DNA of 30,796 bases, taken from positions 1 to 30,796 of IMG/VR virus record IMGVR_UViG_3300032309_001359; one strand, 5' to 3'. Every line of letters starts with the position of its first letter. The first letter of the stretch is position 1. The notes under the pieces were generated by a model. It was given only the letters and a program-made list of their open reading frames with translations. It had not been told where the DNA came from and did not search any database. The DNA is from a virus. Below, piece after piece: positions 1 through 30,796 of this stretch. Made by a program: the position numbers and the translations under genes.

Positions 1-1
1 A

Positions 2-496
2 AAGCCCACGACGGTGACGTTCACGGTGGCCGACGCCAAGAAGGCCGGGCTGTGGGGCAAGTCTGGCCCGTGGCAGCAGTACCCGCGCCGCATGCTGCAG
101 CTGCGTGCCCGAGGCTTCGCCCTGCGTGACGCTTTCCCTGACGTTCTCCGTGGCCTTGTGACGGCCGAGGAAGCCCAGGACTACACGGCAGGCGAGCCAA
201 TCGTGACGCAGCCCGAGGCTGTGTACGCGAAGCCTGCCGAGCAGGCCAAGCCCGAGGACATGACGAAGGCCCGTCGAGCGATTGCCGCAGCCAAGGCTGT
301 CGATCGTCTGCGTCAGATCCACGCGACCGTGAGCGAGCGGCTTGACGCTGGCTTCTACACGCCGAGTCAGGCCAGCGAGTTGCTCGAGCTCATCGACACA
401 CGCATGGAGCTGATGACGCCGCGCGGCGATGCCTACGAGGACAACGGCACCGAGCACTTCGACGCCCAAGAAATCGAAGCGGAGGCCCGGTCATGA
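2..496 (+). CDS. RecT-like phage recombination protein, C-terminal part (5' end outside window)
   Basis: The frame is open back to the first bases of the window, so the gene starts upstream; the in-frame GTG at 14 lies inside the conserved block and is unlikely to be the start. The visible segment opens with an AGLWGKSGPW...YPRRML..RARGFALRDAFPDVLRG signature. I associate this with the C-terminal region of phage RecT-type single-strand annealing proteins, which pair complementary strands during phage recombination; this is recall of family sequence, not a search. The last 90 residues are Ala/Glu-rich, helical and variable. It overlaps the next gene by ATGA at 493-496, suggesting translational coupling. 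With the RusA resolvase at 6062 it would form part of a recombination module. It could instead be an unrelated replication-associated protein. Confidence 0.6.
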   Translation, partial: KPTTVTFTVADAKKAGLWGKSGPWQQYPRRMLQLRARGFALRDAFPDVLRGLVTAEEAQDYTAGEPIVTQPEAVYAKPAEQAKPEDMTKARRAIAAAKAVDRLRQIHATVSERLDAGFYTPSQASELLELIDTRMELMTPRGDAYEDNGTEHFDAQEIEAEARS

Positions 497-765
497 GTAA
501 GGTATACCAGTGCGATCTGATGCGACTCGAAACGCCTAGCGTCTACGAGCACTCTGGCGACATCGTTCAGGTGGACGGTGAGCAGATGATCCGGCTGCCC
601 CACGGAACGATCGTTCCGCTGCGTGAAGGCCAGTGGCACGAAACGCTGCCTGATGCCCGGAGGGCTGCTGCCGCGCAGGTTGAAGCCGCGACGGTAACGC
701 TTCACGGCCTGGCGGCGCGGCTTCGAGCAGAGGCGGACGCTGAGGAAGCGAGGGCTGACGCATGA
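493..765 (+). CDS. hypothetical protein, 90 aa
   Basis: I do not recognise this protein. The N-terminal half has short beta-type segments (YQCDLMRLETPSV, DIVQVDGEQMIRLP) suggesting a small beta fold. The C-terminal third is Ala/Glu/Arg-rich and should form a single charged helix. No cysteines are clustered and there is no membrane segment. Start ATG 493 overlaps the stop of the preceding RecT-like gene, and its own stop overlaps the start of the next gene (ATGA at 762-765), so it is clearly part of a coupled operon. The frame is supported by this tight packing rather than by a known family. Confidence 0.7.
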   Translation: MSKVYQCDLMRLETPSVYEHSGDIVQVDGEQMIRLPHGTIVPLREGQWHETLPDARRAAAAQVEAATVTLHGLAARLRAEADAEEARADA

Positions 766-956
766 CTGCCAACGAGTACCTGGCCCAAGTTCGAGCCGCT
801 GACACAGTCGAGGCCGCGTACGCGATCAAGGAGCAGGCATACGCCGAAGCCTTGGCGAAGCGGCTGACGGTTGAGGAGTGGAACGCCATATGGATTGCAT
901 ACGACCGTCGCTCCCGGCCGTGGCGCTACATGGAAAGCAACTACACAGGGGACTAA
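762..956 (+). CDS. hypothetical protein, 64 aa
   Basis: A small, mostly helical acidic protein of unknown function. Tyr, Trp and Ala are frequent (AYAIKEQAYAEALAKR, WNAIWIAYDRR). The start overlaps the upstream stop by ATGA. The stop at 954-956 is followed by about 150 bases without an evident gene before the next Shine-Dalgarno-led gene at 1111, so it may close the upstream operon segment. No motif identifies a function. Confidence 0.6.
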   Translation: MTANEYLAQVRAADTVEAAYAIKEQAYAEALAKRLTVEEWNAIWIAYDRRSRPWRYMESNYTGD

Positions 957-1110
957 CACAGCCGGCACGCCATTGCCACCAGCTGCGTTCGCTTCAGCAG
1001 CATTGGCCGCCGAGCGGGAGTGGCGAGTAACCACCGCAGCTGCAGCTCTGCCTCCCAGGGTAATGCGGCCGGGTGCCGCACGAGACGCGGCCAATACACA
1101 CGGAGGTTGT

Positions 1111-1425
1111 ATGTCCGACTACTTCAGCGAATCGCTCGACACGCTGCCGCTGTTTCGCCGCACCGATCCGGTTACGAGCAAGGCCGCAGCCGCTGACGCG
1201 AAGACGTTCCGAGGCGAGCATCACGCGGCCATTGTCGAAGCGCTGAGCCAAGGCCCGGCCGGGGCTAGTGGCATCGCGGCACGGTGTGGGCTGCTCGCCC
1301 ACCAGGTCAACAAGCGAATACACGAGCTCGCCAAGTGCGGGCGGATCGTGGAGACGGGCAACATCGTCACCAGCGCCAGCGGACGCGGGGAAAGGGAATG
1401 GAAAGCAACGGCGGCGTCTTGTTGA
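1111..1425 (+). CDS. winged-helix-like DNA-binding protein, 104 aa
   Basis: The start is placed at ATG 1111 because a strong GGAGG (1102-1106) precedes it; the longer in-frame extension upstream is low-complexity and lacks a ribosome site. Residues about 20-30 read DPVTSKAAAAD, a motif common in small phage HTH proteins. It is followed by a helix-turn-helix plus wing pattern: EALSQGPAGASGIAARCGL, then HQVNKRIHELAKCGRIVETG. This layout resembles MarR or ArsR-like winged helices used as small phage transcription factors. The sequence shows no enzymatic motif. A role in regulating the neighbouring replication genes is inference from position. Confidence 0.65.
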   Translation: MSDYFSESLDTLPLFRRTDPVTSKAAAADAKTFRGEHHAAIVEALSQGPAGASGIAARCGLLAHQVNKRIHELAKCGRIVETGNIVTSASGRGEREWKATAASC

Positions 1426-1468
1426 CGTGCGGCCGAGAGTGGTGGAAGGGAAACGAAAGGAGGCCGCG

Positions 1469-2254
1469 ATGCGGCTGCTGAAGACAGAGAACCGGAAAAT
1501 CAACGTGGACGAACTGCAGATCTCGGAAGCGTACCAGCGGACGATCGTTCCCGCTCGCGTCAACAGAATTGCCAAGAACATTGACCAAGATGCCTTTGGG
1601 TCGCTCACTGTCGGAGAGCGCCGAGACGGCACGCTGTGGGTTGTGGATGGAATGCAGCGACTGACGGCGGCACGCAAGCTTGGGATAGCGATGGTTCCGT
1701 GCGACGTGTTTTCTTCTGAAGGACAAGAGCACGAGGCGCGCGTTTTTCGTCTCAAGAACAAGGAGCGAACTAACGTCACGGCCTGCGCGCTGTTTCGTGC
1801 GCAACTTGTTGAGGGTGACTCGCAGACTGTCGAGATTGCGCGAGTCGTGGAGGCCGCTGGCTTGAGCCTGCGCTTTGAATCCGGCAAGCCTGGCTGGCCT
1901 TTCGTGAAGGCCGTCGTGTCTCTGGAAAAGGCGCATCGGAAGGTTGGCGTGGAAGGCCTAGCAGCTGTGCTGTCAATCATCTGCCAAGCGTGGTTTGGAG
2001 AGTCAGAGTCTCTTCGCGGTGACATCATCAGTGGACTCGCTTACTTCATTCACAAGACGCCCGACTTCGACAAGGATCGGCTGGTTAAGAAGTTGGCCGA
2101 CAAGCCAGTAAGCGCCCTTATCCGTGCCGCAGATGCGACGTTCAAGCTTGAACGCGACAGGGCGGCGTCTAGCAGCGATCGCTCCTATGCGATGTGCATG
2201 GCAATCGAGTGCGTCTATTTCAAGGGAATGCGCAAGAAGAGACACCAAGTGTGA
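1469..2254 (+). CDS. ParB/Srx-like domain protein, 261 aa
   Basis: Start ATG 1469 is chosen because AAAGGAGG at 1456-1463 lies just upstream; the frame is open further 5' without a ribosome site. Residues about 15-75 contain EAYQRTIVPARVNRIAKNID, then LWVVDGMQRLTAARKLG. The latter matches the dG-R-aa-LG box of the ParB N-terminal/sulfiredoxin-like fold, which binds or hydrolyses nucleotides. The Gly-Met-Gln-Arg pattern is seen in standalone phage ParB-like proteins rather than partition ParB, and no HTH centromere-binding domain is obvious. The C-terminal half is helical. Context next to a DUF1376 replication-type gene suggests DNA metabolism; the exact role is unknown. Confidence 0.7.
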   Translation: MRLLKTENRKINVDELQISEAYQRTIVPARVNRIAKNIDQDAFGSLTVGERRDGTLWVVDGMQRLTAARKLGIAMVPCDVFSSEGQEHEARVFRLKNKERTNVTACALFRAQLVEGDSQTVEIARVVEAAGLSLRFESGKPGWPFVKAVVSLEKAHRKVGVEGLAAVLSIICQAWFGESESLRGDIISGLAYFIHKTPDFDKDRLVKKLADKPVSALIRAADATFKLERDRAASSSDRSYAMCMAIECVYFKGMRKKRHQV

Positions 2255-2322
2255 TCGACGCCGCCCTTGTGATAGGCACGAAGCCGCTTCGACGCGGCAG
2301 GGCGGAATGGAAAGGGTGCTTT

Positions 2323-2640
2323 ATGCCGTGGAAGACTGTTTCTCGGAATTTTATTGAGCTCGGATCTCCGACTGGCGGCTCTATGAAGTTGCGCGTTGTG
2401 TGGGATCCGCGTGGAACGGACGTTGCCTACGTCGTGAACATGCACGGCGAGGGTGACAGTAACGCAGCGCTTATTGCAGCTGCCCCTGACTTATTTGAAG
2501 CGTGCCGCGAAATGTTTGACGCGGCTATCGACAATCACTCGCGTGTTCCTGATCGTGTAATGGACGCCGCGCGAAAGTGCCGCGCTGCATACAGCAAGGC
2601 AATTACCGGCAAGGAGGCCACGGATGGCACGCAAGCCTGA
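2323..2640 (+). CDS. small phage protein with AALIAAAPDLFEA motif, 105 aa
   Basis: The start is placed at ATG 2323, about 8 bases after AAAGGG (2310-2315); ATG 2383 is an alternative. The central motif NAALIAAAPDLFEACREM is a variant of the NARLIAAAPELLEAL helix found in many unrelated phage proteins of unknown function. Upstream is a short beta segment (KLRVVWDPRGTDVAYVVNM). The gene overlaps the start of the DUF1376 gene by 17 bases. No catalytic residues can be assigned. The motif is recognisable, but its biological role is not established to my knowledge. Confidence 0.65.
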   Translation: MPWKTVSRNFIELGSPTGGSMKLRVVWDPRGTDVAYVVNMHGEGDSNAALIAAAPDLFEACREMFDAAIDNHSRVPDRVMDAARKCRAAYSKAITGKEATDGTQA

Positions 2641-3451
2641 CAGCCACCACGTGCTTCCGCTGTTCTGCGACGATCTGATCGCGTCCACGGTGGACATGAC
2701 GCCTGCTTGCTTCGGGGCGTACGTCCGACTGATCTGCTACGCCTGGACGCGCGGCGGGATTCCTGACAGCGAGGATGCCTGCACTCGAATCGCCGGCGGG
2801 CTTGAGCATGGTGATTGGCTCAGTATCCGGGCTCGGCTGGTGCCCATCGCAGACGGATCGCACTGCGATCGCACTGCGATCGCAAACGGATCGCAGGCTG
2901 ATCTCCGGCTGACTCACCCCAGGCTTGAGCTAGAGCGGCAGGCCGTTCAGGCCCACAAGCAAAAGAAGTCAGACGCCGGGAAAAAGGGCAATGACGCTAG
3001 GTGGGGATCGCAAACGGATCGCAAAACGATCGCAGAAGGTATCGCAAACGGATCGCAAACGGATCGCAAAACGATCGCCCCTAATCCTTCCCCTAGCCTT
3101 CCCGCTAGAGAAGACAAAACACACACACACGGGAACGGCGACGAGTTTCGCCAGCCAGGGTGGGCAGCCACTGAGTGGCAGCGATTCGTGGAGCAGTGGA
3201 ACTCGACTGAAAAGGCACAGCCGTGGCCCGGCCTTATGGCGCCCGACGGCTGGGTGAATAACGCCTGCTATCCGGCATGGCTGGAGAAGGCTTACCAGGC
3301 CATGGCTCGGCTGCCGCAGTGTCATTTCTTCGACACGCCGCTGGCCGTTACTCGGTTCTTCACCTACGTCGACCGCATCTTGGCCGGCGAGTTTGACAAC
3401 GCAAAGCAAGATCGAAGCAGAGCACGCCAGCCAGTAGGAGGGAACCTATGA
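2624..3451 (+). CDS. DUF1376 family replication-type protein, 275 aa
   Basis: Residues about 8-60 fit the DUF1376 domain: LPLFCDDLIASTVDMTP..FGAYVRLICYAWTRGGIPD. This domain is frequent in phage replication modules, often as a basic initiator-like protein. The C-terminal 100 residues (about 175-265) are helical and Trp-rich, ending in a TRFFTYVDRILAG motif. The middle (about 75-155) is a linker whose DNA is made of two clusters of GATCGC repeats with 11-base spacing. Because 11 is not a multiple of 3, the repeats translate only secondarily into GSQTDRKTIA blocks. This recalls the lambda O gene, where origin iterons lie inside the initiator. The initiator role is inference. It overlaps its downstream gene by ATGA at 3448. 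Confidence 0.65.
   Translation: MARKPDSHHVLPLFCDDLIASTVDMTPACFGAYVRLICYAWTRGGIPDSEDACTRIAGGLEHGDWLSIRARLVPIADGSHCDRTAIANGSQADLRLTHPRLELERQAVQAHKQKKSDAGKKGNDARWGSQTDRKTIAEGIANGSQTDRKTIAPNPSPSLPAREDKTHTHGNGDEFRQPGWAATEWQRFVEQWNSTEKAQPWPGLMAPDGWVNNACYPAWLEKAYQAMARLPQCHFFDTPLAVTRFFTYVDRILAGEFDNAKQDRSRARQPVGGNL
2855..2903 (+). repeat. iteron-like array 1: GATCGC every 11 bp
   Basis: GATCGC begins at 2856, 2867, 2878 and 2889, each exactly 11 bases apart, with a degenerate fifth unit (GATCTC) at 2900. Several units form the palindrome GCGATCGC. The array lies within the DUF1376 gene and its period is out of phase with codons, which argues for selection on the DNA. An 11-bp period is about one helical turn, as for protein binding on one face. 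Confidence 0.75.
3006..3078 (+). repeat. iteron-like array 2: GATCGC/TATCGC every 11-12 bp
   Basis: GATCGC begins at 3006, 3017, 3028, 3051, 3062 and 3073, with TATCGC at 3040; spacings are 11, 11, 12, 11, 11, 11. The unit consensus is GATCGCAAACG. Immediately 3' (3080-3135) is a pyrimidine-rich stretch followed by AAAACACACACACAC, which is A/C-rich relative to the surroundings and could be an unwinding element. Together with array 1 it makes a candidate phage replication origin inside the DUF1376 gene. Confidence 0.75.
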
Positions 3452-3927
3452 GGACGTGGGACAGCAACAAGCAGGCAATGAACCAACTTTGGTCGCAGTG
3501 CCAGTGGAGCGAAGAGGAGCGCCGCCTGCTCAACGACGATCTTTCGTCGCTTGACCAGGACGTTCTCTACGACGCATTGCGGAACGTGAAGCGCACGCGC
3601 GACACGCTGTACCCGCAGCTGAAGTGGATCACTGAAGAGTATCGGCACCTGTACCGCATGAAGCAGTTCTTGCTTAAGCCTGCGCCGGGCACCAGTGAGC
3701 CGCGCAAGCCTGTGAGTATCTGCAAAGAATCCGACTCGCGGATTGGCGCGGAGCTGCGGCAAGTGATTCAGAACGCAAAGCCTGCAGACAAGCAAGAGAT
3801 TGTTGACTTGATCGCCGAGAACGCTTCGTTCTTGAAGATCGAAATGCAGACTGCCTATCGGCTCGTGCGCTATCTGCTTGAGCGCCTGGGCCTGGCCGGC
3901 GGCAACGTGTACGGAGACGCAACATGA
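3448..3927 (+). CDS. hypothetical protein, 159 aa
   Basis: The family is not recognised. The protein is almost entirely alpha-helical and charged. An N-terminal segment (MNQLWSQCQWSEEERRLLNDDL) is followed by a KRTRDTLYPQLKWITEEY helix and a C-terminal helical pair from about residue 100. No membrane segment, metal-binding cluster or nucleotide motif is visible. The start overlaps the DUF1376 stop and its stop overlaps the LexA-like gene start (ATGA at 3924), so it is translated with the replication cluster. A replication accessory role would fit the location but is only inference. Confidence 0.65.
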   Translation: MRTWDSNKQAMNQLWSQCQWSEEERRLLNDDLSSLDQDVLYDALRNVKRTRDTLYPQLKWITEEYRHLYRMKQFLLKPAPGTSEPRKPVSICKESDSRIGAELRQVIQNAKPADKQEIVDLIAENASFLKIEMQTAYRLVRYLLERLGLAGGNVYGDAT

Positions 3928-4166
3928 CCACGTCCACCCCGATACGCCCGCTGACCGATCGCCAGCGCGAGATATATCGCTGGATCGTGCAGTACATCGC
4001 AACGCACGGCTACTCGCCCACGGTGCGAGAGCTGTGCCTGGCGTTTCAATTCGACTCGCCCAACGGTGCCATGTGCCACCTGCTGCCGCTTCGGAAGAAG
4101 GGCTACCTAGCGTGGAACGAGCGGCAGTCGCGCACCATCCGCCCGATTCAAGAGGTGGGCGCATGA
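3924..4166 (+). CDS. LexA-type DNA-binding domain protein without protease domain, 80 aa
   Basis: The whole protein matches the LexA N-terminal winged helix (PF01726): LTDRQREIYRWIVQYIATHGYSPTVREL, then a recognition helix beginning in FQFDSPNGA, then KKGYLAWNERQSRTIRPI. Full LexA is about 200 residues and carries a Ser/Lys autopeptidase; here the protein ends right after the wing, so RecA-stimulated self-cleavage is impossible. It would bind DNA, perhaps SOS-box-like operators, as a constitutive regulator or as a competitor of host LexA. The start overlaps the upstream stop by ATGA, and its stop overlaps the next ATG. The domain assignment is strong; the function within the phage is inference. 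Confidence 0.85.
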   Translation: MTTSTPIRPLTDRQREIYRWIVQYIATHGYSPTVRELCLAFQFDSPNGAMCHLLPLRKKGYLAWNERQSRTIRPIQEVGA

Positions 4167-4354
4167 CCGACAACCCGTACAAGCTGCCGCCGCCGTCGAT
4201 CGTGGCCGACATGTGCGCTCAGCGCGCGTGGGATGACGAGGTGGACGATGACACGCGGCTGCGCTTGGAGTTTGCGGCCGACACGATCCGCGAGCTGATG
4301 CAGCGGCTGGTCCGCCAGGCGTTGCACCTCGAACGAGCGGAGGCGACACGATGA
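4163..4354 (+). CDS. hypothetical protein, 63 aa
   Basis: A small acidic helical protein of unknown function, beginning with ATG 4163 in the ATGA overlap with the LexA-like gene. The first 18 residues are Pro-rich (NPYKLPPPSIVADM). The rest is one long amphipathic helix (LEFAADTIRELMQRLVRQALHLERAEA). It ends in another ATGA overlap at 4351-4354 with the small membrane protein downstream. Its placement in an unbroken chain of overlaps is the main evidence that it is real. Confidence 0.6.
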   Translation: MTDNPYKLPPPSIVADMCAQRAWDDEVDDDTRLRLEFAADTIRELMQRLVRQALHLERAEATR

Positions 4355-4509
4355 CCGTGCGCGACTTCGTGATGCTGAGCCTTGGAGAAATTGTCCTCGT
4401 GCTGACGTTCGGCATTGGGATTTTGGTGGGTTGTTCTTTGAAACGAAGGGAATCTGACAATGGCAACCGCGACGAAGAAACGAACCGGGATCGAACTGGC
4501 GGCGTCTGA
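4351..4509 (+). CDS. small single-pass membrane protein, 52 aa
   Basis: The frame beginning at ATG 4351 (ATGA overlap with the upstream stop) encodes a short N-terminus and a hydrophobic segment of about 20 residues (LGEIVLVLTFGIGILVGC). A charged, Asn/Arg/Glu-rich tail follows. It overlaps the sliding-clamp start at 4460 by 50 bases. The VGC at the end of the hydrophobic stretch is weakly lipobox-like. The membrane segment and coupled start support a real gene; function is unknown. Confidence 0.5.
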   Translation: MTVRDFVMLSLGEIVLVLTFGIGILVGCSLKRRESDNGNRDEETNRDRTGGV

Positions 4510-5563
4510 TTTGAAGGCGGCGGTGGCCGCAGTCTCGCCGGCTGTGCCGACGCGCAGCCCGAAGCCTATCTACCAGGCCGTGCGTCTGGGCGACGGTCTG
4601 CTGACGGGATCTCATGGTGAAGTGCGCATCGACGTGACCGTGGACTACCACGGCGATGCGATCCTGCTGCCACACGGCAGGCTCTCGCAGATCCTCGGGG
4701 CCGCGACGGGCGACACCGTGACGCTGGAGCCGGGCGAGACCAGCTGCGTGGTGCGGGCGGGCTCGGGCACGTGGACGCTGCCCACGGAGTCGGCGGCGGA
4801 ATACCCCATGTGGGAGCCGGCCGACGCCAAGCCGGTGACACGGCTGCCGGCGGACCAGTTCGTGCGGGCTGTGCGGGGCGTGGTGTTTGCCACCGATGAT
4901 GACTCCAGCCGGTTCGCCCTCGGGGCCGTGCTCATCGAGGTGAAGGGCGAGACGGTGTCTTTCGTCGCAACAGACGGCCGGAGACTGAGCCTCGTGGAGT
5001 GCGAGCACGACCTGGCGGTTGATGACTCGCAGACGCTCGTGCCGAGCAGGGTGATGGGCATCCTGTCGCGGCTGGCCCTGGCTGACTCCGATGGGTCGAT
5101 CCAGCTCGAGGCGACCGGCAAAGAGATTGTGGCCACGATCGGCACGGCAACTGTCACGGCCCGGCTGATCGAGGGCCGCTTCCCCCGGTGGCGCGACGTG
5201 GTGCCGGATCTCGACTGCGAGCCGACAACCGTGCTTGCCGAGCAGCTGCTGGCTGCGGTCAAGGCTGCGGCAATCGTGACTACCGAGGCCAGCCGGGGCA
5301 TTGACTTTGCCTTCAGCGACAAGGGGCTGTGGCTCCACGGCAAGTCGAGCGAGGCCGGAGAGTCGAGCGTCACGTGCGAACTGGTGGAGGCTGGCACGGC
5401 CTGCACGGTGAAGCTGGACCCGCGATACGTGCGGCAGTGGCTTGAAGGGCTGCCGGCGGACGGCGAGCCCACGGTGAGCGTCCAGGCGAAGGACGGGCAG
5501 TCGGCGGTGATCCTGCGTACGGATTGCCACACGGGTGTGGTCATGCCGATGGCAGCGGAGTGA
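4460..5563 (+). CDS. dnaN: DNA polymerase III sliding clamp (beta subunit) homologue, 367 aa
   Basis: Length (367) and overall sequence fit the bacterial beta clamp, a homodimeric ring of three repeated domains per subunit that tethers DNA polymerase to the template. Recognisable blocks are FALGAVLIEV followed by VATDGRRLSLVEC (end of the central domain start), TARLIEGRFPRWRDVVP (domain 2 end), and VVMPMA at the extreme C-terminus, which corresponds to the family MPMR ending that lines the partner-binding pocket. No polymerase or clamp loader is in the window, so the phage clamp may recruit the host replicase or a polymerase encoded elsewhere. It lies in the replication cluster between small unknown genes and HTH and RusA genes. 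Confidence 0.92.
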   Translation: MATATKKRTGIELAASDLKAAVAAVSPAVPTRSPKPIYQAVRLGDGLLTGSHGEVRIDVTVDYHGDAILLPHGRLSQILGAATGDTVTLEPGETSCVVRAGSGTWTLPTESAAEYPMWEPADAKPVTRLPADQFVRAVRGVVFATDDDSSRFALGAVLIEVKGETVSFVATDGRRLSLVECEHDLAVDDSQTLVPSRVMGILSRLALADSDGSIQLEATGKEIVATIGTATVTARLIEGRFPRWRDVVPDLDCEPTTVLAEQLLAAVKAAAIVTTEASRGIDFAFSDKGLWLHGKSSEAGESSVTCELVEAGTACTVKLDPRYVRQWLEGLPADGEPTVSVQAKDGQSAVILRTDCHTGVVMPMAAE

Positions 5564-5567
5564 CGCC

Positions 5568-5894
5568 ATGCCCGTAGTGCGACACGTTGACCTGGCCCGG
5601 CTGTACCAATTGTGGAACGACCACACGCTCACCCGCGTGAAGGTTTCGGCCATGCTTGGCATCAGCCCTACGCATCTCACGCGGCTCGTGGCGCGGCACA
5701 AGCTACCGCCACGGCCGCGTGATAAGAACCAGCAGATAAACGACCCGACGCCAGACGAGATTGCAGAGCGTGCAAGGCAGTGCCGGGAGCGGCACTATGC
5801 ACAGAGGCGGGCCGAGCCCGACTGCTCGACTACGTCAAAGGTCAGCAAGTGGCGGGCCGGCATCTGCCAGCCCAGCGGAGGCCGTCACGCTTGA
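5568..5894 (+). CDS. HTH protein of a family duplicated in this phage, 108 aa
   Basis: The start is ATG 5568, five bases after the clamp stop. Residues about 8-45 (LYQLWNDHTLTRVKVSAMLGISPTHLTRLVARHKLPPRPR) give a clear helix-turn-helix of the type that ends in an LP.R wing-like turn. A second block, DPTPDEIAERARQCRERHYAQRRAEP, follows. The same two-block layout occurs in the protein at 7939 (DPTPEEIS...H.EQRRNEP), so the two are paralogues. They bracket the RusA, FkbM and glycosyltransferase genes. A transcription-factor or sequence-specific DNA-binding role is inferred from the HTH; the target is unknown. Confidence 0.7.
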   Translation: MPVVRHVDLARLYQLWNDHTLTRVKVSAMLGISPTHLTRLVARHKLPPRPRDKNQQINDPTPDEIAERARQCRERHYAQRRAEPDCSTTSKVSKWRAGICQPSGGRHA

Positions 5895-5915
5895 CGCCGT
5901 CGCCATGCTGCGTGC

Positions 5916-6065
5916 ATGGCACCTTGGCTGATCGCACTGACCGGCGGCATCTATCTCGTGGTGGCGGCCGACCTGGCCCTGCATGGCAAAGCGGGGCTAG
6001 GTCTGGCGTACCTCGGGTACGCATTCGCTAACGTCGGCCTTTACCTGGCGGCGAGGGCATCGTGA
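5916..6065 (+). CDS. two-segment small membrane protein, 49 aa
   Basis: ATG 5916 opens a 49-residue frame with two hydrophobic stretches: APWLIALTGGIYLVVAADLAL and LGLAYLGYAFANVGLYLAA, separated by HGKAG. This is a hairpin-like inner membrane protein. Its stop (6063-6065) overlaps the GTG start of RusA at 6062, giving a GTGA coupling. Similar tiny two-helix membrane proteins occur in many phages without assigned function; I cannot say more. An ATG at 5904 is not in this frame. Confidence 0.6.
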   Translation: MAPWLIALTGGIYLVVAADLALHGKAGLGLAYLGYAFANVGLYLAARAS

Positions 6066-6469
6066 ACGCCATCACGTTCTCTGTGCCTGGCGATCCCGTG
6101 CCGCAGCCACGGGCTCGGATCACCGTGAGAGGCAAGCACGGGCACGCCTACACGCCATCAGCCCACCCGATCCACGCCTACCGGGCGGCGATTGCAGCCG
6201 CAGCAATCGAAGCCGGGGCAACGCCCACCGACTCCGCGCCAATCACGCTGATCGTTGATCTTGTGTGGACTAGGCCGAAGAGCCACTTTCGCAAGAGCGG
6301 GTTGCGAGACAACGCCCCGAAGCTGCCACGGCCCGACTGCTCGAACGTGCTGAAAGGGATTGAGGATGCACTGAACGGCGTGGCGTGGGTGGATGACACA
6401 CAAATAGGCCGGTTCATTGTGGAAAAAACGTATGGCACGGAGGCACGGACCACCGTGCGAATCACATGA
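6062..6469 (+). CDS. rusA: RusA-like Holliday junction resolvase, 135 aa
   Basis: Starts with GTG 6062. The N-terminus (ITFSVPGDPVPQPRAR) and the catalytic block (PRPDCSNVLKGIEDALNG followed by WVDDTQI) match RusA-type endonucleases, which cut four-way junctions during phage recombination and packaging. Length 135 is close to the E. coli protein (about 120). In E. coli RusA the metal-binding residues are D70, D72 and D91. Here the first and third are present, but the position of D72 is Ser (DCSN instead of DxDN). This may alter activity or reflect a subfamily. It overlaps the FkbM gene by ATGA. Confidence 0.85.
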   Translation: MNAITFSVPGDPVPQPRARITVRGKHGHAYTPSAHPIHAYRAAIAAAAIEAGATPTDSAPITLIVDLVWTRPKSHFRKSGLRDNAPKLPRPDCSNVLKGIEDALNGVAWVDDTQIGRFIVEKTYGTEARTTVRIT

Positions 6470-7059
6470 GCGTTGAGTCCTGGCTGATTCATTCTCTGGC
6501 TGGCGTTGCTCGCTGGCACGCCGTTGACATCGGCGCAAACGTCGGATCGTGGACGAAAGTGCTAGCCGGCGAGTTCACGACCGTTACGGCCTTGGAGGCT
6601 GACGAGCGGGCGTATGAAGTGCTGGCTGCCCGCCTGCCCAGCAACGCCGTGGCGATCCACGGGGCGGCCTGCGACCGTGAAGGCGACGTGCTGCTGTATA
6701 GCCGCCCATCATCCGAGCAAAGTTCGTTGCTGGAGGTTCACCCGATCGGCGCGAGCGCGTGCGCCGACGCCCCGGTTCACGAGGTAGTGACGGTGCGCGG
6801 CTACACGCTCGACGGGCTATGCCCGCAAGGTGCCGACTTCATCAAGATCGACATTGAAGGCGCTGAGGTGGCGGCGCTGTCGGCTGCGTCTGCGAAGGTG
6901 TGGAGCCGGGCCACGTTTCTGGTTGAGTGCCACGCAACCTATGACGAGGTGGTGAAGCAGCTGCTGCGGCTGGGCAAAGACGTGGAGCGAGTGGCGCACC
7001 CGTACGGCGAAGCTCACCCGGATCACTGTTGGGCAATCGGGAGGCCGGAAGAAGTATGA
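6466..7059 (+). CDS. FkbM-family SAM-dependent methyltransferase, 197 aa
   Basis: The Rossmann motif I AVDIGANVGSWT near residue 20 binds S-adenosylmethionine. EADERAYEVLAARL is the acidic post-I strand, and DFIKIDIEGAEVAAL near residue 125 is the hallmark FkbM block. FkbM enzymes O-methylate sugars or small metabolites. The gene is joined by ATGA overlaps to RusA upstream and a glycosyltransferase downstream, so a shared pathway modifying a glycan is likely. Candidate targets are the host surface, virion glycans or a sugar on phage DNA; this is inference. Length is slightly short for the family but all core motifs are present. Confidence 0.87.
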   Translation: MSVESWLIHSLAGVARWHAVDIGANVGSWTKVLAGEFTTVTALEADERAYEVLAARLPSNAVAIHGAACDREGDVLLYSRPSSEQSSLLEVHPIGASACADAPVHEVVTVRGYTLDGLCPQGADFIKIDIEGAEVAALSAASAKVWSRATFLVECHATYDEVVKQLLRLGKDVERVAHPYGEAHPDHCWAIGRPEEV

Positions 7060-7991
7060 CGCCAAACATACCCGAGCACCTCGTTTATCCGATGGAGCCG
7101 TTTGCGGCTGACTTCAAGCGGCACGTCGAGATCGGGGCGAGCGAACTGGAAGACGCAAGCGTGGTCTTCGTTGGGCTTGCCCGCAACTGTGACCGCTGGC
7201 TGGCCGATAACCTCGGGCGGCTGCAGATCCTCACGGCCAAGTGCCGGGAGTGGCGGCTGCACATCGAGACGAACGACAACACGGACGCCACCGACCAGGT
7301 GCTCATGGACTTCTGCCGTGAGTTCCCGCAGGCGACGTTCACAAGCCAGCGGCTGGGCCGCCAGCAATACACCACGGAGTTCGCGGGCCGCCGCACGGAA
7401 GCTCTCGCCGAGTACCGCACGGCGTGCCAGAGGTGGGTCCGCGAGAACGCGTCTGATGCCGATTTCGTGGTGGTTATTGATTGGGACGCTTGGGGCGGCT
7501 GGTCGCACTCTGGCTTCATGCACGGGCTGGGCTGCCTGCTGATGACGCCCGACGCCGCAGGCATGGCGAGTGTGTCGCTGATTGAGCACCCGGCTATCAC
7601 GATTGGCGAGGACAACCAGCAGACAATGTCGAAGAGCTGGACGCATTACGATGCGTGGGCGCTGCGGCTGAACTCAGCGTGGGACGATTACACGGCCGGG
7701 CTAGGTGGCTGGAAGCATTCGTGGCTGCCGCCCGTTGGCTCGCCGCCAGTGCATGTCGTGTCTGCCTTTGGCGGCCTGGCGATCTACGACACGTACGCCT
7801 ACCTCAAAGGCACGTACGACGGCCGCGACTGCGAGCACGTGCCGTTTCATCAGACGATGGCAGAGCGTACGGGGCTGCGTCTCTACCTAGACCCTGCAAT
7901 GCGGACGGTGATGCACTGGATGCCAACGGAGAACGACGATGCCGGGAACCGTGAGCACGGCGTGCAAGACGTTCCAAGCGACGCTGCGTAG
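7056..7991 (+). CDS. glycosyltransferase-like protein (GT-A fold, CAP59-like), 311 aa
   Basis: Start ATG 7056 overlaps the FkbM stop; an extension upstream is in frame but would lie within FkbM. Residues about 30-50 (VVFVGLARNCDRWLADNLGRL) and 70-80 (RLHIETNDNTD) form the nucleotide-sugar-binding half of a GT-A fold. ADFVVVIDWDAWGG near residue 145 carries the D-x-D metal site. The region ASVSLIEHPAI and FGGLAIYDTYAYL resembles acceptor-side elements of the CAP59-like mannosyltransferase group. Donor and acceptor are unknown. It ends overlapping the HTH paralogue at 7939 by 53 bases. Confidence 0.65.
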   Translation: MTPNIPEHLVYPMEPFAADFKRHVEIGASELEDASVVFVGLARNCDRWLADNLGRLQILTAKCREWRLHIETNDNTDATDQVLMDFCREFPQATFTSQRLGRQQYTTEFAGRRTEALAEYRTACQRWVRENASDADFVVVIDWDAWGGWSHSGFMHGLGCLLMTPDAAGMASVSLIEHPAITIGEDNQQTMSKSWTHYDAWALRLNSAWDDYTAGLGGWKHSWLPPVGSPPVHVVSAFGGLAIYDTYAYLKGTYDGRDCEHVPFHQTMAERTGLRLYLDPAMRTVMHWMPTENDDAGNREHGVQDVPSDAA

Positions 7992-8322
7992 CGTGTGGGC
8001 CAGCGGCTCAACCTATTCCGAGATGACGCTGTTTCTAGGCGTCACCAAGGATCAGCTATTTCGGCTGCGCGATCGGCTTGGCCTGCCGCTTCGCTTGGAT
8101 CGCAGCAAGCGTGCCAAGCCACCACGTCACCGCGACCCAACGCCGGAAGAAATTTCGGCCGCTTGCGCCGCCTTGCGTGCCAAGCACATCGAGCAGCGGC
8201 GCAACGAGCCGCCACGCCAATACCGCAGCCCCGACGAGCTGGTGCAGTACAAGCTGGAACACTCTCGGGAATTGCGTAATGACAGGCTAGAGCAGTTGAT
8301 TGACGATTTTGCGGACCCGTGA
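7939..8322 (+). CDS. HTH protein, paralogue of the 5568 gene, 127 aa
   Basis: ATG 7939 follows GGAG (7928-7931) inside the end of the glycosyltransferase gene. Residues about 18-52 (LRSVWASGSTYSEMTLFLGVTKDQLFRLRDRLGLPLR) form a helix-turn-helix. After a basic linker comes DPTPEEISAACAALRAKHIEQRR, which lines up with DPTPDEIAERARQCRERHYAQRR of the gene at 5568. The C-terminus adds a Tyr-rich YRSPDELVQYKLEHSRELRN segment. It is probably a DNA-binding regulator; the paralogue pair flanking the glycan genes suggests duplication with a block insertion between them. Confidence 0.7.
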   Translation: MPGTVSTACKTFQATLRSVWASGSTYSEMTLFLGVTKDQLFRLRDRLGLPLRLDRSKRAKPPRHRDPTPEEISAACAALRAKHIEQRRNEPPRQYRSPDELVQYKLEHSRELRNDRLEQLIDDFADP

Positions 8323-8375
8323 CGGCTGCAAGGAGTGGCATGTGCACCGGCACAATCTGTGCAGGAGGACTGCAC

Positions 8376-8681
8376 ATGGCCAACTACGAAGGCACGGCCG
8401 ACGAATACGCCCGCTACGGCGAACGGCTTTCAATCTGGCAGCAGCTCGCACTTATCCAGCGATACGCCCCGCTGATCGGATTTGCGCAGCGGTTTGTGCA
8501 GACTGCCGACCCGTTCAAGCAGGGCCTTGTGGTCGCCGAAGCTTGCGAGTGGCTGGCTTCAAACACCGGCAGCACTCTCGACGATGAGCTCGTGAAGCAT
8601 TTGGCCGCCGTGCTGCGTTCGCCCGAGGGTGAGGCGCTCGTGCGGTGGGTGCTGCTCAAGGTCGAGGAGATGCGGAAGTGA
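8376..8681 (+). CDS. hypothetical protein, 101 aa
   Basis: The start is placed at ATG 8376 because AGGAGG lies at 8363-8368 with ideal spacing; a GTG at 8319 is also in frame but weaker. The protein is soluble and helical, with blocks DEYARYGERLSIWQQL, DPFKQGLVVAEACEWLASN and DDELVKHLAAVLRSPEGEAL. The family has no function I know. It begins a run of small coupled genes (next start GTG 8678 in a GTGA overlap), several of which are membrane proteins. It may belong to a lysis or late-early transition cassette. Confidence 0.65.
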   Translation: MANYEGTADEYARYGERLSIWQQLALIQRYAPLIGFAQRFVQTADPFKQGLVVAEACEWLASNTGSTLDDELVKHLAAVLRSPEGEALVRWVLLKVEEMRK

Positions 8682-8953
8682 CCTTCGATGCCATCATTCG
8701 TATCGTCGCCGGCGTGGCGGCAGTGGCTATCGCGGGCGCTCCTGCCGCGTCCTGGCTGGTGGCAAAAGCCCAAGCGTGGCGAGCCTCGCAGCCAGCCCAA
8801 GCCGAAGCCTCCGCAATCGGAATCCGCGAGATGCGGACGGTGCTCGATCTAGCCGAGCGGTGCAAGGCTGCTGGGTGCATCGAGGGCGTGGCGATCTGCC
8901 AGCAGTTGATTGACGTGATGCTCGGCGGCTGCCCAGGCAAGGCGAAGAAATGA
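8678..8953 (+). CDS. small membrane-anchored protein, 91 aa
   Basis: GTG 8678 (GTGA overlap with the upstream stop) starts a protein whose first about 30 residues are hydrophobic (IIRIVAGVAAVAIAGAPAASWLVA), enough for one membrane span. The remainder is a soluble helical tail with paired cysteines (RCKAAGCIEGVAICQQL, GGCPG). The topology of one span plus a soluble tail is compatible with a pinholin or spanin-like accessory, but there is no specific family match. Confidence 0.55.
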   Translation: MTFDAIIRIVAGVAAVAIAGAPAASWLVAKAQAWRASQPAQAEASAIGIREMRTVLDLAERCKAAGCIEGVAICQQLIDVMLGGCPGKAKK

Positions 8954-9438
8954 GCACCGGCACACGGCTCCTGCTTGCGGCGGCGCTTGGATACCTCGCG
9001 GTGTTCGGCATTCCCCGTGTTGCAGTGTCGCCCGTGCTGCCGGTTGTGAGCGTAGACACCGAGACTCCGAGTGATGCCATGCAGGCGATTGTCGAACCAG
9101 TGGCCCGGGCTCTCCGCAATCTGCCTGCCGGCGACCGAGCCCTATGGGCACAGACGTGGAGCAAGGCAGCAGTCGTGGTCGAAGGCGACGCGATCGCGAC
9201 AGAGGTGGCGTTCACCGACACGCGCTCGCTGCGAGCGTTCACAACGCTGGCCCTTGATATTGCGTGGCGGCGGATCGGCGGCAATGTGCCTGGCTCGCAG
9301 GAAGCCCTGCGGACGGCGACCGAGGCGGCCTATGTGAAGGCTCTTGGCGCGGCGACGGTGCCCGTCACGAAAGACATGCGGGCACAGTACGCAGAGTTTG
9401 CCAGGGCTATGGCGTGGGCCGGCATGAACAGGGGGTAA
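8950..9438 (+). CDS. secreted or membrane-anchored protein, 162 aa
   Basis: ATG 8950 (ATGA overlap) gives a short basic N-terminus and a hydrophobic segment (LLLAAALGYLAVFGIP) typical of a signal anchor. A periplasmic-type domain follows with AIVEPVARALRNLPAGDRALWAQTWSKAA. This domain recurs in predicted phage and planctomycete proteins as I remember them, without known activity. It directly precedes the papain-like protease at 9443 and may cooperate with it at the cell envelope; this is inference from order. Confidence 0.55.
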   Translation: MSTGTRLLLAAALGYLAVFGIPRVAVSPVLPVVSVDTETPSDAMQAIVEPVARALRNLPAGDRALWAQTWSKAAVVVEGDAIATEVAFTDTRSLRAFTTLALDIAWRRIGGNVPGSQEALRTATEAAYVKALGAATVPVTKDMRAQYAEFARAMAWAGMNRG

Positions 9439-9442
9439 GGCG

Positions 9443-10375
9443 ATGGCTTTCCTCCCGCTCTTCGGTTACACGCCCGACCCCGCCGGCGCTGATGCGTTCG
9501 TCGCGTCGCTCCCGCATCCGACGCTTGCCGAAGCCGGGCCTGGCCTCCAAGCCGCGAAGCATGACGTGAGCCTGTCGGAATTGCTGCTTCAGTGCATGCC
9601 TTCGTGGAAACGCGGTTCGCAGCCGATCGGATCGTGCGTCGGGTGGGGAACCGCGATGGCGGTGGACTGCCTGGCCGCCGCCGATATTCTCTTGCGACGC
9701 GAGCCGGAAGTGTGGGGCGGGCTGTGCGTGCCCGGAGTCGTTTACGGATTGTCGCGCGTCGAGGCCCGAGGGCAGTCGCGGAATCTCGGAGGCGACGGCA
9801 GCACGGGCTTCCACGCGGCGAAGGCGATCCGCGACTACGGCACGCTCCACTTCGGTCAGAGCTACGGCGGCACCGTCTACAAGTCGCCGCTCTCGGGCAC
9901 GCAAGAGAAGGCACTTGGGCGCGACGGTCTGCCCGATGACCTCGAGCCCTACGCTGCGAAGCGAAAGGTAAGCGAGGTCACGCTCGTGCGGTCGTTTGAT
10001 GACTGCGCAAAGGCGATCTCCAACGGGTATCCGGTCTACCTGTGTTCGTCCCGTGGTTTTTCCATGCGGTTCGCCGATCGCGGCTCGCTCGGGGGCGGCT
10101 GGCTCACGCCGATGGGAACATGGATGCACTGCATGATGGCCTGCGATCTGCGGTGGGATCGCCCGGCCCTCCTCGTGCCGAACTCGTGGGGCGACGCCTA
10201 TGACGGGCCGGTCGATGAGCGTCTGCCGAAGTCCCTGCAGCGATCGGCCGGCTGGGTCGATGCCGAGGTGATCGACTCGATGTGCAAGGGAGGCGATTCG
10301 TATGCGGTCGCCGGGTTCAACGGCTTTCAGCCTGAGCTCATGCCAGAGGCCGGTTGGCTCAAGGGGGTGCTGTAA
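9443..10375 (+). CDS. papain-like (C1A) cysteine protease homologue, 310 aa
   Basis: Catalytic elements of the papain fold are in the right order: Cys65 in PIGSCVGWGTAMAVD, His229 in TWMHCMMACD, and Asn247 in VPNSWGDAY, with a Gln60 just upstream that could form the oxyanion hole. There is no signal peptide or prodomain. Length 310 is somewhat long for the core enzyme. It sits among membrane proteins in the place where many phages keep endolysin and holin genes, yet no muramidase or amidase gene is seen in the window. A lytic or envelope-protein-degrading role is possible. A virion-maturation role is less likely given the separate prohead protease at 18282. Confidence 0.8.
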   Translation: MAFLPLFGYTPDPAGADAFVASLPHPTLAEAGPGLQAAKHDVSLSELLLQCMPSWKRGSQPIGSCVGWGTAMAVDCLAAADILLRREPEVWGGLCVPGVVYGLSRVEARGQSRNLGGDGSTGFHAAKAIRDYGTLHFGQSYGGTVYKSPLSGTQEKALGRDGLPDDLEPYAAKRKVSEVTLVRSFDDCAKAISNGYPVYLCSSRGFSMRFADRGSLGGGWLTPMGTWMHCMMACDLRWDRPALLVPNSWGDAYDGPVDERLPKSLQRSAGWVDAEVIDSMCKGGDSYAVAGFNGFQPELMPEAGWLKGVL

Positions 10376-10668
10376 TGCGGTGGCTCCCCGTGCTCGCCCT
10401 GGTGCTCGTCGGCTGCGTCGATGCCGGCCCAACTGATCCGACGATCGCGGCGGATCTCGCGTGCGAGGGTGCTCGCGTCGCGGTGCTCTATCGGCTGAAG
10501 CCGCCGTCGCCTGCTCCGGTGAGCGATGTCTGCGAGAACTGCAACGGCACCGGCAAGGTGGGCGATGGAAAAATCATGAGCACCTGTCGGGCGTGTGGCG
10601 GAACGGGCAAGACGCCGAAGAGCGTGCTTGGGCCAGCGGCCTGCACCACTGGGACGTGCAAGCCATGA
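10375..10668 (+). CDS. lipoprotein with two DnaJ-type CxxCxGxG motifs, 97 aa
   Basis: ATG 10375 shares a base with the protease stop (TAATG). The first 13 residues are a lipoprotein signal ending in the lipobox LVGC (Cys14). Residues about 53-80 carry CENCNGTGKVG and CRACGGTGK, the two halves of one zinc site as in the DnaJ cysteine-rich domain. Four further cysteines follow toward the end. DnaJ zinc fingers bind unfolded protein or support disulfide chemistry. A membrane-tethered version in a phage is unusual. It could be an Rz1-like outer-membrane spanin partner by size and position, but the zinc motif is not typical of those. Confidence 0.75.
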   Translation: MRWLPVLALVLVGCVDAGPTDPTIAADLACEGARVAVLYRLKPPSPAPVSDVCENCNGTGKVGDGKIMSTCRACGGTGKTPKSVLGPAACTTGTCKP

Positions 10669-11027
10669 CGCTAGCCGACTTGCAAGAACAGTGCTGGGAG
10701 GCGTTGCCGACCGTTCGGAAGCGGATCGTCGGCCGCCAGACAGTAAACGATCTCGTCGTGCTCGCGGTCGAGAACTGGGAAGGCGAGTACCTCAACGCGT
10801 GCCGCGACAATCACCAGCGTGGCGTTTACACCGCATCGCTGCTTGGGCACATGAAGAGGCTGCACCAAGCGTCCAGCCCTTACGAGGCCCAGGAGTACGG
10901 GTTCCTGTGGGCCGTGTTGCTGCAAGCCTTGGCGTCTGCCGTGATTCAATACCTAGTGCAGTGGTGGCTCGAGCGGCGTGCCAACCGCGTGCTCTTGTCT
11001 GCATGGCAAGCGGAGATGAGACAGTGA
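10665..11027 (+). CDS. membrane protein with C-terminal span, 120 aa
   Basis: ATG 10665 overlaps the lipoprotein stop by ATGA. The N-terminal 80 residues are soluble and helical (LADLQEQCWEALPTVRKRIVGRQTVNDL). A hydrophobic segment around residues 85-107 (FLWAVLLQALASAVIQYLVQWW) is then followed by a basic tail (LERRANRVLL). One C-terminal membrane anchor is predicted. No family is recognised. In a chain of coupled small membrane genes it is a candidate lysis regulator. Confidence 0.6.
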   Translation: MTLADLQEQCWEALPTVRKRIVGRQTVNDLVVLAVENWEGEYLNACRDNHQRGVYTASLLGHMKRLHQASSPYEAQEYGFLWAVLLQALASAVIQYLVQWWLERRANRVLLSAWQAEMRQ

Positions 11028-11284
11028 CAGACGAAGTGAAAAGCACGCTGTTCGGGATTCTGGAGCGGTACGGGTTCGCGACCCTTGTGGCGTGCGCTCT
11101 GCTGTTCGTCGGCCGCCAGGACATCATCCTGCCGATGGTTGAGGCCCACCGGGACTTCCTGCGTGAAGTTGCTGAGACACAGAAAGAGATCGGCCAAGCG
11201 ATCGCCGAGCAGACCCGCTTGCTCTATGCCCTACAACCGAAGTCGGCAGCCGCACGCCTGCCCGAGACGGAGACGGCCAACTGA
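11024..11284 (+). CDS. small membrane protein with coiled-coil tail, 86 aa
   Basis: GTG 11024 (GTGA overlap) starts a protein with one hydrophobic segment at about 15-28 (GFATLVACALLFVG). A helical, charged segment (VEAHRDFLREVAETQKEIGQAIAEQTRLL) with heptad-like spacing follows. This single span plus coiled coil is the architecture of many small phage proteins, including class III-type holins and i-spanins. I cannot choose between these from sequence alone. The stop TGA overlaps the ATG of the 22-residue peptide downstream. Confidence 0.6.
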   Translation: MTDEVKSTLFGILERYGFATLVACALLFVGRQDIILPMVEAHRDFLREVAETQKEIGQAIAEQTRLLYALQPKSAAARLPETETAN

Positions 11285-11352
11285 TGTTCGAGCATTTGAT
11301 TTTGGGCCTGCTCCTCGCCGCCGTCTTCGTGTTGGCAATCCGCAGCCGCTGA
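11284..11352 (+). CDS. 22-residue hydrophobic peptide
   Basis: ATG 11284 lies in a TGATG overlap with the preceding stop and encodes MFEHLILGLLLAAVFVLAIR plus two residues, a single membrane helix with a basic end. Its coupled start and composition suggest a real micro-protein, but very short frames arise by chance and no ribosome site is separate from the coupling. Confidence 0.35.
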   Translation: MFEHLILGLLLAAVFVLAIRSR

Positions 11353-11381
11353 CCCTACATCACCACAAGAGCGTCACTTCA

Positions 11382-12224
11382 ATGCCAATGTCGCCACGAC
11401 TCCTGCGCCCGCGAGCCTCTGGCGTTCATCCAGAAGCCGCCGACTGGAGAAGTCGCGTGGTCGCTAACGGCGGCACTGTATCGACAACGACTCTGCGGGC
11501 TGTCGATCAGTTCTGCAAAAGCATCGACTCCGCAGGAATTCGCAGCCTGTTTGCTCGTCTGTCGTTGATGTGCGGTGGATCGTTAGAGGCGGCGCTGGTG
11601 CCGCTGTATCGCGGCACAAGTCTCTCTGGCACGCAGTATGGCGGCAACGACACCAACTACAATTTCGTCTCTGGCGACTACGCGGAAACCGGCTCAAGCT
11701 CTGGCCTGCAAGGCAACGGAAGCACAAAGGCGCTGCTTACTCCGCTGACAGGAAATGACTTAGGCGACGGGTACAACATTCACTGCTCCGTGTATTGGCG
11801 TGGCACTGATCCAGTGACAACAGCCAGATGGTGCGGAAGTTTCAACGGGCCGGTACTTATGTGCGAAACCTCCGGCAACAGCGTCGGAGGGAGAAGCGGT
11901 GACAATGTTTTTATGTCCGCCACAATCACCTCCGGTTCTGGCAATCAGCAAGGGCACCACATCACGTCTAGAACGTCTGCCAGCGACTCCCGCCACTTCA
12001 AGGACGGATCGTCAATCGTGCAACGCACTGCGACGGTCACGGTGACGCCAGGCAGCACTAGGTTTGCTGTGTTTGCCGCAGCGCTTGACAACGTCGGCGG
12101 GTTCAACTCAATCGCTTCGCGGCGGATATTGGCTTACTCTTTCGGCGCTGGCATGACCACGACTCAGGCGGCAGCCTATTACACAGCACTTCAAGCGTTC
12201 CAAGTAACAATGGGGCGCACATGA
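11382..12224 (+). CDS. putative phage fibre or adhesin-like structural protein, 280 aa
   Basis: The start is ATG 11382 (or 11388); no strong ribosome site is visible. The N-terminus is Pro/Arg-rich (LLRPRASGVHPEA). Then comes a helical block VSTTTLRAVDQFCKSIDSAGIRSLFARL followed by CGGSLEAALVPLYRG. The long C-terminal part is beta-rich with many Ser, Thr and Gly, as in lectin-like jelly-roll folds of phage fibres. I have seen this type of sequence as an uncharacterised phage structural protein. It overlaps the next gene by ATGA and lies outside the main tail cluster, next to the lysis-like genes. Confidence 0.5.
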   Translation: MPMSPRLLRPRASGVHPEAADWRSRVVANGGTVSTTTLRAVDQFCKSIDSAGIRSLFARLSLMCGGSLEAALVPLYRGTSLSGTQYGGNDTNYNFVSGDYAETGSSSGLQGNGSTKALLTPLTGNDLGDGYNIHCSVYWRGTDPVTTARWCGSFNGPVLMCETSGNSVGGRSGDNVFMSATITSGSGNQQGHHITSRTSASDSRHFKDGSSIVQRTATVTVTPGSTRFAVFAAALDNVGGFNSIASRRILAYSFGAGMTTTQAAAYYTALQAFQVTMGRT

Positions 12225-12538
12225 CGCTTTCCGATCTGACGCTCCCGATCTCCTACGCCGACGCTCGCGGCCTGGCCCTCGTCTTTACGCCGCAGCTCGC
12301 CGGCAGGCTTGCGGAGTTGCACGGACAGCACGGCTCGCCCAACTGTGTGCCTATGCCACGCACGTTGACCGATGGGCGTCTCATGCTGTCGGCGGACGTT
12401 CTCACTGAGATTGAACCGGGCGGGCTGTTGCACGCCATGTGGGCGGCAGCCGACCAGGCCGTGCTAGGGGCGAGCGTTAAGGTGATGCCATGGGCCGACG
12501 CGGTCGCGCTGCTGCCGCCCGATCCTCCGGTCGGCTAG
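12221..12538 (+). CDS. hypothetical protein, 105 aa
   Basis: ATG 12221 overlaps the previous stop (ATGA). The sequence has no recognisable motif; it contains LVFTPQLAGRLAELHGQHG and PRTLTDGRLMLSADVLTEIEPGG, suggesting a small mixed alpha/beta domain. The C-terminus is Pro-rich (LLPPDPPVG). Coupling to the fibre-like gene suggests it may be a partner or chaperone of that protein, as small genes after fibre genes often are, but this is not shown by sequence. Confidence 0.6.
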   Translation: MTLSDLTLPISYADARGLALVFTPQLAGRLAELHGQHGSPNCVPMPRTLTDGRLMLSADVLTEIEPGGLLHAMWAAADQAVLGASVKVMPWADAVALLPPDPPVG

Positions 12539-12598
12539 TTCGCTACACACCTTATGTTGGGAATGTGCGCTCTTGCACCAGAGGAGCGACTGTTACGG

Positions 12599-12630
12599 AA
12601 CCTATGCCGAAAGAAAAACGGGCATAGGTT
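12599..12630 (+). other. perfect 10-bp stem-loop upstream of small gene
   Basis: AACCTATGCC (12599-12608) pairs perfectly with GGCATAGGTT (12621-12630) around a 12-base purine-rich loop. It lies between the stop at 12538 and the ATG at 12659. Only a short TTT run follows (12629-12631), so it is at best a weak terminator. It may instead be an mRNA processing or stability element. Confidence 0.55.
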
Positions 12631-12658
12631 TCTGGTCCGCACGGGTAGAATTTGAGCC

Positions 12659-12865
12659 ATGCCGACCGTCACGCTTCGCTACCGATTGCCAGACGAACAG
12701 AGCGAGTACGACGCCGCGAGGCTGGGCAGCGAGGCCATGCAGGTGCTTTGGCAAATCGACCAGCACTGCCGGTCGCTGTGCAAGCACGGCACGCCGACCG
12801 CAGAGGAGCGACGGCTGGCAGAGCAGATACGCGAGCTGATCCCGGCCGAGATGCTGAAAATCTGA
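12659..12865 (+). CDS. small conserved-type phage protein, 68 aa
   Basis: ATG 12659 encodes TVTLRYRLPDEQSEYDAARLG, a block resembling small phage proteins that begin TLTYRLPEE..EY..A, followed by one long helix ending in EQIRELIPAEMLKI. Function is unknown. It is isolated from its neighbours by hairpin-bearing spacers on both sides, unlike the tightly overlapping genes elsewhere, suggesting an independently acquired accessory gene. No strong Shine-Dalgarno is visible; TAGAAT at 12646-12651 could be a -10 element, which would leave only a very short leader. Confidence 0.6.
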   Translation: MPTVTLRYRLPDEQSEYDAARLGSEAMQVLWQIDQHCRSLCKHGTPTAEERRLAEQIRELIPAEMLKI

Positions 12866-12884
12866 CAATTCAACCGAGTTTAGG

Positions 12885-12911
12885 CCGGTTTATCGAAAAC
12901 AGATAAACCGG
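12885..12911 (+). other. perfect 10-bp stem-loop after the 68-aa gene
   Basis: CCGGTTTATC (12885-12894) pairs with GATAAACCGG (12902-12911) around the loop GAAAACA. It starts 19 bases after the stop at 12865. No T-run follows, so it is not a classical Rho-independent terminator. It could mark a transcript 3' end that is stabilised or processed. Confidence 0.55.
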
Positions 12912-12916
12912 GCTAA

Positions 12917-12948
12917 CGATGCGATCTGCGGCTCCGTCCGCAGCATCG
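12917..12948 (+). other. second stem-loop in the same spacer
   Basis: CGATG (12917-12921) and CTGCGG (12926-12931) pair with CCGCAG (12938-12943) and CATCG (12944-12948), leaving a 4-base bulge and a 6-base loop. It follows the 12885-12911 hairpin by five bases, so the 145-base spacer holds two tandem structures and no other feature I can see. Confidence 0.4.
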
Positions 12949-13010
12949 CTTGGTTCTGTGGCGAACCCCAAACGTATTGCAAAACTAACGGAAAGCGACG
13001 GATTACGAAT

Positions 13011-13220
13011 ATGAGTGGGGATTGGATTTCGGTGAGCGAGCGACTGCCGGATGAAGGTGTCGAAGTATTGTGGTACTCGTCGCATGACCGCTTTGCACGC
13101 TGGGCAACCGGCAAGCGAGTTGGAGGGCTGGTTGATTGGGGCGGCGACCTTGAGTCCAAGATAGAAGGATGGCTGACGCACTGGATGCCGCTCCCGGCCC
13201 CGCCAGCGGACGGCAAGTAG
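13011..13220 (+). CDS. DUF551 protein, copy 1, 69 aa
   Basis: DWISVSERLPDEGVEVLWY at the start and WLTHWMPLPAPP near the end are the two diagnostic blocks of DUF551 (PF04448), a small phage and prophage family of unknown function, often written WISV..RLP......HWMPLP. The size is typical. A second copy is encoded at 13689. It stands as a separate gene with non-coding spacers on both sides, consistent with an accessory moron. Confidence 0.85.
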   Translation: MSGDWISVSERLPDEGVEVLWYSSHDRFARWATGKRVGGLVDWGGDLESKIEGWLTHWMPLPAPPADGK

Positions 13221-13391
13221 CCACAGAACTTCACTACACGCCGCATGAAGCGCAACAACCATTCCAGCGTATATGATGAGCCAAGCCCGCCCCCACCGCG
13301 CGAAAAATCAGCCTTGATACGCGCTGACGGTCGCCACTTTATGCGGCCCTCGCGGTGGGGCGCGGCACTCTTGAAATCAGAGAGGGACGCG

Positions 13392-13661
13392 ATGGAAGAA
13401 GCCCAAAAGCCCGAATACAAAACGCTGGCATATCTGCCGGAAATTTCTGCTGCCTGCCTGCGCGTGATGGTGCTGGAGGACGAAGAGTCTGGCATCGACA
13501 AACTGGAGCCTTGGGTGCGATTCCGCATTGAAGATGCGGCGCGAACGCTTGATGACTGCGCTAAACGATTGGCCGCTCTGGAGCGGTACGTCGAACTGGT
13601 CATCGGTGCTGAAAAAGATGCTTTCTCGCAACTCTGCGAGGAAACGGCAGAAGTCGCGTAG
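13392..13661 (+). CDS. hypothetical helical protein, 89 aa (start uncertain)
   Basis: The frame is open from ATG 13245, but the upstream part is Pro/Arg-rich low-complexity sequence without a ribosome site. ATG 13392 follows AGAGGGA at 13380-13386, so it is preferred. The protein then begins MEEAQKPEYKTLAYLPEISA and is almost all helical (PWVRFRIEDAARTLDDCAKRLAALERYVEL). No known family. It lies between the two DUF551 genes. If the longer start is used the protein has 138 residues. Confidence 0.5.
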   Translation: MEEAQKPEYKTLAYLPEISAACLRVMVLEDEESGIDKLEPWVRFRIEDAARTLDDCAKRLAALERYVELVIGAEKDAFSQLCEETAEVA

Positions 13662-13688
13662 TGCGCTCTTGAGCGAATGGAAGGTCGG

Positions 13689-13967
13689 ATGGGCTACTAC
13701 AAAGAACTCGACATCCGCATCCGCAACGGCGGCGACGATGCCATTGCGGCCGTGAGCGAACTGATGCCGCGATGGATCGCTGTGGAAGAGCAACTGCCCC
13801 AGCGAGGCCAAATGGTCATCGTCGCGTTTCGTGGGCATTGGGGCGGCAAGCGGCAAGTCAGCGCCGAGGTCTTCTGGATTGACAACCGTGGCGGATGGAC
13901 AGGCTGCGATTCAATGAAGGACGGAAAGCCGACCCATTGGATGCCGCTCCCTGAGCCGCCGGCCTGA
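13689..13967 (+). CDS. DUF551 protein, copy 2, 92 aa
   Basis: RWIAVEEQLPQRGQMVIVAF and THWMPLPEPP match the DUF551 signature seen in the copy at 13011. ATG 13689 follows GGAAGG at 13679-13684, so it is preferred over ATG 13677, which would add four residues. Compared with copy 1 it has an N-terminal extension of about 27 residues (YYKELDIRIRNGGDDAIAAV). The two copies are divergent, so they were acquired separately or duplicated long ago. Confidence 0.82.
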   Translation: MGYYKELDIRIRNGGDDAIAAVSELMPRWIAVEEQLPQRGQMVIVAFRGHWGGKRQVSAEVFWIDNRGGWTGCDSMKDGKPTHWMPLPEPPA

Positions 13968-13977
13968 AGTGCGCTAC

Positions 13978-14002
13978 TGCGGCGAGAGACGGCCGCGCCG
14001 CA
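13978..14002 (+). other. GC-rich stem-loop after the second DUF551 gene
   Basis: TGCGGCG (13978-13984) pairs with CGCCGCA (13996-14002) around an 11-base loop, ten bases after the stop. There is no T-run. It may end the accessory transcript before the structural gene block. Confidence 0.4.
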
Positions 14003-14021
14003 CTGCAAGACATACGGCGTT

Positions 14022-14049
14022 TTGACGTACTCTGACCACAGGCCACGAT
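14022..14049 (+). promoter_or_regulatory. weak sigma70-like promoter candidate before the packaging block
   Basis: TTGACG (14022-14027) matches the -35 consensus at five of six positions and is followed after 16 bases by CACGAT (14044-14049), a poor -10. It sits in the spacer ahead of the gene at 14087, where a late promoter would make sense. Host sigma preferences are unknown, so this is a guess. Confidence 0.2.
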
Positions 14050-14086
14050 TCGGGCCAGACCCGAGCCTAACCACGGAGAGCGTTCA

Positions 14087-14440
14087 ATGAGCCAGGTAAA
14101 GATCAAGCGGTTGTTTCGGGTGGTCGAAGCCACCGTCACCACTGCCACCAGCAGCAGCACCACGCTTCGCATGGATGACATGGCTGGCGCCGTGGTCGAA
14201 CTGCCCACGATCACCACGAACGCTGCCACCATCAACGTGTGGGGCAACGACACCGAATCGGGTTCGTTCTGCCAGCTGTACGACGCAAGTGGCTCAGCGG
14301 CCTCCATTACGCTTGCCCCCAGCACCAGCAATCGGACGGCGTATGCCCTGCCAGATGCGGCTTTTGCGTTCCCGTACGTGAAGCTGGTGGCTGCTAGCAC
14401 CAATGCCACGGCCACGGTCAACGTGGTCATGAAGTCTTAG
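14087..14440 (+). CDS. putative small structural protein, beta-rich, 117 aa
   Basis: The sequence is dominated by Thr, Ser, Ala and Val in alternating strands (VEATVTTATSSSTTLRM, ATINVWGNDTESGSF, VKLVAASTNATATVNVVMKS), as expected for a small beta-sandwich decoration or fibre-associated protein. It is reminiscent in composition of the accessory head protein at 20575, although I cannot align them convincingly. It has the Shine-Dalgarno GGAGAG at 14074-14079. Its stop TAG overlaps the GTG start of the HNH gene at 14440. Confidence 0.5.
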   Translation: MSQVKIKRLFRVVEATVTTATSSSTTLRMDDMAGAVVELPTITTNAATINVWGNDTESGSFCQLYDASGSAASITLAPSTSNRTAYALPDAAFAFPYVKLVAASTNATATVNVVMKS

Positions 14441-14775
14441 TGCCCAACCGCATCCCAGCCCATCAGCCGCTGCGTCTGCGTGCCTCACGCCCGAGGCGGG
14501 ATGACAGTACACGCCCCAATGCCGCGTCCCGTGGGTACTGCAACAAGGCCCACCGGGCTTGGAGGCAAGCGGTGCTGACGCGCGACGCTTGGACGTGCAG
14601 GCATTGCGGCCGCGTGTGCAGCGATAAGAGGGAGGCTCAGGCCGATCACGTGTTGGCCATCAGCCAGGGCGGGGCGCGCTACGACGTGGCCAATGGGCAA
14701 GTGCTTTGTATTGCTTGCCACGCACGGAAGACGTTGCGGGAGCGGCGCGACGCCGGGGCGGTCAAAAAACTATAG
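14440..14775 (+). CDS. HNH endonuclease, 111 aa
   Basis: GTG 14440 overlaps the preceding stop by one base. The C-terminal half has the HNH core: CRHCGRVC zinc knuckle, QADHVLAISQGGARYDVANGQVL, then CIACHARKT. In HK97-like and P27-terminase phages a gene of this type stands just before the terminase, and its product takes part in cutting concatemeric DNA during packaging. The position here fits that role exactly. The first 45 residues are basic and Pro-rich. The domain call is strong; the role in packaging follows from the family and the neighbourhood. Confidence 0.9.
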   Translation: MPNRIPAHQPLRLRASRPRRDDSTRPNAASRGYCNKAHRAWRQAVLTRDAWTCRHCGRVCSDKREAQADHVLAISQGGARYDVANGQVLCIACHARKTLRERRDAGAVKKL

Positions 14776-14817
14776 AAGGCAGCCTTAATAAAACCCCACG
14801 GTTTCCTCGCGCGTGCG

Positions 14818-14843
14818 CGGCGCAGGAATTCGACGCCGTTTTT
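14818..14843 (+). terminator. weak Rho-independent terminator candidate
   Basis: CGGCG (14818-14822) and CGCCG (14834-14838) form a 5-bp GC stem with an 11-base loop, followed directly by TTTTT (14839-14843). The short stem makes it weak. It lies between the HNH and small terminase genes, so it may only attenuate. Confidence 0.3.
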
Positions 14844-14857
14844 CCAGGACATTTCTG

Positions 14858-15319
14858 ATGGGCCGCAAACCCAAGCCAACCGCCATCAAAATTCTTGAAG
14901 GCACGCAGCGTGGCCCGGCCAAGCGTGAGCCGTCGGCGCCGCCCGGCGCACCCGAGATGCCCGAGCGTCTTTCGGTTGAGCCGTTGGCCGTGGCCAAGTG
15001 GCACGAACTTGTTGACATCTTGTCGAAGATGGGCGTGCTGACCACGGGCGACGGCGAGGCGCTCGCCACGCTGTGCGAGGTGTACGCAGCCGCGCAAGCG
15101 TGCTTGCTGGAGCTGCGTGCGAGCGGGCCGACGATCAAAACGGATCTTGGTGGTGTCAAGCCAAATCCGGCCGGCAGTTTGTATCGCGGCCTGGTGGTAT
15201 TGCAGGCCAACTTGATGGGCGAGTTTGGATTGACGCCCAGTAGCAGGGTGCGACTTGGGACGAAAGCCGAAGCCCCGAAAGACGATCTCGAAGCGTTCTT
15301 CGCAGCCGAAGGCGCGTGA
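14858..15319 (+). CDS. terminase small subunit, P27 family, 153 aa
   Basis: ATG 14858 begins with GRKPKPTAIKILEGTQRGPAK, the signature N-terminus of the P27 small terminase family (PF05119). The helical middle (ALATLCEVYAAAQACLLEL) and the LYRGLVVLQANLMGEFGLTPSSRVRL segment are also typical. The small subunit recognises phage DNA and loads the large ATPase/nuclease subunit. It overlaps the large subunit reading frame by about 65 bases if that gene starts at TTG 15255. Length is normal. Confidence 0.9.
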   Translation: MGRKPKPTAIKILEGTQRGPAKREPSAPPGAPEMPERLSVEPLAVAKWHELVDILSKMGVLTTGDGEALATLCEVYAAAQACLLELRASGPTIKTDLGGVKPNPAGSLYRGLVVLQANLMGEFGLTPSSRVRLGTKAEAPKDDLEAFFAAEGA

Positions 15320-16921
15320 TCTGACGCCGGAAGGCGAAGCCAAGTACCGCCGCGTGGTGCGATTCTTTGAGGGTGTTTTGCGACACTCAAAAGGCCAGCA
15401 CGCCGGGGAGCCGTTTTCTTTGTTGCCGTGGCAGCACGAAGTTTTCAAAGAGTTGTTTGGGCGACTGCGGCCAGACGGCACAAGGCAGCACCGAGTGGCC
15501 TACATTGAGGTGCCCAAAAAAAATGGCGTCTTGGCCCCTGCGGCTGGTTGCCGTGGGGGCCAAGGCGACAAGGCAAATCAACTCTACTGGCGGGGATCGC
15601 CATCTACATGCTGCTGGCCGACGGCGAGCAAGGCAGCGAAGTCTACGGGGCATGCACGGATCGTGAGTCTGCGGGCATCATCTACCGCGAAGCCGCCGCT
15701 ATGGTGCGGGCCTCGCCGGCTCTGTCCAAAGTGCTGGAAGTGGTGGACAGCCGGAAGACGATCATCCACCGGGCCAGCAACTCGTTCTATCGTGTGCTCT
15801 CGGCAGATGCGTTCCGTGCCGAGGGGCTGAATATTCACGCCCTGCTTTTCGATGAGATGCACGCCCAGCGTGATCGTCGGCTCTATGACGCCCTGCGCTA
15901 CGGCGGTGCGGCACGGCGGCAGCCGCTGCTGCTGTCGATCACCACAGCCGGCGAGCTGGACCGCAAGGCGCTCTGGTGGGAGCAACGGACGTATGCCGAG
16001 CGGTGTGCCGCAGATCCGACGCTCGACCCGGCTTTTTACGGCTGCGTCTACAAGGCCGAAGAAGCGGATGACCCGTTTGACGAGGCGACGTGGCGGAAGG
16101 CCAACCCGTCACTGGGGCACACGATCACGCTGGAGTCGTTTGCCGCCGATGCCTTGGAAGCGAAGAACAGCCCCAGCAAACTCAACTCGTTTTTGCGTTA
16201 CCGGCTCGACATCGCCACCAGCTCTGACGTGCGGTGGATTCTGCCTGACAAGTGGGCTGCCTGTGGCGGTGCGTTGCGTCCGCTCGACGGCCGCCAGGCG
16301 TACGTCGGCCTGGACTTGTCGAGCACCACGGACTTGACGTGTGCCGTGTACCTGTTTCCCGATGAGGACGGCACCTTCGACGTGCTGCCGTTCTTCTGGG
16401 CGGCAGCCGAGAACGCCCAAGGCCGAGCACACCGGGACAAGGTGCCTTATCTGGATTGGGCCAAGGAGCGTAACGAGTACGGCCCGCTGTTGCGGCTCAC
16501 CGATGGCAACGCCACGGACTACGACACGGTGCGGCGGGACATCAACGAAATCAGCAAGAGATTCGTGATTCGGCAGATGGGGATAGATCCCTGGAACGCC
16601 CAGCACATATCGCAGCAACTGCAAGGAGATGGGTTTGAAATAGTAGCGTTTAGGCAGGGATACGGCAGTTTCTCAAGCCCCTGCAAATTCTTGGAGACGC
16701 TCACGCTTTCCGGCCGGCTGCGGCACGCCAATCACCCGATGCTGTCGTGGATGGCAAACAACGTGTCGATTGAGATGAACCACGCCGGCGACATTAAGCC
16801 AAGCAAAAGCAAATCCACGGAACGCATCGACGGCATGGTGGCGTTGGTCGAAGCCCTTGGCCTGTGGCAAACGGCGACGGCGCCAAAGCCTGAACAAAAC
16901 TGGGACATCGTGGCCATATGA
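15255..16921 (+). CDS. terminase large subunit, reading frame interrupted in Walker A (recoding or frameshift)
   Basis: The ATPase-nuclease motor of packaging. The first part (frame from TTG 15255; start uncertain) contains DLTPEGEAKYRRVVRFFEG, FSLLPWQHEVFKELFG and VAYIEVPKKNG, which stops halfway through the P-loop. The same protein resumes in the -1 frame with GKSTLLAGIAIYMLLADG, Walker B LLFDEMHA, and nuclease motifs GLDLSSTTD, IDPWN and ERIDGMVA, ending at 16921. Without recoding, frame 0 ends at 15830 as a useless 191-residue product. A -1 shift at the A8 run gives 555 residues; skipping 15528-15574 gives 539. Both suit the family. A sequencing error or true pseudogene is possible, but every motif downstream is intact. 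It overlaps the portal by ATGA at 16918. Confidence 0.85.
15507..15574 (+). promoter_or_regulatory. candidate translational recoding element inside the terminase Walker A codons
   Basis: The elements in order are: SD-like GAGG (15507-15510); A8 run (15516-15523) containing the in-frame heptamer A AAA AAT; GGC codon (15525-15527); then a hairpin whose arms pair continuously from 15527-15544 to 15550-15567, 18 pairs including three G-U, with the five-base loop TGGTT. GGC (15572-15574) closes the 47-base segment before AAA TCA (Lys-Ser). A -1 shift reads GPRRQGKST; a bypass from GGC to GGC reads VPKKNGKST. The frame -1 stop nearest upstream is TGA 15506-15508, just before the element. Confidence 0.6.
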
Positions 16922-18285
16922 TCGCTCAAGCCGAGACGCCGGAAGACAAGGGATACCGCATCATCGATCTGCGTGGCGGCGGCTACAACGACGGCTGGAA
17001 CGAATCGCCTGCCCGTGGATCGGCTGGCGTTCGAGTCACGCCCGAGACGGCGCTGCAGTGCTCAACGGTGCTGGCCTGCGTGCGGCTGATTGCTGAGAAC
17101 GTGGCCACCGTGCCGCTGCACCTGTATCGCCGGCTGCCCGAGGGCGGCAAAGAGCGTGCCCGCGATCTGCCTCTGTACCGGATGCTTTCCCAGCAGCCCA
17201 ACGGCTGGCAAACCAGCTTTGAGTTTCGGGAAATGCTCACGGCTCACTGCTTGCTGTACGGCAACGCCTATGCCGAGATCCTCAGCGGCAAGGCCGGGGC
17301 CGTGAGCGAGCTGCGGCCATTGCACCCCAGCCGGATGAAGGTGGAGCAGCTGGAAGACGGCAGCCTGCGGTACTGCTACCGCGAGCAGAGCGGCCGGGAA
17401 ACCATCTACCGGCAAGACCAAATTTTCCACCTGCGCTGGCTGAGCAACGACGGCATCATGGGCATGCTTCCGATCACGCTTTCGCGTGACGCGATCGCCC
17501 TGGCCCAAGCGCTGGAGACTCACGGCGGCGCCTACTTCGGCAACGCATGCCGGCTCTCAGGGCTGATGGAGTCTGACAACCCAATCACGGTGGAAACGGC
17601 CGAGCGGCTCCGCGAGCAATTTGAGCGGATGCACCGGGGCGCTGACCGAGCGCACAGAACGGCAGTGCTCCCGCAGGGCGTGCACTGGAAGGACGTGCAG
17701 GGCACAAACGAGGCCAGCCAATTCCTTGAATCTCGGGCGTACCAGACGGTTGAAATCTGCCGCGCCTACCGCGTTGATCCTTCGTACGTGCAGGACAAAA
17801 CCAAAGTCGGCTATGCGTCACAGGAGCAGGCCGCCATCGATTTGGTGCAGCAGACGTTGCTGCCGTGGTTCCGGCGGTGGGAATCAGCCATCACCCGCGA
17901 TCTGGTGGTGAAGGACGAAATCTATTTCGCGGAGTTTGATACCCGTGGCCTGCTGCGTGGCGATCTGGCCGCCCAAGCAAACTGGCTGCAAACGATGCTC
18001 AACACCGGCATCTACTCGATCAACGAGTGCCGGGAAGTGCTCAACATGAATCCAATCGGTCCCGACGGCGATCAGCGGTACATGCAGATGAACCTGACCA
18101 CGATGCAGGGCATCGCGGCCACTGCGGCTGTTGGGAATGCGGGCGACACGATGCCAGCCGACAACCTGCCGCTTTCGTACACCGACCAACTGCTGGCTGG
18201 GCCAGGCCCAGAGAACGATACGCCAGTGAAGCCTGCAACACCCCGAGCGCGCCGCACGCGCAGCCCAAGGAAGCAAAAGCCATGA
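16918..18285 (+). CDS. portal protein, HK97 family, 455 aa
   Basis: ATG 16918 overlaps the terminase stop. Typical HK97-type portal blocks are present: ALQCSTVLACVRLIAENVATVPLHLYRR near residues 45-72, LLYGNAYAEIL near 115, LRPLHPSRMKVE near 135, QIFHLRWLSNDGIMGMLPI near 165, and RAYRVDPSYVQ...YASQEQAAIDL near 285-310. Portal dodecamers form the DNA entry vertex and bind terminase and the head-tail connector. The C-terminal 60 residues are flexible and end in a basic RARRTRSPRKQKP tail. Length 455 is standard. It overlaps the prohead protease by ATGA at 18282. Confidence 0.95.
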   Translation: MIAQAETPEDKGYRIIDLRGGGYNDGWNESPARGSAGVRVTPETALQCSTVLACVRLIAENVATVPLHLYRRLPEGGKERARDLPLYRMLSQQPNGWQTSFEFREMLTAHCLLYGNAYAEILSGKAGAVSELRPLHPSRMKVEQLEDGSLRYCYREQSGRETIYRQDQIFHLRWLSNDGIMGMLPITLSRDAIALAQALETHGGAYFGNACRLSGLMESDNPITVETAERLREQFERMHRGADRAHRTAVLPQGVHWKDVQGTNEASQFLESRAYQTVEICRAYRVDPSYVQDKTKVGYASQEQAAIDLVQQTLLPWFRRWESAITRDLVVKDEIYFAEFDTRGLLRGDLAAQANWLQTMLNTGIYSINECREVLNMNPIGPDGDQRYMQMNLTTMQGIAATAAVGNAGDTMPADNLPLSYTDQLLAGPGPENDTPVKPATPRARRTRSPRKQKP

Positions 18286-18893
18286 ACGTCGAACGTCGCA
18301 ACATTCCGTTGCCGCTGAGTGTTGAAACACGCGCTGACGGCCGCGCGCTAATCCGTGGCATGGCTGCCCGATACAACGTCCGTTCAGTCGATCTCGGCGG
18401 CTTCACCGAAGAAATCCGGCCCGGTGCATTTGATGCCGTGATGAAAGCAGAAGGCCGCAATGTCGTGGGGCTCTACAACCACGACCAGAACTTCGTGCTT
18501 GGCACCGAGCGAGCCGGCACGTTGCGGTTGGCAACCATTGATGACGGCCTGGCCTATGAGATCGACCCGCCCGATACACGCATGGACGTGGTCGAGCTGA
18601 TACGCCGTTCCGATGTTTTTGGAAGTTCGTTTGCGTTCACCACCGACGATGACGAGTGGACTACAGACGATAAGGGTGGACACCTCCGCTACATTCGCAC
18701 CATCAGTGGGCTTTTCGATGTCGGCCCAGTGCTGACGCCGGCCTACAAGGACACCAGCGTGGCGGTTCGCTCACTGGAAAAGCATCTGCAGACGCACCGA
18801 CCGGCGCTGAAGCTGCCGGCACTTCGACGGGATGCGAAGACCGAGACGGCGATTCGTAGGTTTCTGAGGCAGCATGGCCACAAAGTCCGGTGA
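18282..18893 (+). CDS. prohead protease, HK97 family, 203 aa
   Basis: ATG 18282 in the overlap with the portal stop. Blocks of the caudoviral prohead protease (PF04586) are seen: GMAARYNVRSVDLGGFTEEIRPGAF, LYNHDQNFVLGTERAGTLRL with the probable catalytic His, SDVFGSSFAFT with the probable catalytic Ser, and ISGLFDVGPVLTPAYKDTSVAVR. It cleaves the N-terminal delta domain of the capsid protein during head maturation. The C-terminus (about 30 residues, basic) overlaps the small zinc-ribbon gene at 18874. Confidence 0.93.
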   Translation: MNVERRNIPLPLSVETRADGRALIRGMAARYNVRSVDLGGFTEEIRPGAFDAVMKAEGRNVVGLYNHDQNFVLGTERAGTLRLATIDDGLAYEIDPPDTRMDVVELIRRSDVFGSSFAFTTDDDEWTTDDKGGHLRYIRTISGLFDVGPVLTPAYKDTSVAVRSLEKHLQTHRPALKLPALRRDAKTETAIRRFLRQHGHKVR

Positions 18894-19050
18894 CGTTTGC
18901 CACTACTGCCGAGCTGCACGTTTTGGCGTGTACTCGACGGCTGAGAAGGGCGGCGTGTGCACCCGGTATCTGCGCTGCCCGCACTGCCGGAAGACGGCAA
19001 AGCACGTCGTGAAGTCGTGCGAGATTCGGCGGCGCTCGTTGCCTAATTAG
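18874..19050 (+). CDS. small zinc-ribbon protein, 58 aa
   Basis: ATG 18874, with GAGG at 18866-18869, lies in another frame at the end of the protease gene. The protein has CHYC near the N-terminus, then CTRYLRCPHCRKTAKH and a further Cys, enough for a four-cysteine zinc ribbon. The rest is basic (CEIRRRSLPN). A nucleic-acid-binding role is plausible. It lies between protease and capsid genes, where a scaffold or nothing is usual. The stop TAG is inside an 18-bp palindrome. Confidence 0.6.
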   Translation: MATKSGDVCHYCRAARFGVYSTAEKGGVCTRYLRCPHCRKTAKHVVKSCEIRRRSLPN

Positions 19051-19055
19051 GCAAC
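19038..19055. promoter_or_regulatory. perfect 18-bp palindrome at the zinc-ribbon stop codon
   Basis: GTTGCCTAATTAGGCAAC is self-complementary over its full length. It could act as an operator for a dimeric protein or, as RNA, as a 7-bp hairpin with an AATT loop. It is AT-centred in a GC-rich region and lies 91 bases upstream of the capsid gene. Confidence 0.55.
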
Positions 19056-19101
19056 AACCAGCGTTCCTGTTTCTGCAAGCAGCGGCACCTCCTGCTTTAG
19101 C

Positions 19102-19129
19102 GTGCGGATAGGTCACACACCTACCGCAC
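19102..19129 (+). other. stem-loop just upstream of the capsid ribosome site
   Basis: GTGCGG-A-TAGGT (19102-19113) pairs with ACCTACCGCAC (19119-19129) with a single bulged A and a CACAC loop. The capsid Shine-Dalgarno CAGGAG begins two bases later at 19131. Such 5' hairpins often protect highly expressed messages or mark a processing site. Confidence 0.5.
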
Positions 19130-19145
19130 ACAGGAGCCAACGCAC

Positions 19146-20543
19146 ATGGCCGCTCGCGTCAAGGAATTGCTGGACGAACTCGCCTCCGTTCTCGCCGAGA
19201 TGGGCGCTCTGGAAGACGAGGGCGCGGCCGAGGAAGTCGTTGAGGGCGAAGGCGTTGAGGCGGCGTCGGCTGATCGCTCGGTGGTGGAGGCCGTCGAGGC
19301 CCGCCAGGTGGCGTACGACGCGCTGGTGGCCAAGGCTGATCGGATCAAGTCGGCCATTGCCAAGGAAGAGGCCCGTGAGGCCAAGAAGGCCGAGCTGCTC
19401 AAGGTTCTGAACCGTGCCGCACCCGTGGAGGCCACCGAAATGGCAAAGCCCCGCATTGAGCCGATTTCGACCCGTGGCTACAAGCCCGGCGTGTTTGAGT
19501 CGCCCGAGGTGGCGAACCGCTGCGGCATGTGGCTCAAGGCCCACTTTGGTGATCGGCAGGCCCGGCAGTGGTGCTCGGACCACCTCGGCGCGGAGTACCG
19601 CGACATGGGCGGCCAGGTGAACAGCCTTGGCGGAAATCTTGTGTTTGAGGATTTCTCAAACACCATCATTCGCCTTGTCGAAAAATTCGGCGTGGCGATG
19701 AACGTTTTCCAGAACGTCACCATGTCCAGCGATACCCTTCTGGTGCCTCGTCGCCTGACGGGCGTGACCTCGTATTGGTTGGGCGAAAACTCGACCATCA
19801 CTACGAGCGACCCCACGGCGACGATGGTGCAGCTGGTGGCGAAGAAGCTGGCGTGTGCCACGAAGGTGAGCAACGAGCTCCTGGCCGACAACGCCATTTC
19901 CGTTGCGTCGTGGCTTGCCCAGGAATACGCCACCTCGCTGTCGGCCGCCATTGACGATGCGGCGTTTAACGGGACCGGCACCAGCACCTACGGCGGGATC
20001 CGGGGCCTTGCCCAGATTGATGACGGCACGCACACCGCGTCCATTCAGTCCGCGGCAACTGGCAACACCACGATTGCCAGCCTGGACATTGACGATTACC
20101 TGGCCTGCTTGGCGAAGCTTCCCCGCTACGCCATCGGCACGTCGGCCTGGTACATGCACCCCAGCGTGTACCACAACAGCGTGCAGCGCATGATGCTGTC
20201 GAGCGGCGTGGCTGGCAGCGGCACCATCGGTGCTCTCTCTGGCGGCAACACGGCTGCGAACCTTGCCCAGGGCACGCCGAACACCTTCCTTGGCCTGCCG
20301 GTCGTGTGGGTGCTCAAGATGACGGCGGCCCCGACCACGGGCACCATCGCGGCCTACGTTGGCGACCTGTCGCTGGCTGGCATCATGGCGGTCAAATCTG
20401 ACATGCAGGTTGCCACCTCGTCGGATCGGTACTTTGAAGCCGACCAGACCGCGTTCCGCGCGATCCAGCGGCTCGACATCAACGTGCACTCGCTGGGCTC
20501 GACCACCGAAGCCGGCCCGGTTGTGGCTCTCAAGTTGGCCTAA
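19146..20543 (+). CDS. major capsid protein, HK97 fold, with N-terminal delta domain, 465 aa
   Basis: Residues 1 to about 90 are a charged coiled coil (VKELLDELASVLAEMGALEDE..., KADRIKSAIAKEEAREAKKAELL), the cleavable scaffolding delta domain. The mature part carries HK97-fold features: GGNLVFEDFSNTIIRLVEKFGV, NVTMSSDTLLVPR, SYWLGENSTITTSDPT, KKLACATKVSNELLAD, AIDDAAFNGTGTSTYGGIRG, the HPSVYHNSVQRMM segment and GLPVVWV. It forms the icosahedral shell and is cut by the protease at 18282. The start ATG 19146 has CAGGAG ahead. Confidence 0.95.
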   Translation: MAARVKELLDELASVLAEMGALEDEGAAEEVVEGEGVEAASADRSVVEAVEARQVAYDALVAKADRIKSAIAKEEAREAKKAELLKVLNRAAPVEATEMAKPRIEPISTRGYKPGVFESPEVANRCGMWLKAHFGDRQARQWCSDHLGAEYRDMGGQVNSLGGNLVFEDFSNTIIRLVEKFGVAMNVFQNVTMSSDTLLVPRRLTGVTSYWLGENSTITTSDPTATMVQLVAKKLACATKVSNELLADNAISVASWLAQEYATSLSAAIDDAAFNGTGTSTYGGIRGLAQIDDGTHTASIQSAATGNTTIASLDIDDYLACLAKLPRYAIGTSAWYMHPSVYHNSVQRMMLSSGVAGSGTIGALSGGNTAANLAQGTPNTFLGLPVVWVLKMTAAPTTGTIAAYVGDLSLAGIMAVKSDMQVATSSDRYFEADQTAFRAIQRLDINVHSLGSTTEAGPVVALKLA

Positions 20544-20574
20544 CCCTGACACCCTTCCCTGGAGAAACTGACAG

Positions 20575-21006
20575 ATGAATCACCACAGCGGTGCCCGGAC
20601 GGTCAGCAAGGTCACGACGAGCGTGGCGGCCAATGCGACGTTCACGCATGAGATCGACACGGCGGGCTTCAAGTACGCCAGCATCGACGTGATCTTCAGC
20701 CCGTTCACGGCTGCGACCTCGTCCTACGCCAGCGTGCTCAAGGTGCAGGAGTCGGACACGGCGGGCAGCGGCCAGACGGACGTTTCGGGCCTGTCGATCA
20801 CGGCTGGTGCCGGCTCGACCACTGGCGCCAACGTCGGTGCCGTTGGCCGATTCAACATCGACCTGCGTGGCCGTCGCCGCTACCTGACGGTGGTGGCAAC
20901 GCCGGGCAACACCGTGGCAGTGGCTACTGACGCTCGGCTGGCCAAGGCCGAGCAGCACGCCGTGACCGCGACCGAGTCTGGCGTGAACGGCGTCGCCAGC
21001 CTCTGA
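20575..21006 (+). CDS. accessory head or decoration-like protein, 143 aa
   Basis: ATG 20575 follows GGAGA after the capsid stop. The sequence is beta-rich with alternating hydrophobic residues (VTTSVAANATFTHEIDT, YASIDVIFSPF, SVLKVQESDT, FNIDLRGRRRYLTVVATPG). Proteins like this commonly follow the major capsid gene and are candidate decoration or head-completion proteins. No specific family is assigned. A hairpin with a short T-run follows the stop. Confidence 0.6.
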   Translation: MNHHSGARTVSKVTTSVAANATFTHEIDTAGFKYASIDVIFSPFTAATSSYASVLKVQESDTAGSGQTDVSGLSITAGAGSTTGANVGAVGRFNIDLRGRRRYLTVVATPGNTVAVATDARLAKAEQHAVTATESGVNGVASL

Positions 21007-21036
21007 CGCTTGACACGACTGCGACAACGCCCACAG

Positions 21037-21068
21037 CGGGCGGCTGGGTACGCCCCGGCCGCCCGTTT
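21037..21068 (+). terminator. GC stem-loop with short T-run after head gene
   Basis: CGGGCGGC (21037-21044) pairs perfectly with GCCGCCCG (21058-21065) around a 13-base loop, followed by TTT. A partial terminator here would lower transcription of downstream genes relative to capsid and decoration genes, a common arrangement. Confidence 0.45.
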
Positions 21069-21089
21069 GGCGTTTATGGGAGCAACAGC

Positions 21090-21860
21090 GTGAAAGTCAG
21101 AATCGGCAACGTCGAGCACGATCTGCGAGTCGAGGCCGCATTCTCGGTGCCTCGGCTCGGGTTCATGGACAACTTCTTCTGCGTGATGCAGTCGCTGATG
21201 CCGCTGGGCATTCGCCCCACAAAATTTACCGGGGCATTTTGGGAACAATGCTTGGACCGCGTCCTGCTGGACATCGTGGACCGCACGGATTGGATTCTCA
21301 CGTGCGATTACGACAGCGCGTTTGAGGCCGACACGGTGCAGCGGCTGATGACGGCGGCGCTGATCTCGGGGTATGACGCCGTGGCGCCGCTGCAGACGAA
21401 GCGGGACGATGGCGTGCCGATGTTCACGCCCGAGGGGCACGACGGCACCATCGGCCTGGTGCAGCTGCCCAACACGTGGTTTGAGGCTGTGATCCAGCCC
21501 GTGGCGACGGCTCATTTCGGGTGCACGCTGATCCGCAGCGAAGCGCTTAAGAAGACAAAGGCCCCGTGGTTCTTGGGCACGCCCAGGCCCGATGGGCACT
21601 GGGGTGACGCCCCAGAGGGCGAAAAGACACGCATTGACCCCGATATCCACTTCTGGAAGGCGTTCCGCGCCGCCGGCAACAAGCTGGGCATTGCCCCGCA
21701 GGTGGCGATTGGGCACGCCGAGCTGAAGCTGACGTGGCCGGGCCGGGATCTGAAGCCCGTCTATCAGTCGCCTGCCGACTACTGGAACAAGGGCGGGAAA
21801 CGGCCTGCCGATGCCTGGGGATCAATCGAACACGGGGAGGCCAGCTGTGCCACGACCTGA
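21090..21860 (+). CDS. glycosyltransferase-like (GT-A) protein in the head gene cluster, 256 aa
   Basis: Starts at GTG 21090. An N-terminal beta-alpha unit (FSVPRLGFMDNFFCVMQSL) is followed by DWILTCDYDSAFEADTVQRLM, with DYDS in the place of the D-x-D metal site. Then come YDAVAPLQTKRDD and AHFGCTLIRSEALKK, which resemble the acceptor side of GT2-type enzymes (often FG..L.RR). DPDIHFWKAFRAAGNKLGIAPQVAIGH completes a GT-A core. A sugar transferase between capsid and connector genes suggests virion glycosylation, but this is inference. It is unrelated at sequence level to the glycosyltransferase at 7056 as far as I can judge. Confidence 0.65.
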   Translation: MKVRIGNVEHDLRVEAAFSVPRLGFMDNFFCVMQSLMPLGIRPTKFTGAFWEQCLDRVLLDIVDRTDWILTCDYDSAFEADTVQRLMTAALISGYDAVAPLQTKRDDGVPMFTPEGHDGTIGLVQLPNTWFEAVIQPVATAHFGCTLIRSEALKKTKAPWFLGTPRPDGHWGDAPEGEKTRIDPDIHFWKAFRAAGNKLGIAPQVAIGHAELKLTWPGRDLKPVYQSPADYWNKGGKRPADAWGSIEHGEASCATT

Positions 21861-22077
21861 CCACGTCCTGCTGCGATTCACGCGCTCTATGAACGGCTAC
21901 AGCCGGGGCGCCGTCATTGAGTATCCATCAGGCCCGGCGAAGAGCCTGCTGGCCACAGGCGGCGTCGAGCTGGTGCACGAGCCCCAGCAGCCGCTGCTGG
22001 AAGTGGCCATGGTGGAGCGACGCAGCGAAGTTGAAACAGCAGACGCCCCACGGCGTAGAGGGAGGAAAGCCCGATGA
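21847..22077 (+). CDS. small basic protein in the head-tail region, 76 aa
   Basis: GTG 21847 has GGGAGG at 21835-21840. It encodes VPRPDHVLLRFTRSMNGYSRGAVIEYP, a small beta unit, then a helix-poor linker and a very basic end (APRRRGRKAR). Small proteins of this size with an entry such as GY..G....P are frequent beside head-tail connectors; function is not known. It overlaps the connector gene by ATGA at 22074. Confidence 0.6.
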   Translation: MPRPDHVLLRFTRSMNGYSRGAVIEYPSGPAKSLLATGGVELVHEPQQPLLEVAMVERRSEVETADAPRRRGRKAR

Positions 22078-22754
22078 GGTATCGCAGCCTGGTGCGGGTT
22101 ACTGAGCCCGCCGTTCACCCGGTGACGCTGGCCGAAGCCAAGCTTCACCTGCGGATCGACAACAGTGACGAAGACACCTTGATCACGTCGCTGATCAATT
22201 CAGCCACGCGCTGGGCCGAGGATTATTGCGACCGCACCTTTTGCCACACCCAGCTGCAGATGCGGCTGGATTCGTTCTATGGGGCGATCGGAAGCCCGGT
22301 GCAGTTTGGGCTACTGGCCGACGGCAACAACATCGAGGGCCGCCAGGGCACCATTCCCAATCTGGATATCGAGCTGCCACGGCCGCCGATGGTGCAGGCC
22401 GGAACGGCCACGGCGGTAACGATCACCTACACGCCGAGCGCAGGGGCCTCTACGGCCACGCTTGCGACCACGGAATACCGGGTGGACAGGCAATCCACTC
22501 CTGGCGTTGCCAGGCCGCTGTACGGCCAGAGTTGGCCCAGCCACTTGACCGACCAGAACAGCACCACGGTGACGTGGTGGGCCGGGTACTCGGCTGACGG
22601 CACCAGCGTGCCCGCCCCGGTGAAGTCGGCCATTCTGATGCTGGTGGCCCATCTGTGGCGTAACCGCGAGATGGCGGCCGAGGCGGCGCTTACGGAAGTG
22701 CCGATGGGCACCAAGGCATTGCTCGACACCATCCGCTGGGGATCGTACCGATGA
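22074..22754 (+). CDS. head-tail connector protein (gp6-like), 226 aa
   Basis: The N-terminal part (VTLAEAKLHLRIDNSDEDTLITSLINSATRWAEDYCDRTF) is the classical start of HK97 gp6-type connectors (PF05135). The C-terminal AILMLVAHLWRNREM helix and the GTKALLDTIRWGSY end are also characteristic. It forms a ring beneath the portal. An insertion of Thr-rich beta sequence (about residues 95-170) makes it longer than the typical 100-residue gp6, resembling longer members of the family. It overlaps the next gene by ATGA at 22751. Confidence 0.88.
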   Translation: MRYRSLVRVTEPAVHPVTLAEAKLHLRIDNSDEDTLITSLINSATRWAEDYCDRTFCHTQLQMRLDSFYGAIGSPVQFGLLADGNNIEGRQGTIPNLDIELPRPPMVQAGTATAVTITYTPSAGASTATLATTEYRVDRQSTPGVARPLYGQSWPSHLTDQNSTTVTWWAGYSADGTSVPAPVKSAILMLVAHLWRNREMAAEAALTEVPMGTKALLDTIRWGSYR

Positions 22755-23077
22755 TTGACGCTGGAAGACTAACAGACCGAATCGTGATTGAGCAGGCGAC
22801 CGAAACGAGAAACGCGGTTGGCGAAGTCTCGCTTTCGTGGTCTACGTTTGCCACTGTGTGGGCAGACGTGTCTGCGCTCTCGGGCCGCGAGGCCGAGCGG
22901 TATGGCCAGATCGTCGGATTTACTGGGCACAAGGTGACAATCCGCGCGTTGGCAGGCGTGAAGCCCGCCATGCGCATTTTGTACGCAGGCTCCCGCACGC
23001 TCGAAATCGGTGCCATTAACGAATACGAACGCGGCTGGTACATGGAATTGATCTGCACGGAGAAGGCCGCCACATGA
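22751..23077 (+). CDS. head-tail adaptor (SPP1 gp16-like), 108 aa
   Basis: MIDAGRLTDRIVIEQATETRNAVGEVSLSWSTFATVWADV and SGREAERYGQIV followed by KVTIRALAGVKPAMRILY are hallmarks of the phage head-tail joining family (PF05521). It is a stopper protein below the connector. The size fits. It overlaps by ATGA both upstream and downstream, in the usual order connector, adaptor, HK97 gp10-like and DUF3168-type genes, with the last two exchanged here. Confidence 0.9.
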   Translation: MIDAGRLTDRIVIEQATETRNAVGEVSLSWSTFATVWADVSALSGREAERYGQIVGFTGHKVTIRALAGVKPAMRILYAGSRTLEIGAINEYERGWYMELICTEKAAT

Positions 23078-23496
23078 GCTTTCCAGAAGCCCCAGAAGCG
23101 TTTTTGTTTCAGCGGCTGACCAGCCAGACGGCCGTAAGCCAATACATCGGCACGCGGGTGTACCCGCTGCTGGCTCCTACTGGCACTCCGCTGCCGCTCG
23201 TCATCTACCAACGCACAGCCGTAGAACGCCCGCAGAGCTTGGCAGGCAACGTCGGCAATCCCGTGGTGACGCTGCAGCTGACCACCTACGGCACTTCGTA
23301 CACCAGCGTAAAGACGATCGCCCGAGCCGTCCGATTGGCCGTGGACGGCTGGACGGGCACGACGGCCAGCGTGACCATCCAACGCACGACGCTGCAGGCA
23401 GAGTCGGACGACGTGGAAATGCCGCAGGATGACCAGATGCTGCCCTACTACAGCGTGCAGCAGTCGTACGAGTTCAGAATCAACGAGGCGACGTGA
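23074..23496 (+). CDS. tail completion protein, DUF3168 family, 140 aa
   Basis: The first block (EAFLFQRLTSQTAVSQYIGTRVYPLLAPTGTPLPLVIYQRT) and the VVTLQLTTYGTSYTSVKTIARAVRLAVDG block match DUF3168 (PF11367), related to SPP1 gp17 tail terminators. These cap the tail tube at the head-proximal end. Length is normal. It overlaps the neighbours by ATGA at 23074 and GTGATG at 23493. Confidence 0.85.
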   Translation: MSFPEAPEAFLFQRLTSQTAVSQYIGTRVYPLLAPTGTPLPLVIYQRTAVERPQSLAGNVGNPVVTLQLTTYGTSYTSVKTIARAVRLAVDGWTGTTASVTIQRTTLQAESDDVEMPQDDQMLPYYSVQQSYEFRINEAT

Positions 23497-24197
23497 TGGC
23501 GCAGCCTGTGTTGAAGTTTGAGTTTCCAAGCTTCCCTGACTTGCAGCAGGCGTTTCAGGAATTGCCCAAAGGGCTGCGGGCAGCCACGCAGGCGGCAGCC
23601 GTCAAGCGAGCCATGCTCCCGTGCCTTGCCGCTCTCAAGCTAAACACCGCAAGAGGGCCAACAGGCAACCTGCAACGATCCATTGCGATCAAATCAATTC
23701 GGTACAACAACACCGGCACAGGCGTGGCTGTCGTTGGGTTCACCAAGGCTGGCACCGGGAAAAGCACATCTGCGTCTGGCGGCAAGGTGCGCAAAGGCAA
23801 AGATCGGGCATTCCACCAGTTTTGGATTGAGTTTGGCACAAAAGAACGCCGCATTACTAAGCCGTCCGCATTGCGAAAATACGTGATTGCCAGCAGCTAC
23901 GACTCCCTTGGCCCGTTTACGCTGTCGCGGAAACGCATGGCTAAGGGGCAGCGCAAGGTGGTGCAATCAAACCCCAAGTACCCCAAGGCGTTCTTCAAGG
24001 CGGCAGCGCGGGGCGAGGCTTTGGTGCTGGCTCCTGTGCGAGCCCAACAGCCGATTGCACGCACGTGGGCACAGACCAAGGGGCAGGTTGCCTCCCGCAT
24101 GGAAACCGAAATGCGGCAGGGGCTTGTGAACGCCAAGAAGCAGCTAGAAATCCGGGCTGCCAAAGCTGCCGCCAAGCGTGCCGCAGCCACTGCGTAA
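23496..24197 (+). CDS. HK97 gp10-like neck protein, 233 aa
   Basis: The start is ATG 23496 (a GTG three bases earlier is possible), overlapping the DUF3168 stop. The helical N-terminus (FPDLQQAFQELPKGLRAATQAAAVKRAM) followed by TGNLQRSIAIKS and HQFWIEFGTKERRITKPSALRK is the HK97-gp10-like tail-component pattern. The C-terminus is a long basic helix (AKKQLEIRAAKAAAKRAAA). It probably joins head and tail. It is longer than the usual 130-150 residues because of the Lys-rich insertion and the C-terminal helix. Confidence 0.8.
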   Translation: MAQPVLKFEFPSFPDLQQAFQELPKGLRAATQAAAVKRAMLPCLAALKLNTARGPTGNLQRSIAIKSIRYNNTGTGVAVVGFTKAGTGKSTSASGGKVRKGKDRAFHQFWIEFGTKERRITKPSALRKYVIASSYDSLGPFTLSRKRMAKGQRKVVQSNPKYPKAFFKAAARGEALVLAPVRAQQPIARTWAQTKGQVASRMETEMRQGLVNAKKQLEIRAAKAAAKRAAATA

Positions 24198-24273
24198 CTG
24201 CAAGGATTCCGCCCCTGCGTCATACGGTAAACGGTAGGGCCAGACGGCCCACGAACCACAGGAGACATGCCGC

Positions 24274-24597
24274 ATGGCTGCCGATTCTCAGGGCAATACC
24301 TTCGTTTTCGCCAGCGCTACGTATACCGTCACCAGCGTCACCGTGACGCCTGGCGGGGATCTGCTCGATGAAACGCACCTTGGAATTGCCAGCGGCCAGG
24401 GCCGCCGCTACCAAGCCCCAGCGCTTAAAGACGATGAGATCAGCTGCGAAGCGTTGGGCACCACCACCGTTGCCGTTGGAGCGTCTGGCTCGCTGACATT
24501 TGGCGGCACAACGTACACGGGCATCGTCTCGGCATCGAGCGTTGCCTATGCCGTGGGCGAGCTGGTAAAGCAATCCCTGACGTTCAAGGTTCGCTGA
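24274..24597 (+). CDS. tail tube-like protein, copy A, 107 aa
   Basis: ATG 24274 follows AGGAGA 8 bases upstream. The sequence is beta-rich: FVFASATYTVTSVTVTPGGDLLDETHLG, then LTFGGTTYTGIV and VKQSLTFKVR. This pattern, a Gly-rich beta protein with a conserved E-T after VTSVTV, is similar to the neighbour at 24614 (VVSVSVDG..ADTVETTS). Both are in the position of major tail tube genes, before the tail chaperones. Size (107) is small for a tube subunit, so one of the two may be a minor partner. Confidence 0.6.
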   Translation: MAADSQGNTFVFASATYTVTSVTVTPGGDLLDETHLGIASGQGRRYQAPALKDDEISCEALGTTTVAVGASGSLTFGGTTYTGIVSASSVAYAVGELVKQSLTFKVR

Positions 24598-24613
24598 TAG
24601 CCGGGAGGCCGGC

Positions 24614-24970
24614 ATGGCGAACGTATCGCAGGGCACCAGCGTCACGTGGAACGGCGTTGCGCTTGGTGAGGTGGTTTCTGTGTCGGTGGACGGCATTTCG
24701 GCCGACACCGTGGAAACCACTTCCCGCACATCAACGCAGCGATTGAAGGTGTTTAGCCGGGCCGACACAGACTTGGGCGCTGTGAGCGTAACGGTACGCG
24801 CCGCTAACGCCATGACGGCCACCAACGTCGGCTTGACGGCTGCCTTATCAATCAGTGGTCCGAATGCTTCCTGGTCGTTTGCCTGCGCCTTCTTTGAAAA
24901 GTTGTCGTGGCAGGCAAGCGTCGGTGAGTTTCAGACTTACACCGCCACCTTCAAACTCTCGGGAACCTAA
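24614..24970 (+). CDS. tail tube-like protein, copy B, 118 aa
   Basis: ATG 24614 follows GGGAGG. The block TSVTWNGVALGEVVSVSVDGISADTVETTSRTS is a typical tail tube N-terminus and parallels copy A. The C-terminus (FFEKLSWQASVGEFQTYTATFKLSGT) contains the final strand seen in tube proteins. It is followed directly by the chaperone G gene, as expected for the major tail protein. It is likely a paralogue of copy A by position and pattern. Confidence 0.65.
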   Translation: MANVSQGTSVTWNGVALGEVVSVSVDGISADTVETTSRTSTQRLKVFSRADTDLGAVSVTVRAANAMTATNVGLTAALSISGPNASWSFACAFFEKLSWQASVGEFQTYTATFKLSGT

Positions 24971-24973
24971 CGC

Positions 24974-25306
24974 ATGGGATTGGCTGAAACGATTCTGGCC
25001 GCCGATCAAGGGCAAGCCATCAAGGTGCATGTGGCTGAATGGGGCTGCGATGTGTGGATACGTTCGCTGCCGCTTGGCGAGCTGCAGGCCTGGGAGTTGG
25101 CGTGCCTGCGATCGAAGGGGGAAGGCGTCGATGATTACCGCACCCGCTACCTCGCCAAGTGCCTGGTAGATGAGGCCGGCAAGGAAATCTTCACCGGCGA
25201 TCAGCTGAAAAAGATCAGCGGCACCGTGGGTGCTCGGCTGTTTAAGGTCGCGCAGAAGCACAACGAGCTTGACGAAAAAGAACTTGAGGACATCGGAAAA
25301 AACTAA
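24974..25306 (+). CDS. tail assembly chaperone G, 110 aa
   Basis: ATG 24974 encodes a small acidic protein with an N-terminal beta unit (KVHVAEWGCDVWIRSLPLGEL) and a helical remainder (WELACLRSKGEGVDDYRTRYLAKCLVD). In its position before the tape measure and with the A AAA AAC heptamer at 25297-25303 right before the stop, it is the G-type tail chaperone. It binds the tape measure protein and recruits tube subunits. Most ribosomes would make this form; a minority shift -1 into T. Confidence 0.85.
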   Translation: MGLAETILAADQGQAIKVHVAEWGCDVWIRSLPLGELQAWELACLRSKGEGVDDYRTRYLAKCLVDEAGKEIFTGDQLKKISGTVGARLFKVAQKHNELDEKELEDIGKN

Positions 25307-25599
25307 TTGACCGGCCGCTGGACGCATTCCCGCTGCTGCTGGCCGGTCACTTAGGCATGACGGTGCGGGAACTTGGCCAGCGCATGGACGTGGCCGAATA
25401 CAGGCAGTGGCTGGCATTCCATCGGTACGTAAACCCAATCGGAGGCGAATGGCGGCAGACAGCACGGGTTGTGGCGGCAACGCTCGCCCCGCACTGCGGG
25501 CGTGGGCGGCCACCCCGAGAAGATGACTTTATGCCAATCCAAAAGCCCCCGATGACTGCGGCAGAGATTGCCGCTGAGCTAAGCAAACTAAAGCGGTGA
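24974..25599 (+). CDS. tail assembly chaperone GT fusion by -1 frameshift, 208 aa
   Basis: After decoding GGA AAA AAC (25295-25303) a -1 shift reads CTA ATT GAC from 25303 and continues open to 25599. The fused region begins LIDRPLDAFPLLLAGHLG and continues MTVRELGQRMDVAEYRQWLAFHRY, the lambda T-like chaperone domain. Without the shift this frame has no good start except the internal ATG 25357. The -1 product is 98 residues longer than G. GT controls tail length and assembly with the tape measure, which starts at 25603. Confidence 0.85.
25297..25349 (+). promoter_or_regulatory. programmed -1 frameshift site of the tail chaperone genes
   Basis: The heptamer A AAA AAC (25297-25303) is in the correct zero frame and is followed by the G stop TAA (25304-25306). 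After a four-base spacer comes a 9-bp stem: TGACCGGCC (25308-25316) pairs perfectly with GGCCGGTCA (25341-25349). This is the textbook slippery site plus hairpin. Confidence 0.85.
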
Positions 25600-25602
25600 C
25601 AT

Positions 25603-27285
25603 ATGGCAACGACTCTGGCACTGGCGATGCGGGCAAGCATGTCGGCCGGCGGTGTCGTATCTGGTGCCAACCAGGCTGCCGATGCCATGGACAAGATGGG
25701 GCGGCAGGCTAGGAAGACTGCCGCCGACGTATCCACCATCAAGAACATTGCCATTGGTGCTGTCGTTGCCAAAGGCGTGATGACGCTGGCTAATGCTTTT
25801 ACGGACGCAGGCCGGGCAGCAGTAAACTACGCGGCCGGCGTCTCGCAATCTGTTGATCAGCTCAATGACTTGTCGGCACGCCTAGGCATCGGCGTCGAAG
25901 CCCTGCAAACGTTCAACATGGCCGCCAAGCTGAGCGGAGCCGAGAGCGGCACTCAGGCGTTGCAGAAGCTTGGCGTATTGATTGGCCAAGCCGCCGAAAG
26001 TGGAAAAACAGAAGCGTTTGAAAAACTTGGAATTGATTTTCAGGCGTTGCAGTCGATGTCGCCGGAAGAGCAATTCCGCACAATTCAGCAGGCAATATCG
26101 GCGCTGCCAACGCCGGCCGAGCGCGCCGCTGCTGCCGTGGCGATGTTTGGCAAGGCAGGCGTCGAGCTGCTGCCGCTCATGTCGCAGAACCTTGACGAGA
26201 TCGACGCCCGGATGCGGAGGCTTGGCGCCGTCGTTGGAACTGATCAAGTCGAAGCCATCGGCCAGATGAACGATTCGCTAGACATGGTGAAGGCCACCTT
26301 CGACGGCATCATCGGCCAGGTGGTGGGCAACCTCGCCCCCGTGGTCACAAGTCTGGCCGAAGAGTTTTTGGCGTTTGTCGAGTCCTTCAACGGCATCAGC
26401 GGCGAAGGAGGCACAGGCGTCGCCAACGCTATTTCGGATGCCCTGCTGGATATTGCCGACTATTTCGCCGGCATCTTTGATTCCGCAGTAGAAAACTTTG
26501 ATGGGTTTGGCGTGACGCTGCAGGAAATCGGTGCCGTGTTTCAGTTTGTCGCCAATGTGTTCACAGCCGTAGGCGAGACGCTGCGGGCTGGATTCAACAT
26601 GTTTCAGATGGCCGGCAATTTGTTTGCCATCGGCGTTGGCAAATTGCTTGAAGGGCTTGGAAGATGGGTGTCGAAGGATCTGAAGCAGTTTGGCAAAGAC
26701 CTCGCCGCAAAAGCTGCTGAGCAAATGCAGCAAAACTCAGCCGAAGGCAGGCAAGCTCTTTCTAATGCCGGCGCCGCCGCAAGCGCTGCAGCGTTTGGAA
26801 CGCCGGCCGCTGCGTCTGGCCCAGAAGGCCCGGCCCGTCGTGCCACGCGCGCTGCTCGAACCCGCATGAACGACCAGGAAGCCAAGGCCCAACGGGAAGC
26901 AGCTCGCGCCGAGAAGGCCGCGCAAGACAAAGCGGCCCGCGAAGCGGCGGCCGCAAAGGCCAAAGCCGAGCGTGACGCCAAGGACGCAGAAGAGCGAGCC
27001 AAGAAGGCCGAGCCCGTGCTAGAGCGGGCGCAAGAAAAACAAATTGACATCGTCAAGATGCAGCTAGAGCGGGCCGCTGCCCTCCGTGGCCAGTCCAACG
27101 AGTCCCTCAAGGCAAACGACGTGCGATCCAGCGAGGGCATGTCGCAGTTTCTTGCCTTGGCCAGCGGCCGGGAAGATCCAGCCATTGCCGAGTACCGCAA
27201 GCAGACGGCCAAGCTCGAAGAGATGAAGGCCGAGCTGCGTGCCCTTAATCAGCAAGCCGTGGACATCTTGGGAGCTGCTGCGTAA
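25603..27285 (+). CDS. tape measure protein, 560 aa
   Basis: ATG 25603 follows the chaperones. The N-terminal 60 residues (ALAMRASMSAGGVVSGANQAADAMDKMGRQARK) are the usual start. SARLGIGVEALQTFNMAAKLSGAESGTQALQKLG and ALPTPAERAAAAVAMFGKAGVELLPLM are phage tape-measure minor-tail blocks. A hydrophobic middle (about residues 235-360) is followed by an Ala/Lys/Glu-rich coiled coil (about 420-490). It sets tail length, and 560 residues predicts a short to medium tail (rough rule 0.15 nm per residue, about 84 nm). Its stop overlaps the next start. Confidence 0.92.
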   Translation: MATTLALAMRASMSAGGVVSGANQAADAMDKMGRQARKTAADVSTIKNIAIGAVVAKGVMTLANAFTDAGRAAVNYAAGVSQSVDQLNDLSARLGIGVEALQTFNMAAKLSGAESGTQALQKLGVLIGQAAESGKTEAFEKLGIDFQALQSMSPEEQFRTIQQAISALPTPAERAAAAVAMFGKAGVELLPLMSQNLDEIDARMRRLGAVVGTDQVEAIGQMNDSLDMVKATFDGIIGQVVGNLAPVVTSLAEEFLAFVESFNGISGEGGTGVANAISDALLDIADYFAGIFDSAVENFDGFGVTLQEIGAVFQFVANVFTAVGETLRAGFNMFQMAGNLFAIGVGKLLEGLGRWVSKDLKQFGKDLAAKAAEQMQQNSAEGRQALSNAGAAASAAAFGTPAAASGPEGPARRATRAARTRMNDQEAKAQREAARAEKAAQDKAAREAAAAKAKAERDAKDAEERAKKAEPVLERAQEKQIDIVKMQLERAAALRGQSNESLKANDVRSSEGMSQFLALASGREDPAIAEYRKQTAKLEEMKAELRALNQQAVDILGAAA

Positions 27286-28148
27286 TGGGCATTGTCAAAG
27301 TGACCGAGCTGCCGACTGTCACAGGCTCACGCAAATTTGGCGAGCCGCCGACGTTTCAGCGCAAGTGGGTGGTCGAGGTGGACAACCCCACCACGTCGCA
27401 AACGGACATCAGCAACGCCCCCGGCGTGGCGTTTTTGGCGTCGCACCCCGAAGCGTACTACTGCCTGGCGATGAACGTCAGCGTGAGCAATTACAACAGC
27501 TCGCGCTGGCACTATGAGGTGACGTGGGACTACGAGCTGCCCAAGCAGCAGAACGTGAATCCCAGCCCGCTGGCCCGCGCCGATATTTGGAAGTGGTCAA
27601 CTGGCGGCTTGCAGGTGCCGGCCCTGTACTACTACGACGGCACCACGCTCAAGGTGCTGCAGAACTCTGCCGGTGATTTCTTTGAAGGGGCCACGGTGGA
27701 CATCTCGACGCTGCAGGCGTTGATCAGCGGCAACCGCCCGAATTTTGACTACGCTCTGGCCACCACCGTCACCAACACCGTGAATTCCGACACGTACCTT
27801 GGCGCGCCGCCGGGGTCGTGGAAGTGCAGCGGCATCTCGGGGCAGCCCGCCGTGGAGGTGGTCAACGAAATCGAACTCCGGTATTGGCAGATTGAAGTGA
27901 CGCTGGAGTATCGGCCCGACAAGTGGAATCTGCAGCTTCCCAACGTCGGCTGGAACTATCTGGAGGGCAGCACCAAGAAACGGGTGTATGTGATCGACGC
28001 CGATTCAGGCGACAAGGTTCCTTCTTCCAATCCGCAGCCGCTTACGTCTGGTGGCGGCCTCAAGACCGGCGCCCCAGACATCATCGAGCGTCGAGTGCAG
28101 AAACAAGTGGCGTTCAATCAATACTTCGGCCAACCCACGCAGACGTAA
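27285..28148 (+). CDS. putative distal tail protein, 287 aa
   Basis: ATG 27285 shares a base with the tape measure stop. The sequence is Trp/Tyr-rich and beta-rich: RYWQIEVTLEYRPDKWNLQLPNVGWNYLEG near residues 198-227 and HYEVTWDYELPKQQNVNP near 80. It contains Asn/Thr-rich loops. It is in the place of a distal tail or baseplate hub protein. I have no specific family, but the block IELRYWQIEVTLEYR and the ending AFNQYFGQP give it a recognisable character. Function is inferred from gene order. Confidence 0.55.
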   Translation: MGIVKVTELPTVTGSRKFGEPPTFQRKWVVEVDNPTTSQTDISNAPGVAFLASHPEAYYCLAMNVSVSNYNSSRWHYEVTWDYELPKQQNVNPSPLARADIWKWSTGGLQVPALYYYDGTTLKVLQNSAGDFFEGATVDISTLQALISGNRPNFDYALATTVTNTVNSDTYLGAPPGSWKCSGISGQPAVEVVNEIELRYWQIEVTLEYRPDKWNLQLPNVGWNYLEGSTKKRVYVIDADSGDKVPSSNPQPLTSGGGLKTGAPDIIERRVQKQVAFNQYFGQPTQT

Positions 28149-28157
28149 GGAGCAGGC

Positions 28158-28535
28158 ATGCCAGACATCGTTTACACCGTCAACGGCCAGATCACAAAGG
28201 ACGTGTTGGCTCAGTCATTCGCGGCGTCTGGCGTCACGGCCGATATGTCATCGGCTGGCATTTCCACGCAAACGCTTTCCCCTGGCACAAACGCAGCCAA
28301 CACGGCCGCGATCAGCACGGCCAGCCTGTCGAGCGTTGGGCTGTTCTTCGCTCGAAACCTTTCCACGGTGAGCACGGCCACGGTGTCTTTTGGGCAGCTG
28401 TCGGCCGGGGCGCTGGTTCCCACTGTCTCGCTGCGTGGTGGTGAAGCCGCTGTGGGCCGCCTGGCGGCAGGCAACTACGCCGCCCAGGCCAACCTGACCG
28501 GCACAAAACTAGTCATCACGATCGTCGAGGGCTGA
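28158..28535 (+). CDS. small structural protein, beta-rich, 125 aa
   Basis: ATG 28158 follows AGGAG. Ser, Thr, Ala and Gly make up most of the sequence (VTADMSSAGISTQTLSPGTNAANTAAIS), with a RLAAGNYAAQANLTGTKLVITIVEG end that looks like a beta-sandwich. It may decorate the tail tip. No family is recognised. Confidence 0.55.
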   Translation: MPDIVYTVNGQITKDVLAQSFAASGVTADMSSAGISTQTLSPGTNAANTAAISTASLSSVGLFFARNLSTVSTATVSFGQLSAGALVPTVSLRGGEAAVGRLAAGNYAAQANLTGTKLVITIVEG

Positions 28536-28536
28536 C

Positions 28537-28911
28537 GTGGGCAGCCAGAACGCCGGCAACGGCCCAAAGCAGGGCGCTGGCAATCAATTCGTGAAGTTCT
28601 CGCGGCAGTCCGCCCAGCGGATTGCCAAGGCCGTGCGGACGGTTGAGGGCGGCAACCGGGATCAGCCGGGGATCACGTTTGATCACCCGTCTCCGTCTGC
28701 TTCAGCTAGGGTGTTTCGCATCGCCACGTTTGATGGCACGTGGTCGATCGGGGCCAGCAAGACAGTGACATTTAAATACCAATCCAGCACGCCCAATACA
28801 GCCTTGGCCACCAACCTGTTCGCCGTTGTCGGATCAACTGCGGGCTCTAGAGATTGTGCGATTGCGAAAGACGGCACGGCCTGGTTCCTGATTGCGGCGG
28901 AGTGTGGCTAA
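28537..28911 (+). CDS. hypothetical tail-associated protein, 124 aa
   Basis: GTG 28537 starts two bases after the previous stop. The N-terminal helical segment (KFSRQSAQRIAKAVRTVEGGNRDQPG) is followed by a beta-rich part: VFRIATFDGTWSIGASKTVTFKYQSSTPNTALATNLFAVVG and DCAIAKDGTAWFLIAAECG. This combination recurs in phage tail operons as I remember them, and the AKDGTAW strand is characteristic. Its stop overlaps the next ATG (TAATG at 28909-28913). No function is known. Confidence 0.6.
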   Translation: MGSQNAGNGPKQGAGNQFVKFSRQSAQRIAKAVRTVEGGNRDQPGITFDHPSPSASARVFRIATFDGTWSIGASKTVTFKYQSSTPNTALATNLFAVVGSTAGSRDCAIAKDGTAWFLIAAECG

Positions 28912-29801
28912 TGCTAGGCGGCAACTGCTCCCCCTGCTGCGGCTGGAAGTGCTACTACACCGAAGACACGCTTGCTCCAGTCAAGCCCACGGGCGTCACG
29001 GCGGCGGCCCCAGAATGCGAAAACGAAACGGCCGTGACCGTAAGGCTTCAGTGGGATGCCCCGGTCCCCGGCGACTGCATACCCGAGATGACGTATGACG
29101 TAGACATCTCTGCCGACTACGATGGCGGCGCAGAGGGGGCTACCTGGCAGCCAGCAAAACTAGCCAGCGGCGGAACTGCGTACCAGATTGAGAGATCGGC
29201 AGTCATCACCAACAACGTCAGCGTCAAATGCGAATTTGACGTGTTTTATACGCCTGCATCACAGGTAACTTACTTTAGGCTCAACGGCACAAACGCAGCA
29301 CGGCGCGTGTGGTTTCGCGTCCGATCCGATGTGCGATCAGGTCCGTATAACGGCCAAAAATCGGACTGGTCTGTAGTTGGCCCAGTCACCGACCCGCGAA
29401 TCGTGGCCTTTTCGGTAAGCACGACATTCAACACCTCGGCAACTCCACCCGTAAACAACCTGTGGCAATTCAGTGTTCAAGTATCAGGGTGCGGGATCGC
29501 AACAGCCGGACGGTTTGATATTGTTTCTACCGTTGCCTTTAGGACTTTCCCAGAGTCTCCTGTATGGCGGGCGTTGCTATTAAGTAACTCGTCCTGGACT
29601 CCGACATCCGACTATTCACTTAATCTTGCCCCTTCCGGTGGAGTGATTTCTGGCTACGGCCTTGGCGATAATCCCTACGAGTACGGACAGCAAAACGATC
29701 CAGAGACGCGAGGGCGCACCTGGCTCATGGTTTCTCACCGCGAGGTGCCAGAAGTTATGGCAATCAGCCGGATAGCCGTCACCAGTTTCGGGGGTGCCTA
29801 A
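28911..29801 (+). CDS. tail-tip protein with FnIII-like domain, 296 aa
   Basis: The first residues are cysteine-rich (NCSPCCGWKCYY). A domain beginning LAPVKPTGVTAAAPECENETAVTVRLQWDAP and MTYDVDISADYDG resembles a fibronectin type III repeat (Pro...Trp...Tyr). Later parts are beta-rich (VTYFRLNGTNAARRVWFRVRSD, WSVVGPVTDPRIVAFSVSTTFNT). It is probably surface-exposed at the tail tip. The G+C content begins to drop here compared with the head genes. It overlaps the next gene by one base (TAATG at 29799-29803). Confidence 0.55.
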   Translation: MLGGNCSPCCGWKCYYTEDTLAPVKPTGVTAAAPECENETAVTVRLQWDAPVPGDCIPEMTYDVDISADYDGGAEGATWQPAKLASGGTAYQIERSAVITNNVSVKCEFDVFYTPASQVTYFRLNGTNAARRVWFRVRSDVRSGPYNGQKSDWSVVGPVTDPRIVAFSVSTTFNTSATPPVNNLWQFSVQVSGCGIATAGRFDIVSTVAFRTFPESPVWRALLLSNSSWTPTSDYSLNLAPSGGVISGYGLGDNPYEYGQQNDPETRGRTWLMVSHREVPEVMAISRIAVTSFGGA

Positions 29802-30796
29802 TGAGCCCGTGTTTTCAAGGTGATCCACCGCCCGGCTTTCTGATTAAAGAGAGCGGGCCATACGCATCACAGGAAGAGTGCGACGACGATTGCAGCATCC
29901 TTGGGGCATGCTGCACGCCGCAGGGGTGCATTCAGACCACGCGATGTAATTGCAGGAAAGAAGACGGCAAGAACTGGCTTGGAGTTGGTATTTCTTGCAC
30001 GCCCGATCCGTGCGATTGCGAGTGCGACCGTGAGTCATGCGGATTCACTGAAGACTCCAAGGCAACAATTACCTTTTTCGGATTTGCTGACAGGGAAGGA
30101 TTTTGTACGCAACCGCCAGCTGCCTCAATAAACGGGCGGCCGATCTGCATGGAGTTTGAAAGCGACTCTTTTGGGAACTTCTGTCTTTTTTCAACGCGGC
30201 CTTCCTGTATGTATTACTATGGTGGCCAATTGCCGGAAAACATATTAGGCAGCATTAGTGTTGCGTTTTGTTTTTCAGGCGAAGCAACGCGTTGTTTTTT
30301 GTATGCTTCTGGCTGGGGAGTCAGTAGCGGGGCAGGATTTGGGTCGTGCGACACCGGAATTACTATCAACAATCTGTCAAATTTCACTAACTACTACGAC
30401 ACAAGCGAAGCTTACTGCGTTGTGACGTTTGAAGAATGCGAGCTTCCAGAAGCGTCTGATAAAACGTGCTGTTCAATGTGCACAGAATGGGGAGATACAC
30501 CCGTCAATCAACCAGATAGCATTGACGTGACAATTTCCAACGTCGCAAGCAATAACCCTGGCATGACCGGAGATATTGAAGCCTTTGTAGAAGGAACATA
30601 CACGCTGACCAGAAGCGGCTGCGATTATGTTTTTTCCAAGTACAGCGGTGCAACAATGTGTTTTCCAAGTACCCCTGTGTATGCACTTGGAATCCGATTA
30701 ACACAGTATCGAAATTTGGAACAATCTGGCTGCGAGAATGGTTTTCGATGGCTGTTGAGTGTTGTATATGACACGCCTATTTTTGGGTGCGTTCCT
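29801..30796 (+). CDS. cysteine-rich tail protein, truncated by window end (332 codons visible)
   Basis: The frame from ATG 29801 runs to the last base of the window without a stop. The visible 332 residues contain 29 cysteines (about 9 percent). Near residue 36 is GACCTPQGCIQTTRCNC, a GACC-type motif that I know from secreted proteins of planctomycetes and related bacteria. The rest is beta-rich with paired Cys (RPICMEF, TCCSMC). Many disulfides or metal sites suggest an extracellular, receptor-binding part of the tail. The G+C is clearly lower than in the head genes, a sign of recent exchange or of relaxed constraint. Confidence 0.75.
   Translation, partial: MSPCFQGDPPPGFLIKESGPYASQEECDDDCSILGACCTPQGCIQTTRCNCRKEDGKNWLGVGISCTPDPCDCECDRESCGFTEDSKATITFFGFADREGFCTQPPAASINGRPICMEFESDSFGNFCLFSTRPSCMYYYGGQLPENILGSISVAFCFSGEATRCFLYASGWGVSSGAGFGSCDTGITINNLSNFTNYYDTSEAYCVVTFEECELPEASDKTCCSMCTEWGDTPVNQPDSIDVTISNVASNNPGMTGDIEAFVEGTYTLTRSGCDYVFSKYSGATMCFPSTPVYALGIRLTQYRNLEQSGCENGFRWLLSVVYDTPIFGCVP

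Follow-up and report, generated by a model that had tools for sequence, protein, structure and literature searches.

The DNA analyzed here, referred to as the window, comprises the 30,796 bases at positions 1 to 30,796 of the IMG/VR virus record IMGVR_UViG_3300032309_001359. On its plus strand, the gene for the terminase small subunit, terS (14813–15319; Terminase_4, Pfam PF05119, E 3.5e-17; PHROG 83), is directly preceded on the 5' side by an HNH endonuclease gene (14440–14775, plus strand; Pfam PF01844, E 1.7e-8). Many contigs (L002, L005, L006, L007, L011, L013, L015 and others) share an end near window position 14806, between the HNH gene and terS and 722 nt 5' of the KST codon, which is possibly the physical end of the packaged genome, i.e., a cos site. 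The large subunit gene, terL, is carried in two parts on the same strand. The 5' part (15255–15527), whose N-terminus is unbroken in uninserted relatives, is read in frame 0, with TTG 15255 as the likely start in a frame open from 15234, and its C-terminal end reads ...RVAYIEVPKKNG. Frame 0 stays open past the insert until 15830, and the TerL frame picks up at 15575, where the 3' part (15575–16921) starts again as KSTLLAGIAIYMLLA... and encodes the rest of the ATPase together with the nuclease (Pfam TerL_ATPase, 1.4e-18; TerL_nuclease, 1.6e-42).

The two parts are separated by an insert of exactly 47 nt (15528–15574), which lies between the Gly and Lys residues of the terminase P-loop (VPKKNG|KST). 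Upstream of it, CCC (15513–15515) precedes a run of eight adenines (A8; 15516–15523, the AAA AAA AA of the KKN codons), which is part of the element's conserved 5' flank, followed by the glycine codon GGC (15525–15527), the putative take-off codon. The third base of this codon is also the first base of a hairpin stem, such that a stem-loop holds the take-off codon. The 5' arm (15527–15544), the loop TGGTT (15545–15549) and the 3' arm (15550–15567) are followed by the spacer ACAA (15568–15571), by a second GGC (15572–15574) that would serve as the landing codon and is counted within the gap, and by AAA (Lys) at 15575, the first codon after landing; all of these features are on the plus strand. 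The initial annotation had described a 47-base segment splitting the P-loop and nearly filled by an 18-pair hairpin with a five-base loop; its sequence and coordinates were as described, the insertion is exact with respect to uninserted homologues, and RNA folding reproduced the stem (15527–15544 with 15550–15567, 5-nt loop, −46.6 kcal/mol over 91 nt, z = −5.3 relative to shuffles). However, the GAGG that it pointed out upstream consists of ordinary codons of conserved IEV residues that occur in most uninserted TerLs, and it is missing from L177–L181; thus, its candidacy as a Shine–Dalgarno stimulator was rejected. An Rfam search of the window returned no match, hence no group I, group II or other catalogued RNA family.

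A protein scan of IMG/VR yielded 52 loci, mostly with 90–98% TerL identity. In the close relatives with a readable junction, NGG is followed by AAR with zero gap, typically as AAGAAGAACGGC|AAG, the exceptions being L017 and L018, whose insert is identical to that of the window. In the alignment with close homologues that the initial annotation had proposed as a check, the segment is missing in uninserted relatives and varies among inserted ones. An exact half of the hairpin was found in 11 other contigs, always in terL and at the same site, in another TerL lineage. Three family scans, based on A8 plus the hairpin, on the flanking codons only, and on the hairpin plus KST only, gave 52 contigs with the element (the window counted), corresponding to 34 distinct inserts. 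While one scan pattern demanded A8, the flank-only scan demanded neither A8 nor the hairpin, and the matches listed from it have the hairpin and nearly all have A8 too. At distinct PKKNG sites, A8 is present in 29/30 inserted and 4/36 uninserted cases (Fisher p 5e-13, a value that ignores kinship, the counts being of sequences rather than events). Identical copies of the insert occur across independent metagenomes (L129/L133/L135/L139 and L130/L134/L137), which makes assembly error unlikely, and an assembly artefact was ruled out on this basis. Chance is likewise ruled out, since dozens of contigs of independent metagenomic origin have the same insert at the same junction and uninserted relatives lack it.

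The stem is maintained by compensatory change. Across the 34 distinct P-loop sequences (alignment A2), 98.0% of the stem cells hold standard pairs, and 7 of the 18 pairs show double-sided replacements, such as G-C to C-G and U-A to C-G; the covariation score was reached by 0/500 shuffles, and slid versions were only 41–53% paired. The loop, which contains a stop codon in other copies, and the spacer, which differs in both length and sequence, vary freely, while G-U pairs are kept in the stem. Since a DNA palindrome would not favour G-U pairs, their retention points to a stem that acts at the RNA level.

The codons at the two edges of the gap are also matched. The take-off codon at the P-loop is GGC, GGT or GGG in 30/34 copies and AAT in the remaining four (L178–L181), in which the hairpin keeps its register but is displaced by one codon towards the 5' end of the gene. 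At the landing position, GGN is found in 29 of the 30 GGN-type copies and AAC in 4/4 of the AAT type, and the first two bases of the landing and take-off codons are the same in 33/34 distinct P-loop copies. L160 shows the mismatch GGC to TGC. At every matching site the match is in phase with the codons, which is beyond what target-site duplication or splicing would require.

Inserts with the same plan, all of 50–51 nt, occur at three more TerL sites, at one site before the P-loop and at one site in a second gene. The additional TerL sites are AEGL(CTG)|NIH and FDEL(CTG)|HAQ, both with landing codon CTG, and RRLW(TGG)|DAL (site 4), with landing codon AGA; the site before the P-loop is VP(CCG)|KKNGK, with landing codon CCG. 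The second gene, a relative of window 21090–21860 whose downstream part belongs to PHROG 1574, bears the insert at FW(TGG)|SQ (site 5; L269, L279 and L280) with landing codon TGG, and the predicted hop product gives a gap-free alignment of 249 aa (82%) with the uninserted homologue in L283. Thus, take-off and landing codons match at 4/5 of these other sites (CTG, CTG, CCG and TGG). The site-4 mismatch, TGG to AGA, is found in three contigs (L271, L282 and L266). Stops lie in the loop or are absent in the P-loop copies, and sites 3 and 5 have TGA one codon later. The upstream peptides differ by site (RVAYIEVPKKNG, DAFRAEGL, LLFDEL and GTGAFW). Bypassing in T4 gene 60 needs a nascent-peptide signal; no shared signal of this KKYK-like type was seen across the sites, nor was a Shine–Dalgarno sequence seen at the landing site. 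With no common nascent peptide apparent, the hairpin may suffice.

A covariance model trained on the P-loop copies only (R1) ranked the copies from the other sites near the top of its untrained matches, at E values of 0.12–0.57. Common descent of the other-site elements with the P-loop type is therefore likely rather than proven, as R1 finds them only weakly. Taken together, the inserts of about 50 bases, which related phages carry at seven positions distributed over two genes, look, from their sequences, like one family. One terL (L044/L266; IMGVR 3300032271_000795) has two 50-nt hairpin inserts, at AEGL|NIH and RRLW|DAL, and an empty P-loop. Besides L044 and L253, a de novo hairpin scan of the retrieved loci returned mostly chance hairpins. 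A further candidate, a difference of about 50 nt in the gene beside the L171 portal, was rejected as an element, being a deletion in L171: relative to about 40 other contigs, a small portal-adjacent gene (about 9.6–10.1 kb, minus strand) has lost about 50 nt with a change of frame and is probably broken.

The distribution of the inserts bears the marks of horizontal movement. On a FastTree phylogeny of TerL, the insert state switches 11 times, 10 of these being forced by well-supported branches, and the window and L157 stand alone among uninserted relatives. Over 14.0–18.0 kb, the window is about 95% identical to its nearest uninserted relative, L056, except in an island at 15377–15675, in which 67/251 positions differ (73% identity) and the insert is situated mid-island. 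The island statistic (LOD 53) was reached by 0/200 block shuffles, and uninserted control pairs show no comparable identity dip; L153 displays a weaker dip, and the remaining pairs are too diverged to tell. The island is a gene-conversion footprint, the insert having come in with 100–150 nt of flank per side. In three uninserted TerLs (L229, L230 and L240), the A8 flank occurs together with AAATCG, and these may represent vacated or pre-insertion (empty) sites. The features that would mark a mobile byp were all found, namely occupancy of several sites and genes, absence from close relatives, and horizontal acquisition as seen in the island and the 11 state changes; the suggestion that the packaging gene harbours a mobile element of the byp kind is strongly supported by the comparative evidence.

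How terL is expressed across the gap can be judged from the family as a whole. Gap lengths at the P-loop (n = 34) are 46 (4), 47 (10), 48 (7), 49 (3), 50 (6) and 51 nt (4), which fill all three residues modulo 3, and 11/11 inserts divisible by three contain an in-frame stop within or near the loop. A −1 shift would make 12/34 copies readable, a +1 shift 3/34 and in-frame reading 0/34, while 19/34 are beyond the reach of any 0, −1 or +1 shift. The window by itself cannot separate a hop from a frameshift because its −1 frame is open (WRLGPCGWLPWGPRRQGKST), with no stop in the gap. Programmed −1 frameshifting at A_AAA_AAT, stimulated by the hairpin and yielding a TerL into which 16 residues are inserted and whose P-loop is rebuilt as GPRRQGKST, would account for the slippery-type heptamer kept in nearly all GGN-type copies and for the absence of stops from this frame in the window and in 12/34 copies. 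It is nonetheless quite unlikely, as it would leave the copies with gaps divisible by three out of frame, and it is confronted by −1-frame stops in L130, L146, L155 and L169, by L168 without the A8 run and by L178–L181 without a slippery site; moreover, the −1 peptide is not conserved, and the hairpin begins only 2 nt past the heptamer, which is tight spacing for a frameshift stimulator. A dnaX-type arrangement, with a constant −1 relation and an open −1 frame across members, was not found. Fixed frameshifting thus fails for the family, given gap lengths of every class, the in-frame stops and the 19 unreachable copies, and −1 shifting was rejected as the family mechanism. Between the two models that the initial annotation had left side by side, the hop is strongly supported by the comparative evidence, whereas the −1 shift is unsupported for the family. 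Its argument that P[KR][KR][NQ]G encoded on both sides of the insert is hard to explain by chance did not hold; the resemblance is a coincidence, the 3' arm in other copies translating as PRRPSG, PRRHQG, PR*SG, PRFPW and more, with stops in several −1 frames. It is extremely improbable that the terminase is split into an N-terminal piece and a downstream piece started in the loop (TTG 15548): the window loop does offer a TTG start followed by the P-loop-like GPRRQGKST; however, in L130, L140, L146 and L156 the start is missing or is then followed by stops, and the P-loop residues downstream of the loop start are not conserved. An internal start was therefore rejected. The dN/dS ratio in both gene halves is 0–0.33, mostly <0.15, across inserted–inserted and inserted–uninserted pairs, and for the window it is 0.10–0.14 in the 5' part against L054, L108 and L157 and 0.06–0.08 in the 3' part. 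These values rule out a pseudogene, and they are difficult to reconcile with the view that a DNA palindrome has merely disrupted terL in phages that are defective or relics, with no need for readthrough. Such DNA inserts and is lost by recombination, and L229, L230 and L240 resemble empty sites with the element's flanks; nevertheless, the strong purifying selection on both halves in many lineages, the compensatory stem changes with G-U pairs retained, and the long persistence and diversification of the family within an essential gene render this explanation very unlikely.

Since both halves are under purifying selection, the joined protein must be made, and a hop or RNA removal is the sole solution common to all copies. 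In the latter case, the hairpin would be cut from the mRNA as a mini-intron, through endonuclease cleavage at the stem and subsequent ligation, and the message would be translated in the ordinary manner. Such excision would give the same protein every time and tolerate any gap length and any stop within the gap, and the covarying stem with G-U pairs does point to RNA. However, no bacterial intron as small as the 47-nt insert is known, the Rfam search gave no match, and excision predicts neither the in-phase codon match at both ends of nearly all sites nor the replacement of GGN/GGN by AAT/AAC when the insertion point moves by one codon, so that we consider it unlikely. The 47 bases are, with high probability on the comparative sequence evidence, a translational bypass element belonging to a mobile family of 46–51-nt hairpins in related phages. 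Under translational bypassing, the ribosome would read terL in frame 0 up to the Gly codon GGC (15525–15527) and stall at the very stable hairpin, the base of which takes in the take-off codon; the peptidyl-tRNA would then detach, slide across the gap and re-pair at the matching GGC (15572–15574), and translation would restart at AAA (Lys, 15575) to produce the unbroken P-loop VPKKNG-KST. The element would have arrived in the window phage with about 100–150 flanking bases on each side, as in gene conversion or homing. We infer that the gap is skipped by the ribosome rather than removed from the RNA, with the hairpin as the driver of take-off and an endonuclease as the driver of the conversion.

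Several features recall bypassing in T4 gene 60, in which a non-coding gap of 50 nt (46–51 nt here) lies between two ORFs, out of frame with each other or separated by a stop, that code one protein, the take-off and landing codons are matched Gly codons, and the take-off codon lies inside a stem-loop. Additionally, many copies have a stop near the gap start, the insert is missing from relatives, and hypotheses on the origin of the T4 gap invoke a homing endonuclease (PMC5009743, PMC3014915, PMC11194080). In T4, sliding across the 50-nt gap succeeds about 50% of the time, and processivity is lost above 56 nt (PMC11194080); the narrow 46–51 nt range observed here is in line with this. In contrast to gene 60, a single stem of about 18 bp nearly fills the gap, the stops are in the loop and do not adjoin the take-off codon, no nascent-peptide signal is conserved across sites, and there are many members at several sites in two genes with visible horizontal movement. 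The mitochondrial byps of Magnusiomyces capitatus are likewise short inserts skipped in translation at many sites (81 places), with a take-off/landing match that is sometimes imperfect (PMC5009743); the present elements differ in residing in DNA phages of bacteria, with bacterial ribosomes, in their long GC-rich covarying hairpin and in their preference for conserved sites within a single essential protein. For a terminase, the closest earlier proposal, as cited in PMC5009743, is the bypassing suggested at a UUA in the terminase gene of Streptomyces phage Hau3 and a prophage, although that citation concerns a rare codon and possible host regulation, with no hairpin family. LAGLIDADG inteins of terminases (e.g., in mycobacteriophage; PMC5050341) also occupy the P-loop and spread by homing, but they are removed at the protein level, measure about 350 aa and encode their own endonuclease.

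Intein-type protein inserts are also present among the retrieved loci. In L249 (519–1814), L253 (1460–2497) and L051 (1659–2997) they end at TerL GK|ST, 3 nt from the hairpin-insert site, and LAGLIDADG or homing-endonuclease domains match in the L249 and L253 inserts. In L253, the intein is accompanied by a hairpin insert, a bypass-like hairpin of the CCG type (1425–1475; take-off CCG, landing CCG) located just 5' of the intein. For T4, the 50-nt gap of gene 60 has been proposed to protect against a homing nuclease (PMC5009743), and mobA is located near gene 60 (PMC3014915). By analogy, we infer that the hairpin inserts would make terL resistant to intein homing. The fuller proposal, that mobile elements of about 50 nt carry their own take-off hairpin, are neutralised by the hop, spread by conversion at intein homing sites and act as immune alleles against inteins, appears to us evenly poised between right and wrong.

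The element-bearing phages probably infect Planctomycetota, as the closest TerLs in bacterial genomes come from Planctomycetota MAGs (Phycisphaerales UBA4658, 72–74% to L179; Pirellulales, 62% to L177). A first pattern scan of bacterial chromosomes found no copies, and pattern scans of 392 Planctomycetota genomes found no element, the only hits being L285, a stretch without a hairpin in an ordinary sulfatase-like ORF, and L284, an unrelated sequence; both were rejected. Cultured phages gave no DNA match, with a best TerL identity of about 44%, and no such phage family was found described in the open-access journal full texts searched.

In the main review, the known bypassing cases comprise gene 60 of phage T4, the byps of Magnusiomyces mitochondria and a small number of candidates that await proof, and the inserts described here look like a new family of mobile skipped sequences that resembles the long-solitary T4 case. 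Dozens of natural variants in bacterial viruses would allow the rules of bypassing, i.e., the hairpin, codon match, gap length and spacer, to be read comparatively, and these rules would be testable in ordinary E. coli reporters. Because the inserts adjoin an intein homing site, the family might bear on the origin of the T4 case, and more such genes may hide in metagenomes since ORF callers split them. Bypassing would be one route for inserted DNA to turn harmless and spread, and the elements, if this is true, would be 'introns' whose remover is the ribosome.
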